The notes beneath the pieces are model-generated. The model was not told the DNA's origin. It saw nothing but the letters and a program-made list of their open reading frames with translations, and made no database searches. Shown here piece after piece: positions 1 to 64,000 of a stretch of 64,000 nt of DNA (its first letter is position 1; every line of letters begins with the position of its first letter). Source of the DNA: Allonocardiopsis opalescens (GTDB lineage Bacteria > Actinomycetota > Actinomycetes > Streptosporangiales > Streptosporangiaceae); the NCBI RefSeq assembly GCF_003002095.1, contig NZ_PVZC01000007.1, positions 310,001-374,000 of the forward strand. Direction: 5' to 3'. The position numbers and the translations under genes are program-made.

Positions 1-143
1 TCGCCCTTCCCGAGGGCGCCGCCCCCGGGCAGGCCCGGCGGTGGGCCGCCCGGCTGAGCATGCTGACGGGCGCGTTCAACATCCTGTGGGCGGTCGTCGT
101 CGTGCTGATGATCGTCCGCCCCGGCTCCACCACCGGAGTGTGA
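1..143 (+). CDS. C-terminal end of an integral membrane protein (partial, DUF2269-like)
   Basis: The reading frame is open from the window edge to the TGA at 141-143 and encodes about 46 residues. It starts with a basic/amphipathic stretch (Arg-Arg-Trp-Ala-Ala-Arg) and then one strongly hydrophobic segment, TGAFNILWAVVVVLMIVRPG, ending in a short polar tail. This looks like the last transmembrane helix of a small membrane protein. The ending (hydrophobic helix, then Val-Arg-Pro-Gly) resembles DUF2269 predicted membrane proteins, but so little is present that the family is a guess. The next gene starts four bases after the stop, so the two are probably cotranscribed. Confidence 0.55.
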   Translation, partial: ALPEGAAPGQARRWAARLSMLTGAFNILWAVVVVLMIVRPGSTTGV

Positions 144-147
144 CCCC

Positions 148-411
148 GTGCGGCTCCTGCGCCTCGCCGCCGCCGTCGAGGCCGTCTCGCTGGCGGTGCT
201 GCTGGTCAACCTGGTCACCGTGCACCACGAGGCGGTCACCTCGCTCGGCGGCCCCGTGCACGGCACCGCCTACCTCGCCGTGATCGCCGCCACCTGGCTC
301 ATGCCGTCCGCCGCCGCCCCCGGCGCCCGGTGGCGCGCCCTCGTCCCCGGCGTCGGCGGCCTGCTGGCCGTCCGCCGGATCCGGCTCACCACCCGAGCCT
401 CCGACGGTTGA
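148..411 (+). CDS. DUF3817-type small integral membrane protein
   Basis: This GTG-start gene encodes 87 residues. It opens with a helix of the form RLLRLAAAVEAVSLAVLLVN, followed by a central Gly-Pro-Val-His-Gly motif and a second hydrophobic segment (TAYLAVIAATWLM). The order 'LR-x-x-A-x-x-E-x-x-S' helix, then 'PVHG' before the next helix, is characteristic of DUF3817 (YdzA-like) membrane proteins of about 85-110 residues. Their function is unknown. The 4-bp gap from the preceding membrane-protein gene suggests an operon of two small membrane proteins. The C-terminal tail is basic (RRIRLTTRAS) and probably cytoplasmic. Confidence 0.7.
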   Translation: MRLLRLAAAVEAVSLAVLLVNLVTVHHEAVTSLGGPVHGTAYLAVIAATWLMPSAAAPGARWRALVPGVGGLLAVRRIRLTTRASDG

Positions 412-468
412 CGCGGGGCGGAAGCCCCGGACAGCGTGATCGCGTCGCGCCCCGTGTGGCCAGACGAC

Positions 469-513
469 TACACCTGTGTGTAATATCCGTGTCGTGTGTA
501 TAGCCAGATACAC
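469..513 (+). promoter_or_regulatory. Promoter with two TACAC/GTGTA inverted repeats before the TetR-P450-ABC operon
   Basis: TACAC (469-473) and GTGTA (478-482) form one inverted repeat with a 4-bp spacer. GTGTA (496-500) and TACAC (509-513) form a second with an 8-bp spacer. Between them lies TAATAT (481-486), a good -10 match. A repressor bound to either dyad would cover the -10/+1 region. The obvious candidate is the TetR protein encoded immediately downstream. Confidence 0.55.
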
Positions 514-534
514 GGACGGATAGGAGCGGTACGC

Positions 535-1206
535 GTGGCGAGGATCGAAGCGGAGCCTGAGGACCTGACGGCTCGCGCCCGCATCCGGGACGCCGCACTG
601 CGGCAGTTCGGCGAGCACGGATTCGAACGGGCGACCATCCGGGGCATCGCCGAAGCCGCCGGGGTGTCCTCCGGGCTGGTGCGGCACCACTTCGGCTCGA
701 AGGAGGCGCTGCGCGACGCCTGCGACGAGTTCCTCATCGCGTCGCTGCACCGGCTCAACGAGCAGGCGCGGGCCGAACCCGCGCCCACGGAGGTGAACCC
801 GGTCGCCTCCGCCCAGGCCGCGTTCGGGCCCTACCAGCCCTACCTGGCACGCGCCCTCGTCGAAGGCCGGGCCGCACCGCTGTTCGACGAGATGGTCCGG
901 ATGAGCGAGCAGTGGCTGGAGGAGGCCGACCGAAACCGTCCCGATCCGCCCTTCGCCGACCGCAGGGCCCGCGCCACGGTGGGCACCGCCATGGGCCTCG
1001 CCGTCCCCCTCCTCCAGCAGCACGTCGCCCGCGGGCTCGGCGCCGATCTGTCCAGTCCCGAGGGGGCGCACCTGCTCGCGGTGGTCCTGCTCGACATCCA
1101 CTCCCATCCCATACTCAGCCCGGAGGCGGCCGCCGAGATGCGCGCGGCCCTCGAGCGCATCCGGGACACCCCCACCGACCCGCGTACACGACGGAGCGCG
1201 ACATGA
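535..1206 (+). CDS. TetR/AcrR-family transcriptional regulator (first gene of P450-ABC operon)
   Basis: A 223-residue one-component repressor. The N-terminal HTH reads through [20 protein letters not shown] and ends in [16 protein letters not shown], the typical TetR recognition helix. The C-terminal half is the variable ligand-binding/dimerisation domain. I chose the GTG at 535 because an AGGAG Shine-Dalgarno sequence lies 8 bases upstream (522-526); an upstream in-frame start at 496 would fall inside the predicted operator. The stop overlaps the P450 start (ATGA), so the genes are translationally coupled. It probably represses its own operon and responds to a hydrophobic compound that the P450 oxidises or the ABC transporter exports. 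The ligand cannot be inferred. Confidence 0.88.
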
Positions 1207-2411
1207 CACAGAGCGCGATCAGCCTTCCCTGGGAGGCGCGCACGGAGCGGCGCACCCCCTTCGACCAGCCCGGCGCCTTCGCCCGGCTCAGGGAGGAGCG
1301 CCCGCTGCGGCCGATGGTCTTCGCCGACGGGCACGAGGGCTGGCTGGCCACCGGCTACGAAGCCGTCCGCGCCATCCTCGCCGACGGCCGGTTCAGCGTC
1401 CGGCGCGAACTGACCCATCCGCCGGTCACGCTGCCCAACGCCGAGGAGCAGGCCATCTTCCACGGGCCTCCCCCGCCGGGAATGTTCGTCCGCATGGACC
1501 CGCCGGAGCACACCCGGTACCGCAAGCTGCTGGCGCGCGAGTTCACCGCCCGCAGGATGCGCCGGCTGGAGGAGAGGGTCGCCGAGGTGACCGGCGACCA
1601 CCTGGACGGCATGGAGCGGACCGGACCGCCCGCCGACCTCGTGCAGGCCCTCGCCCGCCCCGTGCCGTCGCTGCTCATCTGCGAACTGCTCGGGATCCCG
1701 GACTCGGACATGGCGGCGTTCCGGCAGGCCGGCGACACGGTGCTCGACCCGGCGTCCTCGCCCGAGGAGGTCCGGCAGGGCTACGCCGCCATGCTCGGCG
1801 TCTTCCCACCGCTCATCGCGCGCAGGCGCGCGGCGCCCACGGAGGACGTCTTCAGCGGGCTGGTGAACGGCGGCGGCCTCTCCGACGAGGAACTGACCTC
1901 CGTCGGCCTGCTGCTGTTCGCCGGCGGGATGGAGACCACCACCGGGCTGCTCGGCTTCGGGACCTTCACCCTGCTGCACCACCCCGACCAGCTCCAGGCA
2001 CTGCGCCGCGACCCCGGTCTGATCGACGGCGCCGTCGAAGAGCTGCTCCGCTTCATCACCGGTCCGGGCGGCATGCTGCGCACGGCGCTGGAGGACGTGC
2101 GGATCGAGGGCGAGCTGATCAGAAAGGGACAGACGGTCGAACTGCTCGTCGGCGCCGCCAACCACGACCCGGCCCGGTTCGAGCGCCCCGACGAGTTCGA
2201 CATCGTCCGGTCGGGCCACGGGCACCTCGCCTTCGGGCACGGCGTCCACCAGTGTCTCGGCCAGCACCTCGCCCGCGTGGAACTGCGCACCGTCTTCCCC
2301 GCCCTGTTCCAGCGCTTCCCCGGCCTGCGGCTCGCCGTCCCCTCGGACGAGGTCCCGATGAGGACGGACTCGAACTTCTACAGCGTCACGCGTCTGCCGG
2401 TGGAGTGGTGA
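1203..2411 (+). CDS. Cytochrome P450 monooxygenase (actinobacterial class I)
   Basis: A 402-residue soluble P450. The heme-thiolate loop is [10 protein letters not shown] with the axial Cys at about residue 351. The K-helix ExxR is in EELLRF. The I-helix oxygen-activation motif reads AGGMETTTG, an AGxxTT variant with Glu in place of the usual Asp. The length and the N-terminal [15 protein letters not shown] are typical of CYP105/107-like actinomycete enzymes, which need a separate ferredoxin and reductase; none is encoded nearby. The ATG at 1203 overlaps the TetR stop by ATGA. Placement between a TetR regulator and an ABC exporter suggests modification or detoxification of a drug-like compound, but the substrate is unknown. 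Confidence 0.92.
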
Positions 2412-2419
2412 TCCGCGAT

Positions 2420-3316
2420 ATGGCACAGACTGCCATCGCCGTCTCCGGGCTGGTCAAGACCTTCGGACCGACCCGTGCCCTCGACGGGCTCGACCTCAGC
2501 GTGCGCACCGGCGAGATCCACGGCCTCCTGGGCCCCAACGGCGCCGGGAAGTCCACCGCCGTCCGCGTCCTGCTCGGCCTGGTGCGCGCCGACTCCGGTC
2601 GCGCCGTGCTGCTCGGCGGCGACCCGTGGACCGACGCCACCGCGCTGCACCGGCGGCTGGCCTACGTGCCCGGCGACGTGGAGCTGTGGCCGAACCTGAC
2701 GGGTGGGGAGACCATCGACCTGCTCGGACGGCTGCGCGGCGGACTGGACCCGGCCCGCAGGAACGCGCTGGTCGAGCGCTTCCAGCTCGATCCCGCCAAG
2801 AAGGGCCGCACCTATTCCAAGGGAAACCGGCAGAAAGTGGCGCTCATCGCCGCCTTCGCCGCCGACGTGGAGCTGCTGGTGCTGGACGAGCCGACCTCCG
2901 GGCTGGACCCGCTGATGGAGGCGGTGTTCCAGGAGGTCGTCGCCGAGGCGCGGGCCGCGGGCCGCACGGTGCTGCTGTCGAGCCACATCCTGGCCCAGGT
3001 CGAACGGCTCGCCGACCGGGTCAGCATCGTCAGACGGGGCCGGACGGTGCAGTCCGGCACGCTGGCCGAGCTGCGGCACCTGTCGCGCACCACGGTGGAG
3101 GCCGAGACCGCCGCCCCCGTCACCGGGTTGGCCGCCCTGCCCGGCGTCCACCACGCCGAGACCGGTGGCGTCCAGGTGCGCTTCGACGTGGACGCCGACC
3201 ACCTCGACGCCGCCCTCAAGCACCTCGGCGCCTTCGGCATCCGCGCGCTGACCAGTCATCCGCCGACGCTGGAGGAGCTCATGCTGCGCCACTACGGGAA
3301 CGGAGCAGCGGCATGA
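2420..3316 (+). CDS. ABC exporter ATP-binding subunit (DrrA-like)
   Basis: A 298-residue nucleotide-binding subunit. Walker A is GPNGAGKST, Walker B with D-loop is [13 protein letters not shown], and the switch His is in SSHILAQ. The signature is the unusual YSKGNRQKV in place of LSGGQ, as in the actinobacterial antibiotic-exporter subfamily with large fused permeases. The ATG at 2420 gives a normal N-terminus ([15 protein letters not shown]). A GTG at 2408 overlapping the P450 stop is an alternative start. The gene ends in an ATGA overlap with the permease, so ATPase and permease are made together. Probably the energising subunit of an efflux pump for the compound sensed by the TetR protein. 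Confidence 0.9.
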
Positions 3317-4932
3317 CCGCTGCCGTCGCGGCCCATCGCGCCGCGCCGGCGGCGGGCGGCGGCCCGCTGACCGGCACCGGCGCGATGCTGCGGCTCGCGC
3401 TGCGCCGCGACCGCGTCAAGCTTCCCGCCTGGACGCTCGGCATCGCGCTGCTCCTCCCGTACTTCGCCGCGGTGGCGGGCAGGACGACATCGACCCGGGA
3501 GGATCTGGAGGCCGCCGCGCAGCTGGTAAGCGTGCCGATGCTGCGACTGTTCACCGGCCCGGCGTTCGGCATGGAGGCCGCCACGCTCCCGCGGTACGTG
3601 ATCGCGGTCTACTTCGTCGAGTTCCTGCTCGGCGCCGCGCTGATGAACATCCTGCTCATCGCCCGGCACACCCGGGCGGAGGAGCAGAGCGGCCGGGCCG
3701 AGCTGATCCGCGCCGCCGTCGTCGGCCGACACGCCCCCCTCACGGCCGCGCTCCTGCTCGCGGCCATCACCAACGCCGTCCTGACCCTGCTGCTGGCCAT
3801 CGCGGCGGTGGGCGTGGGGCTCCCGCCGGGCAGCGCGCTGCTGTTCGCCGCGGGCACGGCCGCCACCGGGCTGGTCTTCGCCGGGGTCACCGCCGTCACC
3901 GCGCAGCTCACCGAGCACTCCAGGGGCGCGGCCGGCCTCGCGGGCGCGGTACTGGGCGCCGTGTGGGTGATCCGCGGCGTGGGAGCGGCCCAGGAGGTGC
4001 ACGGCGGCCCGCTGACCTGGTGGTCTCCCATGGGATGGGCCCAGTTCACCCGGGTGCTCGCCGACGAACGCTGGTGGCCGCTGCTGCTGTCCGCCGTGTC
4101 CACCGCGGCCCTGGTCGCGACGGCGTACGCGCTGTCGGCCCGCCGCGACCTCGGCGCCGGGCTGCTGCCCGCACGTCGCGGCCGGGAATCGGCGGGCCGC
4201 TGGCTGCGCTCCCCGTTCACGCTCGCACTGCGCCTCCAGCGCGCGTCGCTGCTGTGGTGGGGCGCCTCGCTGGCCGTCGCGGGGTTGGTGTTCGGCGCGC
4301 TCGCGGGCTCGATGCGCGCGGGCGTGGCCGAGGAGTTCATCGGTGCCGGGCCCGACGTGCTGGGCGGCTACCTGAGCCTCATGGCCGTGGGAATGGTCTT
4401 CCTCGTCGGGGTCTTCACCATCCTGTCGGCGACCCGGCTGCGCGCCGAGGAGACGCGCGGACGGGTGGCGCCGCTGCTGGCCGCGCCCACCGGCCGGTGG
4501 GCCTGGCTCGGTGCGTCGCTGCTGGCCACCGCCGTCGGCGCGGTCGCGCTGCTGGCCCTGGCGGGCGTCGGGCTGGGCGTCGGCGCCGCCCTGTCGGTCG
4601 GCGAGAGCGGCCTCGTCGGGGAGCTGACCGCGGCGGTGCTCGTCCGCACTCCCGAGGTGCTGTTCCTGCTGGCGCTCACGGCCGCGCTGTTCGGGCTGGC
4701 GCCCCGGGCCGTCGCGCTGAGCTGGGCCGTGCTCGCCTACGGCGGATTCGTCCGCTTCTGGGCCGGGGACCTGCCGGACGGGTTCAGGAGCCTGTCGCCG
4801 TTCGACCACATCCCCCGCATGCCGCTGGAGGACTTCCGCCTCGCCCCGCTCGTGGCGCTCACCGCACTCGCGGCCGCTCTCGCTCTGACCGGCGTGTACG
4901 GCTTCCGCCGCCGCGACCTCGACGGCGGGTGA
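3313..4932 (+). CDS. ABC exporter permease (polyketide-antibiotic exporter family)
   Basis: A 539-residue polytopic permease with about 12 hydrophobic segments arranged as two similar halves of six. The second half starts near [18 protein letters not shown]. Size and architecture match the 'exporter of polyketide antibiotics' (TnrB3/COG3559-type) permeases that pair with ATPases carrying the YSKGNRQK signature. The ATG overlaps the ATPase stop, and the stop overlaps the next GTG (GTGA at 4929-4932), so three genes are coupled. Inner-membrane location and export direction are inferred from the family. Substrate unknown. Confidence 0.88.
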
Positions 4933-5171
4933 CGGCCGAAGGGCACGCGGTGTTCCGCCGGATCACCGACCGCTTCGCCGGTGGCACGGTCGTCCTGGAC
5001 ACGCACGACCGGCTCGCCGTCAAGGGCGTCGACCGGGTGCCCAAGCGCATCTTCGGCGCGCCGATGCTGACGTGGGCCATCGACGACGGGCACGAGTTGG
5101 AGCGGGCCGTTCCCCTGCTGCGCGACCTCAGCCTGAACCTCCGCTACGAGTTCGGCGGTGAAGCCGGCTGA
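4929..5171 (+). CDS. Small hypothetical protein coupled to the ABC permease
   Basis: An 80-residue protein starting at a GTG that overlaps the permease stop (GTGA). No signal peptide or transmembrane segment is visible. The sequence begins [19 protein letters not shown] and contains a basic patch (KGVDRVPKRIFGAP) and an acidic/hydrophobic C-terminus with LSLNLRYEFGG. I do not recognise the family. Tight coupling argues that it is real and part of the P450-exporter operon. No terminator-like hairpin is obvious before the convergent hydrolase gene 57 bp away. Confidence 0.6.
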   Translation: MTAEGHAVFRRITDRFAGGTVVLDTHDRLAVKGVDRVPKRIFGAPMLTWAIDDGHELERAVPLLRDLSLNLRYEFGGEAG

Positions 5172-5228
5172 GAACGGGACCGGCGGCCCGTCCGGAGCGT
5201 GCCGCGGGTGCCGGGCGGCTCGCCCCGG

Positions 5229-6167
5229 TCACGGCGCGGTCCCCGGCGCATCGGGGTCCGTGCCCGTTCGGCGGCCGGGGAGCGGCCGGGGACCGGGCAG
5301 CCGGTCCAGGAAGCCGGTGATCAGCTCGTACAGGTGTTCGGGCCGGTCGAGCGGGGCGAGGTGGCCGGCGTCGGGGACCTCGGCGAACTCGCCGCCGGGC
5401 GCCAGCCGGGCGGCCGTGCGCACGGCGCCGTGCGGGACGGCCGTGTCCAGGCCACCGTGGATCCACAGCGAGGGGACGGCGAGGCGGTGCAGGCGCGGAG
5501 TGAAGTAGGTGCGCATCCGGCGCGGGCCGTAGGCGGTGGTCTGCCAGTCGTCCAGGGCGCTTTCGCCGCCGCGCGCGCGGGCGCGCGCCTCGGCCTCGGC
5601 CAGCGCGATGAGCCGGTCGAAGCCGGGCGTGTGCTCACCGCGGGCGAGCTGTCCGGCGATGGCGCGGCGCAGGTACGACGGCGCGGCGATCCAGCGGCTC
5701 GCGGCGCGCAGCAGCCGGTCCGAGCGGAGCAGCAGCCAGGTGGTGAACTGCAAGGGGCGCACCGCGTCCAGGCCGCCCGGGTTGACGGCCACCAGGCCGC
5801 GCACCCGCTCCGGCCGGGCCAGCGCGTAGCCGGTCGCGATCCCGCCGCCCATGGACAGGCCCACCAGCGGCACCCGCTCCAGGCCGAGGCCGTCGAGGAG
5901 CCCGTCGACGACGGCCTCCATCGCCGCCTGGTCGAGCGTGCCGGCCCAGGGCCGGGAGGCGCCGTGGCGCGGCAGGTCGGGGGCGATCACCCGGAGGTGC
6001 CCGGCCAGCAGGGGCGCGAGGTGGTGCCAGATCAGCGCGGCCTCGTCCAGCATCGCGCCGTGCAGCAGCACCACGGGCTCGGCGTCGCGCGGTCCGGCCT
6101 CGTGCACGCGCAGGGTGCCGCCCGGCAGCGCGAGGTCCCGGTGGCGCGGGTACGGGCCGGAGGTCAC
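5229..6167 (-). CDS. Alpha/beta-hydrolase fold protein
   Basis: A 312-residue soluble hydrolase. The oxyanion region is VVLLHGAM, the nucleophile elbow GLSMGGG carries the catalytic Ser, the acid is probably the Asp in GGLDTAVP, and the His lies in PDAGHLAPLDRP. The real start is probably the GTG at 6167, which overlaps the TGA of the upstream TetR gene (GTGA); further upstream codons in frame read through the TetR gene. It forms a two-gene operon with that regulator, so TetR-controlled hydrolysis of a small ester or lactone is likely. The substrate cannot be deduced. The Arg-rich C-terminal tail (PGRRTGTDPD) looks disordered. Confidence 0.85.
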   Translation of the reverse strand: MTSGPYPRHRDLALPGGTLRVHEAGPRDAEPVVLLHGAMLDEAALIWHHLAPLLAGHLRVIAPDLPRHGASRPWAGTLDQAAMEAVVDGLLDGLGLERVPLVGLSMGGGIATGYALARPERVRGLVAVNPGGLDAVRPLQFTTWLLLRSDRLLRAASRWIAAPSYLRRAIAGQLARGEHTPGFDRLIALAEAEARARARGGESALDDWQTTAYGPRRMRTYFTPRLHRLAVPSLWIHGGLDTAVPHGAVRTAARLAPGGEFAEVPDAGHLAPLDRPEHLYELITGFLDRLPGPRPLPGRRTGTDPDAPGTAP

Positions 6168-6835
6168 GGCGCCGCCAACTGCTCGTCGAGCCGGTCGAGC
6201 AGCGCCGCGTACACCCGGCGCACGGCGGGCGATCCCGGGTCTCCCGGCCGCTCCCACCCGGTGGCGATCAGCTCGCCCATCAGCTCGACGGTGCGGCCCA
6301 GCTGCCCGGCGGTGAGCGGGCCCAGGGCTCCGGCCGCGTTGATCAGGCCGACGGTGAAGACCGACATCAGCAGCGACGCCTCGCGGGGGTCGAGATCCGT
6401 CCGCAGCAGCCCGGCCCCGCGCAGTTCGACCACGTACTCGGTCAGCCAGTCCAGCCGGAGCCGGTAGCGCTCCGGCCCCTTGGCGCGCACGTAGTCGCCG
6501 AGCACCTCGGCGTCGCCCAGGTAGAAGGCGAGCATCAGCTCGTCGCCGAGCAGCGCCTCGGCCCCGTAGCGGAAGGCCGCCGACAGGGTGACCGCTTCGC
6601 CGTGCGCCGCGACGCGCTCCCGCACCGACGCCGCCATCCGGCGCATCGAGCGGACCAGCAGCGCGTCCAGCAGCGCCTCCTTGGACGGGAAGTCCAGGTA
6701 GACCGCGCCCTTGGCGACCCCGGCCCGCCGGGCGATCGCGGCGACGGTGGCCCGCCGGTAGCCCTGCTCCAGGATGACGGCGCGGGCGTGGTCCAGCAGC
6801 GCCTCGGCGCGGTCGGGGATGGTGGGTCGCGGCAC
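6164..6835 (-). CDS. TetR/AcrR-family regulator of the downstream hydrolase
   Basis: A 223-residue TetR protein with HTH helix AIARRAGVAKGAVYLDFPSK at about residues 33-52 and a helical ligand domain. It starts at a GTG with GAGGAG (6841-6846) five bases upstream. A perfect 11-bp inverted repeat lies directly upstream (6850-6885), so autoregulation is very likely. The gene overlaps the hydrolase start by four bases. It is divergent from an XRE/cupin regulator whose -10 box is about 60 bp beyond the operator. Confidence 0.88.
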   Translation of the reverse strand: MPRPTIPDRAEALLDHARAVILEQGYRRATVAAIARRAGVAKGAVYLDFPSKEALLDALLVRSMRRMAASVRERVAAHGEAVTLSAAFRYGAEALLGDELMLAFYLGDAEVLGDYVRAKGPERYRLRLDWLTEYVVELRGAGLLRTDLDPREASLLMSVFTVGLINAAGALGPLTAGQLGRTVELMGELIATGWERPGDPGSPAVRRVYAALLDRLDEQLAAP

Positions 6836-6849
6836 GGCGCCTCCTCGCT

Positions 6850-6885
6850 AGGTAGTGACCAGATTAGCAGTTGTGGTCACTACCT
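6850..6885 (-). promoter_or_regulatory. TetR operator: perfect 11-bp inverted repeat
   Basis: AGGTAGTGACC (6850-6860) and GGTCACTACCT (6875-6885) are exact reverse complements separated by 14 bp that include the AT-rich AGATTAG. The dyad ends four bases before the Shine-Dalgarno of the TetR gene, so bound protein would block transcription of the TetR-hydrolase pair. The long centre could accommodate two dimers, as with other TetR proteins. Confidence 0.75.
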
Positions 6886-6948
6886 CGCTCCGGCCACTCC
6901 GGCCGACCGCGCACCGCGCCCGCGTACTGGATATTCTCTGATTCGGCA

Positions 6949-6964
6949 TATACTCCCATATATG
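6949..6964 (+). promoter_or_regulatory. -10 box of a probable leaderless mRNA for the XRE/cupin gene
   Basis: TATACT (6949-6954) is a near-consensus -10 whose expected +1 falls on or next to the ATG at 6962. No Shine-Dalgarno sequence precedes the ATG. A CATATA...TATATG inverted repeat (6947-6964) overlaps the -10 and start codon and may be the operator. No convincing -35 is visible. Confidence 0.55.
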
Positions 6965-7555
6965 AGAGAGGCTGAACCGCCCCCCGAGTCCGGCGGCGCC
7001 GAGCAGGTCGAGGCCCGGCTCGCCGCGCGCCTGGCCGAGCTGCGCACCGAGCACGGCTGGTCCCTGGACGAGCTGGCCAGGCGCGCCGAGGTCAGCCGCT
7101 CGACCCTGTCGCGGCTGGAGCGGGCGCAGATCAGCCCGACGGCCGCGCTGCTCAACCGGCTGTGCACGGTGTACCGGCGGACGATGTCGCAGCTGCTGGC
7201 CGAGGTGGAGTCCGAGCCGCCCCAGGTGGTCCGGGCCGGGCGGCAGACGGTGTGGCGCGACGAGGGCTCCGGCTTCACCCGGCGGTCGGTCTCCCCGCCC
7301 CATCCCGGCCTGCGCGGCGAACTCGTCGAGGCCGAACTGCGGGCCGGCGCGGACATCTCCTACGAGGGCCCGGCCGTACCAGGGCTCGAACAGCACATCT
7401 GGGTGCTCGACGGCGTGCTCGAGGTCACCGCCGGCAGCACCGCGCACACCCTCCGCGCCGGCGACTGCCTCCGCTTCCGGCTGTGGGACCGCTCGCGGTT
7501 CCGCTGCCCGGGCCCCGACCCGGTCCGGTACGCCCTGGTGGTCGTGCTGCCGTGA
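6962..7555 (+). CDS. XRE-family regulator with C-terminal cupin sensor
   Basis: A 197-residue regulator. The N-terminal lambda-type HTH (residues about 20-75) contains WSLDELARRAEVSRSTLSRL, followed by the ERAQISPT stretch usual for this class. The C-terminal domain (about 110-195) is a cupin with EQHIWVLDGVLEVTAGS and an RAGDCLRF strand. Such XRE-cupin proteins sense small metabolites and commonly control a neighbouring acetyltransferase or amine/amino-acid gene. The GNAT gene 38 bp downstream in the same direction fits this. Translation is probably leaderless from the ATG at 6962. Confidence 0.87.
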   Translation: MREAEPPPESGGAEQVEARLAARLAELRTEHGWSLDELARRAEVSRSTLSRLERAQISPTAALLNRLCTVYRRTMSQLLAEVESEPPQVVRAGRQTVWRDEGSGFTRRSVSPPHPGLRGELVEAELRAGADISYEGPAVPGLEQHIWVLDGVLEVTAGSTAHTLRAGDCLRFRLWDRSRFRCPGPDPVRYALVVVLP

Positions 7556-7593
7556 CGCCGTCCGCCCCATTTCGAAGGAGACCGAGCACAGCC

Positions 7594-8127
7594 ATGAGAT
7601 CCGCGCCGCACACCATCGTCCGCCTGTCCGCCGCGGACTTCGCCCGCAGCGTGAAGGCCCTGGCCGACCTGTTCGCCGAGGTGGTGGCCGACGGCGCCTC
7701 CCTCGGCTTCGTGCTGCCCTTCGGCCAGGAGGAGGCGGCCGACTGGTGGCGCTCCCGGCAGGAGGCCGTGGCCGCCGGCACCCTCGCCGTCTGGGCGGCC
7801 CACGGGCCCGGCGGTCTGGCCGGGACCATCGGCCTGGCCCGCGAGACCCGGCCCAACGGCCGCCACCGCGCCGAGGTCGTCAAGCTGATGGTGCACCCCG
7901 CCGCCCGCGGCCAGGGCCTGGGCCGGGCCCTGCTCGCCACCGCCGAGCGGGCCGCCGCCCAGGACGGCGCCGCCCTCCTGCTGCTGGACACCGAGACCGG
8001 CAGCCCCGCCGAACGCCTCTACCTGGGCGCCGGCTGGACCCGCTACGGCGTCGTCCCCGACTACGCCGCCGAACCCGGCGGCGCCCTCCGCGACTGCAGC
8101 TTCTACTACAAGCACCTCGCCGCCTGA
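7594..8127 (+). CDS. GNAT-family N-acetyltransferase
   Basis: A 177-residue single-domain acetyltransferase. The acetyl-CoA pyrophosphate loop is HPAARGQGLGRALL (Q/RxxGxG/A). Strand 4 is RAEVVKLMVHP, and the C-terminal WTRYGVVPDYA segment is usual for small GNATs. It follows the XRE/cupin gene by 38 bp with AAGGAG at 7575-7580, which is rather far (13 bases) from the ATG. It probably acetylates a small amine under control of the adjacent regulator. Substrate unknown. Confidence 0.87.
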   Translation: MRSAPHTIVRLSAADFARSVKALADLFAEVVADGASLGFVLPFGQEEAADWWRSRQEAVAAGTLAVWAAHGPGGLAGTIGLARETRPNGRHRAEVVKLMVHPAARGQGLGRALLATAERAAAQDGAALLLLDTETGSPAERLYLGAGWTRYGVVPDYAAEPGGALRDCSFYYKHLAA

Positions 8128-8152
8128 GCAGGTCGCCGCCGCGGCCGCCGGC

Positions 8153-8560
8153 TCAGTCGTCCAGGCCGCCGTCTGCGCCGAGGACCGGCCAGATGACGGT
8201 GCCAGCCTCGGGCACCGGGCCGGGGCACTCGTTGAGCCGGGCCGCGATCTCGGTGGCGCGCTCCAGGTCCGCGCACTCCACGATCCAGTAGCCGGCCAGC
8301 ACCTCCTCGGTCTCGGCGAAGGGTCCGTCGGTGACCACCCGCGCCCCCTCCTGGAGCCGGACCCGGCGGGCCAGCGCCGGGGCGGCCAGGCCCTGGGCGT
8401 CCACCAGCTCGCCCGAGTCGGCGAGTGCGGCGGTGAACTCCGCCAGGAAGCCGCCGATGGCGGCCGGTTCCTCGGCGGAGGCGGCGGGCGGCCCGCCCTC
8501 CCGGCCTGACAGCGCGTCGTGGTCCCGCTGCGAGCCGTAGGTGGCGATCAGGTACTTCAT
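8153..8560 (-). CDS. YCII/DGPF-domain protein
   Basis: A 135-residue protein beginning MKYLIATYGSQ and containing the family-defining Asp-Gly-Pro-Phe motif in VVTDGPFAETEEVLAGYWIV, with the Arg/Glu-rich segment before it (LARRVRLQEGARV). The ATG at 8560 has an excellent AGGAGGA Shine-Dalgarno. Members of this family form a ferredoxin-like dimer and are often encoded beside ECF sigma factors, as here (sigma gene 115 bp upstream, same strand). The biochemical role is unknown. A small GC hairpin at 8581-8601 sits between the two genes and may modulate read-through. Confidence 0.85.
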   Translation of the reverse strand: MKYLIATYGSQRDHDALSGREGGPPAASAEEPAAIGGFLAEFTAALADSGELVDAQGLAAPALARRVRLQEGARVVTDGPFAETEEVLAGYWIVECADLERATEIAARLNECPGPVPEAGTVIWPVLGADGGLDD

Positions 8561-8675
8561 CCGCGGTTCCTCCTGTTCAGGGGCGCGCCCCTCGCGCGCC
8601 CCCACCATGTGGTCGGAGCCGGGCCCGCCGACCGGACACGCGCCGGGCCGCGATCCCGCGCCGCGCCCCGGCCGG

Positions 8676-9548
8676 TCAGCCCGGGAGCGCCAGGGTGACG
8701 GCGGCCAGCCGCCGCGGATCACCGATGATCTCGATACCGCGGATCCGGTCCCCGTCGATGTCCAGCCGCAGCACGGCCTGGAGGCGCCCCGCCGGCGCGA
8801 TGACGGCGCCGGGCGCGCCGTCCACCACCGCGACGGCGCCCGCACGCGCCCGCGCGGCGAAGATCCTGGTCTCCTCGGCGACCGCCCGTGCTCCGCGCAG
8901 CTCGGTCGCGACGCCCTCGGGCACCAGCACCCGGTCCACCCGCCGGACCACGTCCGGGGCCAGCAGGTCGAGCAGCGCGGGCAGGTCGCCGCCGCGCGAC
9001 GCGGCCAGGAAGGCGTCGGCGATCCTCAGCTGCTCGGCGCTGGGCGCCCGCTCGGCGGACGGGCCGCCGCGCAGCCGCTCGCGCGCCCGGCTCGCCAGCT
9101 TCTTCGCGGCGCTCGGCGAGCGCTCCAGCAGCCGGCCGATCTCGTCGAAGGGCAGCGCGAACAGGTCGTGCAGCACGAAGGCGACCCGCTGCGCGGGCGA
9201 CAGCCGGTCGAGCAACACCAGCAGCGCGCGTCCCACCGAGTCGGCCAGCAGCGCCTCGTCCTCGGCGGGCGGCGCGGGCGGCGCGAGCGCGGAGCCGTCA
9301 CCGGGCAGCGCCACCTCGCCGCGCCGCCTCCTGGCGCGCAGCTGGTCCAGGCACTCGCGGGCCGTCACCGTGGTGAACCACCCGGTCAGGTTCCGGACCT
9401 CGTGCGAGTCGGCCCGGTCGATCTTCAGCCAGGCGGCCTGTACCGCGTCGTCGGCATCGTCGGCGGAGCCCAGCAGCCGGTAGGCGACCGCCCGCAGGTG
9501 CGGCCGGTCGGCGTCGAACCGGGCCGCCAGCGATTCGTCGGCCTTCAT
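8676..9548 (-). CDS. ECF RNA polymerase sigma factor, ECF41 (SigJ-like) type with SnoaL-like C-terminus
   Basis: A 290-residue extracytoplasmic-function sigma factor. Region 2 contains DADDAVQAAWLK. Region 4 contains LSPAQRVAFVLHDLFALPFD and SPSAAKKLASRARERL. A C-terminal extension of about 100 residues with a SnoaL-like fold follows, including VVDGAPGAVI and LDIDGDRIRG, which match the conserved motifs of ECF41 extensions. ECF41 factors have no separate anti-sigma; the C-terminal domain regulates them. The ATG at 9548 is preceded by AAGGTG. The divergent DoxX-like gene and the YCII gene are likely targets, and a matching promoter lies at 9550-9576. Confidence 0.88.
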   Translation of the reverse strand: MKADESLAARFDADRPHLRAVAYRLLGSADDADDAVQAAWLKIDRADSHEVRNLTGWFTTVTARECLDQLRARRRRGEVALPGDGSALAPPAPPAEDEALLADSVGRALLVLLDRLSPAQRVAFVLHDLFALPFDEIGRLLERSPSAAKKLASRARERLRGGPSAERAPSAEQLRIADAFLAASRGGDLPALLDLLAPDVVRRVDRVLVPEGVATELRGARAVAEETRIFAARARAGAVAVVDGAPGAVIAPAGRLQAVLRLDIDGDRIRGIEIIGDPRRLAAVTLALPG

Positions 9549-9549
9549 G

Positions 9550-9576
9550 GGTCACCTTTCAGGCGCGGAGGACGTC
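9550..9576 (+). promoter_or_regulatory. Candidate ECF41-type promoter driving the DoxX-like gene
   Basis: GGTCACC (9550-9556) is followed after exactly 16 bp by CGTC (9573-9576), pointing toward the DoxX gene. The published ECF41 promoter, as I recall it, is TGTCACA-N16-CGTC, so the GTCAC core, the spacing and the -10 all agree. It would leave a leader of about 135 nt. Confidence 0.55.
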
Positions 9577-9718
9577 ATGGGGGCGAGCAGACCGCACGCA
9601 CATCCGCCGGACCCGAGGAGGCCGACGGCAGCGACCCTACCGGCCGGGCGCCGCCCCGCGCGGCGGGGTCCGCCGCCCGCGCCCCTCCCACCGGCCGCAC
9701 CACTGAACGGACCGACCG

Positions 9719-10072
9719 ATGCACAGCCTCTACCTCGTCGTCACCGTGCTCACGATCGCCGCCAATGCCGGCATCGCCGCCGCCGACCTCGCCCGCGCGC
9801 CCTTCGTCATGGCCAACTCCGCCGAGGTCGGCGTCCCACCCTCGTGGGTGCCCCCGCTGGCCGTGCTCAAGGCCGCCGGAGCCGCCGGCCTCCTCCTCGG
9901 CCTGTTCGGCCTCCGCCTCGTGGGCATCGCCGCCGCGACGGGACTCGTCCTGTTCTTCGTGGGCGCCGTCGCCGTGCACGTACGCGCCCGCGTCTTCCAC
10001 AACATCGCCTTCCCCGGCGGCTTCCTGCTGCTGGCGGTCGGCTCCCTTGTCACGGCCCTGGCCGTGGCGTAG
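9719..10072 (+). CDS. DoxX-like four-helix membrane protein
   Basis: A 117-residue polytopic membrane protein with four hydrophobic segments. Sequence hallmarks of the DoxX_2-type family are the early ADLARAPFVMANSAEVGVP, the VLKAAGAAGLLLGL second helix, the central FFVGAVAVHVRA and the final phenylalanine/glycine-rich helix. The start is ATG with only a weak upstream purine run. Its position divergent from an ECF41 sigma gene, with a matching promoter between them, suggests membership in the stress regulon of that sigma factor. Role otherwise unknown; some relatives are tied to thiol/redox stress. Confidence 0.83.
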   Translation: MHSLYLVVTVLTIAANAGIAAADLARAPFVMANSAEVGVPPSWVPPLAVLKAAGAAGLLLGLFGLRLVGIAAATGLVLFFVGAVAVHVRARVFHNIAFPGGFLLLAVGSLVTALAVA

Positions 10073-10120
10073 CGATGCCGACCGCCTGGCCGTGGTGCCG
10101 CTCGCCGTCCCACGGCAGAC

Positions 10121-10151
10121 GGCGGGGGCCGGGCGGTGCCCGGCCCCCGCC
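10121..10151. terminator. Bidirectional stem-loop between DoxX and LPMO genes
   Basis: Fourteen-base perfect arms (10121-10134 and 10138-10151) with a 3-nt loop, all G/C. It lies between convergent genes ending at 10072 and 10171. No T-tract, as is common in actinomycetes. Confidence 0.65.
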
Positions 10152-10170
10152 GCGGGGGTGTCGGCGGACG

Positions 10171-10830
10171 TCAGCCGGTGAAGTTGACGTCGCTGCAGAA
10201 GTAGTAGGACTGGTCGAGGTGACTGGCCTGCCAGACCGTGTACACGACGTGGTGGCCGGTCCGCCCGGGCGCGTTCACCTGGACGGGGGTGGTCGGGCTG
10301 GTGGGGATGTTCTGCACCTGGGTCACCAGCTCCAGGTCGCTCCAGCGCAGCCGCTGGGTGGTCGGGTTGAAGCCCTGGCGGGTGACGTAGACGCGGATGT
10401 AGTCGGCGCCGTGGTGGGACTGGTCGAGCAGGTTCAGGGTGAACCGGTTCGGCCGGTCCACGGGCTGCCAGGCGCCGGGCTGGTCGAAGGCGGCGTACCG
10501 CCCGTTGAAGGTCATGCCGGCGCTGCACAGCTGCCCGTCGGGGATGGCGGCCTGGTGGTTGCCGCCGACGTTCTCGCGGAACAGGCCGTTCCAGTTCCAC
10601 AGCGCGTTCGGGTCGGCCTGCCAGGCCTGATAGCACATCGGGTCCTCGGTGGCCATGTCCGGCGACTGCCATTCGCTGGCCCACCGGTGGTAGCACCCGT
10701 AGTGGCGTGACGGCGGGTCGCTGACGGCGCCGTGCGCGGAGGCGCTGCCCACGGCGACCGAGGTCAGCAGCATCGCGGACGCCAGGACCGCGAGTGCGCG
10801 CCAGGCAGTGGACTTGACAAAGGAGAGCAT
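10171..10830 (-). CDS. Secreted lytic polysaccharide monooxygenase (AA10), single domain
   Basis: A 219-residue exported enzyme. The signal peptide (about residues 1-33) ends ...GSASA, leaving His as mature residue 1 (HGAVSDPPSR), the obligatory first copper ligand. The second His of the histidine brace is in GGNHQAAIPDGQLCSAG. Three Cys-containing segments and the DYIRVYVTRQGFNP core are usual for AA10. No carbohydrate-binding module follows. AA10 enzymes oxidatively cleave crystalline cellulose or chitin. The CebR-type operator in the promoter points to cellulose, but the substrate is inferred only. The start is probably the ATG at 10830 although no strong Shine-Dalgarno precedes it. Confidence 0.93.
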   Translation of the reverse strand: MLSFVKSTAWRALAVLASAMLLTSVAVGSASAHGAVSDPPSRHYGCYHRWASEWQSPDMATEDPMCYQAWQADPNALWNWNGLFRENVGGNHQAAIPDGQLCSAGMTFNGRYAAFDQPGAWQPVDRPNRFTLNLLDQSHHGADYIRVYVTRQGFNPTTQRLRWSDLELVTQVQNIPTSPTTPVQVNAPGRTGHHVVYTVWQASHLDQSYYFCSDVNFTG

Positions 10831-10904
10831 CACTACCGCCACATTCGCATCGATCGACAGCACGGGGATGCCCGGCTGTGGGGGACGATCAGGTAACGGA
10901 CATA

Positions 10905-10951
10905 TGGGAGCGCTCCCACATGAGCGTAACAATCTCTGTGCACGCTGTGAA
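10905..10951 (-). promoter_or_regulatory. LPMO promoter with CebR/CelR-type operator
   Basis: TGGGAGCGCTCCCA (10905-10918) is a perfect 14-bp palindrome identical to the known CebR (Streptomyces) and CelR (Thermobifida) cellobiose-repressor site. Reading leftward on the minus strand, TTCACA (10951-10946), 17 bp and TACGCT (10928-10923) form a good promoter whose +1 falls inside the operator. Repression relieved by cellobiose is the expected regulation. Confidence 0.85.
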
Positions 10952-10993
10952 GCCCCTGTATCCGGGCGGTTACGGACATCGTCGCGTCCCGCG

Positions 10994-11425
10994 TCAGGAC
11001 CGGGGCCGGCCGTAGGCGAGCGTGTGCAGGGCGGCGGCGGTCTGGGCGAAGCCCTGCTCGCCGAGGAGTTCACGCAGTTCGGCGTTGAAGCGGTCGATCT
11101 CCGGCCGCGCGGCGCGCAGCGCGGCGGCCCCCTCGGCGGTCAGTTCGAGCACCACGGCCCGGTGCTCGCTCGGGTGCGCGTGCTTGGCCACCAGGCCGGC
11201 CGCGGACAGGCGCCGCAGCAGGGGCGTGACGGCGGACTCGCGCAGGCCGAGGGTCCGGGCCAGCTGCCGCTGGGTGGCACCCGGCTGGTCGTGCACGGCG
11301 AACAGGGCGCCGAGCTGCGCCGTGGTGACCCCGGCCGCGGCCAGGCAGCGGCGGTCGGCGTCGATGCGCAGCCGGTGCGCCGCCCGTTGCAGCAGGAAGA
11401 ACAGGCGCTGGTCGGGCTCTGGCAT
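10994..11425 (-). CDS. MarR-family transcriptional regulator
   Basis: A 143-residue winged-helix regulator. The recognition region is ATQRQLARTLGLRESAVTPL, with the wing and following helix in SAAGLVAKHAHPSEHRAVVL (DxR-like wing). The N-terminal RLFFLLQRAAHRL helix contributes to dimerisation. I chose the ATG at 11425 (MPEPDQ...) because it gives a family-length protein; upstream in-frame codons overlap the divergent promoter. The thioesterase gene is divergent, 65 bp away, with a TTCAC-N2-GTGAA dyad between, so this protein probably represses both. Ligand unknown. Confidence 0.87.
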   Translation of the reverse strand: MPEPDQRLFFLLQRAAHRLRIDADRRCLAAAGVTTAQLGALFAVHDQPGATQRQLARTLGLRESAVTPLLRRLSAAGLVAKHAHPSEHRAVVLELTAEGAAALRAARPEIDRFNAELRELLGEQGFAQTAAALHTLAYGRPRS

Positions 11426-11434
11426 GCGCCGATC

Positions 11435-11479
11435 TTGACAGATGTGACAGGTGGGCGCCATTCTCACTTCACCAGTGAA
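11435..11479 (+). promoter_or_regulatory. Promoter and MarR operator before the thioesterase gene
   Basis: TTGACA (11435-11440), 18 bp and CATTCT (11459-11464) form a plausible promoter. TTCAC (11468-11472) and GTGAA (11475-11479) form an inverted repeat at the expected +1. The site lies between the divergent MarR and thioesterase genes. Confidence 0.6.
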
Positions 11480-11490
11480 TTGAGGTACGT

Positions 11491-11937
11491 GTGGACGACA
11501 TCCTGGATCTCGAAGCCGCCCGGCGCGTACTGGCGGCGCAGCCGTTCAGCGTGCTGCTCGGCGCGCGGCTGGTGGACTTCGGCGACGGCGCCGCGGTGCT
11601 GGAGCTGGATGCGCGTGAGGACCTGTACCAGCACTTCGGCTTCCTGCACGGCGGTGTGCTCGGCTTCGCCGCCGACAACGCCCTCGCCTTCGCCGCCGGC
11701 ACCGCGGTGGGTGCCGGCCTGATCACCACCGGCCTGGCCATCGACTTCCTGCGGCCCGCCGACGGCGCGGTGCTGCGCGCGGAGGCCAGGATCCTCCGGG
11801 CCGGGCGCACCCGCGTCGTCGGGCGCTGCGATCTGCTCACCGTGGCCGCCGACGGCACGCGCAGACTGTGCGCGGTGGCGCAGGGCGCGGTCGCGGTGTC
11901 CGGGCCGCGCGGGCGGCGGGAGACCGCGGATCGCTAG
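11491..11937 (+). CDS. PaaI/YiiD-like hotdog-fold thioesterase
   Basis: A 148-residue hotdog protein. The central helix motif YQHFGFLHGGVLGFAADNAL carries the Gly-Gly turn and acidic residue used by acyl-CoA thioesterases of the PaaI group, followed by the usual strands (TTGLAIDFLRPADGAVLRAE). The GTG at 11491 has GAGG five bases upstream. It is divergently regulated with a MarR protein, which suggests induction by an aromatic or acyl compound. The stop codon shares the CTAG tetranucleotide with the stop of the convergent DUF418 gene. Confidence 0.85.
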   Translation: MDDILDLEAARRVLAAQPFSVLLGARLVDFGDGAAVLELDAREDLYQHFGFLHGGVLGFAADNALAFAAGTAVGAGLITTGLAIDFLRPADGAVLRAEARILRAGRTRVVGRCDLLTVAADGTRRLCAVAQGAVAVSGPRGRRETADR

Positions 11938-13130
11938 GCCGCGCGACCCTCGGGCCGCCGCCGACCGTAGCTGAGGCGGCGCAGCAGGTTCTCGGCCGGA
12001 CCGCGGTATCCCGCCCGCCGCATCAGCTCGGCGAGGAGCAGCGAGACCAGCCAGGTCGCCACGGCGACGCCCATGGCGCCCGCGAGTCCGAGCCGGTCCT
12101 GCAGCCCGAGGGCATCGGGGTGGAAGACCGCGACGAAGGCGACGGACTGGAAGAGGTAGAAGCTCATCGAGCGCTGGCCGAGCGCCTCGACGGCGATGGT
12201 CAGCGCACCGCGCCGCCGTCCGACCCGGATCGCGATCAGGGCGATGATCCCGGCCATGGCGATCCCGCCGAAGTAGCCGGTGAGGGGCTGGGCGAGCGCC
12301 GCGGCCCAGACGGCGGCTCCCGACGGCGCGGCCCACACCCCGGTCTGGATCAGGGCCATGGGCAGGCCGCCGGCGATGGACACGGCCGTCGCCACCACCG
12401 CGGTGCGGACCAGGAAGCCGCGGTGCCGCTCGGGCTCGTCCAGGACGCGGCGCCGGGCCGCCCAGATGCCGAGGATCATCGCGGGGATGACGGAGACCGT
12501 GGCGAACACGAGCGAGAAGGGCAGGATCTGCGCCCGGGCGACCAGGCTCTCCACCAGGCCCGCCGTCGGCACGACGCTGCCCGCCTCGAAGGTGGAGATC
12601 CCCCTGTCCATCGCGTTCCACATGCCGAAGCCGACCGACAGGGTGGCGGGCAGCAGCGCCAGGCCCGCCGTCCACAGGAGCGTGGCGTCCCTGGCCCGCA
12701 GCAGTCCGACCACCAGGAGGGCGCCCATGCCGTAGACGGCGAGGATGTCCAGTGGCATCAGCAGCGTGTGGACAAGGCCGAACACGATCAGCCACCAGCC
12801 CCGGCGGCGCAGCAGCTTGCGCACCGACACCCAGTCACCGCCGCGCCGCGTCTGCCGGGTGAGCAGCTGCACCAGCGAGTAGCCGAAGAGGAAGGCGAAC
12901 ATCGGCCGGGCGTGGTTGCTGACGAAGAGGGTGTGCAGGAAGCTCGACACCCCGTTTAGCAGCGCCGGGCCGCGGTCGATGGCGGCCACGAACAGCGGTG
13001 CGTGCGCGAAGGCGATGGCGAGCAGCATGCCGCCCCTGGCCAGGTCGGGGGCGAGCGCCCGCGCCGCCGTGCCGGCCGTGCCCGCCGCGGCGGGCGGCGC
13101 CGGTGCCCGGGTCGGTGTGTCCACGTGCAT
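11934..13130 (-). CDS. DUF418-family integral membrane protein
   Basis: A 398-residue polytopic protein with about ten hydrophobic segments. Diagnostic features are the N-terminal ALAPDLARGGMLLAIAFAH, the loop SNHARPMFAFLFGYSLVQL, and the C-terminal half with VEALGQRSMSFYLFQSVAF and the YRGPAENLLRRLSYG tail that defines DUF418 (related to acyltransferase/heparan acetyltransferase-like membrane proteins). The ATG at 13130 is very close to a GAGGAG sequence; a GTG at 13124 with better spacing is an alternative. Function unknown, possibly transfer of an acyl group across the membrane. It is convergent with the thioesterase gene, whose stop codon it overlaps. Confidence 0.85.
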   Translation of the reverse strand: MHVDTPTRAPAPPAAAGTAGTAARALAPDLARGGMLLAIAFAHAPLFVAAIDRGPALLNGVSSFLHTLFVSNHARPMFAFLFGYSLVQLLTRQTRRGGDWVSVRKLLRRRGWWLIVFGLVHTLLMPLDILAVYGMGALLVVGLLRARDATLLWTAGLALLPATLSVGFGMWNAMDRGISTFEAGSVVPTAGLVESLVARAQILPFSLVFATVSVIPAMILGIWAARRRVLDEPERHRGFLVRTAVVATAVSIAGGLPMALIQTGVWAAPSGAAVWAAALAQPLTGYFGGIAMAGIIALIAIRVGRRRGALTIAVEALGQRSMSFYLFQSVAFVAVFHPDALGLQDRLGLAGAMGVAVATWLVSLLLAELMRRAGYRGPAENLLRRLSYGRRRPEGRAA

Positions 13131-13311
13131 GTCTCCTCGCTGTCCGATTCCCCGGCCGCGGCCCCGGCCGACTCGGGTCGTGGCGTCCCGGCGCCCCGTC
13201 CGTAATCCAGCAGATGACCGCAATACAAAAGATAACATGTAAATCATGCGTCGAATCGACCCGGTGCCGACCAAGGGCGAAGGGCGGATCCCGGTGAGCT
13301 CTCCACCGTGG

Positions 13312-13332
13312 TAACTTCTGGAGCAATCGCTC
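13312..13332 (+). promoter_or_regulatory. -10 box and GAGC-N4-GCTC dyad before the SMR-TetR operon
   Basis: TAACTT (13312-13317) is a -10 match. GAGC (13321-13324) and GCTC (13329-13332) form an inverted repeat at the expected transcription start. The TetR protein encoded second in the operon is the likely binder. Confidence 0.5.
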
Positions 13333-13354
13333 AGCTTTTTTCGGAGGAGGCTCC

Positions 13355-13678
13355 ATGCCTTGGCTGTTCCTGGCGGGCGCGATCGCCGCCGAGGTGGTCG
13401 CCACCACGGCGCTGAAGCTCTCGGCGGGCTTCACCCGGCTCGTCCCGTCGGCCGTCGTGGTGGTCGGCTACATCACCGCCTTCTTCCTGATGTCGCAGTC
13501 CCTCACCCGGGGCATGGGCATCAGCGTCGCCTACGGCGTGTGGGCGGCCGCGGGCATCGCGCTGGTCTCGCTGGTCGGCGCCGTCTTCCTGGACGAGCGG
13601 CTGACCTGGGTGCAGATCGGCGGGATCGTGCTGGTCATCGCGGGCGTGCTCGCCCTCGAACTGGGAGCGCGGCACTGA
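13355..13678 (+). CDS. Small multidrug resistance (SMR) family exporter
   Basis: A 107-residue four-helix protein of exactly the expected SMR size. Helix 1 has the essential membrane-embedded Glu (residue 13 in AGAIAAEVVATTALKLSAGF). Helix 3 has GISVAYGVWAAAGI, and helix 4 starts after FLDERLTWVQIGG. The Shine-Dalgarno GGAGGAGG lies 6 bases before the ATG. SMR dimers exchange protons for quaternary cations or guanidinium; EmrE/QacE-like rather than Gdx cannot be settled by eye. It is coupled to a TetR regulator that overlaps its stop. Confidence 0.92.
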   Translation: MPWLFLAGAIAAEVVATTALKLSAGFTRLVPSAVVVVGYITAFFLMSQSLTRGMGISVAYGVWAAAGIALVSLVGAVFLDERLTWVQIGGIVLVIAGVLALELGARH

Positions 13679-14274
13679 GCGGCGCAGCGGGCGGCGAGAT
13701 AGCCGACGGGCGGCGCCGCAAGGGCGAGCTGCGGCGCGGCCTGCTGATCGAGGCCGCGCTGCGGGTGATCGGACGCGGCGGGGTGGCGGCGCTCAGCCAG
13801 CGGGCGGTGGCGCAGGAGGCCGCGCTTCCCCCCAGCGCCGTCACCTACTACTTCGCCACCGCCGACGCCCTGCTGGTCGCCGCGCTCAGCTCCTGCAACG
13901 ACCGCTACCTGCGCCGCCTGGACGAGTGCGCCCGCGCCGAGGACCCGCTGGGCGAACTCGCCGCCGTCATCGCCGAAGGCGCCGCCGACGGCGGCGCGCG
14001 CACGGCGGCCGAGTACGAGCTGTTCCTGCTCGCGGGGCGGCACCCCGAACTCCAGCACGAGGCGGTGCGCTGGGCCGAGGCCGTCGACGCCTTCCTCGCC
14101 CCCTTCGCCCCCGATCCCGTCGACCGGGCCGGCGCGGCGGCGGCCGTCGACGGCCTCTTCCTGCGCTGCCACAGCTACCCCGGCCCACCGGACGCCGCCG
14201 CCGTCCGCGCCGTGCTCGACCGGCTGCTCCGGCGCGGCCCTGCCCCGGCCGTCCCGGCGCCGCCGGAGGGCTGA
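13675..14274 (+). CDS. TetR-family regulator coupled to SMR gene, probable CTG start
   Basis: A TetR protein of about 199 residues. Its HTH spans RRGLLIEAALRVIGRGGVAA and QRAVAQEAALPPSAVTYYFA. The reading frame has no ATG, GTG or TTG between the SMR stop and the HTH. The best start is a CTG at 13675 that overlaps the SMR stop (CTGA) and has GGGAG (13663-13667) at ideal 7-base spacing. Translational coupling from the SMR gene would help this weak codon. The C-terminal domain contains GAARTAAEYELFLLAGRHPE-like features of SMR-linked TetR repressors. It is predicted to repress the SMR operon and respond to a cationic drug. Confidence 0.75.
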   Translation: MSGAAGGEIADGRRRKGELRRGLLIEAALRVIGRGGVAALSQRAVAQEAALPPSAVTYYFATADALLVAALSSCNDRYLRRLDECARAEDPLGELAAVIAEGAADGGARTAAEYELFLLAGRHPELQHEAVRWAEAVDAFLAPFAPDPVDRAGAAAAVDGLFLRCHSYPGPPDAAAVRAVLDRLLRRGPAPAVPAPPEG

Positions 14275-14348
14275 CGCCCGGCACCGCCCGCCGCTACGCC
14301 GGGCGCGAAGACGGGGCGGCGCGGCGGCGGCCGGTCTGCCGTGGCGCC

Positions 14349-14693
14349 ATGCCGGTCGACATCGTGTTCGGGACCCGCTCCATCAGCGAGGACAACGAGC
14401 GGGGCATCGCCGCCGGCCGGCTGCCCGGGCGCCTGTCCGAGCAGGGCCGGCGGCTCGCCGCCGAGCTGGGCGAGCGGCGCCGCGAGAACGGCGTCGCCGC
14501 CGTCCTCAGCTCCGACCTCGCCCGCGCCGCCGAGACCGAGTTGCCCCGGTTCCGGCCCGGCGCCAGAGTCCTGATCGTCGGCCACGCGCCGACCCGCCGG
14601 GCGCTCGACCAGCTCATCGACGGCCGTCCGCTGGAAGAGCTGGTCGACGCCGACTTCGGCTGGCGCGAGGGCCGGGAGTACCGCCTCGGGTGA
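14349..14693 (+). pseudogene. Internally deleted histidine-phosphatase (phosphoglycerate-mutase-like) remnant
   Basis: A 114-residue open frame. The N-terminal 70 residues (MPVDIVFGTRSISEDNERGI to SSDLARAAET) match the start of actinobacterial histidine-phosphatase proteins. The C-terminal part (VLIVGHAPTRRALDQLIDG, ELVDADFGWREGREY) matches their end. The middle 60-70 residues, including the conserved acidic RLRECDYG-like segment, are missing although the frame is intact. In relatives I recall, the catalytic position reads Glu-Thr-His; here it is Gly-Thr-Arg, so the active His is replaced. It is therefore probably inactive. No Shine-Dalgarno is visible. It could alternatively be a retained short paralogue with a new role. 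Confidence 0.65.
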
Positions 14694-14700
14694 CGGATAA

Positions 14701-14740
14701 AATTTTGCCTACTAGGCAATCTTGCCTTTTAGGCAAAATT
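14701..14740 (+). promoter_or_regulatory. Tandem palindromic operator before TetR-monooxygenase pair
   Basis: Two copies of a 15-bp palindrome, TTGCCTACTAGGCAA (14705-14719) and TTGCCTTTTAGGCAA (14722-14736), have centres 17 bp apart. The whole 40 bp is itself a dyad, with AATTTTGCCT and AGGCAAAATT as outer arms. It ends 15 bp before the ATG of the TetR gene, so strong autoregulation is expected. Confidence 0.78.
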
Positions 14741-14755
14741 CAGTAGAGTCGTGCC

Positions 14756-15379
14756 ATGAGCACGGACGAGGACGCGCCCGGCGGACTGCGGGAGCGCAAG
14801 AAGCAGCAGACCCGCACCGCGCTGAGCTGGGCGGCGATCCGGCTGAGCGTGGAGCGCGGCGTCGACAAGGTGCGGGTCGAGGACATCGCCGCCGAGGCGG
14901 GGGTCTCGCTGCGCACCTTCCGCAACTACTTCGCCGGCAAGGCCGAGGCGATCGCCGCCCGGCACGTCGATCGCGCCCTGCTGATCGCTGACGAACTGCG
15001 CGCCCGCCCCGCGGCCGAACCGCTGTGGGAGGCCATCGCCAATGCGGTGCGGGCGCGCTTCGCCCTGGAGCAGGAGGGCGAGCGGCCGCCCGACCGGCGC
15101 TGGACCGACGGCGTCAGGCTCATGGTCACCGAACCCTCGCTGCGGGGCGAGCTGTTCAAGGCCAACGCCGTCGCCGAGGCCGCGCTGGCGCGGGCGGTCG
15201 CCGAGCGCACCGGTACCGACCCCGACGCCGACATGTACCCGCGCCTCGTCGCCGCGGCGGTCGGAGCCGCCATCACGGTGGCCATGGGCCAGTGGATGCG
15301 CGCGGATCCACCCGTCCCGATGGCTCCGCTGCTCGACGACGCGCTCGACCGGCTGCGCGCGGGGCTCCCCGAGCCCTGA
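14756..15379 (+). CDS. TetR/AcrR-family regulator
   Basis: A 207-residue TetR protein with an HTH running through EDIAAEAGVSLRTFRNYFAG, preceded by LRERKKQQTRTALSWAAIRL. Arg-Thr-Phe-Arg-Asn-Tyr-Phe is typical of the actinobacterial TetR_C group associated with flavin monooxygenases. The tandem TTGCCT/AGGCAA operator lies immediately upstream. The flavin monooxygenase gene 90 bp downstream on the same strand is the likely co-regulated target. Ligand probably an aromatic compound, inferred only from that neighbour. Confidence 0.88.
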   Translation: MSTDEDAPGGLRERKKQQTRTALSWAAIRLSVERGVDKVRVEDIAAEAGVSLRTFRNYFAGKAEAIAARHVDRALLIADELRARPAAEPLWEAIANAVRARFALEQEGERPPDRRWTDGVRLMVTEPSLRGELFKANAVAEAALARAVAERTGTDPDADMYPRLVAAAVGAAITVAMGQWMRADPPVPMAPLLDDALDRLRAGLPEP

Positions 15380-15469
15380 TCCGTCCGCGCCCCTTTCTCG
15401 ATTCCCCGGAACCGCCCGGCCGCCGCCGGGCCGGTCCGCCATGCCCGAAGACGTCCACAGGAGGATGCG

Positions 15470-17032
15470 ATGAGCCCCGATGTCGTCATAGCCGGTGCGG
15501 GCCCGAACGGGCTCATGCTGGCCTGCGAGTTGGGCCTGGCCGGAGTGCGGCCGATCGTGCTGGAGCGCCTGCCCGAGCCCGCGACCGAGCCGAAGGCCAA
15601 CGGCCTGGTCGGCCAGGTCGTGCGGGTGCTCGACCACCGGGGCCTGTACGAGCGCCTGAGCGGCGGCGCCGAGCCGCCGCGGCCGGCCTCCGCCTATGTG
15701 TTCGGTGCGCTGCCCCTGGACCTGTCCGGTCTGGCCGACAACCCGCTGCACCTGCTGGGGGTGCCGCAGCGGCGCCTGGAGCAGGTGCTGGCGGAGCGCG
15801 CCCGCGAACTCGGAGTGGAGGTCCGCCGGGGCCACGAGCTGACCAAGCTGTCCCAGGACGCCGACGGCGTCGGCGTCGAGGTCACGGGCCCCGAGGGCCC
15901 CTACCGGCTGCGGACCCGCTACCTGGTCGGCGCCGACGGCGGCCGCAGCCTTACCCGCAAGCTGTCCGGCATCGGCTTCCCCGGCGTCACCACCGACCGG
16001 ATGGTCTCGCGGACGGCGCACGCCACCGTGCCCGAGGACTGGGTGGACCCGGCCACGCAGGCGCTGGCGGTGCCGGGGTACGGCACCGTCCCGCCCTTCG
16101 CGCACCAGCGCAACGAGCGCGGACTGTTCGTGTTCGCGCCCTTCCCCGGGCGGACGCCGCTGGTGGGCACGGGCGAGTGGGACCGGACCGACGACGACGG
16201 CCCGATGACGCTGGCGGAGATGCGGGCGAGCGTCGCGCGGGTGCTCGGCGTCGACGTGCCGCTCGGCCCGCCGGCCGGCGGAGGACCGCATGTGCTGCGC
16301 CGGCTGACCGGCGGCAACACCCGGCTGGCGGAGCGCTTCAGGGACCGCCGGGTGCTGCTGGTCGGCGATGCCGCGCACGTGCACTCCGCGCTCGGCGGCC
16401 CCGGCCTCAACCTCGGCCTGCAAGACGCCGTCAACCTCGGCTGGAAGCTGGCCGCCGCGGTCCTCGGCTGGGCGCCGCCCGCTCTGCTCGACAGCTACGA
16501 GAGTGAGCGGCGGCCGGTGGCCGAGCGCGTGGTCATGCACACCCAGGCGCAGTCCGCGCTGATCGCCCCGGGCGGCGAGGTGACCGCCCTGCGCGAACTG
16601 TTCACCGAACTGCTCGCCGAACCGCGCAACGTCCGGTACCTCGCCGAGCTGATGGCGGGCGCCGACGTCCGCTACGACATGGGGGTGGGCGGCGCCCATC
16701 CGCTCGCCGGGCGGCTCGCCCCCGACCTGGTGCTGCGCACCGGCACGGGGACGGCCCGGCTCGCCGAGCTGTGCAGGGGCGCGCGGCCGCTGCTGGTCGA
16801 CCTGACCGAGGACGGTTCGCCCGCCGGGACCCTGTCCGACGCCGCCGACCGGGTGGACGCCGTCACCGCGCGTCCGCGGGGCGGCGAGGCGCCGGCCACC
16901 GCGCTGCTGCTCCGGCCGGACGCCCGCGTCGCCTGGGCCTCGTCGTCGCCCCGCCCGGACCGCGCCGAACTGGCGGCGCTGCGCACCGCCGCGCACGCGT
17001 GGTTCGGTGTGCCCGAGCCGGCCCGCGCCTGA
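15470..17032 (+). CDS. FAD-dependent aromatic monooxygenase (PheA/TfdB family)
   Basis: A 520-residue class A flavoprotein hydroxylase. The N-terminal Rossmann motif is VVIAGAGPNGLMLACELGLA (GxGxxG), the DG motif is YLVGADGGRS, and the second FAD motif is LVGDAAHVHSALGGPGLNLG. The C-terminal segment of about 110 residues is the thioredoxin-like domain of phenol-hydroxylase-type enzymes. An AGGAGG sequence precedes the ATG. Members hydroxylate phenols, polyketide aromatics or rifamycin-like drugs. Linkage to a TetR regulator makes resistance or catabolism of an aromatic compound plausible. Substrate not determinable from sequence. Confidence 0.9.
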   Translation: MSPDVVIAGAGPNGLMLACELGLAGVRPIVLERLPEPATEPKANGLVGQVVRVLDHRGLYERLSGGAEPPRPASAYVFGALPLDLSGLADNPLHLLGVPQRRLEQVLAERARELGVEVRRGHELTKLSQDADGVGVEVTGPEGPYRLRTRYLVGADGGRSLTRKLSGIGFPGVTTDRMVSRTAHATVPEDWVDPATQALAVPGYGTVPPFAHQRNERGLFVFAPFPGRTPLVGTGEWDRTDDDGPMTLAEMRASVARVLGVDVPLGPPAGGGPHVLRRLTGGNTRLAERFRDRRVLLVGDAAHVHSALGGPGLNLGLQDAVNLGWKLAAAVLGWAPPALLDSYESERRPVAERVVMHTQAQSALIAPGGEVTALRELFTELLAEPRNVRYLAELMAGADVRYDMGVGGAHPLAGRLAPDLVLRTGTGTARLAELCRGARPLLVDLTEDGSPAGTLSDAADRVDAVTARPRGGEAPATALLLRPDARVAWASSSPRPDRAELAALRTAAHAWFGVPEPARA

Positions 17033-17086
17033 CCCGGGCGGGCCCGCGGACCGGGCCCGGAGCGATGCCGCCCACTGCGGCGCCCG

Positions 17087-17437
17087 TCACCCGCGCCGGT
17101 CGCCCTTGGGGCGGCCGGGCTGCGCGGGCACGCCGTGCGGCGGCGGGTTCACGGGCGGGCCGGCGCTCGCGTCGGTGACCGGGGAGCCGCCGGCCGGGGG
17201 CGGCGGCGCCTCCAGGTGCCGCTCGTGCACGCCGTCCGACGGTTCGGCGCCCTGCTCCAGTTCGGCCAGGCGCCGGGTCATGATCTCCAGCACGCGGGTG
17301 CGCCGGGCGTGCGCCTCCTCGTGGTCGATCAGCGCGCGCAACTGGTCTTCGGACAGGGAGCGGATGCGGTGCTGCAGCGAACCGACCGGCAGGTGCTCGT
17401 AGTCCGCGATCGGGAGCGTGGCTCGTTCCCTGGCCAT
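17087..17437 (-). CDS. Small DUF8129-like actinobacterial protein
   Basis: A 116-residue protein whose first 65 residues, with LPIADYEHLPVGSLQHRIRS and QLRALIDHEEAHARRTRVLE, match a domain I recall from actinobacterial DUF8129 proteins. The rest is Pro/Gly-rich and disordered, ending in a basic tail. A clean GGAGG Shine-Dalgarno precedes the ATG. Alpha-helical heptad-like spacing suggests a short coiled coil. Function unknown. Family assignment is by memory only. Confidence 0.65.
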   Translation of the reverse strand: MARERATLPIADYEHLPVGSLQHRIRSLSEDQLRALIDHEEAHARRTRVLEIMTRRLAELEQGAEPSDGVHERHLEAPPPPAGGSPVTDASAGPPVNPPPHGVPAQPGRPKGDRRG

Positions 17438-17476
17438 GGGGTCCTCCTGTAACTCGGCTGTCGCCGGGACGCTGCC

Positions 17477-17506
17477 ACGGCGGCGCGCGAGTATGCGCGC
17501 CGCCGT
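17477..17506. terminator. Stem-loop downstream of SDR gene
   Basis: Perfect 12-base arms (17477-17488 and 17495-17506) with a 6-nt loop, 31 bp past the SDR stop on the minus strand and upstream of the next minus-strand gene. Confidence 0.55.
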
Positions 17507-17536
17507 ACGGACGGCCGCGTGCGCGTCGGCCGGGAC

Positions 17537-18322
17537 CTATCCGAAGCCGCCGTTGCTCATCAGCAGCTGGCCGTTGATCCAGCCGCCCTCGGGCGAGCAG
17601 AGGAAGTCCACCAGGTGCGCGGTGTCGCGCGGGGTGCCCAGGCGGCCGAGCGGGGTGGCGCGCAGGCAGTCCTCGCGCACCTGGTCGGTCATCCAGCCGG
17701 TGTCGACGGGCCCGGGGTTGATGGCATTGGCGGTGACGCCGAGGTGCGCGAACTCGTGCGCCGCGGCCAGGGTGATGCGGTCCAGGGCGCCCTTGCTGGC
17801 GCCGTAGGGCAGGTTGCGCACCGTGTGGTCGCTGGTCAGGCTGATGATCCGCCCGGACCCGAAGGCGCCGGAGAAGCGCAGGCCGAATTCGCGGATCAGC
17901 AGCCAGCTCGCGCGGGCGTTCACCGCGAAGTGCCGGTCGAAGCTCTCGACGGTGGTGCCGAGCAGGTCGGAGTCGACCGACTCGCAGTGGCACAGCACCA
18001 GCGCGGTGACCGGGCCGAGCCGCCGTTCCGCCTCGTCGAAGACACACGCGGGCGTGGAGACGTCGGCCAGGTCGGCCTCGACCGGGGCGGTGGCGGCGCC
18101 GCGGCCGACGAGATCGCGCACGATCGCCTCGGTCGCCCCCTCCTGGATCCCCCACTCCATCCGCAGGTCGTACGGGTGCCAGTACGTGAAGGCGATGTTC
18201 CAGCCCGAGTCGGCCAGCCGGCGCGCGATCCCCGCGCCGATCCCGACCGTGCGGCCGACCCCCGTGATCAGTGCCGTCGGACGGGTCGTGTCGGGGCTCG
18301 GGTCTGCCGCGGTGCTCGTCAC
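17537..18322 (-). CDS. Short-chain dehydrogenase/reductase
   Basis: A 261-residue SDR. The cofactor loop is ALITGVGRTVGIGAGIARRL, a variant of TGxxxGxG with an extra glycine. The Asp of the adenine pocket is in VEADLADV, the NAG-like strand is LVLCHCESVD, the catalytic Tyr/Lys are in NLPYGASKGALD, and INPGPVDTGW follows. The GTG at 18322 gives a normal N-terminus (VTSTAADPSP); in-frame codons farther up add an unlikely leader. No obvious operon partners. Substrate unknown; the divergent ECxC-like CHCES replacing the usual NNAG is unusual. Confidence 0.85.
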   Translation of the reverse strand: MTSTAADPSPDTTRPTALITGVGRTVGIGAGIARRLADSGWNIAFTYWHPYDLRMEWGIQEGATEAIVRDLVGRGAATAPVEADLADVSTPACVFDEAERRLGPVTALVLCHCESVDSDLLGTTVESFDRHFAVNARASWLLIREFGLRFSGAFGSGRIISLTSDHTVRNLPYGASKGALDRITLAAAHEFAHLGVTANAINPGPVDTGWMTDQVREDCLRATPLGRLGTPRDTAHLVDFLCSPEGGWINGQLLMSNGGFG

Positions 18323-18556
18323 AAGATGGAATCGTGCGCCGCCGGACACCGCCCGGGCAAGCGGTTTCAGCTCCGGCGGCGGCTCCACGAGCGCGCCCCC
18401 GGTGGCGGCGGCCGCGTGACGCGTTCGTTTCGGCCCTGCCCCACCGGACCGGAAACGGCGTCCGCCGCCCCTCAGGGCCGACGGGCCGTGAACGCGCGGC
18501 GACGGATTGCGCTCCGCCGCCTATCGGAATGTGACACAAGTCGCTATCATCCACCT

Positions 18557-18572
18557 TGGAAAACGCTTTCCA
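18557..18572 (+). promoter_or_regulatory. LacI-type operator before beta-helix gene (TGGAAAACGCTTTCCA)
   Basis: A 16-bp palindrome with one mismatch, just downstream of a TATCAT -10 match (18545-18550). Its GGAAA/TTTCC arms match the operator before the PL9-like gene at 41700-41713. The whole 18323-18686 intergenic region holds nothing else that I can recognise apart from this promoter and the Shine-Dalgarno GGAAGGA at 18673-18679. Confidence 0.7.
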
Positions 18573-18686
18573 TCACCGGTTCCCGCGCGCCGGACGCGGC
18601 GCGCGGCCCGGCCACCCCGCTCACGGAGGCAGTTAGGGACGCGACGTTCCGGGAGCACAGTCGCAGCGAACAGGAAGGACATCCTG

Positions 18687-19889
18687 GTGAAACCCTTCGG
18701 TCTCCTCCCCGGAATACGGACGCGCCTGGCCGCGGGCACCGCGGCCGCGGCGGCCCTCGTCTTCGCGGCCGGAGTCGCCGCCATCACCGCCGCGGCCCCC
18801 GCGACCGCCGCGGCCGCCGACCCGATCGGCACCCAGCAGGACTGCGGCGCCGGCACCTACCACGCCGAAGCCGTGCTCAGCGGCAGTACCTGGACCGCCC
18901 GGCGCGGCAGCAGCGTCGTCTACACGGGCGGCGACATGCGCGCGGCCATGCAGGCCGCCGTGAACAGCCTCAGTTCGGGCCGCACCTCCAAGGAGCGGGT
19001 GGTCGTGCGCGGCTCCGGCTCCATGAGCGCCGGATCGCGGCTCTCGCTGCCCAGCTACACCGTCCTGGACGTGTGCGGCACGATCAACGTGACCGGCTCG
19101 GGCTCGGGCGACCAGGCACCCGTCTACGCACGCGGTGTGCGCGACATCGAGGTGCAGCACCTCACCCTCACCGGCACCCCGCTGTACGGCATCTTCATGC
19201 GCAACGTCACCAACGTCATCCTCGGCCAGATCGACATGCGGTTGTCGCGCGGTCTCGGCATCCGCATCGACAACCGGGGCGACACCAGCGTTCCCACCCG
19301 CAACGTCCGCATCGACAACGTCTACGTGTCGGGGACGAGCAGCCACGGCGTGGAGACCTACGGCGTGGACGGCCTGAACATCGGCACGGTGACCGCCCGC
19401 AGCACGGGCGAGTCCGGGCTGCTGCTCAACGAGACCGTCAACGCCACCATCGGCACGGTCGACGCCCAGAACGCCGGCACCGGCACCGGTTACGCCGCCT
19501 TCCGGATGGCCAACCGAAACGGCCGGGTGGGCGGCAGCTACCCGACGAACATCCGGGTGGGCCAGGTGATCGCACGCGGCGGCGGGCGCGGCGTCTTCTG
19601 CGTCTCCGAGAGCGGCGGCGCCGTGATCGACCGGGTCGACATCGCGCAGACCGGCAACAACGCCATCCTGATCGAGAACTGCCACAACGTGACGATCGCG
19701 GCGCAGAGCGGCAGTGTGGCCGGGCCCGGCGACATCCGCATCGCGGCGCGCTCGGAGTTCGCCAACACCTCCAACATCACCTTCCAGAACCTGACGCTGA
19801 CCAACACGGCCATCAACGAGAGCCCGTGCGGCAGCAACATCACCATCCGCAACATCACGTACAACAACAGCAGGGACAACTCCTGCTAG
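18687..19889 (+). CDS. Secreted right-handed parallel beta-helix protein (pectin-lyase-like fold)
   Basis: A 400-residue exported protein. A long signal peptide (LAAGTAAAAALVFAAGVAAI to TAAAADP) is followed by a Cys-containing cap and repeated beta-helix coils such as VRDIEVQHLTLTGTPLYGIF, VTNVILGQIDMRLS, ETVNATIGTVDAQNAG and TSNITFQNLTLTN, with stacked Asn/Val ladders. Pectate lyases and polygalacturonases use this fold, but I cannot place it in a specific PL/GH family or name catalytic residues. The GTG start has GGAAGGA 8 bases upstream. The GGAAAACGCTTTCC operator links it to the PL9-like gene at 40.4 kb, so a pectin role is likely. Confidence 0.8.
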   Translation: MKPFGLLPGIRTRLAAGTAAAAALVFAAGVAAITAAAPATAAAADPIGTQQDCGAGTYHAEAVLSGSTWTARRGSSVVYTGGDMRAAMQAAVNSLSSGRTSKERVVVRGSGSMSAGSRLSLPSYTVLDVCGTINVTGSGSGDQAPVYARGVRDIEVQHLTLTGTPLYGIFMRNVTNVILGQIDMRLSRGLGIRIDNRGDTSVPTRNVRIDNVYVSGTSSHGVETYGVDGLNIGTVTARSTGESGLLLNETVNATIGTVDAQNAGTGTGYAAFRMANRNGRVGGSYPTNIRVGQVIARGGGRGVFCVSESGGAVIDRVDIAQTGNNAILIENCHNVTIAAQSGSVAGPGDIRIAARSEFANTSNITFQNLTLTNTAINESPCGSNITIRNITYNNSRDNSC

Positions 19890-19907
19890 TGCGCGACGCT
19901 CCACCGC

Positions 19908-19940
19908 GACCCGGCCGGGCGCACCGTGCCCGGCCGGGTC
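19908..19940. terminator. Bidirectional stem-loop between beta-helix and GNAT genes
   Basis: Perfect 13-base arms (19908-19920 and 19928-19940) with a 7-nt loop, between convergent genes ending at 19889 and 19950. Confidence 0.7.
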
Positions 19941-19949
19941 CGCCGGCCG

Positions 19950-20540
19950 TCAGTCCCGCTCCAGCCGCATGCAGATGTAGGAGTTGATGCCGGTCCGCTT
20001 GGTGTGCTTCACCGGGCGCCGGTGGATCTCGGTGTAGCCGAGCCTGCCGTACACCCGCAGGGCGGCGCCGTTGGTGTCGGCGATGTCCTCCAGCACGTAC
20101 GCGCGGTAGCCCGGCAGGGTGAGCAGGTGGGTCAGGATCGCCGAGGCGACGCCCCTGCCCCGGTAGGCCGCCGCCGTGGCGACGCACTCGACCGACGCGG
20201 TGGCCGGGCCCGGGTGGTGGAACGGCGCCTGGAAGTTGCTCTTGAACACCGAGCCGGCGATGGTGCCCTTGACCAGGCCCAGGTGCCGGCGCAGCTCCCG
20301 GGTGTCGTGCTGGATCGACAGCCGCCGCCCGTCGGTGCAGGCGGCGATCCCGGCCGGGCTCCCGTCGACCAGGCCGACGTAGAAGAGGTCCGGCACCAGC
20401 ATGTGCGCGAAGGCGTCGGTCAGCCGCTCCCGGTCGGTGGAGAAGTAGGAGAAGTACTCGTAGAAGGCGTCGACGAAGATGCCGCCGATCGCCCTGCGGT
20501 ACCCCTCCCCCAGTTCGTCGGCGCGCCTGACCTCGATCAT
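19950..20540 (-). CDS. GNAT-family acetyltransferase
   Basis: A 196-residue acetyltransferase. The acetyl-CoA loop is AAYRGRGVASAILTHLLT (RGRGVA), preceded by the strand TASVECVAT and followed by AYVLEDIADTNGAALRVYGR, a typical GNAT C-terminal half. The ATG overlaps the TGA of the upstream TetR gene (ATGA), making a two-gene operon. The 60-residue N-terminal region (AFYEYFSYFSTDRERL) is helical and atypical. Substrate unknown; likely a regulator-effector pair responding to a toxic small molecule. Confidence 0.85.
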   Translation of the reverse strand: MIEVRRADELGEGYRRAIGGIFVDAFYEYFSYFSTDRERLTDAFAHMLVPDLFYVGLVDGSPAGIAACTDGRRLSIQHDTRELRRHLGLVKGTIAGSVFKSNFQAPFHHPGPATASVECVATAAAYRGRGVASAILTHLLTLPGYRAYVLEDIADTNGAALRVYGRLGYTEIHRRPVKHTKRTGINSYICMRLERD

Positions 20541-21145
20541 GCCCCGTCCCCTTCCAGCAGGAAGGCCAGCAGCACCGGCATCGCCGGCACCTGGAAGCGC
20601 TCCCGCAGCGTGGTCTTCATCGACACCAGCCCGCTGAGCACGACGAAGTAGCAGGCCGCCAGCTCCGCGGCATCTCCGCGCCTGAACTCGCCCAGCCGCT
20701 GGCCGCGCTCGATCAGCGCCTCCAGCGCCGCGGCCAGCTCGGCGTGCCGCTCGGCCAGCACCCGCACCGGCGCCGGCGGCTCGTCCATCGCGAAGGCGTG
20801 GTTCATCAGCAGGTAGAACTCGACGGCCTCGGCCTCCTGGCCGAGGTCGGCGACGAAGACCCGGGTGAACTCACCCAGCAGCCGGGCCGGGGAGCCCTCG
20901 CCGCGGAAACCCGCGGCCACGGCGCCCAGGCCCTCGGCCGCCTGCGCCACCAGCGCGCCGAACAGCTCCTCCTTCGTGGCGTAGTGCCGGTACATCAGCC
21001 CGGTGCTGATGCCCGCCTCGGCCGCGATGTCGCGCACGCTCGTCGCGGCGTAGCCGCGGCGGGTGAACAGCCGAACCGCGGCCGCCTCCACCTTGGCGCG
21101 GGTGGCGGCCCGCATCGCCTCGTACTGCTCCTCGGTCCTCGACAC
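20537..21145 (-). CDS. TetR-family regulator of the GNAT gene
   Basis: A 202-residue TetR protein with HTH region DIAAEAGISTGLMYRHYATK and a C-terminal domain with MNHAFAMDEP and YFVVLSGLVS. It starts at a GTG with GGAG six bases upstream. The palindrome AACAATTGTT lies about 40 bp upstream and is the likely operator. It overlaps the GNAT gene by four bases. Confidence 0.87.
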   Translation of the reverse strand: MSRTEEQYEAMRAATRAKVEAAAVRLFTRRGYAATSVRDIAAEAGISTGLMYRHYATKEELFGALVAQAAEGLGAVAAGFRGEGSPARLLGEFTRVFVADLGQEAEAVEFYLLMNHAFAMDEPPAPVRVLAERHAELAAALEALIERGQRLGEFRRGDAAELAACYFVVLSGLVSMKTTLRERFQVPAMPVLLAFLLEGDGA

Positions 21146-21177
21146 TTTCGCTCCGGATCCGGGTGCTGCCGAATTTT

Positions 21178-21195
21178 ACAATGAACAATTGTTTA
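21178..21195 (-). promoter_or_regulatory. TetR operator candidate around AACAATTGTT
   Basis: AACAATTGTT (21184-21193) is a perfect palindrome in an AT-rich patch in otherwise GC-rich DNA. It lies 39 bp upstream of the TetR GTG, where a promoter is expected. Flanking ACAAT (21178-21182) and ATTGT (21188-21192) form an overlapping dyad. Confidence 0.6.
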
Positions 21196-21308
21196 CTCTA
21201 AGACCGCCGCCTGAGCACGTCAAACGGGGCCGCCGCGGCGGCCCCGGGATGGACGGATCGGCGGGACGGCGCGCCGGTGCGGACCGGCACCGGCGCGCCG
21301 TACGGGGG

Positions 21309-23954
21309 TCAGGGCGTGAAGCGCCAGACGTGGTCGCGGGTGCCGTTGTCCTCGTACTGGTGGATGTCGGCGTCGTCGAAGGCCGAGGCGCCCTCGACGG
21401 CGAGCAGCAGGCCGCTGTGCCGGTTCTGCAGGTGGAAGTAGCCGTCGCCGTCGTGCAGCAGCCGCCACTGCTGGTTGGCGCCGCCGTGCCAGTCCCACTG
21501 CACCACCTGGGCGCTGTTGGCGGTGGACCAGCCCAGCACCTCCATCACATTGCCCGAGTGGGTGCTGACGACCCGGAAGTAGCCGTCGCCGCTGTCCTCG
21601 AAGCGCCAGTTCTGCTGGCTGACCTGGCTGTCCCACCACTGGGTGAGGCGGGCGCCGTTGTCGTGGGAGGCGCCGAACACGTCGAGCACCCGGCCGCTGT
21701 TGAGGTTCTGGATGTTGACCTCGCCATCGGGCATCAGCCGCCACTGCTGGCTGGCGCCGCCGTGCGCGGCGCGCTGCCGGGCGTGCGCGCCGTTCTCGGT
21801 GGAGGAGCCGGCGATGTCCAGCCGCAGGCCGCTGTGCACGTTGACGATCCGGACGTAGCCGTCGCCGGTGTCCTCCAGGCGCCAGCGCTGGTCGGCGGTG
21901 CCGGCGTCGCGGTACTGCTCGACGGCGGCGCCGTCCTGGGTGGACATGCCGTCGACCGCGAGCACCCGGTCGCTGTGGTCGTTGACGATCCGGAAGGTGC
22001 CGTCGCCGTTGTTGACCAGCCGCCAGCGGTGGTCGGCGGTGCCGTTGTCGGGCCACTGGGTGACCTGGGCGCCGTCCTCGGTGGACATACCGTCGACGGC
22101 GAGCACCTGGCCGGAGTTGCGGTTCTCGAGCCGGAACCACGCCCCCATCCCGAGCCCGGACGGCGCCGCCGCGTCGAGCACGGCCTGGTTGGCGGCCCTG
22201 ACCCGGTCGGCGTCGGGCTTGACGATCCGCCGGTCGTAGGTGAGCAGGCCGTTCAGCTCGTTCTCCACGTCGGTGGTCTGGGTGTAGATGGCGGCGGACA
22301 GGCCGTGCGTGTCCACCTGCTCGGCCACCCGGCCCAGCAGCGACTCGTAGCGCTCGGTCAGCGCGGCGGCGTCGGGCAGCACCTCGTAGCCGCCGCCCCG
22401 CTCCGGGTCCCACTGGTGGCCGGGGGCCAGCAGCGCCGAACCGCCGAACTCGCCGAGGTAGGCGGCGCGCTCGCTGGTGGGCACCGGAGTGGTCGGCCCC
22501 GGGTAGATGTGGATGTCGTGGGCGTCGCCGTTGCCGGTGTCGTGCCAGCCGCTGGCGCCGACGACCAGCCGGGACGGGTCGCGCCGCTGGATGTCCTCGA
22601 CGATGCGGGCGCCGTCGTACTGGCCCCAGCCCTCGTTGAAGGGGACCCACTGGATGATGGACGGGTGCGAGCGGCGCTGGTCGATCATCTCGGTCAGCTC
22701 GGCCTCGAACTGCGCGCGCTCGGCGGCTCCCGGTTCGCCGTCCATGGTGGGCATGTCCTGCATGACGAGCAGCCCGAGCCGGTCGGCCCAGTAGTACCAG
22801 CGGGCCGGCTCCAGCTTGACGTGCTTGCGGATGGTGTTGAAGCCGAGGTCGCGGGTGGCCTCGATGTCGAAGCGCAGCGCCTCGTCGGTGGGGGCGGTGT
22901 AGATGCCGTCCGGCCAGTAGCCCTGGTCGAGCGGGCCGAGCTGGAAGACGAACTCGCCGTTGAGCAGCGGGCGGCGCACGCCGTCGACCATGCCGGTGCT
23001 GATCTCGCGCATGCCGAAGTAGGAGCCGACCTCGTCCACCACCGCGCCCGAGCCGTCGAGCAGCTGCACGGTGAGGTCGTACAGGTAGGGGTCGTCCGGC
23101 CACCACAGCCGGGCGTCGGGGACGGGGACCGCGACCGGCTCGCCGGGGGCTCCCTGCGCGGTGCCCACCACCCGGCCCTCGGGGGTGCTCGCCGTCGCCC
23201 GCACCGTGTGCCCGCCGGCCGCGGCGGTGTGCGCGACCACCTCAAGGGTTCCGGCGCCGAGGTCGGGGGTGGTGTCGAGCCGGTCCAGGTGCGCCGGGGC
23301 GACCGGCTCCAGCCAGACCGTCTGCCAGATGCCGGAGTTGGTGGTGTACCAGATCGACCAGTCGCCGTCGCCGGTGTCCAGCCGCTGCTTGCCGACCGGC
23401 TGGCCGCCCGCGTCGCTGGGGTCGTGCACGCCGACGACCACCTCGTTGCCGCCGGGGCGCAGCGCGTCGGTGATGTCGAGTTCGAAGGCGGTGTAGCCGC
23501 CGGTGTGCGTGCCGACCTCAGTGCCGTTCACCCAGACGGTGGCCCGCCAGTCAACGGCGCCGAAGTTGAGCTGGACGTCGCGGCCGGCCCAGTCCTCGGG
23601 CACGGTGAAGCTCCGGCGGTACCACATGTCGCTGTGCTGCTCGGCGATGCCGGACAGCGCCGACTCCACCGGGTAGGGCACCAGGATCTCCCGCTCCAGT
23701 TCGCGGCCGATGGGCGGCGCCTCCCCCGGCTCGGCGGGCTCCCACTCCCAGGTGCCGTTCAGGTTCAGCCAGTCGTCGCGGGTCAGCTGGGGGCGGGGGT
23801 ACTCGGGCAGGGCGTTGTCAGGCGAGACCTCGTCCGTCCACGGCGTGGACAGCGGCGGTTCGACCGGCTGCGCCTCGGCGGGGGCGGCGGTGAGCATCGG
23901 GGCGATCAGCGCGAGGGCGGCGGCGAGGAGGTGGATACGTCTGCGCACGGACAT
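21309..23954 (-). CDS. Secreted glycoside hydrolase family 2 enzyme with six RICIN repeats
   Basis: An 881-residue exported enzyme. The signal peptide occupies residues 1-28 (cleavage near AEA-QP). The GH2 jelly-roll (about 40-220) contains MWYRRSFTVPEDW and VWVNGTEVGTHTGGY. An immunoglobulin-like domain follows, then the TIM barrel with acid/base Glu in WVPFNEGWGQYD and a likely nucleophile in YLGEFGG. The last 290 residues are six repeats of about 47 residues (HSGxVLxVxGxST, QQWRL), enough for two beta-trefoil lectin domains. Family 2 covers galactosidases, glucuronidases and mannosidases; the substrate is not evident. AGGAG precedes the ATG. Probably part of plant cell-wall side-chain breakdown with the neighbouring genes. 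Confidence 0.92.
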   Translation of the reverse strand: MSVRRRIHLLAAALALIAPMLTAAPAEAQPVEPPLSTPWTDEVSPDNALPEYPRPQLTRDDWLNLNGTWEWEPAEPGEAPPIGRELEREILVPYPVESALSGIAEQHSDMWYRRSFTVPEDWAGRDVQLNFGAVDWRATVWVNGTEVGTHTGGYTAFELDITDALRPGGNEVVVGVHDPSDAGGQPVGKQRLDTGDGDWSIWYTTNSGIWQTVWLEPVAPAHLDRLDTTPDLGAGTLEVVAHTAAAGGHTVRATASTPEGRVVGTAQGAPGEPVAVPVPDARLWWPDDPYLYDLTVQLLDGSGAVVDEVGSYFGMREISTGMVDGVRRPLLNGEFVFQLGPLDQGYWPDGIYTAPTDEALRFDIEATRDLGFNTIRKHVKLEPARWYYWADRLGLLVMQDMPTMDGEPGAAERAQFEAELTEMIDQRRSHPSIIQWVPFNEGWGQYDGARIVEDIQRRDPSRLVVGASGWHDTGNGDAHDIHIYPGPTTPVPTSERAAYLGEFGGSALLAPGHQWDPERGGGYEVLPDAAALTERYESLLGRVAEQVDTHGLSAAIYTQTTDVENELNGLLTYDRRIVKPDADRVRAANQAVLDAAAPSGLGMGAWFRLENRNSGQVLAVDGMSTEDGAQVTQWPDNGTADHRWRLVNNGDGTFRIVNDHSDRVLAVDGMSTQDGAAVEQYRDAGTADQRWRLEDTGDGYVRIVNVHSGLRLDIAGSSTENGAHARQRAAHGGASQQWRLMPDGEVNIQNLNSGRVLDVFGASHDNGARLTQWWDSQVSQQNWRFEDSGDGYFRVVSTHSGNVMEVLGWSTANSAQVVQWDWHGGANQQWRLLHDGDGYFHLQNRHSGLLLAVEGASAFDDADIHQYEDNGTRDHVWRFTP

Positions 23955-24354
23955 GGGGCTCCTCTCGGAGGCGGGCGAGAGCACGCGCGGCCCTGCTGCA
24001 CGGAGAGTGACGGCGAGGTCGCGCGCAGCCGCTTTGCCTGGGTTCTATCCCAAGCGTTCAGTTGCGTAAATAGTCGGTAGCCGACTTGTTTCGTTCCTGC
24101 ACGTCAGCTGATCGGAATTGACTGGAAACACGCCTTTTAATCCGAGCCGTCCCGTCCCGACGGCGGCGGCTTGGGCTGTTCGTCGCGCTCATCCGGCCCT
24201 GGAAGCCGCTCGGCACCGGCGTCACGGCGACTGAACGTTAGCGATCGTTTAAGACTCGAACTGATCAGACGTTATCGGCTTGCGACCGTAGGGTTGCGGA
24301 CTCGTTTCCGGGCGGAGTGATGATGCGCACAGATCCGAGCGAAGGAGGCCCTGG
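23955..24354. promoter_or_regulatory. 400-bp divergent promoter region between GH2 and sugar ABC operon
   Basis: No gene is visible. The region is less GC-rich than its surroundings. Near the GH2 side AGTCGG (24072-24077) and CCGACT (24081-24086) form a perfect inverted repeat with a 3-bp centre. Near the ABC side AACG (24234-24237) and CGTT (24246-24249) flank TTAGCGAT, an imperfect LacI-like dyad. Neither matches the GAGAGCGCTCTC class. A GGAGG Shine-Dalgarno precedes the ATG at 24355. Confidence 0.45.
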
Positions 24355-25425
24355 ATGGCCACGTACCGAGCACGACTCGCCAGGACCGGCCTGGCCGGCC
24401 TGGCCGCGCTCGCCCTGCTCGCCGGCTGCGCCCGGGGCGAGGACGCCGCCGAGGGCGGCGGCAGCCCCGAGCCGGCCGACCAGGGCCCCTCCCTGCGGGC
24501 GGCCGACGGCGAGACGTGCACGGCCGAGCAGTACGGGGTGGAGCCCTTCGACCTGGCCGGCAGCACGGTCGGCTTCTCCCAGTCCGAGCCCGAGGCCAAC
24601 CCGTTCCGGATCGCCGAGACCGCCTCCATCCGCGAGGAGGCCGAGGCGCGCGGCATCGAACTGATCGACACCAACGCCCAGGGCGAGTTCTCCCGCCAGA
24701 TCAGCGATGTACAGGACATGATCGCCCAGGGCGTCGACCTGCTGATCATCGCGCCGCTCAACTCCGACGGCTGGGAGCCGGTGCTGGCCGACGCGGCCGA
24801 GCAGGGCATCCCGATCATCACCGTCGACCGCCAGATCAACGCCGAGCCCTGCGCCGACTACGTCGCCTTCCTCGGCTCGGACTTCGTGGAGCAGGGCCGG
24901 CGCGCCGCCGACCGGATGATCGAGGCGCTGGGCGGCGAGGGCCAGGTGGCCATCCTGCTCGGCGCACCGGGCAACAACGTCACCACCGAGCGCAACCAGG
25001 GCTTCGTCGACCAGATCGAGGCCGAGGCGCCCGGCATCGAGATCGTCTTCGAGCAGACCGGCAACTTCTCCCGCGAGGAGGGCCAGGAGGTCGCCGAGCA
25101 GCTGCTCCAGTCCAACCCCGACGTCGACGGGATCTACGCCCACAACGACGAGATGGGCCTGGGCGCGATCACCGCCCTCCAGGGCGCGGGCCGCGAGCCC
25201 GGCGAGGTGCAGATCGTCACCATCGACGGCACCGAGGGCGCCGTGCAGGCCATCATCGACGGCTGGATGTTCGCCGTGATCGAGTCCAACCCCCGCTTCG
25301 GGCCGCTGGCCTTCCAGGCGGCCGAGCAGTTCGCGGCCGGCGAGGAGATCGGCGTGAACCTGGTCATCGAGGACCGCGAGTACACGCAGGCCAACGCCGA
25401 GTCCGACATCGCCAACGCCTACTGA
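24355..25425 (+). CDS. Sugar ABC transporter substrate-binding lipoprotein (YtfQ-like, galactofuranose type)
   Basis: A 356-residue periplasmic-binding-fold lipoprotein. The signal ends in the lipobox LLAGC, with Cys near residue 24. The mature protein shows VGFSQSEPEANPFR, the phrase IAPLNSDGWEPVLADAAEQG and IPIITVDRQINAEPCADYVA, strongly reminiscent of E. coli YtfQ, which binds galactofuranose. YAHNDEMGLGAI is the usual C-lobe motif. It is the first gene of a complete four-gene importer. A stable hairpin between it and the ATPase gene probably gives excess binding protein. Family is confident; the sugar (Galf versus arabinofuranose) is inferred. Confidence 0.9.
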   Translation: MATYRARLARTGLAGLAALALLAGCARGEDAAEGGGSPEPADQGPSLRAADGETCTAEQYGVEPFDLAGSTVGFSQSEPEANPFRIAETASIREEAEARGIELIDTNAQGEFSRQISDVQDMIAQGVDLLIIAPLNSDGWEPVLADAAEQGIPIITVDRQINAEPCADYVAFLGSDFVEQGRRAADRMIEALGGEGQVAILLGAPGNNVTTERNQGFVDQIEAEAPGIEIVFEQTGNFSREEGQEVAEQLLQSNPDVDGIYAHNDEMGLGAITALQGAGREPGEVQIVTIDGTEGAVQAIIDGWMFAVIESNPRFGPLAFQAAEQFAAGEEIGVNLVIEDREYTQANAESDIANAY

Positions 25426-25445
25426 CCCGCACCGGCGCGGGCGCC

Positions 25446-25477
25446 GGCGGCCGGACCGGGGCACCGGTCCGGCCGCC
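25446..25477 (+). other. Intercistronic stem-loop after the binding-protein gene
   Basis: Perfect 14-base arms (25446-25459 and 25464-25477) with a 4-nt loop lie between the binding-protein stop and the ATPase start. Such hairpins commonly stabilise the 5' message or partly attenuate, giving more binding protein than membrane components. Confidence 0.6.
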
Positions 25478-25519
25478 GTCCGCGCCGCGGCCGGTCCCAC
25501 GGAGCCGAGGAGGGGGCCG

Positions 25520-27109
25520 ATGACCGGACCCGACGCACCGCTCGCGCCGATCCTGGAGACCGCCGGGCTCACCAAGCGCTTCCCCGGGGTGCTCGCCCTG
25601 GACGAGGTCGCGTTCAGCCTGCGCCCCGGCGAGGCGCACGCCCTGGTCGGCGAGAACGGGGCGGGCAAGTCCACCCTGATCAAGGTGCTCACCGGCGTGT
25701 ACCGGCCCGACGCCGGCAGCCTGCTCTTCCAGGGCGCCCCGCTGCGCCCCGCCACCCCGCTGGACGCGCAGCGAGCCGGGATCTCCACCATCTACCAGGA
25801 GGTCAACCTGGTCCCGCTGATGAGCGTGGCCCGCAACCTCTACCTGGGCCGCGAGCCGAAGAACCGGCTCGGCCTGATCGACTTCGGCCGGATGCACGCC
25901 GAGGCCGAGCGCACCCTGCGCGAGTACGGCGTCTCCGTCGACGTCCGCGCGCCGCTGCGCACCCTGGGCCTGGGCGCCCAGCAGATGGTGGCGCTGGCGC
26001 GGGCGGTGGACGTGGACGCCCGCGTGGTGATCATGGACGAGCCCACCTCCTCGCTGGAGCCGCGCGAGGTGGAGACCCTGTTCGGGGTGATCGGCCGGCT
26101 GCGCGAGCGGGGCATCGCGATCGTCTACGTGAGCCACCGGCTGGACGAGCTGTACCGGGTCTGCGACCGGGTCACCGTGCTGCGCGACGGGCGGGTGGTG
26201 CACACCGGGGCGCTGGCCGAGCTGCCCCGGCTGCGGCTGGTCGCGCTGATGCTCGGCCGCGAGGTGGAGCAGGTGCGCCGGGAGGGCCTGACCCGCTTCA
26301 GCGGCGAGCGGACCGCCTCGGCCGACGAGCCGGTGCTGGTCGCCGAGGACCTGCGCGTCCGCCACCTGGTCGACGGCGTGACCCTGCGGATCAGGCCCGG
26401 GGAGATCGTCGGGCTCGGCGGGCTGCTCGGCGCGGGCCGCACCGAGACGGCCAAGGCGATCGCCGGGGCGCTGCCGCTGGACGGCGGCCGGGTGAGCGTC
26501 GCCGGGGTCCCGCTGCGCCGCCGCTCCACCGCCGCGGCGATCCGCGGCGGGATCAGCCTGCTGCCCGAGGACCGCAAGGCCGAGGGGATCGTGCCCGGCC
26601 TGTCGGTGCGCGACAACATCGCGCTCGCCGCACTGCCCCGGCTGTCGCGCTTCGGGCTGGTCTCCGAGCGGCGGGTGGACCGGGTGGTGGCCACCTTCAT
26701 GGAGCGGCTGCGGATCAAGGCGGCCGGCCCGCACCAGCCCGTCGGCGAGCTGTCCGGCGGCAACCAGCAGAAGGTGCTGCTGGCCCGGTGGCTCGCCCTG
26801 CACCCGAAGGTGCTGCTGCTGGACGAGCCCACCCGCGGCGTCGACGTCGGCGCCAAGGCCGAGGTGCAGCGGCTCATCGACGAACTGGCCGCCGACGGGC
26901 TCGGCGTGCTGCTGATCTCCTCCGACCTGGAGGAGCTGATCGAGGGATCGGAGCGCGTGGTGGTGCTCAAGGACGGCGCCGTGGTCGGCGAGCTGGTGGG
27001 CGAGGACGTCACCGAGGACGCCCTGCTGGCGGCCATCGCCGACGCGGCCGGACCGGACGGGACCGCACCGGTGCCCGCCGCGCCCGGCGGGGAGGCCGGC
27101 AGTGGCTGA
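25520..27109 (+). CDS. Sugar ABC transporter ATP-binding protein, two fused NBDs (YtfR/RbsA-like)
   Basis: A 529-residue double ATPase of the carbohydrate uptake-2 (CUT2) family. NBD1 has GENGAGKSTLIKVLTG, TLGLGAQQMVALARAVDVDA and VVIMDEPTSSLEPREVE. NBD2 has the degenerate Walker A GLLGAGRTETAKAI, the signature GELSGGNQQKVLLARWL and LLLDEPTRGVDVGAK. This asymmetry is standard for RbsA-type proteins. SD-like GAGGAGGGG lies just before the ATG. Energises import by the two permeases that follow. The reading frame overlaps the next gene by 8 bp. Confidence 0.93.
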   Translation: MTGPDAPLAPILETAGLTKRFPGVLALDEVAFSLRPGEAHALVGENGAGKSTLIKVLTGVYRPDAGSLLFQGAPLRPATPLDAQRAGISTIYQEVNLVPLMSVARNLYLGREPKNRLGLIDFGRMHAEAERTLREYGVSVDVRAPLRTLGLGAQQMVALARAVDVDARVVIMDEPTSSLEPREVETLFGVIGRLRERGIAIVYVSHRLDELYRVCDRVTVLRDGRVVHTGALAELPRLRLVALMLGREVEQVRREGLTRFSGERTASADEPVLVAEDLRVRHLVDGVTLRIRPGEIVGLGGLLGAGRTETAKAIAGALPLDGGRVSVAGVPLRRRSTAAAIRGGISLLPEDRKAEGIVPGLSVRDNIALAALPRLSRFGLVSERRVDRVVATFMERLRIKAAGPHQPVGELSGGNQQKVLLARWLALHPKVLLLDEPTRGVDVGAKAEVQRLIDELAADGLGVLLISSDLEELIEGSERVVVLKDGAVVGELVGEDVTEDALLAAIADAAGPDGTAPVPAAPGGEAGSG

Positions 27110-28064
27110 CCTGGCCCTGGCGCGGGTCCGCCCGGACCGCACCGTACTGCTGCGCTGGCTGCGCGACTACGGCGTGTACGCCGGGGTGGCCGCGCTGGTG
27201 CTGGTCAACCTGGCGCTCACCCCCAACTTCGCCTCGCTGGACACGCTGCGGGTGCAGGCAGTGCAGGTCACGCCGATCCTGATCGTGGCGCTTGGCATGG
27301 CGGTGGTGATCGGCACCGGCGGGATCGACCTGTCGGTCGGCGCGGTGATGGCGGTCGCCGCCTCGATGATCTCGCTGTACCTGGGCTACGGCCCGGTGGC
27401 GGCGGTGCTGGCCGCCCTGCTGGCCGGAGCGGTGTCGGGCCTGGTGGCGGGCTCGCTGGTGGCCTTCGTCGGGGTGCAGCCGATCGTCGCCACCCTCGCA
27501 CTGATGATCGGCGGGCGCGGCCTGGCCGAGGTGATGCTGCCCCAGCTGGACACCTTCCGCAATCCCGAGCTGCGCGCCCTGGGCAGCGGGATGTTCCTCG
27601 GGGTGCCCTACGTGGTGCTGATCGCGGTCGCGCTCACCCTGGTGGTGGTCTTCGTGGTGCGGCGCACCACCTTCGGCCGCCAGGTGCTGGCCATCGGCGG
27701 CAACCCCGCGGCCAGCGCGCTGGCCGGGCTGCCGGTGCGCCGGGTGCTGATCGGCGTCTACGTGCTGGCCGGGGTGCTGGCCGCGGTCGCCGGGGTGCTT
27801 GCCACCGCCCGGCTGGGCGCCAGCGACCCCACCCGGCTCGGCGAGCTGATGGAGCTGAACGCGATCACGGCCGTGGTGATCGGCGGCACCGCGCTGACCG
27901 GCGGCCGGGTCAGGATCGCCGGGACGGTGGCCGGCGCGGTGCTGATGCAGCTGCTCACCGCCACGCTGATCATGCACAACCTGCCGCAGTCGTGGACGCA
28001 GATCGCGTCCGCGGTCGTGATCGTGCTCGCCGTCTGGGTGGCGCGCGAACGGGGGAGGAACTGA
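27102..28064 (+). CDS. Sugar ABC transporter permease (YtfT-like)
   Basis: A 320-residue CUT2 permease with about ten hydrophobic helices. Typical motifs are VIGTGGIDLSVGAVMAVAAS, VATLALMIGGRGLAEV and the C-terminal ITAVVIGGTALTGGRVRIAG. The GTG at 27102 lies inside the end of the ATPase gene. It forms a heterodimeric channel with the next gene product, as with YtfT/YjfF. Confidence 0.9.
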   Translation: MADLALARVRPDRTVLLRWLRDYGVYAGVAALVLVNLALTPNFASLDTLRVQAVQVTPILIVALGMAVVIGTGGIDLSVGAVMAVAASMISLYLGYGPVAAVLAALLAGAVSGLVAGSLVAFVGVQPIVATLALMIGGRGLAEVMLPQLDTFRNPELRALGSGMFLGVPYVVLIAVALTLVVVFVVRRTTFGRQVLAIGGNPAASALAGLPVRRVLIGVYVLAGVLAAVAGVLATARLGASDPTRLGELMELNAITAVVIGGTALTGGRVRIAGTVAGAVLMQLLTATLIMHNLPQSWTQIASAVVIVLAVWVARERGRN

Positions 28065-29089
28065 TGGCGCGGACACCCGTCACCGCGGCCGCCGTCGACG
28101 TGTCCCGCGGCGGCGCCGCCCCGGCCGGGGCGTCCGGGGCCGAGCGGATCAGCGCGCTGGCCCAGCGGCACGGCGCGCTGGTGGTGCTGGTCGCGGTGGT
28201 GCTGGTCACCTCGCTGAGCTTCGACACCTTCTTCACCGGCTACAACCTCAACCGGCTGGCGGTGAACGCCGCCTTCCTGGCGATCGTCGCCCTGGGCATG
28301 ACCTTCGTCATCATCACCGGCGGCATCGACCTGTCGGTCGGCTCGGTCTTCGCGCTGGGCGGGGTGCTGGCCGCGTGGGCCTCTCAGTACGGGACGCTGC
28401 CGGCGCTGCTGGTGCCGGTCGCGGCGGCCGGGGCGATCGGGCTGGCCAACGGGCTGCTGGTGGCGCGCACCCGGCTGGCGCCGTTCATCGTCACCCTGGC
28501 GAGCATGCTGGGCGCACGCGGGCTGATGCTGGCGGTGTCGGGCGAGGGCAACGAGACCTACCTGGTGCCGCAGGGCTCGGCCTTCCTGGAGCTGGCGCAG
28601 GGCGGCCTGTTCGGCATCGGCTACCCCGTCTACCTCACCCTGGCGCTGTTCGGGCTGGGCGGGCTGCTGCTGCGCCGCACCGGCTTCGGCCAGTCCGTGT
28701 ACGCGGTGGGCGGCAACGAGGACGCCGCCGCGCTGATGGGCGTCCGGGTGGCGCGCACCAAGCTGACCGTGTACCTGATGTCGGGCCTGCTGGCCGGCTT
28801 CGCCGGCGCCCTCAACGCCGCCTACCTGGGCTCGGGCGTGACCATCCTCGGCTTCGCCATGGAGCTGGACGCCATCGCGGCCGTGGTCATCGGCGGCACC
28901 CTGCTCACCGGCGGGCTCGGCTACGTCAGCGGTTCGCTGGTGGGCGTCCTGCTGCTCAAGGTGATCCAGAACGTCATCAACCTGATCGGCTCACTCAGCT
29001 CCTCCTACCAGCAGGTCGTCAGCGGGCTGTTCCTCATCGCGGTGGTCGTCGCGCAGACCTACCTCAGCCGGCGCCGCCGCATCGGCTGA
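28064..29089 (+). CDS. Sugar ABC transporter permease (YjfF-like)
   Basis: A 341-residue CUT2 permease starting at an ATG that overlaps the previous stop by one base (TGATG). Motifs are ITGGIDLSVGSVFALGGVLA, VGGNEDAAALMGVRVARTK and IAAVVIGGTLLTGGLGYVSG, the last very close to YjfF-type subunits. The N-terminal 35 residues are Ala/Gly-rich and probably cytoplasmic. Last structural gene of the importer; the LacI gene follows 149 bp later with its own promoter. Confidence 0.9.
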   Translation: MARTPVTAAAVDVSRGGAAPAGASGAERISALAQRHGALVVLVAVVLVTSLSFDTFFTGYNLNRLAVNAAFLAIVALGMTFVIITGGIDLSVGSVFALGGVLAAWASQYGTLPALLVPVAAAGAIGLANGLLVARTRLAPFIVTLASMLGARGLMLAVSGEGNETYLVPQGSAFLELAQGGLFGIGYPVYLTLALFGLGGLLLRRTGFGQSVYAVGGNEDAAALMGVRVARTKLTVYLMSGLLAGFAGALNAAYLGSGVTILGFAMELDAIAAVVIGGTLLTGGLGYVSGSLVGVLLLKVIQNVINLIGSLSSSYQQVVSGLFLIAVVVAQTYLSRRRRIG

Positions 29090-29210
29090 GCCGGCCGGCG
29101 GACCGGTCGGCGTGTTCCTCGTCTCGTCCCGTCCGGTGCGCCGGGCGGGGCGTCCGCGCCCTGACCACCTGGAACACAGCCGTTCCCGGCGGCTCAGCCG
29201 CCCCGGCGCG

Positions 29211-29231
29211 GAGAGCGCTCTCTGGTATAAC
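29211..29231 (+). promoter_or_regulatory. lacI promoter: GAGAGCGCTCTC operator plus -10 of a leaderless mRNA
   Basis: GAGAGCGCTCTC (29211-29222) is a perfect palindrome lying between the -35 region and the -10 TATAAC (29226-29231). The -10 is placed so that +1 coincides with the A of the ATG at 29239. No Shine-Dalgarno is present. The same 12-mer occurs before the genes at 30536, 34257 and 35483. Confidence 0.75.
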
Positions 29232-29238
29232 TGCGATC

Positions 29239-30357
29239 ATGGTCGATCGCTCGGCGAGGTCACCGAAGGACTCCCGCTCCTCCCCGTCCGGCTCCCCCAC
29301 CCTGGAGGACGTGGCCAGGGAGGCCGGGGTCTCCCGGGCGACCGTCTCACGGGTGATCAACGAGAACCGCAATGTCGACCCGGCCATCCAGGCCGTGGTG
29401 CGCCAGGCCATCGCCGCCACGGGCTACGTGCCCAACCGGGCCGCCCGGTCCCTGGTCACCCGCAGGACCGGCACCGTCGCGCTGGTGATGTCGGGGGCGG
29501 GCCACGAGGAGCTGGACGGCGTCGGCGCCGAGGAGGTCGACGGCCCGCCCGCCGCCCGCAGCCCCTTCGACAGCCACATCCTCGCCGACCCCTTCTTCGG
29601 CCGCGCCGCGAGCGGGGTGGTGGGCTTCCTGCGCCCGCGGGCCATGCACCCGGTGCTCATGCTGGCCGACTCCGCGGGCGCCCGCGAGCAGATCGTCTCC
29701 CACCTGCGCCAGGGCCACGCCGACGGCGCCGTCCTGGTCTCCACCCACCCCGAGGACCCCCTCCCCGCGCTGCTGGCCGACGCCGGGCTGCCCTTCGTGC
29801 TCTTCGCCCGCCCGGCGCGGCCGGTCCCGGTGAGCTACGTCGACCTGGCCCACCGCGACGGCGCCCGCCTGGCCGCCGACCGGCTGGTGGCGCGCGGATG
29901 CCGCCGGGTGGCCACCATCGCCGGGCCGCTGGACGTGCCCGCCAGCCAGGACCGCCTGGCCGGCTTCCGCGAGGCGATGGCCCGCCACGGCCACCCCTAC
30001 GTGCCCTCCGTCGAGGGCGACTTCCGGCAGGAGAGCGGCGAGAAGGCGATGGAGCGCCTGCTCACCGAGGAGCCGGAGCTGGACGGCGTCTTCGCCGCCA
30101 ACGACCTCATGGCCCAGGGGGCGCTGCACGTGCTGCTCGAACGCGGGCGGCGGGTGCCCGAGGACGTCGCGCTCATCGGCTTCGACGACAGCAGCGCGGC
30201 CACCGCCAGCCGGGTGACCCTGACGACGGTGCGCCAGCCGGTCGAGGAGATGACGGCCGAGATGACGCGGCTGCTGCTGGACCACATCGAGAACCCGGGC
30301 CTGGCGCCGACCTCGGTCATCTTCGAGCCGACCCTGGTCGTCCGCCGCTCGGCCTGA
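29239..30357 (+). CDS. LacI-family transcriptional repressor
   Basis: A 372-residue regulator. The N-terminal HTH reads TLEDVAREAGVSRATVSRVI and the hinge helix is ATGYVPNRAARSLVTRRTG. The periplasmic-binding-like effector domain ends in VPEDVALIGFDDSSAATASR and TTVRQPVEEM. An insertion of about 25 acidic/Pro residues (EELDGVGAEEVDGPPAARSP) interrupts the first effector strand, which is unusual. Its own promoter carries GAGAGCGCTCTC, and three other promoters in the next 6 kb carry the same word, so it is very likely the specific repressor of that regulon. The effector is presumably an oligosaccharide released by the secreted enzymes. Confidence 0.9.
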   Translation: MVDRSARSPKDSRSSPSGSPTLEDVAREAGVSRATVSRVINENRNVDPAIQAVVRQAIAATGYVPNRAARSLVTRRTGTVALVMSGAGHEELDGVGAEEVDGPPAARSPFDSHILADPFFGRAASGVVGFLRPRAMHPVLMLADSAGAREQIVSHLRQGHADGAVLVSTHPEDPLPALLADAGLPFVLFARPARPVPVSYVDLAHRDGARLAADRLVARGCRRVATIAGPLDVPASQDRLAGFREAMARHGHPYVPSVEGDFRQESGEKAMERLLTEEPELDGVFAANDLMAQGALHVLLERGRRVPEDVALIGFDDSSAATASRVTLTTVRQPVEEMTAEMTRLLLDHIENPGLAPTSVIFEPTLVVRRSA

Positions 30358-30363
30358 GCCCCG

Positions 30364-30399
30364 CGGGCGGCCGCCGGACCGCGGACCGCCGGCCGCCCG
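30364..30399 (+). terminator. Stem-loop after lacI
   Basis: CGGGCGGCCG (30364-30373) pairs with CGGCCGCCCG (30390-30399), 7 bp past the lacI stop. No T-tract. The loop of 16 nt makes it weaker than other hairpins in the window. Confidence 0.45.
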
Positions 30400-30430
30400 G
30401 CGGTCCGGCCGGGCGATGCCCCCGCAGGCG

Positions 30431-30487
30431 TTGACAGACAGGGCGGGCCAACGCATTGTTTCGGGAGAGCGCTCTCCCGAAACAATG
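30431..30487 (+). promoter_or_regulatory. Promoter with 34-bp perfect palindrome before GH-A/discoidin gene
   Basis: CATTGTTTCGGGAGAGC (30454-30470) is the exact reverse complement of the next 17 bases (30471-30487). The core is GAGAGCGCTCTC. TTGACA (30431-30436), 17 bp and CATTGT (30454-30459) form a promoter whose -10 is the left end of the palindrome, so repressor binding would block polymerase directly. Confidence 0.82.
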
Positions 30488-30535
30488 GGCACGCCGCCGC
30501 ACGCGGGTGCCCGTCCCCCGCACCGAGGAGACACC

Positions 30536-32326
30536 GTGTCCACCGAGACGAGACCCGCGGCGAGCCGCACGAGACGATGGCCGTCCGCGGCGGCCGCACT
30601 CAGCCTGACCGCCGCCCTGCTGAGCTGGTCCGCCCCCTCCCCCGCGACCGCCGACGCGGCCGAGCCCGCCGCCGCTCCGACCGCCGCCTCCGTGGTGGAG
30701 GTGACCGGGAGCCAGGGCGACTGGGAGCTGACCGTCGACGGCGCGCCCTACACCGTCCAGGGCCTCACCTGGGGCCCGAGCACCGCCGCCGCGGCCCAGT
30801 ACATGCCCGATCTGGCCTCCATGGGCGTCAACACCGTGCGCACCTGGGGCACCGACGCCACCACCGCGCCGCTGCTGGACGCGGCCGCGGCCAATGGCAT
30901 CCGCGTCATCGCCGGCTTCTGGCTCCAGCCGGGCGGCGGCCCCGGCAGCGGCGGCTGCGTCGACTACGTCAACGACCACGACTACAAGGGCTACCAGCTG
31001 TACCTGATGAACCAGTGGGTCGGCGCCTACCGCGACCACCCGGGCGTGCTGATGTGGAACGTCGGCAACGAGTCGCTGCTCGGCCTGCAGAACTGCTACT
31101 CCGGCGCCCAGCTGGAGGCGCAGCGCGACGCCTACGCGCAGTTCGTCAACGACGCCGCCGAGGAGATCCGGGCCCTGGACCCCAACCACCCGGTGACCTC
31201 CACGGACGCGTGGACCGGCGCCTGGCCCTACTACCAGGAGCACGCCCCGGCCCTGGACCTGCTCGCGGTCAATGCCTATGACGCGGTCTGCGGCATCGAG
31301 GAGACCTGGGCGGCCGGCGGCTACGACCGGCCCTACATCCTCACCGAGGGCGGCCCGGCCGGCGAATGGGAGGTGCCCGACGACGTCAACGGCGTGCCGC
31401 TGGAGCCGACCGACGTACAGAAGCGCGACGGCTACCGCCGCGCCTGGGAGTGCCTGATGGGCCACGAGGGCGTCGCCCTGGGCGGCACCCTGTTCCACTA
31501 CGGCATCGAGGAGGACTTCGGCGGCGTCTGGTTCAACCTGCTGCCCGGCGGCGAGCGGCGGCTGTCCTACTACGAGGTGGCCGAACTCTACGGCGGCGAC
31601 CGGCCGACGAACACCCCGCCGGTCATCACCGGCCTGACCGTCGGCGGCGACCGCACCGCCGTCGAGGCGGGTGAGGGCTTCGGCCTCAGCGCCAACGTGT
31701 CCGACCCCGACGGCGACGCCGTCTCCTACGAGGTCATGCTGAGCAGCCGCTACGTCGACGACAGCGGCGCGCTGGTGCCGGCCGCCTCCAGCGGCGGGGG
31801 CGGCTCATTCACGGTGACCGCGCCCGAGCGGCCCGGCGTGTGGAAGGTGTACCTGCTGGCCCGCGACGGCCGCGGCAACATCGGCATCGAGACCACGTCC
31901 ATCCGGGTGGTCCCGCCCGACGTCGACGGCACGAACATCGCTCGCGGCGCCGCCACCACCGCCTCCTCCTGGCAGGGCCAGAACGGCGGCGAGCCCTTCC
32001 CGCCCGGCAACGCCACCGACGGGAACCCCGAATCCCGCTGGGCCAGCGACTGGAGCGACCCGCAGTGGATCCAGGTCGACCTGGGCTCGGTCCGCTCCTT
32101 CCACCACGTCCAGCTGGTCTGGGAGACGGCCTACGGGCGGGCCTACCAGGTGCAGACCTCCACCGACGGCGCGAACTGGACCACCGTCCACCAGGAGACC
32201 GCCGGCAACGGCGGCGTGGACTCCATCCCGGTCGGCGGCTCGGGCCGCTACGTGCGCGTGCTCGGCACCGGGCGCGGCACGAGCTGGGGCTACTCGCTGT
32301 ACGAGTTCGGCGTGTACGCCCGCTGA
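30536..32326 (+). CDS. Secreted clan GH-A glycoside hydrolase with C-terminal discoidin (F5/8, CBM32-like) domain
   Basis: A 596-residue exported enzyme. Signal peptide is about residues 1-42. The TIM-barrel domain (about 55-370) starts VDGAPYTVQGLTWGPS and has the acid/base candidate in MWNVGNESLLG and a nucleophile candidate in YILTEGGPAGEW, the clan GH-A pattern. A fibronectin-like linker (TNTPPVITGLTVGGD) follows. The last 140 residues form a discoidin domain (ESRWASDWSDPQWIQVDLGS). The GTG start has GAGGAG upstream. It resembles GH2-type TIM barrels without the sandwich domains; exact GH family uncertain. The long perfect operator upstream puts it under the LacI protein. Confidence 0.85.
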   Translation: MSTETRPAASRTRRWPSAAAALSLTAALLSWSAPSPATADAAEPAAAPTAASVVEVTGSQGDWELTVDGAPYTVQGLTWGPSTAAAAQYMPDLASMGVNTVRTWGTDATTAPLLDAAAANGIRVIAGFWLQPGGGPGSGGCVDYVNDHDYKGYQLYLMNQWVGAYRDHPGVLMWNVGNESLLGLQNCYSGAQLEAQRDAYAQFVNDAAEEIRALDPNHPVTSTDAWTGAWPYYQEHAPALDLLAVNAYDAVCGIEETWAAGGYDRPYILTEGGPAGEWEVPDDVNGVPLEPTDVQKRDGYRRAWECLMGHEGVALGGTLFHYGIEEDFGGVWFNLLPGGERRLSYYEVAELYGGDRPTNTPPVITGLTVGGDRTAVEAGEGFGLSANVSDPDGDAVSYEVMLSSRYVDDSGALVPAASSGGGGSFTVTAPERPGVWKVYLLARDGRGNIGIETTSIRVVPPDVDGTNIARGAATTASSWQGQNGGEPFPPGNATDGNPESRWASDWSDPQWIQVDLGSVRSFHHVQLVWETAYGRAYQVQTSTDGANWTTVHQETAGNGGVDSIPVGGSGRYVRVLGTGRGTSWGYSLYEFGVYAR

Positions 32327-32372
32327 CCACCGCCGTCCCGGCCGCCCGCCCCCGGCGGGCCCGGGACGGCCA

Positions 32373-32404
32373 CCGCCCCCTCGCCCCGGCAGGCGAGGGG
32401 GCGG
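32373..32404. terminator. Bidirectional stem-loop between convergent glycosidase genes
   Basis: Perfect 13-base arms (32373-32385 and 32392-32404) with a 6-nt loop, between genes ending at 32326 and 32434. Confidence 0.72.
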
Positions 32405-32433
32405 CAGCGTCAGCGGGTGCCGTCAGGACGCCG

Positions 32434-34257
32434 TCACGGATAGGACACCAGGTAGTAGATGCCGTCGTTGAGGCCGGGGCCGGCCGGGCCGCCGGTGTCG
32501 TTGATGACGCGGTTGATGGTGCCGAGCTGGCCCAGCGAGACGATCACCATGTGCTGGAAGGCGACGCCCGAGCGGCGCGGCGCCTGGATGGCCCGCTCCG
32601 ACACGATGCTCGCGTCCTCCAGGAACAGGCAGTACACGCCCAGGCCCCACGCGCGGTGGTCGGTGACCGAGTCGGCCACCAGGTAGGCGGGGAAGCCGCG
32701 TTCGCCGCCGTTCATGTACGCCGCCTGGCTGGGCGGGTCGTAGGGCAGCTCACACTGGAAGAAGTAGGTGCGGCCGCGCTCGCCGTTCCAGATCACCTGC
32801 TCGCGGCGGTAGTGCTCGGCGAACAGGCCGTAGATGGTGACGTTGTCGCCGTTGACGATCAGGCCGTGCTCGGCGGGGTTCACCTCCCAGCCGATGCCGT
32901 CGCCGTGGTCGCCGCGCCACAGCCAGACGTGGTCGACGATCGTGTCGTGGCTGTTGACGACCAGGCTGCGCAGCGCCCGGCCGGCGCCGGCGCCGCCGAT
33001 GCGGGCGAACACGTCGTGGACGTGGATCGGGTTGCCCTCGTGGCGGGCGGAGGAGCCGGCGGGGCCGATCTCCACCAGGGTGCCGGACTCCTGCGGGCCC
33101 GCGTCGACCAGCAGGTGCGCCAGCTGGACGCCGTCGACGTCGGCCACCCGGATGGCGGTGATGCCGTTGTCGGGGATGAGGGTGGCCAGGCCCATGCCGA
33201 GCACGATCGTGTCCGGCCTGGTCACCTCCAGGGTCTGGTTCAGGTGGTAGACGCCGGGGGTGATGAGCAGGTGGCGGCCCTGGGCGAGGGCGGCGTTCAT
33301 GCTCGCGGCGGAGTCGCCGGGCCGGACGATGTGGAAGTCGCCGATGGGGATCGAGGTACCGGGCGTGGGGCCGTTGGCCCAGCTGATGCCGCGGGAGTCG
33401 CGGCGCGCCTCGGGGCGGAACACGTGGAAGGCGCCCGCGCCGTCGACGTAGAGGTAGGGCTTCTCGCGCACGTAGGGGGTGCGGTCGATCGTGGTGTGCG
33501 AGGGGTTGGGGAAGTGGTTCGGCGGTGCGCCCTCGACGCCCAGGAACACCATGTTCCACACCGAGCCGGCCCACTCCCCCAGCCGGCTGTTGCGGGTGAA
33601 CCACTGCTGCTGCGAGCCGGAGACCACCCGGTCGACCTGGCAGTCGGCCATGAAGCCGCCGCTGGACCAGCCGTCGTAGCCGTTCCACAGCGGCAGCTCG
33701 CCGCGCACGTGCACGCGGCGCATCGGCGCGGCCTGGGAGACGGCCCAGCGGTTGACCCCGTCCCACGGCGTCACCGACAGGTTCTCGGCGCCGCGCCAGA
33801 AGTTCTGGGTGGCGTTGCCGCCGAACCAGTCGGCGATCACCCGCACCCAGCCGGTGATGTTCACGTCGTCGGGCTGGCGGCCGAGGCCCACGATGTGGGT
33901 GTAGTAGCCGACGTTGACGTCGATGTCCTGGTAGTGGCCCGGCTTGAACAGGAAGGCGTAGCGCCCGGGGCCGAACTGGGCGGTCTCCTGCGCCGTGAAG
34001 GCGGCGTTGAGCCGGTCCTGGATCTGCTGGCGCGGCATCGAGGGGTCGAAGATGACGACGTTGGGGCCGAAGTCGGGGTCGACGGCGGCCGGGGCGGCGG
34101 TGTCGCGGGCGGGCGCGGCGGAGGCCGCCCCCGGGACGGCCGCCGCCACCGCGGTGGCGGCCAGGCCGACGATGGTGGCACGCCGGGTCAGCGCCCCGGT
34201 GGGCGGCTGCTCGGCGGCGGGGGCGCGGTGCTCGCGGGGGTCTTCGGGCTGTGGCAC
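32434..34257 (-). CDS. Tat-exported beta-helix protein (GH55-like family often annotated 'adenylyl cyclase')
   Basis: A 607-residue protein. The N-terminus has a twin-arginine signal (LTRRATIVGLAATAVAAAVP, cleavage near ASA-AP). The body shows paired beta-helix blocks: QFGPGRYAFLFKPGHYQDID and TITAIR-like coils such as GITAIRVADVDGVQLAHLLV and VVNSHDTIVDHVWLWRGDHG. I recall this sequence family being annotated 'adenylyl cyclase' in streptomycetes, a name with no support here; the double beta-helix resembles GH55 exo-beta-1,3-glucanases. GTG start with GAGGAG six bases upstream. A GAGAGCGCTCTC operator lies 47 bp upstream, so it belongs to the LacI regulon. Confidence 0.75.
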   Translation of the reverse strand: MPQPEDPREHRAPAAEQPPTGALTRRATIVGLAATAVAAAVPGAASAAPARDTAAPAAVDPDFGPNVVIFDPSMPRQQIQDRLNAAFTAQETAQFGPGRYAFLFKPGHYQDIDVNVGYYTHIVGLGRQPDDVNITGWVRVIADWFGGNATQNFWRGAENLSVTPWDGVNRWAVSQAAPMRRVHVRGELPLWNGYDGWSSGGFMADCQVDRVVSGSQQQWFTRNSRLGEWAGSVWNMVFLGVEGAPPNHFPNPSHTTIDRTPYVREKPYLYVDGAGAFHVFRPEARRDSRGISWANGPTPGTSIPIGDFHIVRPGDSAASMNAALAQGRHLLITPGVYHLNQTLEVTRPDTIVLGMGLATLIPDNGITAIRVADVDGVQLAHLLVDAGPQESGTLVEIGPAGSSARHEGNPIHVHDVFARIGGAGAGRALRSLVVNSHDTIVDHVWLWRGDHGDGIGWEVNPAEHGLIVNGDNVTIYGLFAEHYRREQVIWNGERGRTYFFQCELPYDPPSQAAYMNGGERGFPAYLVADSVTDHRAWGLGVYCLFLEDASIVSERAIQAPRRSGVAFQHMVIVSLGQLGTINRVINDTGGPAGPGLNDGIYYLVSYP

Positions 34258-34303
34258 GGGGTTCTCCTCGGCGGGGAGGTCCCGGCGGAGGGGCGCCGGG
34301 ACG

Positions 34304-34315
34304 GAGAGCGCTCTC
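34304..34315 (-). promoter_or_regulatory. GAGAGCGCTCTC operator before the Tat beta-helix gene
   Basis: A perfect 12-bp palindrome 47 bp upstream of the GTG at 34257. It directly abuts the terminator of the upstream DUF1996 gene, so the -35/-10 of this gene must overlap the terminator. I could not place them convincingly. Confidence 0.72.
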
Positions 34316-34319
34316 AAAA

Positions 34320-34350
34320 CGGAGCCGGTCCGGGGACCGGACCGGCTCCG
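34320..34350 (-). terminator. Rho-independent terminator after the DUF1996 gene
   Basis: Perfect 14-base arms (34320-34333 and 34337-34350) with a 3-nt loop. Read on the minus strand the stem is followed by TTTT, one of the few T-tracts in the window. Confidence 0.75.
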
Positions 34351-34430
34351 GGGTGGGAGGGCCCGGCCGGCCGCGCGTTCAGTGCGGCCGGACCTGCGGC
34401 TCAGCGGGGATCGGAACGGTCGGGTGCGGT

Positions 34431-35483
34431 TCAGGGCAGTTCGTAGTCCTCGTTGAGGGCCGCGCCCTCACCGGGGTGGTGCTGGTCGTAGCCGCGGGCG
34501 TCGCACTGGAGCCCGCCGTTGATGCAGTGCTCGACCATGGCGGCGAGCGTCGCCTCGTCCCAGGCGTTGAAGAAGTCGTAGTGGAACGAGTAGCCCTCGC
34601 CGCTGGACAGGTGGACGCCGGACATGTCGCCGTCCACGGGGAAGGCCATCTTGAACTCGACCATCGGCACGGCCACCGGGTGGCTGTCCGGGCAGACGTC
34701 CGAGCCGTTCTCCACCACGGGGTAGGCCATGTGCGACTGGTGGTCGGGCGAGTCCAGGTGGCGCCCGTCCCAGCAGCTGGGCGCCTGGAAGCGGACGTTG
34801 AGCTGGGTGCCGTCCGGGCAGTGCGCCGGGACGTGCGCGTTGTCGTAGTCGTCGCCGCACTCCCAGCCCTGGACCGTGGCGTCCAGGAACTCCTCGGCGC
34901 TCTGCGTCGGGCTGCCCACGACGTAGCGCAGCCCGGTCGGGAAGGGCCGCACGGTGGTGTGGTCGCGGATGCCGGACTTGTAGTAGATGACCTGGTGCCC
35001 GATGGGGCGGACCTCCTCGGTGCCGTTGTACATCGTCGGCATCCAGTAGGCGGACAGGTCGCCGGGGACGCGGCAGCTGGTGCCGCCCCGCTCCAGCGAG
35101 GCGAGGGTGCTGAACGCGTCCGTGGTGGTGTTGCCCATGAAGGTGTGGTCGTGGGAGCCGCCCGGCCGGCCCGGGTAGACGATCGGGTCGTCTGGGGCGG
35201 TGTGCGAGACGGTGCAGTTGGCCTGGAACTCGCGGTGCACCGCGAAGGGCGGGTTCTCCAGCGGCGGGATGCCCGCGACGGGCTCGTCCACCGGGACCCA
35301 CTCCCCGGGGGGCGGGGCGGGCATCGCGGCCATGGCCATGTGCTCGTGGTGGGCGGCGGTGTCGGCGGCCGCGGCGACGGCGGGGTCGGTGGGGCTGAAC
35401 ATGCCGATCGCCAGCACGGACACCGCGGCGGACGCGGCGGCGAGGGCGGGCAGTCGGGTCGGGTCGAACGGTCTGTGTGCCAT
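34431..35483 (-). CDS. Secreted DUF1996-domain protein
   Basis: A 350-residue exported protein with signal peptide (ALAAASAAVSVLAIGMFS, cleavage near AVA-AA). DUF1996 hallmarks are the His-rich opening VYPGRPGGSHDHTFMGNTTT, SAYWMPTMYN, HQVIYYKSGIRD, CPDGTQLNVRFQAPSCWDG, and SGEGYSFHYDFFNAWD. The family is common in fungi and some actinomycetes and has no established reaction; the many His/Asp/Cys residues suggest metal binding. GGAGG precedes the ATG. Its promoter carries TGGGAGAGCGCTCTCCCA, placing it in the same LacI regulon as the GH-A and beta-helix genes. Confidence 0.88.
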   Translation of the reverse strand: MAHRPFDPTRLPALAAASAAVSVLAIGMFSPTDPAVAAAADTAAHHEHMAMAAMPAPPPGEWVPVDEPVAGIPPLENPPFAVHREFQANCTVSHTAPDDPIVYPGRPGGSHDHTFMGNTTTDAFSTLASLERGGTSCRVPGDLSAYWMPTMYNGTEEVRPIGHQVIYYKSGIRDHTTVRPFPTGLRYVVGSPTQSAEEFLDATVQGWECGDDYDNAHVPAHCPDGTQLNVRFQAPSCWDGRHLDSPDHQSHMAYPVVENGSDVCPDSHPVAVPMVEFKMAFPVDGDMSGVHLSSGEGYSFHYDFFNAWDEATLAAMVEHCINGGLQCDARGYDQHHPGEGAALNEDYELP

Positions 35484-35568
35484 GCGGACCTCCGTGCCGC
35501 GCCGGTGCGCGGCTCGGTTAGCGGGGGGGCGGGCGGTGCACAGGGGAGGCGACGCCTCCCAGAGGGAC

Positions 35569-35623
35569 TGGGAGAGCGCTCTCCCATTTCGGCAAATGCT
35601 ATGCCTCAACTGATCCGTGTCAA
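35569..35623 (-). promoter_or_regulatory. DUF1996 promoter with 18-bp LacI operator
   Basis: TTGACA (35623-35618), 16 bp and TAGCAT form a good minus-strand promoter. TGGGAGAGCGCTCTCCCA (35569-35586), an 18-bp perfect palindrome, lies across the expected +1. A second small hairpin, GGGAGGCG/CGCCTCCC (35534-35550), sits in the leader. Confidence 0.8.
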
Positions 35624-35694
35624 GACTCCATGAACACCCGGAGTCGCGGATGTTACCGCGACCGCACGGCCCCGCCCGCCCCGCAACACGAAAA

Positions 35695-35732
35695 GCACCG
35701 GTGGGAACGGGGACGCTCGTTCCCACCGGTGC
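35695..35732 (-). terminator. Rho-independent terminator after the GH43 arabinanase gene
   Basis: Perfect 15-base arms (35695-35709 and 35718-35732) with an 8-nt loop, followed on the minus strand by TTTT. It ends transcription of the gene at 35769-36800. Confidence 0.8.
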
Positions 35733-35768
35733 CGCCGGTGTCCGCCCGCGCGGGGCGGGTGGACGGAA

Positions 35769-36800
35769 TCAGTGCGCGTAAGGCCAGCCCGCGGAGTCCC
35801 AGCCGAGCCAGTTGATGCCGAGCAGGGCGGTGCCGTTGTCGTTGTAGTAGTGGTAGGCGAGGATGTCGTGGTCGGTGTCGGCGAAGACGTCCTGGTGGCC
35901 GGGGCCGTGGATGCTGCCCTGGCCGGCCAGGATCTCGGTGCCGCCGCCCGAGGTCATCCGGGTGCCGTTGCGGTCGGTGTAGGGGCCGGTGATGCTGCTG
36001 GAGCGGCCGACCATGATGCGGTAGGTGCTCGACGCGCCGCGGCAGCACAGGTCGAAGGAGACGAACAGGTAGTAGTAGCCGCCGCGCCGGAAGATGGTCG
36101 GCGCCTCGATGGCGCCGCCGTTGCGGCCGGCGATGGAGTACAGGCTGGAGTCCAGCCGCCGGCCGGTCGCCGGGTCGATCCTGATCATCTTGATGCCGGA
36201 CCAGAAGGAGCCGAAGGCCAGCCACCAGCGGCCCTGGTCGTCCACCTGCAGGTGCGGGTCGATGGCGTTGTAGTCGTTGGAGGAGGAGGACTCGATCACC
36301 AGGCCCTGGTTGGACCAGGTGCCGGAGTCGCCGCTGGTGCTGGTGGCCAGGAAGATCGCCGAGCGGTTGGAGCCGAAGGTCGACGCCGAGTAGTACAGGT
36401 AGTAGCGGCCGTTGTGGTAGGACAGGTGCGGCGCCCACAGGTTGCGTGCGCCCCCGGTGTAGGGGCTGGTCCAGGGCGCGCCGCCGGGGAAGACCGTTCC
36501 GGCGTTGCGGAAGGCGGTCCGGTCGGTCGAGGTCTTCAGGGCGACGTTGTCGCCGGTGTGCGCGACGAGGTAGCCGCCGTTGGGCCGCCGGACGAACGAG
36601 GGGTCGTGCACGGTGATGTCGCCCGTCACCGGGCCGGGGTAGGGATAGGCGACCGCGCTGACGTCGGCGGCGGCGGGCCGGGGGCCGGTGAGGCCCGCGA
36701 TGGCCGAGGCGGTCGCCATCGCGCCCGTCGCCAGCGCGGCGCCCAGCAGGCGCCGCCGGGACGGCGGTTCGGGGGACGGGATGCGGGGGTCTTCGGTCAC
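35769..36800 (-). CDS. Secreted GH43 endo-alpha-1,5-L-arabinanase
   Basis: A 343-residue five-bladed beta-propeller enzyme with a Tat-type signal (PPSRRRLLGAALATGAMATA, cleavage near AAA-DV). The GH43 triad is visible: catalytic base Asp66 in VHDPSFV, the pKa modulator Asp181 in AIDPHLQ and the acid Glu232 in AIEAPTIF. NLWAPHLSYHNGRYYLYYSA and SFDLCCRG are characteristic of endo-arabinanases (subfamily 5/6-like). The C-terminal YHYYNDNGTALLGIN contains the His that helps bind the metal in arabinanases. The GTG start has a purine-rich AAGGAG upstream. It lies 49 bp after another GH43 gene, so probably an operon for arabinan side chains of pectin. Confidence 0.92.
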   Translation of the reverse strand: MTEDPRIPSPEPPSRRRLLGAALATGAMATASAIAGLTGPRPAAADVSAVAYPYPGPVTGDITVHDPSFVRRPNGGYLVAHTGDNVALKTSTDRTAFRNAGTVFPGGAPWTSPYTGGARNLWAPHLSYHNGRYYLYYSASTFGSNRSAIFLATSTSGDSGTWSNQGLVIESSSSNDYNAIDPHLQVDDQGRWWLAFGSFWSGIKMIRIDPATGRRLDSSLYSIAGRNGGAIEAPTIFRRGGYYYLFVSFDLCCRGASSTYRIMVGRSSSITGPYTDRNGTRMTSGGGTEILAGQGSIHGPGHQDVFADTDHDILAYHYYNDNGTALLGINWLGWDSAGWPYAH

Positions 36801-36849
36801 GGTCTCTCTCCTTGCTGCCGGAGGCGGTTGGGGGTGGCCGCCCGGGGGT

Positions 36850-38244
36850 CTAGTGGCCGATCTGGAAGGTGGCGTCCTGCCGGTCCATGGCGGAGGACCC
36901 GGTCGTGACGGGGTCGGTGCGCAGCTGGTAGCCGGAGTGCCTGATGTAGCGGTCGGGGAAGTTGTGCGAGCGGAACGAGGTCCAGGCGGAGTCGGCCAGG
37001 CCCGGGACGCGGTGGAAGGTGGCGTCGGCCGCGAAGGCGGCCGAGCCGTCGTCGCGGGCGAGCACCAGGACGTGGCCGGAGTGGCGCAGGAAGTGGTCGG
37101 GCAGGTTGACCGACTGGAAGGACAGGCCCGACGCGTCGGCGCGGCCGGGCACCAGCCGCCACTGCGCGTCGGCGTAGGGGTCGAAGGGGTAGGGATCGAT
37201 CCGTGCCGTGTGGTCGGCGTGCCGGATCAGGTGGTCGGGGAAGTTGTAGGACTTGATCCGGTTCCAGGCGGGCGCGCCCCAGCGGGCCAGCAGCGCGGCG
37301 TGCTCGGCCGCCGTGATCGGTGCGATGGTGGCGTGCTTGGCGTTCAGCGGCTGCGTGTACTCGGCCTTGGACAGCGGTGACCAGTTCCCCGCGGCGACGT
37401 CGGTGCTGCGCCACACGTAGAACTCGCCGTTGACCGGGGAGAAGGAGTCGCCCCACAGGAACCACTCGTCGCGGTCGTTGGCCTTGGCGACGATCGGCGC
37501 CTCGATGCCGCCGCTGATGACGCCGGAGGTGTAGGTGCCGCTGTCGAAGGACCGCGGGTCCAGGGTGGCCGAGCGCGCGCCGTAGAGCCGCCCGTCGGCG
37601 AAGCTCTTGTAGTAGAGGTAGTTTCCCCTGGGCGTGACGTGCATCGTCCCGTCCAGGACGTTGAAGCCGGGGTCGAAGAAGAGCTGCGGCTGGGAGACGG
37701 TGACGAAGTCAGCCGTGTAGTTGACCCACAGCGCGTCGCGGCCGCCGCTGTTGGCGGAGTAGATGATGCCGTACCGGCCGCGGGCCGCGTCCCAGAATGC
37801 CTCGGGCGCCCAGGTGTGGGTGGGCATGCCGTGCATCCGCAGCCGCCGGTAGCCGGTGAAGGACCGCAGGTCGGCGGAGTCCCAGGCGTGGATGTACTGG
37901 TTCTGCTGCGTGAAGTCGGTACCGCGCAGGTCGGTGGCGATGACGGCGAAGCCGCCGTCCTGCCTGCGGATGATGAAGGGGTCGCGCAGGCCGCCCGTTC
38001 CGGCGGTCGGGGTGGCGACGGGCTCGTTCTGGTTGAGCGGGATCCAGTGCAGCCCGTCGGTGCTGACCGCCAGGTGCAGGCCGTAGTCGTCGCCGAGCCG
38101 CGAGGGGGACTCGGTGAAGTAGCCCATCACGTAGGCCTGGTAGGCGGGGGCCGGGGCGGCGGACGCGGCCCGCGGCGCGGTGCCGAGGCCGGCCAGGACC
38201 AGCGAGGATGCTCCCAGGCTCAGCAAGGTGCGGCGTTCGAGCAT
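36850..38244 (-). CDS. Secreted GH43-like enzyme with AbfB (CBM42-type) domain
   Basis: A 464-residue exported protein (signal LLSLGASSLVLAGLGTAPRA). The N-terminal propeller has GGLRDPFIIRRQDGG, PTHTWAPEAFWD, FNVLDGTMHV and ISGGIEAPIV, giving Asp/Asp/Glu candidates of a GH43-like site. Residues about 330-464 contain three AbfB repeats (SYNFPDHLIRHADH, SVNLPDHFLRHSGH, SHNFPDRYIRHSGY), a beta-trefoil that binds arabinofuranose side chains. Probably acts on arabinose-substituted polymers. Start ATG with AAAGG upstream. Likely cotranscribed with the arabinanase gene that follows. The precise bond cleaved is not known. Confidence 0.85.
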   Translation of the reverse strand: MLERRTLLSLGASSLVLAGLGTAPRAASAAPAPAYQAYVMGYFTESPSRLGDDYGLHLAVSTDGLHWIPLNQNEPVATPTAGTGGLRDPFIIRRQDGGFAVIATDLRGTDFTQQNQYIHAWDSADLRSFTGYRRLRMHGMPTHTWAPEAFWDAARGRYGIIYSANSGGRDALWVNYTADFVTVSQPQLFFDPGFNVLDGTMHVTPRGNYLYYKSFADGRLYGARSATLDPRSFDSGTYTSGVISGGIEAPIVAKANDRDEWFLWGDSFSPVNGEFYVWRSTDVAAGNWSPLSKAEYTQPLNAKHATIAPITAAEHAALLARWGAPAWNRIKSYNFPDHLIRHADHTARIDPYPFDPYADAQWRLVPGRADASGLSFQSVNLPDHFLRHSGHVLVLARDDGSAAFAADATFHRVPGLADSAWTSFRSHNFPDRYIRHSGYQLRTDPVTTGSSAMDRQDATFQIGH

Positions 38245-38272
38245 CAGCGATGCCTTTCGTCTGCTCGGAGGG

Positions 38273-38311
38273 CCGCGGTCCGGCGGCGGACGGGGGGCCG
38301 CCGGACCGCGG
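38273..38311 (-). terminator. Stem-loop after the RICIN-GH43 gene
   Basis: Perfect 15-base arms (38273-38287 and 38297-38311) with a 9-nt loop, 24 bp past the stop of the upstream minus-strand gene. It separates that transcript from the AbfB-GH43 gene. Confidence 0.65.
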
Positions 38312-38334
38312 GGCTCACCGTGGGGATCCGCCGG

Positions 38335-39852
38335 TCACTCGCCGGACGGCGCCGGCAGCTGCACCCCCGTCCGGACCGGGGTGCCGAAGTTCGGGGTGCC
38401 GTCGGCGTTCCAGGTGAAGCGCTGCGCCCGGGTGGAGCGGTTCATGTCGCAGCCGCCGCTCGCCGAGTCATTGGCGTGGTAGACGATCCAGTCCTCGGTG
38501 CCGTCGGGCGAGCGGAAGAAGCCGTTGTGGCCGGGGGCGAAGACCCCGTTGGCGTCGCTGCGCTGGAAGACGGGCTGCGGGTGCTTGGTCCAGTGCGAGC
38601 GGTTGAGCGGGTCGGAGCCGGTGAGGGTGAGCAGGCCGAGCTTGTAGTCGGGCCCCCAGCAGGCGCTGGCGGAGTACACGATCATGGTGCGGCCGTTGTG
38701 GTAGAGGGGCTCGGCGCCCTCGTTCACCGGGTGCGTCTGCCGTTCCCAGGCCAGGGTGGGCTGGCTGATGGTCCGCCGGGCGCCGCTGATGGTCCACGGG
38801 TTGCTCAGCGGGGTGATGGACAGGCTCTGGGTCCCGTTGTCCATGTAGCTGCCCAGCAGGTACAGGTTGCCGTTGACCCGCAGGATGCTCGGGTCCAGCT
38901 CCCAGGTGTTGCCGAGGTCGGCGCGGAAGGTGTACGGGCCCATCGGGTTCGTGCCCGAACTCTCCAGCACGTGCAGCCGCTGGGTGGGGTTGAAGTCGGA
39001 CACGTTCTGCCCGGCCACGTAGTAGAGGTACCAGCGCGGGCCGTTGGGTCCGTTGATCAGGTGGAACTCCGGCGCCCACATGTTGCAGCAGCCGTTGGGC
39101 CGCCCCGACAGGTCGAAGACCGTGGTGTCCTGCGCGCTCGCCAGGCCGCCCAGGGTCCGCGAGCGCCGCATGGTGATGGTGGAGTTCCAGGTGGTGGTGG
39201 CCAGGTAGTAGTAGCCGTCGTGGTACTGGAGCCACGGGTCGGGGCCGTTGCGCTTGATCGGGTTGGTGAAGCTGCCCGCGGCGTCGAGTTCGACCAGCTC
39301 CCACTGCTGGTTGGCGCCGTTGAGGTCCGGCCACTGCACGACCTGGCCGCCGTTGGCGGTGGAGAACTCGTACACGTCCACCGCCTTGCCGCTGTTGCGG
39401 TTGATCAGGCGCACGTAGCCGTCGCCGGAGTCGGCGAGCCGGAACTGCTGGCTGGCCCGGTTCTGGTCGCTCCACTGCACGATGCCGGCGCCGTCGGCGG
39501 TGGAGGAGCCGGCCACGTCCAGCACCCGGCCGCTGTGCCGGGACCGCAGCCGGTACCAGCCGTCGCCGGACTCCACGAACTGCCACTGCTGCCAGGCGCC
39601 GTCGTTGCGGGTCCACTGCGCGATCCGGGCGCCGTCCTCGGTGGCGAGGTCGTACACGTCCAGCGCGAGGCCGCTGTGCCGGTTGACCAGCACGTAGTAG
39701 GCGTTCGGGTCGATCACCGGTGCCGCCGAGGCCTGCTGCGGTGCGACGGCGGTGCCGCCGCCGAGCAGCAGCGCGAGTAGGGCGAGGAGGAGGCCGGCGC
39801 GCAGCGGCCAGGGGTTCGAGGGCGGACGGGCCGCCGGGGTTCTGGTGCTCAT
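38335..39852 (-). CDS. Secreted GH43 arabinofuranosidase with N-terminal RICIN domain
   Basis: A 505-residue exported enzyme. Signal peptide (LRAGLLLALLALLLGGGTAV, cleavage near ASA-AP). One beta-trefoil RICIN domain occupies about residues 45-190, with three repeats (NRHSGLALDVYD, SRHSGRVLDVAG, NRNSGKAVDVYE and QQW/QQF anchors). The GH43 propeller begins NPIKRNGPDPWLQ (base Asp) and continues through ELDPSILRVNG and NEGAEPLYHNG (acid Glu), a pattern like subfamily 26 exo-1,5-arabinofuranosidases. Start ATG. A perfect 24-bp palindrome around TGTTAGCGCTAACA lies 28 bp upstream, and a second copy lies farther up. Likely induced by arabino-oligosaccharides. Confidence 0.9.
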   Translation of the reverse strand: MSTRTPAARPPSNPWPLRAGLLLALLALLLGGGTAVAPQQASAAPVIDPNAYYVLVNRHSGLALDVYDLATEDGARIAQWTRNDGAWQQWQFVESGDGWYRLRSRHSGRVLDVAGSSTADGAGIVQWSDQNRASQQFRLADSGDGYVRLINRNSGKAVDVYEFSTANGGQVVQWPDLNGANQQWELVELDAAGSFTNPIKRNGPDPWLQYHDGYYYLATTTWNSTITMRRSRTLGGLASAQDTTVFDLSGRPNGCCNMWAPEFHLINGPNGPRWYLYYVAGQNVSDFNPTQRLHVLESSGTNPMGPYTFRADLGNTWELDPSILRVNGNLYLLGSYMDNGTQSLSITPLSNPWTISGARRTISQPTLAWERQTHPVNEGAEPLYHNGRTMIVYSASACWGPDYKLGLLTLTGSDPLNRSHWTKHPQPVFQRSDANGVFAPGHNGFFRSPDGTEDWIVYHANDSASGGCDMNRSTRAQRFTWNADGTPNFGTPVRTGVQLPAPSGE

Positions 39853-39879
39853 GATGCTCCCGATGGGGGTTCGGGCGGA

Positions 39880-39903
39880 CGGAATGTTAGCGCTAACATT
39901 CCG
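39880..39903 (-). promoter_or_regulatory. LacI-type operator 1 (TGTTAGCGCTAACA class), 24-bp perfect palindrome
   Basis: Arms CGGAATGTTAGC (39880-39891) and GCTAACATTCCG (39892-39903) are exact complements. It lies 28 bp upstream of the GH43 ATG at 39852. The 39853-40399 intergenic stretch otherwise contains the second operator, two hairpins and no credible gene. Confidence 0.78.
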
Positions 39904-40119
39904 GTGCGTGGAGGGTGCTCGAAATCGTGCTGGTCTGGGGCGGACGGAGCGGCACCCGCGCTCTGCACCGGGGGGCGAGGCGTCCGGGGCGGGCGGTGCC
40001 GGGCGGGGGTCGGATGGTCGCTGCGGGGTGCTCCACGTCGGCTGCGCGCCGCCCCGGCGGCGGAACCCGGGCGGGACCGGCCACTGCGGCGAGGCCGTCG
40101 CACTGTGACGTGGACTACA

Positions 40120-40148
40120 GTGTTAGCGCTAACATTTCAGTGCGTCAA
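40120..40148 (-). promoter_or_regulatory. LacI-type operator 2 within a minus-strand promoter
   Basis: TGTTAGCGCTAACA (40121-40134) is a perfect palindrome, placed between TTGACG (40148-40143) and TAACAC (40125-40120) with a 17-bp spacer. Its centre is 236 bp from operator 1. Similarity extends beyond the palindrome into GTGCGT on the right in both copies. Confidence 0.65.
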
Positions 40149-40344
40149 GGGCTTCTCGAAAGTTTTCGGACCGCACAGTGATCGACTCGGTACCCTGCGC
40201 GCACGCTGCCGGGACGGTCCGCCGCCGCTGCGTGGCGCGGCGGCGGACCGCCTGTGGCGCGGACCGCCGGAGGTGCTCGGCGGTCCGTGCTCCGGACGGA
40301 CGGCGCGGGCCCGTCGGGCGCCGCGCCGCGTACGGAGCCGTGGA

Positions 40345-40387
40345 GCGCTCCGGCGGGCCGCCGTCGGAGTGCGGCCCGCCGGAGCGC
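40345..40387 (-). terminator. Stem-loop after the PL9-like gene
   Basis: Perfect 16-base arms (40345-40360 and 40372-40387) with an 11-nt loop, 13 bp beyond the stop at 40400. A second hairpin with 14-base arms lies at 40215-40250. Confidence 0.7.
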
Positions 40388-40399
40388 GGCTCGTACGGC

Positions 40400-41635
40400 C
40401 TAGATGCGCGCGCCGACGGCGGCACCGCTGGCCGGGTGCAGGAAGTTCGACGAGGGGATCGCGCCCGAGGACGTGCGCGGCCCAGTGATCACTGAGCTGT
40501 TCGTACTGGCCAGCGGCCAGCTGCCGCCGATGTCCCAGGAGTTGCCCGAACTGCTGGAGGAGCCGAGCGAGACGGCCCGGGCGTTGGCCACCGACAGGTT
40601 GCCCGCCACCACCGCGTCGGCGTCGGCGACGTCGAAGCCGGTGCCGCCGTTGCGCCAGGCGGTGTTGCGTTCGAATCTGAGCGCGCCGGGGTTGGAGTTG
40701 TCGATGAAGCCGCCGACGGCGTTGTCGAAGGCGATCGAGTTGCGCACGACGTGCGCGGCGGGCAGGTCCTCGTCGCCGCCGCCCATCTTCCAGCCGTTGC
40801 CGTCGCCGGTGTAGTCGGGCAGGTTCCACCGGTTGAAGCCGTTGCCCCAGGCGACGGAGTCGGTGACGGTGATCGGCGACAGGAACTCCCAGGCGTCGAA
40901 GCCGTCGTCGGAGTTGTTCCACAGCCGCACGCCGCGCACCACGTTGCCGGAGCCGGAGCCCTCCTTGATGGCCAGGCCGTCGGCGCTCTCGCCGTTGTTG
41001 CGCGGGTCGCGGTTGCCGTGGCTGTCCAGGTTGCTGACCAGGTTGTTGCTGGACGCCGCCTGGATGTGCAGGCCCGACTCGTAGTTGTCGCGGGTGGTGA
41101 GGCGGTCGAAGACGTTGTTGCTGCAGTCGCGGCAGAAGATCCCGTACGGGCCGCGGATGATGTCGATGTCGACGATCCGCCAGTAGTCGGCCTCGATGTG
41201 CAGCACGCCCCGCTCCATGTTGGGGATGCTGCCGTCCACGGGCGCGGGCGTGTGCGGCATGTTCTCGCCGTCCAGCACCACGTTCTCGCCCCGGTAGGCG
41301 GTGATGGTGTACGGCGCCGAGGCGGTGCCGTCCTTCAGGATGCGGATGTTGGTGCTCGGGGCGTAGGTGCCCGCGCGCAGCTGGATCGTGGTGCCGGGGG
41401 TCGCCAGCTCGACCGCCCGCTGCAGGGTGCGCAGCGGCTGGGAGAGGGTGCCGGGCGCGGAATCGTTCCCGTTCGGCGCCACGAACAGCTCTCCGGCGGC
41501 GGCCGGCGACCAGGCCGGGGCGGCGGCGGCCGCTCCGGCACCCGCGGCCGCCACGGCGGCGGCGAGCGCGACCGCCGCGAGGCCGCGCCACAGCGCGCGG
41601 ACCGTCCGGCCTCGGTTCCCTGGGTGAGAACGCAT
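40400..41635 (-). CDS. Secreted beta-helix pectate lyase-like protein (PL9-like)
   Basis: A 411-residue exported protein. Signal peptide about residues 1-39 (LAAVALAAAVAAAGAGAAAA). The N-terminal FVAPNGNDSAPGTLSQPLRT opening and PGTTIQLRAGTYAP are typical of secreted pectinolytic beta-helix proteins. Later coils include SADGLAIKEGSGSGNVVRG, DDGFDAWEFLSPITVTDSVA and DGNGWKMGGGDEDLP. The last block contains a Lys in Asn-Gly-Trp-Lys-Met-Gly-Gly, where PL9 exopectate lyases have their catalytic Lys. Family call is by memory of that motif. The GGAAAGCGCTTTCC operator overlaps its promoter, shared with the 18.7-kb beta-helix gene. Confidence 0.82.
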   Translation of the reverse strand: MRSHPGNRGRTVRALWRGLAAVALAAAVAAAGAGAAAAAPAWSPAAAGELFVAPNGNDSAPGTLSQPLRTLQRAVELATPGTTIQLRAGTYAPSTNIRILKDGTASAPYTITAYRGENVVLDGENMPHTPAPVDGSIPNMERGVLHIEADYWRIVDIDIIRGPYGIFCRDCSNNVFDRLTTRDNYESGLHIQAASSNNLVSNLDSHGNRDPRNNGESADGLAIKEGSGSGNVVRGVRLWNNSDDGFDAWEFLSPITVTDSVAWGNGFNRWNLPDYTGDGNGWKMGGGDEDLPAAHVVRNSIAFDNAVGGFIDNSNPGALRFERNTAWRNGGTGFDVADADAVVAGNLSVANARAVSLGSSSSSGNSWDIGGSWPLASTNSSVITGPRTSSGAIPSSNFLHPASGAAVGARI

Positions 41636-41699
41636 GGTGTTCGTACCTTTCGTCGGCCGACATGGAGCGCCTGGGTCCGGTGCGCCGGCCAGCGCCGGG

Positions 41700-41746
41700 G
41701 GAAAGCGCTTTCCGGTGACGCTACGATTTCGCGCCATCACCGTCAA
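41700..41746 (-). promoter_or_regulatory. PL9-like gene promoter with GGAAAGCGCTTTCC operator
   Basis: TTGACG (41746-41741), 17 bp and TAGCGT (41723-41718) form a strong minus-strand promoter. GGAAAGCGCTTTCC (41700-41713) is a perfect 14-bp palindrome at the expected +1. Confidence 0.8.
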
Positions 41747-41803
41747 GGGGTCCGAAAGGCGCCGCCTCGGCGCCGCGAGCGCGCCGGGCGCCCGCGCGGG
41801 GGC

Positions 41804-42406
41804 CTAGATCCAGCCCTCTTCCCAGGCCCGGTGCGCCGCGGCGTGCCGGGAGCCCACCTCCAGTTTGGCCATGGCCGCCGACAGGTAGTTGCGGACCGTG
41901 CCGGGCGCCAGGTGCACCTGGGCGGCGATCTCGTTCACCGAGGCGCCGGTGCGCGCCGCCCGCAGCACCTCCAGCTCCCGGTCGGTGAGCGGGCACGCGT
42001 CCTCGGTCAGCGCCGACGCGGCGATGTCGGGGTCGACGTACCTGCGGCCGGCGGCGACATCGCGGATGATCTCCGCCAGGCGGGCGGCGGGGGTCGTCTT
42101 GGGCACGAAGCCGCTGACGCCGGCCGCCAGCGCGCGGCGCAGCACGCCCGGTCTGGCGTGCCGGGTGACCAGGATGATCCTGGCGGGCAGCTCGGCCCTG
42201 ATCTCCTCGGCGGCGCGCAGGCCGTCGGCGGGCGGCATCTCCAGGTCGAGCACGGCGATGTCGGGTCGGTGCTCGCGCGCCAGCAGCACCGCCTCGGTCG
42301 AGGTGGCCGCCTCGGCCAGCACGGCGAGGTCGTCCTCCAGCCGCAGCAGCGCCGCCAGGGCGCTGCGGAGCAGGGCGTCGTCGTCGGCGAGCAGCAGGCG
42401 GATCAT
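41804..42406 (-). CDS. NarL/FixJ-family response regulator
   Basis: A 200-residue response regulator. The receiver domain has the acidic pocket (LLLADDDALLR), phospho-acceptor Asp in IAVLDLEMP, Thr in ILVTRHA and Lys in GFVPKTTP. The C-terminal LuxR-type HTH reads PLTDRELEVLRAARTGASVN and HLAPGTVRNYLSAAMAKL. The ATG overlaps the kinase stop (ATGA). It is partner of the DesK-like kinase, and the ATGACA-N2-TGTCAT dyad in the divergent promoter is a probable target. Confidence 0.92.
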   Translation of the reverse strand: MIRLLLADDDALLRSALAALLRLEDDLAVLAEAATSTEAVLLAREHRPDIAVLDLEMPPADGLRAAEEIRAELPARIILVTRHARPGVLRRALAAGVSGFVPKTTPAARLAEIIRDVAAGRRYVDPDIAASALTEDACPLTDRELEVLRAARTGASVNEIAAQVHLAPGTVRNYLSAAMAKLEVGSRHAAAHRAWEEGWI

Positions 42407-43590
42407 TCCGGTCCCCCGTTCGGGTCGGCCCGGAGCGTGGCGGCGACGGTGAAGCGGTCGCCGTCGTGCTCCCAGGTCAGCTCGCCGCCGGCCGCGTGCA
42501 GGCGCTCCGCCAGGGTGCGCAGCCCGCTGCCCGGCGGGCCGGCGGACCGGCCGGCCGCACCGTCGTTGCTCATCCGCAGGCGCGCGGTGCCGCCGGTGAC
42601 GCGGTAGTCGACCTCGGCGTGCCGGGCGCGGCTGTGCCGGAGGACGTTGGTGGTGCCCTCGCGCACCACCAGCCCGAGCAGGTGCCGGCTCGACTCGGCG
42701 AGGCGGCCGGGGCCGCTGGGATCGAGGTGCGTCCGGGCGTCGATGTCGGCGGCGGCCAGCACCCGGGTGGCGTTGGCGATCTCCTCGTCCAGGGTCGTCC
42801 TGCGGTAGCCCTGCACCACGGCGCGGGTGTCGTGCAGCGCGTCGGCGGCCAGCCGCCGCACCTCCTCCATCTCCGCGGCGGCGCGCGCCGGGTCGGCCGC
42901 GGCGAGCCTGGCCGCCAGCTCGCTCTTGAGCGCGATGACCTGGAGGTGGTGGCCCTGGATGTCGTGCAGGTCGGCGGCGAAGCGCAGCCGCTCGTCCTTG
43001 ACCGCCAGCTCGGCGGACATCCGCCGCGCCTCGTCCAGGCGCGCGGCGACGTCCCAGGCCCACAGCGGCCCGAGCGTCACCCAGCAGGAGAAGACGAGCA
43101 GTCCGAGCGGGAACAGCGAGGCGTACAGCACCTGCCCGTCGTCGGCGGCCAGACTGGCGGCGCCGCCGGGCACCGGCGCGAGGGCGGCCGCGCAGCCCAG
43201 CAGCACCCGCCGCCGCGCGGGCGGCAGGACGGCGGCGGCGATCGCGACCATGATCGCGGGTGCCACCGCCCACAGGCCGTAATTGCCCAGGGCGAGCGGG
43301 ACCGCGCCGAGCACCGCCGCGCCCGCTCCCCCGGCGGCCAGCCAGCCGAGCGGCGGGCGGCCGGGCGGCTCGCCGGACCGGGCCGGCGCCAGCCGGCGGC
43401 TGAGCAGCACCCCGCTCGCCACCGCGGTGGCCAGCAGCGCGGCCGCCGACGCGGCCCGCGCGGGGACGGGCACGTCGGGGTCGGCGATCCACTCGCCGAC
43501 GAACACGACGAGGCAGGTCACGGCGGTCCCCGGCACGCTCCACCAGGTGTAGCGCCGGAACCGGACGAGTCCCGGCTCTCGCTCTCGCAC
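42403..43590 (-). CDS. DesK-type sensor histidine kinase
   Basis: A 395-residue membrane kinase of the HisKA_3 class. About five transmembrane helices occupy residues 15-175. The phospho-acceptor is in RFAADLHDIQGHHLQVIALK, the ATP-binding N box is VVREGTTNVLRHSRA, and the G box is PPGSGLRTLAERL. The GTG at 43590 (VREREPGLVRFRR) is chosen because codons farther upstream run into the divergent promoter. Signal unknown; related systems sense membrane fluidity or cell-envelope stress. Cotranscribed with the response regulator. Confidence 0.9.
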   Translation of the reverse strand: MREREPGLVRFRRYTWWSVPGTAVTCLVVFVGEWIADPDVPVPARAASAAALLATAVASGVLLSRRLAPARSGEPPGRPPLGWLAAGGAGAAVLGAVPLALGNYGLWAVAPAIMVAIAAAVLPPARRRVLLGCAAALAPVPGGAASLAADDGQVLYASLFPLGLLVFSCWVTLGPLWAWDVAARLDEARRMSAELAVKDERLRFAADLHDIQGHHLQVIALKSELAARLAAADPARAAAEMEEVRRLAADALHDTRAVVQGYRRTTLDEEIANATRVLAAADIDARTHLDPSGPGRLAESSRHLLGLVVREGTTNVLRHSRARHAEVDYRVTGGTARLRMSNDGAAGRSAGPPGSGLRTLAERLHAAGGELTWEHDGDRFTVAATLRADPNGGPE

Positions 43591-43642
43591 GCCGCCATTG
43601 TGGCAGCCGCGCAAAGGCCCCACACCCCGCCGAACTCGGAAA

Positions 43643-43656
43643 ATGACATCTGTCAT
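43643..43656. promoter_or_regulatory. ATGACA-N2-TGTCAT dyad between two-component genes and a membrane-protein gene
   Basis: Six-base perfect arms around TC, 53 bp from the kinase start and 126 bp from the divergent ATG. NarL-type regulators bind short inverted repeats of this sort, so it is the best candidate site for the adjacent response regulator. Confidence 0.6.
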
Positions 43657-43781
43657 GCGGACCGGTGACGGACGCATCCGCGCCGGTGCGGTTTCGGCGC
43701 TACCGGCGGCCGCCGCACTCGGCCATCGTTCGGATCAGGAAACGGCGGGAGAACGTCCGCCCCTTGGCCGAAGGAGCCGTC

Positions 43782-44198
43782 ATGGAAACGCAGCAGCAGG
43801 TCCGGCAGCACTCCACCCGCACTCGAACCTGGCACTTCATCCGCCATTTCGCCGAAATGGTGGCCGCGATGCTGGTCGGAATGGTCGTCCTCGGCTTGGC
43901 AACGGAGGGCGTCCTGGCCCTCACCGGGCTGGACCTGCCCGCGTCGCCCGAGTTCGCATCACTGAAAATGGCCTTCGACATGGCGGTCGGAATGGTCGTG
44001 TGGATGCGCTTCCGGGGCCACGGCTGGGCGAGCACCCTGGAAATGTCGGGTGTGATGTTCCTGCCGCCGGTCGCGCTTTTCCCAGTGCTGTGGCTCGGCC
44101 TCCTCTCCGCCGACACCATGCACCTGGTCGAGCATGTGCTGATGCTGCCGCTGATGCTCGCCGTCATGCTGCGCCGCCGTACCGAGTTCGGCGGATGA
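43782..44198 (+). CDS. Small polytopic membrane protein (family sometimes mislabelled FliP)
   Basis: A 138-residue membrane protein with four hydrophobic segments. Recognisable features are WHFIRHFAEMVAAMLVGMVV, DMAVGMVVWMRFRGHGWAST, EMSGVMFLPPVALFPVLWLG and the ending HVLMLPLMLAVMLRRRTEF. I recall actinomycete relatives called 'flagellar biosynthetic protein FliP', but no flagellar genes are here and the similarity is not to the FliP core. AAGGAG lies 7 bases before the ATG. It is divergent from the two-component pair and probably its regulated target. Confidence 0.8.
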   Translation: METQQQVRQHSTRTRTWHFIRHFAEMVAAMLVGMVVLGLATEGVLALTGLDLPASPEFASLKMAFDMAVGMVVWMRFRGHGWASTLEMSGVMFLPPVALFPVLWLGLLSADTMHLVEHVLMLPLMLAVMLRRRTEFGG

Positions 44199-44277
44199 GC
44201 CCCGCGGTGCGCCGCAGCGGAGAACGGGAATCGGGGGCCCGCCGCCGTGCCGGCCGACCGCGGCGCGGCGAGCGGCC

Positions 44278-44327
44278 GGCGCGGGAGGGTCCGCCGCCCG
44301 AGGACGGCCGGCGGGCCCTCCCGCGCC
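44278..44327. terminator. Long-loop hairpin between convergent genes
   Basis: GGCGCGGGAGGG (44278-44289) pairs exactly with CCCTCCCGCGCC (44316-44327). The 26-nt loop makes it a modest candidate. It lies between genes ending at 44198 and 44333. Confidence 0.5.
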
Positions 44328-44332
44328 GCGGG

Positions 44333-45190
44333 TCAGGCCCGGGCCGCCCGGATCGCCTCGGCCAGCGGGGTGGCCGGGCGGCCGAGCAGGCGGGGCAGGT
44401 CCTCGCTGCCCGTCTCCAGCTCGCCGCGGGCGATGGACGCGTCGATCGAGGCGACGAACTCCGCGGTGCCGGCGTCCATGCCGGTCGCGCGCAGCACGGC
44501 GGCGTAGTCGGCGGCGGACAGGTCGCGGTAGGCGACCTCGGTGCCGGTCACCGCGGTGACGGCGGCGGCCAGCTCGGTGAAGGTGAACGGCGCGCCGCCC
44601 AGTTCGTAGACGGTGGTGCCGCCCTCGTCGCCGGTCAGCGCGGCGGCCGCCGCGGCGGCGTAGTCGGCGCGGGTGGCGCCCGAGACGCGGCCCTGGCCCG
44701 CGGCGCCCACGATCTCCCCGTGCGCCAGGTACCGGTCGACGGCGTCGGTGTAGTTCTCGATGTACCAGCCGTTGCGCAGCACGGTGGCGGGCAGGCCCGA
44801 GGCGGCCAGGGCCCGCTCGGTCGCCTTGTGGTCGGGCGCGAGCGGGTTGGCGGTGGTGTCGGCGCGCAGGACGCTGGTGTAGGCGAGGCGCTCGACGCCG
44901 GCCGCCGCGGCCGCGTCGATCACCGCGCGGTGCTGGGCGAGCCGCCTGCCCGGTTCGTTGCCCGACACCAGCAGCAGGCGCCGCACCCCGGCGAGGGCCG
45001 GCGGGAGGGTGTCCGGCCGCGAGTAGTCGGCCTGGCGGACCTCGACGCCGCGCCGGGCCAGGTCGGCGGCCTTCGCCTCGGTGCGGGCGACCGCGACGAT
45101 ATCGGCGGCGGGCACGCCCCGCTCCAGCAGGCTCTCGACCACGAGACGGCCGAAGGGACCACTGGCTCCGGTGACCGCGTAGGCAGGCAT
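44333..45190 (-). CDS. NAD(P)H-binding quinone reductase-like protein (QorB/YtfG, NmrA-like)
   Basis: A 285-residue atypical SDR. It begins AYAVTGASGPFGRLVVESLL (TGAxGxxG), followed by an Arg-rich NADP-selective segment, and continues with YTSVLRADTTANPLAPDHKA, LRNGWYIENY and VSGATRADYAAAAAAALTG, all typical of QorB/YtfG proteins that reduce quinones with NADPH. It is divergent from an HxlR regulator with a Cys near its HTH, the arrangement known from redox-responsive qor systems. Start ATG with GAGG upstream. Likely a quinone/electrophile detoxification pair. Confidence 0.88.
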   Translation of the reverse strand: MPAYAVTGASGPFGRLVVESLLERGVPAADIVAVARTEAKAADLARRGVEVRQADYSRPDTLPPALAGVRRLLLVSGNEPGRRLAQHRAVIDAAAAAGVERLAYTSVLRADTTANPLAPDHKATERALAASGLPATVLRNGWYIENYTDAVDRYLAHGEIVGAAGQGRVSGATRADYAAAAAAALTGDEGGTTVYELGGAPFTFTELAAAVTAVTGTEVAYRDLSAADYAAVLRATGMDAGTAEFVASIDASIARGELETGSEDLPRLLGRPATPLAEAIRAARA

Positions 45191-45210
45191 GGGCAGACCT
45201 CATCTCTCGC

Positions 45211-45279
45211 TGTGCTTTCTGACGGAAAGCACTAACTAAAGCACAGCGCAGTTTAGTCCCGCAGTGGGTGGGTTAGGCT
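45211..45279. promoter_or_regulatory. HxlR operator half-sites and leaderless promoter
   Basis: TGTGCTTT (45211-45218), AAAGCAC (45226-45232) and AAAGCACA (45238-45245) are three half-sites. GTGCTTTC-N5-GAAAGCAC forms the tightest dyad. TAGGCT (45274-45279) is a -10 match seven bases before the HxlR GTG at 45286, with no Shine-Dalgarno, so that transcript is probably leaderless. Confidence 0.6.
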
Positions 45280-45285
45280 GCGGAT

Positions 45286-45690
45286 GTGACGAACGACCGC
45301 GTCGGGCCCGAGCCGGGCCCCTCCCAGGCGCTGGTCTCCGACGTCTTCGCCCGCGACTGCACCTCGCGCGGCGCCTTTGAGGGCGTCACTTCCAAATGGG
45401 CGTCGCTGGCGCTGCTGGCGCTGGCCGAGGGCGGCTACCGCTTCAACGCGCTGCGCCGCCGGGTGGAGGGGGTGAGCGAGAAGATGCTGTCGCAGACCCT
45501 CCAGCACCTCGAACGCGACGGCATGGTCTCCCGCCGGGTCCTCACCGCGATCCCGCCGCGGGTGGAGTACTCCCTCACCCCGCTGGGCGCCCGCGTCGCC
45601 GAGCACCTGCGCGGCCTCGCCGATCTGCTCCAGGCGTCCACCCGCGAGGTCGAGCGGGCCCGCGACGCCTACCGCCGCGACGAGGGCTAG
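45286..45690 (+). CDS. HxlR-family (QorR/YodB-like) redox regulator
   Basis: A 134-residue winged-helix protein. The family signature is FARDCTSRGAFEGVTSKWAS with a conserved Cys before the first helix, followed by GGYRFNALRRRVEGVSEKML, SQTLQHLERDGMVSRRVL and PPRVEYSLTPLGARV. In YodB and QorR the equivalent Cys senses quinones or oxidants. The divergent gene encodes a QorB-like reductase, which supports that role. Translation starts at GTG 45286, seven bases from a -10 box. Confidence 0.9.
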   Translation: MTNDRVGPEPGPSQALVSDVFARDCTSRGAFEGVTSKWASLALLALAEGGYRFNALRRRVEGVSEKMLSQTLQHLERDGMVSRRVLTAIPPRVEYSLTPLGARVAEHLRGLADLLQASTREVERARDAYRRDEG

Positions 45691-45727
45691 CGGCGGGCCG
45701 GCGGCGCGCTTCGCCGCCGGCCCGCCG
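45691..45727. terminator. Bidirectional stem-loop after HxlR gene
   Basis: Perfect 16-base arms (45691-45706 and 45712-45727) with a 5-nt loop, starting on the base after the HxlR stop and serving the convergent LLM oxidoreductase gene as well. Confidence 0.75.
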
Positions 45728-45744
45728 TGCGCGTCAGGCCCCGG

Positions 45745-46608
45745 TCAGATCTGGGACAGGCGCGGGATGACCTTCTCGCCCAGTTCGGTCGCGTAGCCGA
45801 CCGGGTCGTTCCCCGGCATCACCGCGACATGGTCGATGCCGAGCTTGGCGTAGGACTCCATCTCCCTGAGGAAGTCGTCGGGGGCGGACGGGTCGCACTG
45901 GCTGAGGAGGGTCTTCTTGATCTCGGCCGGGTCGCGTCCCGCGTCCGCGCAGTGCGCGGCCAGCACGTCGAGCTTGTGCGCCACCGCCTCCGTGCCCGCG
46001 GCGAAGAGGTTGCAGGCGTCGGCGTAGCGGGCGACCAGCCGCAGCGTCTTCTTCTCGCCGCCGCCGCCGATCAGGATGGGCGGGCGCGGCGACTGGAGGG
46101 GGCGCGGCGAGCAGACGGTCCGCGCCAGCCGGTAGTGGGTGCCCTCGAAGGGCCCGTCGTCGTCGCTCCACATCTGCAGGCAGATGCGCAGCGTCTCCTC
46201 AAGGCGCTCGAAGCGCTCGGCCACCGGCGGGAAGGGCACGCCCAGCCCGGCGTGCTCCTCCTCGTACCAGGCGGCGCCGATGCCGAGCATCGCCCGGCCG
46301 CCCGACAGCACGTCGAGCGTGGTGACGATCTTGGCCAGCAGGCCGGGGTGCCGGTAGGTGACCCCGGTGACCAGCAGGCCGAGCTGGATGCGGCGGGTCC
46401 TGGCCGCGACGTAGCCCAGCGAGGTGTAGCCCTCCAGCATGGGCTCGGGGGCACCCCCGAGCTGCTCCATCTGGAACCAGTGGTCCATCAGCGTGAACCA
46501 GGCGCAGCCCGCCTCCTCGGCGATCGCGGCCGACTCCCCCAGCACCCGCCCGAGGTCGGCGTCCCCTCCGGGCACCTTGAAGTTCGGGACGTGAATACTG
46601 ATCTGCAC
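45745..46608 (-). CDS. LLM-class (luciferase-like) F420-dependent oxidoreductase
   Basis: A 287-residue TIM-barrel flavin/F420 oxidoreductase. Typical segments are VQISIHVPNFKVPGGD, AIAEEAGCAWFTLMDHWFQM, RRIQLGLLVTGVTYRHPGLL, TLDVLSGGRAMLGIGAAWYE and RPPILIGGGGEKKTLRLVAR. The start is a GTG at 46608 with GGGAGA upstream; this gives the standard length. Such enzymes use F420 (abundant in actinomycetes) or FMN. The substrate is not predictable, and the gene does not appear to be in the B6 operon. Confidence 0.9.
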   Translation of the reverse strand: MQISIHVPNFKVPGGDADLGRVLGESAAIAEEAGCAWFTLMDHWFQMEQLGGAPEPMLEGYTSLGYVAARTRRIQLGLLVTGVTYRHPGLLAKIVTTLDVLSGGRAMLGIGAAWYEEEHAGLGVPFPPVAERFERLEETLRICLQMWSDDDGPFEGTHYRLARTVCSPRPLQSPRPPILIGGGGEKKTLRLVARYADACNLFAAGTEAVAHKLDVLAAHCADAGRDPAEIKKTLLSQCDPSAPDDFLREMESYAKLGIDHVAVMPGNDPVGYATELGEKVIPRLSQI

Positions 46609-46766
46609 GGTCTCTCCCGTTCTGAGGACCTCCTGTCGGGCCCTCCGTGAGCAAGCCTTCACCCGATCGGCCCGGCGCGGAAGGACTCGCCGATCCCCCC
46701 TTGAGCGTGTCGCCGCCCGCCGGACCGGACCGCGGACCGGCCGGGCGCGCCGATCCGGCCGCGCCC

Positions 46767-46780
46767 TAGGCTTCGGCGTG
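46767..46780 (+). promoter_or_regulatory. -10 box and in-frame GTG upstream of aldo/keto reductase
   Basis: TAGGCT (46767-46772) lies five bases before a GTG (46778-46780) that is in frame with the reductase. Transcription would begin at or near this GTG, so a leaderless message with a 21-residue N-terminal extension is possible. Confidence 0.4.
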
Positions 46781-46840
46781 TACCCGACCGGGCGGCGCCC
46801 AGGGCGCGGCCGGGTCCCGACCGAAAGAGACTCTGACTCC

Positions 46841-47848
46841 ATGCGCTACCGACTGCTGGGCGGCTCCGGCCTGCGCGTCTCGGAACTGTTCCTCGGCGCG
46901 ATGACCTTCGGCGACGTGGACGGCTCCCGCCGCATCCTCGACGCCTACGCCGAGGCCGGCGGCAACATGGTCGACACGGCGTCCGCGTACGGGGAGAGCG
47001 AGGCGGTCCTCGGCGAGCTGCTGCAGGGCCGCCGCGACCGCTTCGTGCTGGGCAGCAAGTACACGCTCTCCCGCGACCGCGGCGACGTGAACGCGGCGGG
47101 CAACCACCGCAAGAACCTCACCCTGTCGCTGGAGCGGAGCCTGCGCAGGCTGCGCACCGACTACCTGGACCTGTTCTGGGTGCACCTGTGGGACCGCCAC
47201 ACCCCGCTGGAGGAGACCATGCGCGCGCTGGACGACGCGGTGCGCTCCGGCAAGATCCTCTATGTGGGCATCTCCGACGCCCCTTCGTGGGTGGTGGCCC
47301 GGGCGAACACGCTGGCGGAGTGGCGCGGCTGGTCCCCGTTCGTCGCGGTGCAGGCGCCCTACAGCCTGCTGCAGCGCGATGCCGAGCGCGAGCTGATCCC
47401 GGTGGCCGAAGCCCTCGGGCTGACCTTCGCGGCCTGGGGCCCGCTCGCCGGCGGCGTGCTCTCGGGCAAGTTCTCGCGCGGCGGGGCGGTGCCCGCGGAC
47501 ACCCGGGTCGCCGCCGACTCCCTCGGCGAGCGCGAGCACACCGCCGCCCGCGCGGTGCTGGAAGTCGCCGACGAGCTGGGCGCCACCGCCTCGCAGGTGG
47601 CGATCGCCTGGATCCGGGCCCGGTCGCCCGCCGTGGCGCCGATCATCGGCGCGAGCACGGCCGAGCAGCTGCGCGACAACCTGGGCGCCGCCGAACTGGT
47701 CCTGCCCGGCGAGGCGGTCGAGCGGCTGAACGCGGCGGCCGCCTTCGAGGCGGGCTTCCCCTCGGACTTCATCGCCCAGTGCGAGCCCGACGCCTGGGTC
47801 TTCGGCGAGGCCGCCACCAGGGTCGACGGGCGCGCCGGCCGGTACTGA
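46841..47848 (+). CDS. Aldo/keto reductase
   Basis: A 335-residue NADPH-dependent (beta/alpha)8 reductase. Motifs are MRYRLLGGSGLRVSELFLGA, the catalytic Asp/Tyr in NMVDTASAYGESEAVLGELL, Lys in FVLGSKYTLSRD, His in DLFWVHLWDRHTP, and the cofactor loop GASTAEQLRDNLGAAEL. The ATG at 46841 gives the usual start; a leaderless in-frame GTG at 46778 is an alternative. AKRs of this group reduce aldehydes. Because it is convergent with the vitamin B6-type operon, a pyridoxal-like substrate is worth testing, but nothing in the sequence proves it. Confidence 0.9.
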   Translation: MRYRLLGGSGLRVSELFLGAMTFGDVDGSRRILDAYAEAGGNMVDTASAYGESEAVLGELLQGRRDRFVLGSKYTLSRDRGDVNAAGNHRKNLTLSLERSLRRLRTDYLDLFWVHLWDRHTPLEETMRALDDAVRSGKILYVGISDAPSWVVARANTLAEWRGWSPFVAVQAPYSLLQRDAERELIPVAEALGLTFAAWGPLAGGVLSGKFSRGGAVPADTRVAADSLGEREHTAARAVLEVADELGATASQVAIAWIRARSPAVAPIIGASTAEQLRDNLGAAELVLPGEAVERLNAAAAFEAGFPSDFIAQCEPDAWVFGEAATRVDGRAGRY

Positions 47849-47878
47849 GCCCCGGGGCGCCCCGGCGCGGCGGCTCAG
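47845..47878. terminator. Bidirectional hairpin overlapping both stop codons
   Basis: Outer arms CTGAGCC (47845-47851) and GGCTCAG (47872-47878) enclose the palindrome CCGGGGCGCCCCGG (47852-47865). It includes the stops of the aldo/keto reductase and the IclR gene and would end both convergent transcripts. Confidence 0.55.
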
Positions 47879-48657
47879 GGCCGCTCGGCCGCGCCGGGGT
47901 GCCAGCTGCTCAGCTCGGCGGAGACGTCGGCGGCGCCGCGGACCACCTCGGCCAGGATCCGGGCGCCGCGCTCCTCGTCGATGCGGTACTGCGGCCCCGC
48001 GACGGTGACGGCGGCGACCACCTTGCTGGCGACCTTGATCGGCGCGGCCACCGCCCACACCTCCTCGTCGACCTCCGAGGCGCTGTGCGACCAGCCCTGC
48101 TCGGCGATGAGCGGCAGCTCGGCCAGCACCGACTCCCGCTCGCCCTCGGGCGGCCGGTGCTCCAGCCGGTCGAAGTAGCGGGCCGCCCACTCCGGGCCCA
48201 TCCCCGCCAGCAGCGCCTTGGGCCCCGCGCCCCGGTGCAGGCTCATGATCTGCCCGGGGCGGAAGGACAGCCGGATGGAGCGCTCGGTCTGGCAGATCTC
48301 GGCGCAGGTGGCGAAGTCGCCGACGCGCCGGATGACCAGCGCCGCCTCGCCGGTGACCGAGGCCAGCCGCTCCACCAGCGGCCGCAGCAGGTGCGACATC
48401 CGCATGGTCTGCTCGGCGCTCTCGGCGAGGGTCAGCACGCGCGGCGCCAGCACGTAGGTGCCGCCGCCGTTCTCCTGCACCAGTTCCATCTCGCGCAGCA
48501 GCGAGACGAAGCGGTAGGCCGAGGGGGTGGAGATGCCCACGTCGCGTGCGATCTCCTCCACGGTGAGCTGCGGTGACTGCTCCGAGAACAGCAGCAGCAC
48601 CTTCAGCGCCCGCCTCGCGCTGTCGACGCCCGGCGTCCGCCCGCGCGCTTGCGCCAC
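47875..48657 (-). CDS. IclR-family regulator, last gene of the B6-type catabolic operon
   Basis: A 260-residue IclR protein. The N-terminal winged helix is in QLTVEEIARDVGISTPSAYR and EMELVQENGGGTYVLAPRVL. The C-terminal effector domain has LVIRRVGDFATCAEICQTER, the loop LHRGAGPKALLAG, SEVDEEVWAVAAPIKVASKV and VTVAGPQYRIDEE. It starts at a GTG 42 bp after the PEBP gene, on the same strand as nine catabolic/transport genes. It is the only regulator there, so it probably controls the operon through the 29-bp dyad at 56402-56430. The inducer would be a pyridine intermediate. Confidence 0.88.
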   Translation of the reverse strand: MAQARGRTPGVDSARRALKVLLLFSEQSPQLTVEEIARDVGISTPSAYRFVSLLREMELVQENGGGTYVLAPRVLTLAESAEQTMRMSHLLRPLVERLASVTGEAALVIRRVGDFATCAEICQTERSIRLSFRPGQIMSLHRGAGPKALLAGMGPEWAARYFDRLEHRPPEGERESVLAELPLIAEQGWSHSASEVDEEVWAVAAPIKVASKVVAAVTVAGPQYRIDEERGARILAEVVRGAADVSAELSSWHPGAAERP

Positions 48658-48699
48658 TTCGCCTCGTCTCCTCGTCCGGTCGCCCGCCCGCTCGGCGGC

Positions 48700-49152
48700 T
48701 CAGGCGGAGTAGGTCCCGACGACCCGGTTCTGCTCGATGATGCGGTCGGCGTACCGAGCGAGGAACTCCTCGCGGGTGGGCTCGCCCGCGACGGCCGCGC
48801 TCAGCGCGTAGACCCAGAAATAGTAGTGGTGGATTCCGTGGCCCGGCGGCGGTTGCGGGCCGGTGTATCCGGGAGCGCCGATGCCGTTGGGCCCCTCCCG
48901 CACGGTGCCGCTCCCGGTGTCGAGGCGGCCGTCGGCGGGGGCGATGCCGTAGACCGTCCAGTGCGTGAAGCCCTGCGGCAGCGGGGCGTCGGGGTCGTGC
49001 GCGATGACGGCCAGCTCCACCGCGCCCTCGGGCACCCCGGTGATCTCCAGCTCCGGCGGCGTGCCCGCGGCGCCGGAATGGGCGTCCGGAATCCGCTCGC
49101 CGAATGCGAAATCCGGTGACGAGACCGCCAGGTCCTTGATGTTCAGTCCCAT
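48700..49152 (-). CDS. YbhB/YbcL-type PEBP (Raf kinase inhibitor-like) protein
   Basis: A 150-residue phosphatidylethanolamine-binding-protein fold. Signature elements are SPDFAFGERIPDAHSGAAGT, the anion-pocket strand ELAVIAHDPDAPLPQGFTHW (DPDAP) and YTGPQPPPGHGIHHYYFWVY (GPxPPxGxHxY). AGGAGG lies a few bases before the ATG. Bacterial members have no settled function; some are thought to bind small anionic ligands. Its place between the AAMS hydrolase and the IclR gene suggests a role linked to the pathway, perhaps binding an intermediate, which is speculation. Confidence 0.88.
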   Translation of the reverse strand: MGLNIKDLAVSSPDFAFGERIPDAHSGAAGTPPELEITGVPEGAVELAVIAHDPDAPLPQGFTHWTVYGIAPADGRLDTGSGTVREGPNGIGAPGYTGPQPPPGHGIHHYYFWVYALSAAVAGEPTREEFLARYADRIIEQNRVVGTYSA

Positions 49153-49225
49153 ATTTCTCCTCCTTGCTCGATTCGGCTCCATGAATGCGCCCGGTCGGCG
49201 GCTCCCATGCGCCGGGAGCCCTTTC

Positions 49226-50059
49226 TCAGGGCGCGGCCCCGACCATTTCCCTGATCAGTCCGGCCACCCGCTCCGGCGCCTCCTCGGGGACGTAGTGGTC
49301 GACGCCGGGCAGCTCCACGGCGCGCAGGTCGGGGCGGAGCCGCCTGGTCGCGGCGAAGGCGTCGGGCGACACCAGCCTGCTGAGCGCGCCGCGCACCAGG
49401 GTGACCGGCACCGCGACGGCGCGGGTCTCCTCGGCGAAGTCGCGGCGCAGCCCCTCGACGGTGCGCACCATGGCGGCGGGGTCGGCCAGCGCCCGGTAGC
49501 CGCCGGCCTCGCGCGTGTAGCCGTAGGCGACGCGGCGGCGCACCGCGTCCTCGGGCATCAGCGGGTAGCGGCCGCGGATGTAGCCGGCCACCTCCTCGGC
49601 GGAGGCGAACACCCGGTCGCCGCCGCGCACCCGCGCCTCCAGCTCGTCGAGCACCCGCCGCTCGATGAACGGGGTGTAGTCCAGCGCGACGACGCCGCGT
49701 ACGGCGGCGGGCTCGCGCGCCGCCGCGACCACGCCGTTGCGCGCGCCGAGGGAGTGGCCGCAGACGACGGCCGGGCCGCAGTCCAGCTCGGCGATCAGCC
49801 CGAGCAGGTCGGCGGTGTACTCGTCGGCGCCGTAGCCGCTCGCGGGTCTCCCGCTGCGGCCGTGGCCGCGCTGGTCGACGGCGACGGTGCGGACGGCGCC
49901 GCCCAGGTGCGCCACCACCGCGTCCCACACGCCGAGGCTGCCGGTGGTGCCGTGCAGCAGCACCACGGCGGGGCCGCTCCCCCGGTCGCGTACGCACAGC
50001 TCGGTCCCGCCGACGCGCACGGTGCGCAGGTCGGCCAGGGTTTCGGGATGCTCGGGCAT
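49226..50059 (-). CDS. Alpha/beta hydrolase similar to (E)-2-(acetamidomethylene)succinate hydrolase (vitamin B6 pathway)
   Basis: A 277-residue hydrolase. The nucleophile is Ser103 in CGHSLGARNGV, a probable acid Asp127 is in VALDYTPF (right after strand beta-6), and the His is 255 in GVDHYVPEE. GHSLGARN, the DYTPFIE stretch, DELEARV, GRYPLMPEDA and RLRPDLR...PGVDHYV match the M. loti enzyme Mlr6787 as I remember it. That enzyme splits AAMS into succinate semialdehyde, acetate, ammonia and CO2. The gene begins five bases after the stop of the dehydrogenase gene. It would carry out the last step of the encoded pathway. Identification relies on recalled sequence, not a search. Confidence 0.82.
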   Translation of the reverse strand: MPEHPETLADLRTVRVGGTELCVRDRGSGPAVVLLHGTTGSLGVWDAVVAHLGGAVRTVAVDQRGHGRSGRPASGYGADEYTADLLGLIAELDCGPAVVCGHSLGARNGVVAAAREPAAVRGVVALDYTPFIERRVLDELEARVRGGDRVFASAEEVAGYIRGRYPLMPEDAVRRRVAYGYTREAGGYRALADPAAMVRTVEGLRRDFAEETRAVAVPVTLVRGALSRLVSPDAFAATRRLRPDLRAVELPGVDHYVPEEAPERVAGLIREMVGAAP

Positions 50060-50064
50060 CGCCG

Positions 50065-50997
50065 TCAGACCGGGGTGGTGTCGGAGAGCGCCCGCCGCAC
50101 GGTGATCAGGCCGGCGATGATGTCGGCGCGCTTGGCGGCGACATCGCCCTCGCCGTAGGCGTACATGCCGCCGCCGGTCTTCATACCGAGTTTCCGCTGC
50201 CCGGTCATCTCGGTGACCAGCGGGGAGACGCCCGCCTCGGTGGACAGCTCGCGGTTGAGGTACCCGGCGACCGACTCGTAGATGTCGAGCCCGGCCATGT
50301 CCAGCAGCCGCATCGGGCCGATGACGGCGAGCTTGTAGCCGATGCCCCACTTGACGCAGGTGTCCAGGTCCTGCCGGGAGACCACGCCCTGCTCGACCAG
50401 CGACAGGCACTCGCGCAGGATTGCGTAGAGGATCCGGTTCTCCACGAAGCCGGGGACCTCCTTCTCCACCACCGCCTCGTAGCCGATCGCCCGCACGGTC
50501 TCGACCAGCGCGTCGCGCACGCCCTCGGCGGTGCGCTCGCCCGGGATGACCTCGATCATCGGGATGACGTGCGGCGGGTTGGACCAGTGCATGCCGATCA
50601 GCCGCTCGGGGTGCGCCATGTCCGCCGCCAGCTCGGAGACGGGGATGCCCGAGGTGTTGGTGCCGATGACGGCGTCGTCGCGCACCGCGGCCTCGATCTC
50701 GGCCAGCACCGCGCGCTTGAGGTCGAGCCTCTCGGGCACCGCCTCGATGACCAGGTCGGCGCCGTCGAGCGCGGCGGCGAGGTCGGCTTCGCAGCTGACG
50801 GAGCCGCCGGGGGTGGTCGGGACGCCGAGCCGGTCCAGGACGGACTCGGCGATCGCCAGCGCGCCCGCGGCGCGCTCCAGCACCTCGGCGCTGACGTCGT
50901 TGAGCCGGACGGTGGAGCCGTACCGGGCCATCAGGGCGGCGATGCCGGGGCCCATGGTGCCGGAGCCGATGACGGCGGTGGTGGTGGGGACGCTCAT
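50065..50997 (-). CDS. 3-hydroxyacyl-CoA-dehydrogenase-fold enzyme similar to FHMPC 5-dehydrogenase (vitamin B6 pathway)
   Basis: A 310-residue NAD-dependent dehydrogenase. The Rossmann motif is AVIGSGTMGPGIA, the catalytic-type His137 is in LIGMHWSNPPHVIPMIEV, and EKEVPGFVENRILYAILREC leads the C-terminal dimer domain. The segment DLDTCVKWGIGYKLAVIGPM, then LLDMAGLDIYESV, closely matches the M. loti 5-formyl-3-hydroxy-2-methylpyridine-4-carboxylate dehydrogenase (Mlr6793) as I recall it; a fatty-acid enzyme would have HFFNP at the His. It would oxidise FHMPC to the 4,5-dicarboxylate. ATG with GAAGG upstream. The neighbours encode the next three reactions. Confidence 0.82.
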   Translation of the reverse strand: MSVPTTTAVIGSGTMGPGIAALMARYGSTVRLNDVSAEVLERAAGALAIAESVLDRLGVPTTPGGSVSCEADLAAALDGADLVIEAVPERLDLKRAVLAEIEAAVRDDAVIGTNTSGIPVSELAADMAHPERLIGMHWSNPPHVIPMIEVIPGERTAEGVRDALVETVRAIGYEAVVEKEVPGFVENRILYAILRECLSLVEQGVVSRQDLDTCVKWGIGYKLAVIGPMRLLDMAGLDIYESVAGYLNRELSTEAGVSPLVTEMTGQRKLGMKTGGGMYAYGEGDVAAKRADIIAGLITVRRALSDTTPV

Positions 50998-51048
50998 GCT
51001 GACGTGCCTTCCTCGTGCTGGGACTGGGTGAGCGGTCGGCGCCGCGGC

Positions 51049-51807
51049 CTAGCGGGGCTGCGGCCCGCCCTGGCGCGCCTCCTGGGCGTCGAGCTTGCGG
51101 TTGAAGTACATCCAGAAATTGTTCTTGGCCCGGTCGGGGTAGATCACGTCGTACTTCTCGACGCTCTCCTCCGCGCCGGGCGGGTGGTGCGCCAGGCCGG
51201 AGGAGGCGAGGGCCAGCTGGGCGCGGGCCGCCTTCTCCAGGAAGATCCCGGCCAGCGTCGCCTCCCGGACGTCGCGGCCCACGAAGGAGACCCCGTGGTT
51301 GGCCATCAGCACCGCCTCGGCCGGGCCGAGGGTGCGCGCCAGCGCCTTGCCCAGCTGCGGGGTGGTGATGATGTGGCTGGTCTCGGCGAAGCGCGGCACG
51401 CCGTGGTGGGCGAACCAGACGGCGTGGTTGATGTAGGGCCCCAGTTCGGCGCCGGTGGCCCCGAAGACGGTGGAGTAGAAGGGGTGGGAGTGGCCGACGA
51501 CCGCGACCTCGGGCCGGGCCAGCATGATCTCGGCGTGCAGCGGCCATTCGAGGTGGCGCAGCCCCTGGCCCTCCAGCACCCGGCCGTCGAAGTCGATCAG
51601 GATGAAGTCGCGGCCGGTCACCTCCTCCAGGCCGAGGTTGCCGCGCTTGAGCCACAGCCCGCGGCCGTGGGGGTCGCGGTAGGAGAGGTGGCCCATGGAC
51701 ATGTCGCCGTGCCCCTCCATCTCCAGGATGCGGTGGGCGCGGGCCACCTGTTCGAGCACGGTGGCGATGGAGTCGTCCTGGCTGTACAGCGCGTCGCTGT
51801 GCGGCAT
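51049..51807 (-). CDS. Class II aldolase/adducin-fold enzyme, probable HMPDC decarboxylase (vitamin B6 pathway)
   Basis: A 252-residue metalloenzyme fold. Metal-site candidates are the His pair in VVGHSHPFYSTVFG (His106, His108) and a later His in LMANHGVSFVGRDV, with Glu in HLEWPLHAEIMLARP. The M. loti 3-hydroxy-2-methylpyridine-4,5-dicarboxylate decarboxylase (Mlr6791) belongs to this family and is encoded next to the same partners. Family alone would also allow a sugar-phosphate aldolase; the gene context makes decarboxylation to 3-hydroxy-2-methylpyridine-5-carboxylate the better call. The ATG at 51807 has GAAAGG upstream. Confidence 0.75.
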   Translation of the reverse strand: MPHSDALYSQDDSIATVLEQVARAHRILEMEGHGDMSMGHLSYRDPHGRGLWLKRGNLGLEEVTGRDFILIDFDGRVLEGQGLRHLEWPLHAEIMLARPEVAVVGHSHPFYSTVFGATGAELGPYINHAVWFAHHGVPRFAETSHIITTPQLGKALARTLGPAEAVLMANHGVSFVGRDVREATLAGIFLEKAARAQLALASSGLAHHPPGAEESVEKYDVIYPDRAKNNFWMYFNRKLDAQEARQGGPQPR

Positions 51808-51850
51808 CGTGCGGCCTTTCTGGTGCAAGCGGTGGGTGGGCGGTGCGGGG

Positions 51851-52450
51851 TCATCCGCGTGCGGCGGCGCGGGCCTCGGCCAGGCTCAGGCCGCCGACGC
51901 GCTGGTGCACCCGGCCCCCGCTGGCCACGGCGACGCAGATCAGCAGCTCGTCAGGGCGCGGCGCGTCGGGGACCGCGAGGGTGACGGCGTCGTAGTGCGA
52001 GCGGACGTACAGCTCGTCCTTGTAGGCCAGCGGGATGTCGATGGCGGTGCCCGCCGACGCCGTCTTGGTGGCCGAGGAGATCCAGGCCGCGCCGCCGCCC
52101 ACGGCCGCGCGCAGCGCGTCGCCGAAGACGGTGGTGACGCAGGCGACGACGTGCTCCTGCTCGCCGGCGGTGCCGGCGATGCCGCCCTTGCCGTAGCTGT
52201 GCACCTCGCGCCGGCCCAGCAGCGCGGCCGCGCGGCGGCCCAACTCGGTGCCGAGCGCGGCGCTGGGCGCGGTGAGCGCGGACAGGTCCTCGGTGTAGCC
52301 CCCGGCGAAGGGGTTGGCGATCACCACGCCGCAGGCGGCCTTGACCAGCGGCTCGCCGGGCACCGGGCCGCCCTCGTGCGCGATCTCCTCGACGAAGCCC
52401 ACCCAGCGGCGGACCCGGTAGCCGTCCTCGACGGCGCTTGCGGCACTCAC
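51851..52450 (-). CDS. DUF1185 ('amino acid synthesis') family protein
   Basis: A 199-residue protein with VRRWVGFVEEIAHEGGPVPG, VIANPFAGGYTEDLSALTAP, YGKGGIAGTAGEQEHVVACV, SSATKTASAGTAIDIPLAYK and DAVTLAVPDAPRPDELLICV. These match the DUF1185 fold, which has no proven reaction despite its name. GTG start with AGGAG upstream. It lies between the flavin monooxygenase and the decarboxylase genes, so it may handle an unstable intermediate or substrate preparation. The many conserved His/Lys/Asp residues argue for an enzyme. Confidence 0.82.
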   Translation of the reverse strand: MSAASAVEDGYRVRRWVGFVEEIAHEGGPVPGEPLVKAACGVVIANPFAGGYTEDLSALTAPSAALGTELGRRAAALLGRREVHSYGKGGIAGTAGEQEHVVACVTTVFGDALRAAVGGGAAWISSATKTASAGTAIDIPLAYKDELYVRSHYDAVTLAVPDAPRPDELLICVAVASGGRVHQRVGGLSLAEARAAARG

Positions 52451-52464
52451 CCTCGTGTCTCCTC

Positions 52465-53610
52465 TCAGCTGCGCCCGGCGGCGTGCCGGTGCGGGTCCGT
52501 CGGGTCGTACACGGCGGTCTCCAGGTTGACCGCGTCGAACTGGTTGCCCTCCGACATGCGCCGGGTGGCGGCGTACTCGGCCGAGCGGTGCTGGCAGCGG
52601 TCGGTGATCGGCCGCTCCAGGCGCTCCCACTCCGGCAGCGCGTCGGGGACCGCGCCGGGCTCGGCGCGGGTGGCGGCGTCGGCGAGCGTGTAGGCGTTGG
52701 CCATCGCGGTGCCGGCGCCCTGGGCCAGCGCGGGGCACATGGCGTGCGCGGCGTCGCCGACCAGGGCGACGCGCCCGCGCGTCCAGCTGCGCAGCACGGT
52801 GGTCTGGTAGCCGTAGTAGCGGGGGTCCTCGGCGACCGCGGCGGCCTCCAGCACGGGGGTCAGCTCGGGGAAGGCGGAGGTCCACAGGTCCAGGTCGATG
52901 GGGGTGCGGCTGCCCTGCTCGTCGGCCCGGGGGGCGCCCAGCGCGATGTAGAGCTCGCGGTCGTTGCACGGCACGTACAGCACGCGCAGATAGCGCGGTT
53001 CGAGGTTCCAGAAGTCGATGACGTTGTCCCACTCGCCGGGGCCGAGTTCGGCGCGGCGGCGCGGCACCAGGAAGCGGATGATGCCGTCGCGGGAGCGGGA
53101 CCGCTCCTGCTCGAAGCCGATGGAGTCGCGCACCGCCGATCGGACGCCGTCAGCGCCCACGACCAGGTCGGCGCGGAGCGTCTCACCGGAGGCGAGCGTG
53201 ACGGCGCCCTCCGGGTCGGCGGCGACCACCTCCGAGCCGGTCCTGATCTCCACGCCCGCGCGCCGCGCCGCCGCCAGCAGGCAGCGGTGCAGGTGCGGGC
53301 GGGTCATCGTCCGCCACGGGAGCCCGCCGAAGTCCTCGTGGGAGACGCTGGCGCCGTGCAGGCGCGTCTCGTAGTACGGCGGGGTCATCGAGTCCGCCAG
53401 CACGTCGTCATAGGCGCCGATGGACCGCAGTACCTTGATGCTGTTGTGGAACAGCACGATGCCCGCGCCCTGCTCGCGCAGCTCGGCGGCCTTCTCGTGC
53501 ACGCGTACCGTCCAGCCGCGCCGCGCCAGCGCCGTGGCGGCGGTCAGCCCGGCGAAGCCCGCTCCGGAGATCTCGGCGCGGCGGGCCGTCGTGCGCTGTG
53601 GGGATGCCAT
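52465..53610 (-). CDS. FAD monooxygenase closely similar to 2-methyl-3-hydroxypyridine-5-carboxylate oxygenase (MHPCO)
   Basis: A 381-residue class A flavoprotein. FAD motifs are ISGAGFAGLTAATALARRGW, LVVGADGVRSAVRDSIGF and RVALVGDAAHAMCPALAQGA. Beyond these, GEWDNVIDFWN, VPCNDRELYIALGAPRAD, PPYYETRLHGASVSHEDF and the C-terminal RPITDRCQHRSAEYAATRRM match M. loti MHPCO (Mlr6788) much better than generic salicylate hydroxylases. MHPCO hydroxylates and ring-opens the pyridine to (E)-2-(acetamidomethylene)succinate using NADH and O2. ATG with GGAGA upstream. Strongest single marker of the vitamin B6 pathway here. Confidence 0.86.
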   Translation of the reverse strand: MASPQRTTARRAEISGAGFAGLTAATALARRGWTVRVHEKAAELREQGAGIVLFHNSIKVLRSIGAYDDVLADSMTPPYYETRLHGASVSHEDFGGLPWRTMTRPHLHRCLLAAARRAGVEIRTGSEVVAADPEGAVTLASGETLRADLVVGADGVRSAVRDSIGFEQERSRSRDGIIRFLVPRRRAELGPGEWDNVIDFWNLEPRYLRVLYVPCNDRELYIALGAPRADEQGSRTPIDLDLWTSAFPELTPVLEAAAVAEDPRYYGYQTTVLRSWTRGRVALVGDAAHAMCPALAQGAGTAMANAYTLADAATRAEPGAVPDALPEWERLERPITDRCQHRSAEYAATRRMSEGNQFDAVNLETAVYDPTDPHRHAAGRS

Positions 53611-53655
53611 TCGCTCTCCGCTTCTGTCGGCTCTGTCCCGCCTGGCAGCGGCGCG

Positions 53656-54696
53656 CTAGCCGTTCTCGGCGTGGTGGGTCTCGGTGAAGGAGGGGTCGTA
53701 GACGTCGGCCACCTCGACGGGGCCGTCCAGTACGCCCTGCTCGGCGAGGGTGTCGACGGTGGCGGTCCACCGCTCCTCGTCCATCGCGCCCAGGCCGGCG
53801 GCCTCGGTGGTCTCGCTGGTGAAGGTGTGGTCGATGTCGGCCTGGAGCTGGCGCAGGAACAGGTCGGCGTTGTCGGCCTGCTCGGGGGCGGATTCGGCCA
53901 GGATCCGCGCCGTCTCCTCGGGGTTGTCGACCACGTAGGCGAAGGCGCGCAGGTAGGCGTCGGTGAAGCGCTGCACCAGCTCGGGGTCCTCGGCGATCAT
54001 CTGGTCGCTGGTGACGAGCCCGGAGCCGTAGGCGTCGTAGCCGTGGTCGGAGCCGAGCAGGATGCTCAGCGAGCCCTCGCCGCCGGCGGCGTCCTCCAGC
54101 TGCGGCACCTCGGCGTCGATGTAGCAGATCACCGCGTCGACCTGGCCCTCGATCAGGTAGTTCTCGTACGGCGGGGTGACGGTGACCTCCTCGATGCCCG
54201 CCCGGTCCACCCCGTTGGCGGCCAGCAGCGCCTCGTAGAAGATGTAGGTGGAGCCGGCCGGGTGCACGCCGACCGTGTGCCCGACCAGGTCCCCGGGCGC
54301 CTGGAGGCTGAGGTTGTCGCCCAGCGTGCACAGCCCGAGCGGCGAGACCTGGTTGACGGCGGCCAGCGCCCGCACCGGCACCTGCTGGGAGCGGGCGGTG
54401 ACCAGCGAGGGCAGGTCGGCGAAGCCGAAGTCGGCCCGGCCGGTGCCCACGATCCGCAGCGCGTCGGGGGAGCCGCTGCCGAGGGTGATGTCCTCGATCT
54501 CGATGCCGGCCTCGGCGAAGTAGCCCAGCTCCTCGGCGACGTGGAAGATGCCGTGGTTGCCGCGCAGCTGGTAGTCGAGCTGGACGGTGACGGAGTCGGT
54601 TCCGTCCTGTCCGCCCCCGCCGCAGGCGGCGAGCAGGCAGAGGGCGGACAGGGCGGAGACGGCGGACAGGACGCGGGGTCTGCGGGGCTCGGGCAT
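53656..54696 (-). CDS. NitT/TauT (NMT1/THI5-type) ABC transporter binding lipoprotein
   Basis: A 346-residue lipoprotein. Lipobox LCLLAAC is at about residues 19-25. The mature N-lobe reads VTVQLDYQLRGNHGIFHVAE and ELGYFAEAGIEIEDITLGSG, the THI5/SsuA-like opening, followed by VGTGRADFGFADLPSLVTAR. Family members bind pyrimidines, sulfonates, riboflavin and other aromatics. As first-line uptake for the operon it probably binds a pyridine such as 4-pyridoxate or a related acid. The ATG at 54696 has GGAG six bases upstream; an in-frame TTG at 54708 is less likely. Confidence 0.88.
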   Translation of the reverse strand: MPEPRRPRVLSAVSALSALCLLAACGGGGQDGTDSVTVQLDYQLRGNHGIFHVAEELGYFAEAGIEIEDITLGSGSPDALRIVGTGRADFGFADLPSLVTARSQQVPVRALAAVNQVSPLGLCTLGDNLSLQAPGDLVGHTVGVHPAGSTYIFYEALLAANGVDRAGIEEVTVTPPYENYLIEGQVDAVICYIDAEVPQLEDAAGGEGSLSILLGSDHGYDAYGSGLVTSDQMIAEDPELVQRFTDAYLRAFAYVVDNPEETARILAESAPEQADNADLFLRQLQADIDHTFTSETTEAAGLGAMDEERWTATVDTLAEQGVLDGPVEVADVYDPSFTETHHAENG

Positions 54697-54730
54697 GGTG
54701 TGCTCCAAAGATGGGGAGGCCGCGCGGGTG

Positions 54731-55570
54731 CTACCGCACGTCGGCCCGGATGTGGGGGAACCTGCGGGCCAGCGCGATCTCCACCAGGGACATGCCGTAG
54801 TAGAGGGCCAGGCCGAGCAGCGAGACGAGGATGAGGGCGGAGAACATCAGCGGGGTGTCGAGCTGGGTGGAGGCGAACTGGATGAGGTAGCCCAGCCCGT
54901 CGGAGGCGCCCGCGAACTCCGCGACGACCGCTCCGATGACGGCCAGGGTGATGGCGATGCGCAGCCCGGCGAACAGGTAGGGCAGCGAGGTCGGCACCTG
55001 GACCCGCAGCAGGATCTGGTTGCGGGTCGCGCCGACCGAGCGCATCAGCAGCAGCAGGTCGGAGTCGATGCTCTTCAGGCCGACCAGCATGTTCAGGGTG
55101 ATCGGGAAGAACGCGATCACGACGACCAGCAGCAGCTTGGGCGTGAGCCCGTAGCCGAACCACAGGATGAAGATCGGGGCCAGGGCGACCTTGGGGACGA
55201 CCTGGAAGAGCACCACCAGCGGGTAGAGCGCGCGGTCCAGCCAGTGGAAGCGGGCGATGAGCACCGCGAGCAGCACGCCGACCGCGATGCTGATCGCGAA
55301 GCCGTAGACGATCTCCTGGGTGGTCACCCAGGCGGCCGCCAGCAGCAGCTCCCGCGAGGCCCAGGTCTCGGCGGCGATGGCGCTCGGCGTGGCCAGCACG
55401 AACTGGGAGACGCCGAAGGCGACGGCGGCCAGCTCCCACAGCACCAGCACGGCCAGCAGGACCAGCGCGCTCGGCCACACGGCCGACAGCCAGGCGCGCG
55501 GACCCGGGCGGTCGGGGCGCTCGGGGGCGGCGGGGGCGGGGGTACGGGCGGTTCCGGTCGCGGTCGCCAT
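54731..55570 (-). CDS. NitT/TauT-type ABC transporter permease
   Basis: A 279-residue permease with six hydrophobic helices. The EAA loop is MRSVGATRNQILLRVQVPTS, and FQVVPKVALAPIFILWFGYG is typical of SsuC/TauC permeases. The ATG at 55570 is preceded by an in-frame GTG at 55576 that overlaps the ATPase stop (GTGA); either may be used. Imports the ligand of the adjacent binding protein. Confidence 0.9.
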   Translation of the reverse strand: MATATGTARTPAPAAPERPDRPGPRAWLSAVWPSALVLLAVLVLWELAAVAFGVSQFVLATPSAIAAETWASRELLLAAAWVTTQEIVYGFAISIAVGVLLAVLIARFHWLDRALYPLVVLFQVVPKVALAPIFILWFGYGLTPKLLLVVVIAFFPITLNMLVGLKSIDSDLLLLMRSVGATRNQILLRVQVPTSLPYLFAGLRIAITLAVIGAVVAEFAGASDGLGYLIQFASTQLDTPLMFSALILVSLLGLALYYGMSLVEIALARRFPHIRADVR

Positions 55571-55572
55571 GG

Positions 55573-56355
55573 TCACACCGCCGCCTTCGGTTCGAGCAGG
55601 GAGCGCAGCCGGCCGGAGTAGGAGGCGAAGAGGGGGTCGGCGAAGACCTCGCGGGTCCGCGGCCGGGCCAGCTCGATGTCCAGCGTCTCCACGACGCGGC
55701 CGGGATCCGCGCCCATGACGTGGACGGTGTCGGACAGGAAGATCGCCTCGGAGATGGAGTGGGTGACGAAGACGATCGTCTTCCCGGTCGCCGCCCAGAT
55801 CTCGGCGAGCTTCTCGTTCATCTCGTCGCGGGTGATGGCGTCGAGCGCGCCGAAGGGCTCGTCCATCAGCAGGATCGCCGGGTCCATCGCCAGCGCCCGG
55901 GCGATCGAGACGCGCTGCGCCATACCGCCCGACAGCTGGTGCGGGAGCTTGCCGCGGGCGTCGGCCAGGCCGACCAGGGCGAGGGCGCGCTCCGCGGCCT
56001 GGGCCGTCTCGGTGCGGCCGCGCGCCCCGGTGGCGATCTGCCGGAGCAGGCCCGCGTTCTCCAGGGCGGTCTTCCACGGCAGCAGGGCCGGGCGCTGCGG
56101 CACCAGCCCGATCTGGCGGTCCCCGACGGCGTCGCGGACCGGCCGGCCGCCGATCAGGACCCGGCCTGACGTGGGCTCCAGGATGCCGCCGAGGATCTTC
56201 AGCAGGGTGCTCTTGCCGCACCCCGACGGGCCGAGCAGGGTGACGAATCCGCCGGGCCGGATGGTGAGGTCGAGGTCGTCGAGGACGGTCTGGGCCGCTG
56301 ACCCGCTGCCGAAGCGCATCCGCACGCCCTCGGCGGAGATCTGTCGCGATTGCAT
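55573..56355 (-). CDS. NitT/TauT-type ABC transporter ATP-binding protein, first gene of the operon
   Basis: A 260-residue ATPase. Walker A is LLGPSGCGKSTLLKILGG, the Q-loop is IGLVPQRPALLPWKT, the signature is HQLSGGMAQRVSIARAL, Walker B is ILLMDEPFGALDAITRDE and the switch His is in FVTHSISEAIFL, all as in SsuB/TauB. The ATG at 56355 has GAGAGGA upstream. The promoter and a 29-bp dyad lie 47-117 bp upstream. All ten genes down to the IclR gene run in this direction with small gaps. Confidence 0.92.
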   Translation of the reverse strand: MQSRQISAEGVRMRFGSGSAAQTVLDDLDLTIRPGGFVTLLGPSGCGKSTLLKILGGILEPTSGRVLIGGRPVRDAVGDRQIGLVPQRPALLPWKTALENAGLLRQIATGARGRTETAQAAERALALVGLADARGKLPHQLSGGMAQRVSIARALAMDPAILLMDEPFGALDAITRDEMNEKLAEIWAATGKTIVFVTHSISEAIFLSDTVHVMGADPGRVVETLDIELARPRTREVFADPLFASYSGRLRSLLEPKAAV

Positions 56356-56401
56356 GCGGTCGGTCCTCTCGGTGCTGGAGGGAGGCGCACACCAATAACC
56401 G

Positions 56402-56472
56402 AGATCATTATTAACATCTAATAATGATCTATCAGATGCTGTAACGCTAAGATCCAGTTCTGAGGGTGTCAA
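56402..56472 (-). promoter_or_regulatory. Operon promoter with 29-bp AT-rich dyad operator
   Basis: TTGACA (56472-56467), 17 bp and TAGCGT (56449-56444) form a strong minus-strand promoter. Just downstream, AGATCATTATTA (56402-56413) and TAATAATGATCT (56419-56430) are perfect 12-base arms around ACATC. It is the most AT-rich block I see in the window and is ideally placed to repress; the IclR protein of the operon is the likely binder. Confidence 0.8.
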
Positions 56473-56732
56473 GGGTTCTTCTGCGGAAAAGCGGCTGGTC
56501 ACACGAATGTCATCGGCCGGAAACGGGAAAAGCGCAGCGTGCGCCCGGGAAGATCACCGTGCGTATTCACGCCGGCGGCCGCGCCGCCGCGCCCCGTCCA
56601 CCGGCTTCCCGGGACCGACCCGGTCGGGCACGGCGCCGCCCTGGCCGGACGGGCCGGCACCCTCTCCTCCCTGTTCTCTTCGGTACGAGCAGTGCCGAAT
56701 TCGCCATGCCCGCTATCCAGCCTCAAGGAGCA

Positions 56733-56755
56733 TTAGGGTACGCTCAGTACCGTAA
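56733..56755 (+). promoter_or_regulatory. GGTAC-N5-GTACC operator candidate before the TIM-barrel gene
   Basis: GGTAC (56737-56741) and GTACC (56747-56751) form a perfect dyad, extended by TTA (56733-56735) and TAA (56753-56755). It lies about 55 bp upstream of the GTG at 56810. The cognate regulator is not in the neighbourhood. The rest of 56473-56732 shows no gene or clear signal. Confidence 0.5.
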
Positions 56756-56809
56756 CTGGGGCGGACGGAATCCGTGCCGCCCCGTCCCGACAGCGGAGAG
56801 GCGGCGGCC

Positions 56810-57832
56810 GTGCGCGGCAGAGGTATCACCTACGACACCGGGTTCATCAGCGAGGGGGCGACCACCCACGAGCCCTTCGAGCCCGAGCGGGTGCGGCGCG
56901 AGATGCGCGTCATCCGCGAGGACCTGCACTGCACCGCCGTGCGCGTCACCGGCGGGCTGCCCGACCGGCTGGAGACCGCCGCCGCCCACGCCGCCGACGC
57001 GGGCCTGGAGGTCTGGTTCTCCCCGTTCACCAACGACCTGGACGCCGAGGAACTGCTGGACCTGCTCGCCGACTGCGCCGAGCGCGCCGAGCGGCTGCGC
57101 CGGCGCGGCGGCGAGGTGGTCATGGTGACCGGCGCCGAGCTGACCCTGATGGCCAAGGGCTTCCTGCCAGGCGACACCCTCGCCGAGCGGCTGGCGCTGC
57201 TGTCGGACCCGGCCCGGCTGCGCCCGGCCCTCGCCGACGTGCCGGCCCGGCTCAACGCCTTCCTCGCCCGCGCCGCCGCCACCGTGCGCGAGCGCTTCGG
57301 CGGCAGGGTCACCTACGCCGCGCTGCCCTCCGAGCAGGTCGACTGGACGCCCTTCGACTTCGTCGCGGCCGACCTCTACCGCTCGGCCGAGGTCGCCGAC
57401 CGCTTCCCCGAGGCCGTCCGGGCGCTGACCGCCCAGGGCAAGCCGGTGGCGATCACCGAGTTCGGCTGCACCACATTCCGGGGCGCGGCCGACCTGGGCG
57501 CACGCGGCATGTTCGTCGTCGAGTGGGACGGCGCCGCGGCGGTCCGCCTCACCGGCGAGCTCGTCCGCGACGAGGCCGAGCAGGCGGCCTACGCACGCGA
57601 ACTGCTGGATGTCTTCACCGAGGCGGGCGTCGACACCGCGTTCTGGTGCACCTTCGCCTCCTACAACCTGCCGCACCGCGCGGGCCCCCGAGCGGACCTG
57701 GACGCCGCGTCCTACGGGCTCGTCAAGGTGCTCGACGGCACGACCGGCACCGCCTACCCCGGCATGCCGTGGGAGCCCAAGGCCGCCTTCACCGCCCTCG
57801 CCGAGCGCTACCGCGCCCTGGCCCTGGCCTGA
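56810..57832 (+). CDS. TIM-barrel-like protein of the family mislabelled 'abortive infection'
   Basis: A 340-residue soluble protein. It begins RGRGITYDTGFISEGATTHE and contains MRVIREDLHCTAVRVTGG, LEVWFSPFTNDLDAEELLDL, VVMVTGAELTLMAKGFLPGD, VDWTPFDFVAADLYRS, PVAITEFGCTTFRGAADLG and AFWCTFASYNLPHR. I recall actinomycete homologues annotated 'abortive infection protein'. The strand-helix periodicity, with Glu at ITEFG and Glu in TGAEL, instead suggests a clan GH-A-like barrel. GTG start with GGAGAGG eight bases upstream. No signal peptide, so it acts in the cytoplasm. Function unknown. Confidence 0.78.
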   Translation: MRGRGITYDTGFISEGATTHEPFEPERVRREMRVIREDLHCTAVRVTGGLPDRLETAAAHAADAGLEVWFSPFTNDLDAEELLDLLADCAERAERLRRRGGEVVMVTGAELTLMAKGFLPGDTLAERLALLSDPARLRPALADVPARLNAFLARAAATVRERFGGRVTYAALPSEQVDWTPFDFVAADLYRSAEVADRFPEAVRALTAQGKPVAITEFGCTTFRGAADLGARGMFVVEWDGAAAVRLTGELVRDEAEQAAYARELLDVFTEAGVDTAFWCTFASYNLPHRAGPRADLDAASYGLVKVLDGTTGTAYPGMPWEPKAAFTALAERYRALALA

Positions 57833-57900
57833 GGCGGCGGCCCCGCCACCGCAAGGCCCCGGCCAGGGCCGATCCCGCACCGGTACCCCTCGACCACGGC

Positions 57901-58019
57901 AACGATTCTGATTATCGTTATTCGAGCGCGTGGGCGCGGACGGACCGGCCGAACGGGGTCGTACCCGTCCGAACCGGACAGGTCGGTGCGCTACGATCTT
58001 CGAGAATGATTATCGTTCT
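57901..58019 (+). promoter_or_regulatory. Two Fur/Zur-like boxes before the FecCD operon
   Basis: Site A: AACGAT (57901-57906) and ATCGTT (57914-57919) around TCTGATT. Site B: AGAATGAT (58003-58010), T, ATCGTTCT (58012-58019), an 8-1-8 dyad with one mismatch. Both share TGATTATCGTT and resemble the mycobacterial Zur box TGAAAATGATTNTCA as I recall it. A longer hairpin, CTTCGAGAA/TTCTCGAAG (57998-58027), encloses site B. Confidence 0.65.
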
Positions 58020-58039
58020 TCTCGAAGGCGGGTAACGAC

Positions 58040-59164
58040 GTGTCGTCTCCCCCGACGCCTCCCGGCTCCGCCGCGCCGCCCGCCCCTGCCCGGCCCGCCG
58101 CCGGGCAGGGGCGGGCCGGCCGGACGGTCTCGCCGGCCGGCCTGGCCGCGGCGGTCGCCGTGCTGCTGGCGGTGCTGGTGGTGTCGGTCGTGCTGGCGAT
58201 CGGGCTCGGCCCCTCGTCCGTGCCGCCGGCCGACACGGTGCGGTACCTGTGGGCGGCGCTGACCGGCGGGGTGATCCCGGCGGAGGAGTTCGCCGGCTAC
58301 CAGGTGATCTGGCAGATCCGCACCCCGCGCGTGCTGCTGGCCGTCGCGGTGGGGGCGGGGCTGAGCGCGGTCGGGGTGGCCGTCCAGGCGATCGTGCGCA
58401 ACGCCCTGGCCGACCCCTTCGTCCTCGGCGTCTCCTCGGGCGCCTCGGTGGGCGCGGTCGTGGTGGTCGTCTTCGGCGCGCTGGCCGCCCTCGGCGTCTA
58501 CGCCCTGTCAGCGGGCGCCTTCCTCGGCGCGCTGGCCGCGTCAGCGCTGGTCTACGCCGTCTCGCGCAGCCGGATGGGCATGACGCCGCTGCGCCTGGTC
58601 CTCACCGGCGTGGCCATGGCCTACGGCTTCCAGGCGCTGATGAGCGTGCTCATCTACCTGGCGCCCGACGGCGAGGCCACCACGATGGTGCTGTTCTGGA
58701 CCATGGGCGGGCTGGGCGCGGCGACCTGGGGCTCGCTGCCGGTGGTCGCCGTCGTCGTGCTGGCCGGCACCCTGCTGCTGCGCCGCTCCGCCCGGGCGCT
58801 CGACGTGATGGCCCTGGGCGACGAGACCGCCGCCAGCCTGGGCGTGGACACCTCGGCGGTGCGGCGGCGGCTGTTCGTGCTCACCTCGCTGATGACCGGC
58901 GCGATCGTCGCCGTCAGCGGCGCCATCGGCTTCGTCGGGCTGATCATGCCGCACCTGGTGCGGATCGCGGTGGGCGCGGCGCACGCCCGCGTCCTCGCCA
59001 TCGCCCCGCTGGTCGGCGCGGTCTTCATGGTCTGGGCCGACGTGGTCGCCCGCACCCTGGTGGCGCCGCGCGAGCTGCCGCTGGGGGTCATCACGGCGCT
59101 GGTGGGCGTGCCGGTCTTCATCGTGCTGATGCACCGCAGGGGCTACCTGTTCGGAGGGCGCTGA
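58040..59164 (+). CDS. FecCD-family metal-chelate ABC permease
   Basis: A 374-residue permease with about ten helices. Typical FecCD motifs are IRTPRVLLAVAVGAGLSAVG, VQAIVRNALADPFVLGVSSG, MGLG-like WTMGGLGAATWGSLPVVA, LMTGAIVAVSGAIGFVGLIM and VWADVVARTLVAPRELPLGV. The N-terminal 40 residues are Pro/Ala-rich. It starts at a GTG at 58040; the Shine-Dalgarno is weak (GAAGGCGGG). It carries a siderophore, zincophore, heme or cobalamin-type ligand with the ATPase and binding protein that follow. The Fur/Zur-like boxes upstream favour a metal chelate. Confidence 0.9.
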   Translation: MSSPPTPPGSAAPPAPARPAAGQGRAGRTVSPAGLAAAVAVLLAVLVVSVVLAIGLGPSSVPPADTVRYLWAALTGGVIPAEEFAGYQVIWQIRTPRVLLAVAVGAGLSAVGVAVQAIVRNALADPFVLGVSSGASVGAVVVVVFGALAALGVYALSAGAFLGALAASALVYAVSRSRMGMTPLRLVLTGVAMAYGFQALMSVLIYLAPDGEATTMVLFWTMGGLGAATWGSLPVVAVVVLAGTLLLRRSARALDVMALGDETAASLGVDTSAVRRRLFVLTSLMTGAIVAVSGAIGFVGLIMPHLVRIAVGAAHARVLAIAPLVGAVFMVWADVVARTLVAPRELPLGVITALVGVPVFIVLMHRRGYLFGGR

Positions 59165-59165
59165 C

Positions 59166-59953
<788 letters not shown>

Positions 59954-59957
<4 letters not shown>

Positions 59958-60967
59958 CACACACCGGCAAGACGACGCCCCGCCCGCTCCCCCGGCGCCT
60001 GCGCGCGCTCCCGATCGCGGCGTCCGCCGTGCTGCTGGCCGGCTGCGGCGCCCAGGTCGCCGATGACGGAGCCGCCGAGACGGTCACCGTCGGCCGCTGC
60101 GGCGAGCAGGTGGAGTACACCCGCCCCGAGCGCGCCGTCGTCTACGAGGCGGGCAGCGCCGACAAGATGTTCGTCCTCGGCCTGACCGACTCCGTGCTCG
60201 GCTACGTCATGCCGCCCGCCAACCCGCCGGTGGAGGAGTCGCCCTGGGCCGAGGAGTACGCCCAGGTGGAGATGCTCAGCGACGACCTGCTCAACCGCGA
60301 CCTCGTCACCGAGGCGGGCGCGGACTTCGTGGTGGCCGGCTGGCAGTCGGGCTTCAGCGACGAGCGGGGCATCACGCCCGAGATCCTGGACGGCCTGGGC
60401 ATCCAGAGCTTCATGCACAGCGAGTCCTGCTACAACTACCCGGGCCACCCGCTGGAGGTCGCCCCCTTCGAGGGCCTGTACACCGACCTGGAGCGGATGG
60501 GCGCCATCTTCGGCGTCGAGGACCGCGCCGCCGAGGTGGTGGCCGACATGCGCGAGCGGGTGGCCGCCGTCGAGGAGCAGGTGCCCGAGGGCGAGCGCCC
60601 GCGCGTCTTCCTCTACGACTCCGGCACCGACCAGCCCTTCACCGGCGGCAACCAGGTGCCGCCGCACGAGATCATCGAGCGGGCCGGCGGCGAGAACATC
60701 TTCGGCGAGCTGGACGACCGGTGGACCCAGGTCGGCTGGGAGCCGGTGGTGGACGCCCAGCCCGAGATCATCATCGTGCTGGACTACGGCGACCTCCCCG
60801 CCGAGGAGAAGATCGAGTTCCTGCGCACCTCGCCGGTCACCCGGGACCTGCCCGCCGTGCGCGACGACGCCTTCTACGTGCTGGACTACAACGAGGCCAT
60901 CAGCGGGCCGCGCATCATCGACGGCCTTGAGGGCTTCGCCGCGTACCTGCGCGACCACCAGGGCTGA
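59954..60967 (+). CDS. TroA/FecB-type metal-chelate binding lipoprotein
   Basis: A 337-residue lipoprotein. The lipobox is LLAGC (Cys near residue 30). The mature protein has the FepB/FecB layout of two lobes joined by a long helix (VVADMRERVAAVEEQVPEGE). Notable segments are RAVVYEAGSADKMFVLGLTD, LITPEI-like GITPEILDGLGIQSFMHSES, HEIIERAGGENIFGELDDRW and VVDAQPEIIIVLDYGD. Start ATG overlapping the ATPase stop. The ligand is not obvious; the paired regulation with an MFS exporter suggests a metallophore. Confidence 0.88.
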
Positions 60968-60996
60968 CCGCGTCGACGGAAGGGGAGGCCGAGCCG

Positions 60997-62223
60997 ATGC
61001 GGCGGGCCGAGGGCGCGGCGCCGGACCGCGCGGTGCTGCGGGACTCCCGGTTCCTGCGGCTGTGGGCGGGCACCACGGCGTCGGGGCTGTCGATCTGGGC
61101 GCTGCCCTTCGTGCTGGGCCTGGCCGTCCTGGACCGGTCGCTGTCCCCGGCCGAGCTGGGCGTCGTACTGGCCACCCGCACGGCCGGCTTCCTGGTCGCC
61201 GTACCGGTCGGCGGGGTGCTGGCCGACCGCCACTCCCGCCGCGCCGTGGTGCTGTGGTCGGGCCTGGCGGCGGCGCTGGCCACCCCGCTGATCGCCGCCG
61301 GCCTGGGCCGCTCGCTGGCGCTGATGGCGGTGGCGGCCGCGGTCGTCGGTGCGGGGCAGGGCGCGTCGCGGGCCGCCTTCCAGGCGCTCACCGCCGAGGT
61401 GGTCGCTCCCGAGCGGCGGCAGGCCGCCAATGCCGCGATCACCTTCGCGGTGCGCGGCACGGTGCTGCTCGCCCCCGGTCTGAGCGCGCTGCTGTCCACC
61501 GTCGTCGGCAGCCCGGGGCTGATCCTGGGCACCGCGGCGCTGTGGCTGGCCGCCGCCCTGCTGCCGCCGCGCGGGGCGGGCGCCCCGCCGGCCGGCGAGA
61601 CACCGGCGGCCGGCCTGGGCGCCTTCGCCGAGGGGGTCCGCGAAGCGCGCCGCCACCCGTGGTTCCTGGCCGGCCTGGGGGCGCTGACCGCCGTCATCGC
61701 CACCGGCTACTCCGCCACCGGCGTCATCCTGCCGCTGGTGAGCCGGGACCGCTACGGCACCGAACTGGTGCTCGCCGCCGCCCTCACCGCCTACACCGCG
61801 GGCGCGCTGGCCGGGGCCGTGCTGATGGCGCGCTGGCGCCCCCGCTCGGAGGGCTGGGCCGCGCTGACCGGGCTCGCCCTCTACGGCCTGGCCCCGCTCA
61901 GCCTGCTGCTCCCGGTGCACCCCGCCGCGGTGGTGGCCGCCTACGCGCTGGTGGGCGCCGGGATCGAGCTGTTCAACGTGCCGTGGTTCACCGCCACTCA
62001 GCGCGAGGTCGAACCGCGGCTGCTCGGCCGGGTGTCGTCACTGGACTTCCTGGTCTCCTACGGGCTCGCCCCCGTCGGGCTGGCCCTGATCGCGCCGGCC
62101 GTCGGCGCCTTCGGCGCGGTGCCCGTGCTCGCGGTCTGCGCCGCCGTGTGCGCCGCCGCCCCGGCAGCGGCCGCGCTCGCCCCCGGCAGCCGCCGCTTCC
62201 GCCGCGCGGACGCCGCGTCCTGA
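60997..62223 (+). CDS. MFS transporter (enterobactin-exporter/EntS-like)
   Basis: A 408-residue MFS protein with about 12 helices. It starts RDSRFLRLWAGTTASGLSIW and carries the loop 2-3 motif GGVLADRHSRRAVVLWSG (GxLADRxxRR), as in EntS-type siderophore exporters and related drug pumps. Conserved FQALTAEVVAPERRQAANAA follows. GGGGAGG lies 6-8 bases before the ATG. It is 29 bp after the binding-protein gene, so probably in the same Fur/Zur-controlled operon. It may export a metallophore, but no biosynthetic genes are in this window. Confidence 0.88.
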   Translation: MRRAEGAAPDRAVLRDSRFLRLWAGTTASGLSIWALPFVLGLAVLDRSLSPAELGVVLATRTAGFLVAVPVGGVLADRHSRRAVVLWSGLAAALATPLIAAGLGRSLALMAVAAAVVGAGQGASRAAFQALTAEVVAPERRQAANAAITFAVRGTVLLAPGLSALLSTVVGSPGLILGTAALWLAAALLPPRGAGAPPAGETPAAGLGAFAEGVREARRHPWFLAGLGALTAVIATGYSATGVILPLVSRDRYGTELVLAAALTAYTAGALAGAVLMARWRPRSEGWAALTGLALYGLAPLSLLLPVHPAAVVAAYALVGAGIELFNVPWFTATQREVEPRLLGRVSSLDFLVSYGLAPVGLALIAPAVGAFGAVPVLAVCAAVCAAAPAAAALAPGSRRFRRADAAS

Positions 62224-62230
62224 CACGGCG

Positions 62231-62264
62231 GTGCCGCGCCCGGGACGGCGTCCGGGCGCGGCAC
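62231..62264. terminator. Bidirectional stem-loop after the MFS gene
   Basis: Perfect 13-base arms (62231-62243 and 62252-62264) with an 8-nt loop, between convergent genes ending at 62223 and 62273. Confidence 0.72.
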
Positions 62265-62272
62265 TGGTCTCG

Positions 62273-62443
62273 CTACTCGCCGGTTCCGGCGGCCGCGCGG
62301 GCGGGGTGGTCGGCGGGGATCGCGCAGCCGTCGGGGCCGCAGCTGCTGTCGGCGCCGTCCGCGCCGGTGCCGACCATCAGCAGCGGGGCGGGCTCCGGCG
62401 GGGCTGGGCCGTCGCCGGGGGCGGGAGCGGCGGGGGCCGTCAT
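62273..62443 (-). CDS. 56-residue protein with CGPDGC motif, coupled to FrnE-type DsbA
   Basis: A very small protein starting at an ATG that overlaps the stop of the DsbA-like gene (ATGA). Half of it is Pro/Ala-rich (APAAPAPGDGPAPPEPAPLL). The core reads MVGTGADGADSSCGPDGCAI and ends in PADHPARAAAGTGE. The two Cys four residues apart, right after a thiol-oxidoreductase gene, suggest a redox or metal-binding partner. I do not recognise a family. Tight coupling and the intact frame argue that it is translated. Confidence 0.6.
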   Translation of the reverse strand: MTAPAAPAPGDGPAPPEPAPLLMVGTGADGADSSCGPDGCAIPADHPARAAAGTGE

Positions 62444-63096
62444 GCGCGGGCCCCTTCCCGGTCCCGCTGCGCCTGGCTGAGGGCGTCGGCGAAGATCTCG
62501 GGCTCCTGGGCGCCGGAGACGCCGTACTTGGCGTCCAGCACGTAGAAGGGGACGCCCCGGATGCCGTAGCGCTGCGCCAGTTCGATGTCGGCGCGGACCG
62601 CCTCGCGGTAGGTGCCCTCGGCCAGGGCCGCCAGGGCGGCACCGCGGTCGAGCCCGATGTCGGCGGCGAGGTCGGCCAGCCCCTCGGCCCGGCCGACGTG
62701 CGCGCCCTCCACGAAGTAGGCGCGCAGCAGCCGCTCCTTCATGTCGAGCTGCCGCCCCTCGGCCTTGGCGTGGTGCAGCAGCTCGTGCGCCTTCAGCGTC
62801 TTGGTCTGGTGGACCGAGTCGAAGTCGTACTCCAGCCCGACCGAGGCGGCGATGGCGGTGACGCGGTCCAGCATCTGCCGCACCTGCTCGGGCGGCATGC
62901 CCTTGCGCCGCACCAGGAAGTCGAGGGCCGAGCCGTCGAAGTCCTCGGGGGTGTCGGGCGCCAGCTCGAAGGAGTGGTACTCCACCTCCACCTCGCCGCC
63001 GAACCGGGCGGCTCCGGCCTCGAACTTGCGCTTGCCGATGTAGCACCAGGGGCACTGGACGTCGGACCAGACGTCCACTTTGATCGCATCGCTCAC
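62440..63096 (-). CDS. FrnE-like DsbA-family oxidoreductase
   Basis: A 218-residue thioredoxin-fold protein with inserted helical domain. The active site is CPWC in KVDVWSDVQCPWCYIGKRKF. EVEYHSFELAPDTP and the cis-Pro loop RGVPFYVLDAKYGVSGAQEP are diagnostic of FrnE/2-hydroxychromene isomerase-type DsbA proteins. A GTG at 63096 (VSDAIKVDV) is the best start; it lacks a strong Shine-Dalgarno. No signal peptide, so cytoplasmic. Homologues assist polyketide tailoring or oxidative-stress protection. Coupled to a small Cys-motif protein. Confidence 0.9.
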   Translation of the reverse strand: MSDAIKVDVWSDVQCPWCYIGKRKFEAGAARFGGEVEVEYHSFELAPDTPEDFDGSALDFLVRRKGMPPEQVRQMLDRVTAIAASVGLEYDFDSVHQTKTLKAHELLHHAKAEGRQLDMKERLLRAYFVEGAHVGRAEGLADLAADIGLDRGAALAALAEGTYREAVRADIELAQRYGIRGVPFYVLDAKYGVSGAQEPEIFADALSQAQRDREGARA

Positions 63097-63190
63097 GTGC
63101 CGTGCAACTCCGCCCCCCGACGCGGCATTCCCGGCCCCCGGCACGCCGCCCGTCCCCGCCGCACGGGTGCCGCGGGGACGGGCGTGCGCC

Positions 63191-63220
63191 CGGTGCCGCC
63201 CCTCAGCGCGGGCGGCACCG
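63191..63220 (-). terminator. Stem-loop after the small secreted peptide gene
   Basis: Perfect 11-base arms (63191-63201 and 63210-63220) with an 8-nt loop, 10 bp beyond the stop at 63230. Confidence 0.6.
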
Positions 63221-63229
63221 GAGGGCGGC

Positions 63230-63478
63230 TCAGGAGTACCAGGTGTTCAGCGGGGCGACCGTGTACCAGGTGTTCTGCGGAGCGGCGGAGCCGCCCGCCC
63301 CGGTGACCCAGGAGTCGCCCAGGGCCGTCACGTTCATATCGCCCTGCGCCCGGGTGCTCCAGCCGTCGCCCGCATGCGCCGGGGCCGCAAGCCCGAACGC
63401 GACCGCGGCCGCCCCCGCCACCAGCGCCGCCCGCTTCGCGGCCCGCGCGGCCTTCCCCGTCTTCGGCATCGCCGTCAT
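63230..63478 (-). CDS. Small secreted peptide with duplicated NTWY motif
   Basis: An 82-residue precursor. The basic N-terminus (KTGKAARAAKRAA) and hydrophobic core (LVAGAAAVAFGLAAPAHA) form a clear signal peptide with cleavage at AHA-GD, leaving a mature peptide of about 46 residues. It is rich in Gly/Trp/Asn, with three Gly-Asp units (GDGW, GDMN, GDSW) and an Asn-Thr-Trp-Tyr motif repeated near the end (NTWYTVAPLNTWYS). There is no Cys and no recognised family. Two ATGs are possible (63478 or 63469). The 63479-63684 stretch upstream holds its presumed promoter and a direct repeat. Confidence 0.65.
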   Translation of the reverse strand: MTAMPKTGKAARAAKRAALVAGAAAVAFGLAAPAHAGDGWSTRAQGDMNVTALGDSWVTGAGGSAAPQNTWYTVAPLNTWYS

Positions 63479-63607
63479 CGCCTTTCCGTCATCGACCGAG
63501 AAATGGCGCGCGAAATCCTCCTGGCGATTACATAACCGCTGCTCAACAAGGGTTATACGGCCAGAAATCCCGCGCGGCACTCAGTATGCCGAGCGCGGTC
63601 GCGCAAT

Positions 63608-63647
63608 TGTTGACCGTGCGTCCACGGCCTGTTGACATCGCGTCCAC
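63608..63647. repeat. Two direct repeats with 22-bp period upstream of the NTWY peptide gene
   Basis: TGTTGAC-N3-GCGTCCAC occurs at 63608-63625 and again at 63630-63647, so the units recur every 22 bp, two helical turns. The only nearby gene reading away from here is the minus-strand peptide gene 130 bp off. SARP-type activators bind direct repeats with 11- or 22-bp spacing, but no SARP gene is present. Confidence 0.5.
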
Positions 63648-63684
63648 ACCGGCGATCGCCGCTGGGCCGCGGCCCGGGCCGCGC

Positions 63685-64000
63685 TCAGTCGTCCGCCGCC
63701 GACTCCACCCGGAACACCGGATAGCGGCCGGCCACCCGCTCGAACTCCGGCGGCGGGGCGTCGCGGTCGACCGGGAAGTGCGGGCGCGCGCCCGGGGCCA
63801 GCCGCAGGTAGCGGCGGAGCACCGGCGCCCGGTCCGCGACGGGGATCTCGCGCAGCCGCACGAGCTCGCGGGCGCCGTGCAGCAGGACGGCCCTGCCGTC
63901 CGCGGCGCGGACGTTGCGGACCCAGTTGGCGTCCTCGCCCAGCATGGAGACCAGGTAGCGCTCACCGCCGTGGTCGGTGAGGACCAGGGGGAAGGAGATG
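63685..64000 (-). CDS. Deazaflavin-dependent nitroreductase-like protein, C-terminal part (runs off window)
   Basis: The frame is open to the window edge; 104 residues are visible. ISFPLVLTDHGGERYLVSML, then GEDANWVRNVRAADGRAVL and EIPVADRAPVLRRYLRLAPG match the C-terminal half of the DDN-like (F420/deazaflavin-dependent nitroreductase, or related quinone-reductase/pyridoxamine-phosphate-oxidase-fold) proteins common in actinomycetes. The strand HGARELVRLREIPV leads into the tail FERVAGRYPVFRVESAADD. The N-terminal cofactor residues lie outside the window, so activity cannot be judged. Confidence 0.78.
   Translation of the reverse strand, partial: ISFPLVLTDHGGERYLVSMLGEDANWVRNVRAADGRAVLLHGARELVRLREIPVADRAPVLRRYLRLAPGARPHFPVDRDAPPPEFERVAGRYPVFRVESAADD

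Follow-up and report, generated by a model that had tools for sequence, protein, structure and literature searches.

What is the AT-rich dyad in front of a vitamin B6-type degradation operon of Allonocardiopsis opalescens for, and which regulator would read it? The operon lies in a 64,000-nucleotide stretch of contig NZ_PVZC01000007.1 (the window) and comprises ten minus-strand genes, from an ABC transporter ATPase gene through to a gene for an IclR-family regulator, with the site preceding the first gene (Table 1). The label 'B6-type', given to the operon by a sequence-only reading, agrees with the domain matches and with the Mesorhizobium relatives of the monooxygenase. The FAD monooxygenase is what we take to be the MHPCO-like enzyme of pyridine ring cleavage, and the alpha/beta hydrolase is a candidate acetamidomethylene-succinate hydrolase. 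The top model for the dehydrogenase is NF042925 (FHMPC 5-dehydrogenase), with a score of 406 bits that stays below the cut-off of 500. The B6 loci of Mesorhizobium, where degradation follows pathway I, likewise hold MHPCO (~60% identity), an FHMPC dehydrogenase (~50%) and the PF06684 and PEBP proteins together, often with a related ABC transporter.

The dyad is exactly as had been claimed, with perfect 12-base arms (12/12 paired) around a 5-bp centre. Its setting had been described as DNA otherwise over 70% GC, which is right for the window (73.7%) but not for the intergenic region (62%) or for positions 56390-56460 (35%). In total, 15 distinct perfect repeats (arms of at least 12 nt, loop of 3-8 nt) occur in the window, where 20 first-order Markov simulations averaged 0.25, so a perfect repeat of this length is by itself unremarkable here. 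The dyad is the only one of the 15 with a GC content below 40%, and a comparable repeat arose in 2 of 3000 intergenic regions of 418 bp and in none of 5000 cores of 100 bp, both simulated from the surroundings of the dyad itself. At up to three mismatches it occurs once in the window (none in 100 shuffles) and once in the 6.97-Mb genome. Elsewhere in the window, a 34-bp perfect palindrome at 30454-30487, CATTGTTTCGGGAGAGC/GCTCTCCCGAAACAATG, was seen by eye to lie beside the frames of a LacI-type regulator and a secreted glycoside-hydrolase-like protein; it looks like a LacI-family operator, presumably of the CebR-like type.

Comparison with orthologous operons revealed that the conserved unit is not the 12-bp dyad but a site of three 6-bp boxes in alternating orientation, TRATAR-N4-TTATYA-N5-TRATAA, which occupies 56434-56408 of the minus strand here. 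Boxes B and C form the inner half of the dyad, and box A lies mostly outside it. The comparison covered 14 operons, namely that of the window and those of L002-L008, L085 and L087-L091, with L086 set aside because it duplicates L005; the 4.5-kb contig of L002 covers the first five genes only, and the other 13 operons have all ten genes in the same order. Judged from the named members, the set spans the orders Streptosporangiales, Kitasatosporales and Micrococcales, although the Streptomyces members contribute six sites that are nearly identical to one another, which reduces the independent lineages to about eight. With at most two mismatches, the three boxes are found in all 14 operons, 3-15 nt downstream of a TTGACN-N16..18-TANNNT promoter, and the 6-4-6-5-6 geometry with alternating direction is common to all 14 as well. 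Conservation of the dyad in orthologous operons is limited to its inner half, boxes B and C; of the outer six pairs, 6/6 are matched in A. opalescens versus 1-3/6 in the other 13 orthologues. The perfect 12-base arms are therefore a local embellishment, for which chance or local selection may account.

The TTGACA-N17-TAGCGT promoter that had been read on the minus strand at 56472-56444 is indeed present, and its TTGAC and TA...T are conserved as listed in Table 1. In an alignment of nine operons, taken from the 14 as representatives, all 23 invariant columns fall within the -35 and -10 elements, the boxes, the AGG of the ribosome-binding site and the ATG. TAGCGT matches TATAAT in three of six positions, and the promoter is absent from the list of the promoter scanner. 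The distance from promoter to dyad, given earlier as seven or so bases, had to be corrected, as the dyad begins 13 nt after the -10 element. A second sigma-70-like match at 56435-56407 lies inside the boxes and is probably a by-product of them. No terminator-like or attenuator site was found in 56200-56800.

Table 1. Coordinates of the promoter region and of the genes of the operon (positions in the window)
Feature	Position	Strand	Remark
-35 element, TTGACA	56467..56472	-	TTGAC invariant in 9 aligned orthologues
-10 element, TAGCGT	56444..56449	-	TA...T invariant in 9 aligned orthologues
Box A, TGATAG, first box, forward	56429..56434	-	4 of 6 bases outside the dyad coordinates
Box B, TTATTA, reverse orientation	56419..56424	-	inner arm of the dyad
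Box C, TAATAA, forward	56408..56413	-	inner arm of the dyad
Dyad, AGATCATTATTA-ACATC-TAATAATGATCT	56402..56430		12-nt arms 56402-56413 and 56419-56430, 100% complementary, 5-nt centre
Outer arm extension of the dyad	56402..56407		outer six pairs perfect here alone among 14 orthologues
Other outer arm extension	56425..56430		shares bases with the A-B spacer and with the end of box A
Ribosome-binding site, AGAGG	56365..56369	-	AGG invariant in 9 aligned orthologues
ABC transporter ATPase, first gene	55573..56355	-	ATG at 56355-56353
ABC transporter permease	54731..55570	-	Pfam/NCBIfam
NMT1/THI5-like substrate-binding protein	53656..54693	-	Pfam
FAD monooxygenase, MHPCO-like	52465..53610	-	~60% identical to Mesorhizobium homologues
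'Amino acid synthesis' PF06684 protein	51851..52450	-	Pfam
Class II aldolase family, decarboxylase-like	51049..51804	-	Pfam/NCBIfam
Dehydrogenase	50065..50997	-	best match FHMPC 5-dehydrogenase
Alpha/beta hydrolase	49226..50050	-	Pfam/NCBIfam
YbhB-type PEBP protein	48700..49182	-	Pfam/NCBIfam
IclR-family regulator, last of ten genes	47875..48657	-	recognition helix ISTPSAYR

The specificity of the site was examined at the level of whole loci and whole genomes. Scanned with a position weight matrix (PWM) trained without the clade under test, the promoter site ranked first in all 14 whole loci with 27.5-38.4 bits, and the runner-up reached at most 6.1 bits. L009 and L012 were excluded from the 14-site PWM because their sites diverged, L019 and the rhizobial loci were scanned by PWM and not counted as orthologous operons, and the MHPCO homologues of G017, G105 and G145 (48-50% identity) and of G531 (61%) stood outside the comparison. 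The relaxed pattern TRAKAR-N4-TTMTYA-N5-TRAKAR, with at most one mismatch, gave 14 matches in the 14 whole genomes, one in each and all at this operon, and its reversed control gave none. A tighter three-box pattern with up to two mismatches found the operon site alone in the genome of A. opalescens, where its control pattern also gave one match. The B-C part alone (TTAYYA-N5-TRATAA) recovered the operon site in four of ten genomes, matched elsewhere in another three and had no match in the remaining three; it is less specific, so the third box carries information. Further copies of the dyad had been suggested as a route to the missing upstream pathway genes, a route that was closed in these genomes by the single site in each and, in the genome of A. 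opalescens, by the lack of any site near such genes. Three Streptomyces genomes (G698, G699 and G700) share a conserved TTACCA-N5-TAATAA repeat away from the operon, which is probably the site of another regulator.

The IclR protein scores 40.2 bits with PF09339, the N-terminal helix-turn-helix domain (cut-off 22), and 72.5 bits with PF01614, the C-terminal effector domain (cut-off 24), and thus belongs to the IclR family. The PcaR/PcaU/PobR subfamily model TIGR02431 is among its nearest named models, with 87 bits against a cut-off of 284.75, and the protein is not assigned there. It is encoded by the tenth gene in 13/13 operons whose locus reaches that far, and the recognition helix ISxPS(A/T)YR is shared by all 14 aligned IclRs (A in 13). 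Profile searches of 24 genomes with an MHPCO relative, a set without those of L010, L013 and L076, found a strong IclR orthologue (250-383 bits) in 22/22 actinobacterial genomes, four of which had supplied rows to the profile and 18 had not; the best IclR matches in the two rhizobial genomes reached at most 122 bits. Mesorhizobium differs from the window in having another gene order, no close IclR orthologue in the two rhizobial genomes searched and three-box scores far below those of the 14 operons. The IclR gene lies ~14-19 kb downstream of MHPCO on the same contig in five mapped loci belonging to the 18 genomes (L016, L018, L023, L039 and L045). In the genome of L018, the match to the IclR orthologue (G1393:C11:275726-276466) is interrupted by a TAG, which may be an end effect or may mark a pseudogene. 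No flanking open reading frame of at least 150 aa was common across genera in seven loci, where sharing was limited to two Streptomyces, which leaves IclR as the only regulator observed to accompany the site. The proposal of an operator-like site at the operon promoter, with the IclR protein encoded last as its best candidate binder, is therefore supported by co-conservation, by the three-box geometry and by the lack of any other conserved neighbour of at least 150 aa.

The geometry can be compared with IclR-family sites in the literature, where three-box sites have been predicted by footprinting in 32 orthologous groups (Suvorova and Gelfand 2021, PMC8222616). The pair consensuses described there are TGRAACAN2TGTTYCA for group 2 (gap 4) and GKTYCRYW3RYGRAMC for group 1 (gap 5; GTTYCR-YW3R-YGRAAC), and the 6-4-6-5-6 alternating boxes found here have exactly the spacing that results when both consensuses share a box (PMC8222616); the boxes had been defined from the sequence before this comparison. 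The centre of the dyad at about -61 from the ATG is within the zone of -20 to -80 where most published IclR sites lie (PMC8222616). As for the letters, TRATAR agrees with the published YGRAAC at about four of six positions, and other box types exist in the family according to the same source. The layout is best documented for PcaU, PobR and HmgR in a family that includes activators, the sites of PcaU and PobR in Acinetobacter consist of a palindrome and an external direct half-site, and the third box is required for binding by PcaU (cited in PMC8222616). The string 'pyridox' has no occurrence in the main text of PMC8222616, which thus mentions no pyridoxine genes. A published description of an IclR regulator of B6 degradation, or of the physiological role of this one, was not found, which is not proof of absence.

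From these sequence comparisons, the three-box site is likely to be the operator of an autoregulatory IclR-family repressor of the B6 ring-cleavage operon. An IclR dimer pair (or tetramer) would read TRATAR and TRATAA in the forward direction and TTATYA between them in the reverse, the boxes being located just downstream of the -10 element. With a transcription start 7 nt beyond that element, expected near 56437, they would cover about +3 to +30. Bound IclR would block promoter clearance, until a pyridine-carboxylate intermediate of B6 breakdown, or its imported precursor, releases the protein and switches on the importer, the ring-cleavage genes and iclR itself. The boxes with their register and conservation, the one site per genome and the joint inheritance with this IclR are observed; binding, repression, start site and ligand are what this model predicts. 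A protein bound on the boxes would hinder promoter clearance, so a repressor is favoured, one that would also shut off the last gene of the unit, its own.

The IclR protein could also bind the same site as an activator or dual regulator, recruiting polymerase when ligand-bound, as the activators PcaU and PobR do. The best-documented cases of the three-box layout, the presence of activators in the family and the rank of PcaR/PcaU/PobR among the nearest named models speak for such a role, although the score of that model is below its cut-off. The likeness to PcaU and PobR has its bounds, as their sites are made of GTTCG-type boxes whereas the site here has TRATAR boxes, and the IclR protein reaches 87 bits of the 284.75 asked of that subfamily. 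Activation is rendered unlikely by the position of the site downstream of the -10 element in 14/14 operons (gap of 3-15 nt), where a bound protein normally blocks, and by a -35 element (TTGAC) near consensus. That an unlinked transcription factor binds the site while IclR regulates something else might explain why the box sequence departs from the published IclR consensuses, and the binding of IclR is a prediction from sequence; such a factor is nonetheless quite improbable in view of the one site per genome at this operon, the IclR orthologue in each of the 22 actinobacterial genomes searched that contain an MHPCO relative, as opposed to the two rhizobial ones, the exactly IclR-like spacing of the alternating boxes and the lack of another conserved neighbour of at least 150 aa in seven loci.

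The transcript might instead use the dyad as a hairpin at its 5' end, in mRNA stability or attenuation, as the RNA of the window can fold into a stem of 12 bp (39-nt site, -12.1 kcal/mol), the B/C stem also folds in L085 and L008, and an A/B stem folds in L005, L006, L087 and L088. Pairing between B and C is reduced to 4/6 in seven of the 14 sites (the six of Streptomyces and L087), and the six Streptomyces sites are without a stable stem (-0.6 to -2.5), yet keep boxes A and C as 6/6 direct repeats; there is no terminator-like site either. With the B/C stem disrupted in these seven sites, the hairpin was rejected as the conserved function, and the RNA explanation is very improbable. Scarcely credible is a functionless AT-rich palindrome that arose by chance: conservation is lacking in the outer six pairs and perfect repeats of such length are not rare in the window, but the boxes are kept across three orders, rank first with the clade left out and occur once per genome. 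An IclR repressor acting at the three boxes is thus the preferred reading.

Related sites were sought in 25 further loci chosen by the analyst (actinobacterial, mostly Microbacteriaceae, with MHPCO or the transporter as the first matched gene). In 15 of them the best match of the 14-site PWM fell within 160 bp before the first gene, a number reached by none of 300 column-permuted PWMs (mean 3.8, maximum 12), and among 81 box spacings the 4/5 spacing was the best with 15 loci, the next giving 14. Box B is degenerate in the further loci, and ten have their best match elsewhere; in six of these ten (L016, L017, L025, L051, L079 and L081), the DNA before MHPCO resembles, by eye, the end of another gene. 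The wider form of the site is approximately YGAKAA-N4-nnnTCA-N5-TRAKAA; a consensus of this type, fitted on the same loci, matches 13/25 promoters and ten other places in 0.47 Mb. Three of these other places were mapped (L021, L023/L092 and L045/L095), and all three adjoin the start of a 4-pyridoxolactonase-like gene. With at most one mismatch, the wide pattern in five fetched cluster regions gave a second site in L092 and L095 and none in L093, L094 and L096. The suggestion that copies of the site point to upstream-pathway genes therefore works in these related clusters.

The L093 cluster encodes a 4-pyridoxolactonase (427.9 bits) and a pyridoxal 4-dehydrogenase (382.7 bits; NCBI cut-offs 325 each), neither of which was found in window-type loci, and that of L095 contains a pyridoxamine-pyruvate transaminase-like gene with 418.5 bits, below the cut-off of 600. 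Like the window, these fuller clusters of the Microbacteriaceae type (L093, L095 and others) have an orthologous IclR and related three-box sites before MHPCO. The related sites at lactonase genes, together with the B6 enzymes in the L093 and L095 clusters, thus link the regulator, along with its sites, to vitamin B6 by evidence from outside the window. L015, L021 and L010 carry lactonase and pyridoxal dehydrogenase genes directly before MHPCO, from which a site separates them, an arrangement intermediate between the two cluster types. Four alternating boxes, TTATCA-N5-CGTTAA-N4-TGATCA-N5-TGAGAA, occur at L079:18070-18107, the pattern to be expected of IclR sites in tandem at a distance of 21 bp, and a similar arrangement is found in L017, L081 and L023 near 18 kb, the neighbouring gene in L023 being lactonase-like.

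For the upper-pathway genes described as missing, whole genomes of the window type were searched for 4-pyridoxolactonase and the loci for further enzymes. At E<=1e-20, 4-pyridoxolactonase had no match in the genome of A. opalescens (G000, 98.1% complete), and no orthologue was found in the 14 genomes, with nothing in 12 and weak matches (35-37% identity) in the other two; within the window and the 13 orthologous loci, queries with lactonase, SDR, GMC and PPAT remained without a match at E<=1e-15. Since no lactonase orthologue was found in the window's genome and its 13 relatives, the operon looks like a lower pathway equipped with an importer. The upper steps may be catalysed by unrelated enzymes; otherwise the operon would act on a B6 product that is already oxidised. 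More tentatively, and with somewhat more doubt than confidence, the IclR orthologue and the three-box operator may be an ancestral switch of B6 catabolism throughout Actinomycetota, which followed the genes as their order and promoters changed. The lineage of the window would then have kept a lower-pathway-only operon with an importer, living on an oxidised product (4-pyridoxic acid or a pyridine dicarboxylate) and not on B6 itself, and the regulator would sense that product.

If the repressor model is true, actinobacterial B6 catabolism would gain a candidate regulator, an operator at footprint level and a regulon of one target, ready to be tried in promoter fusions or as a biosensor. The case would also show how a long and conspicuous dyad can distract from the unit that is actually recognised. 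The predicted three-box mode of IclR proteins, with two possible dimer arrangements per site, would likewise gain a clean example with a new box sequence.
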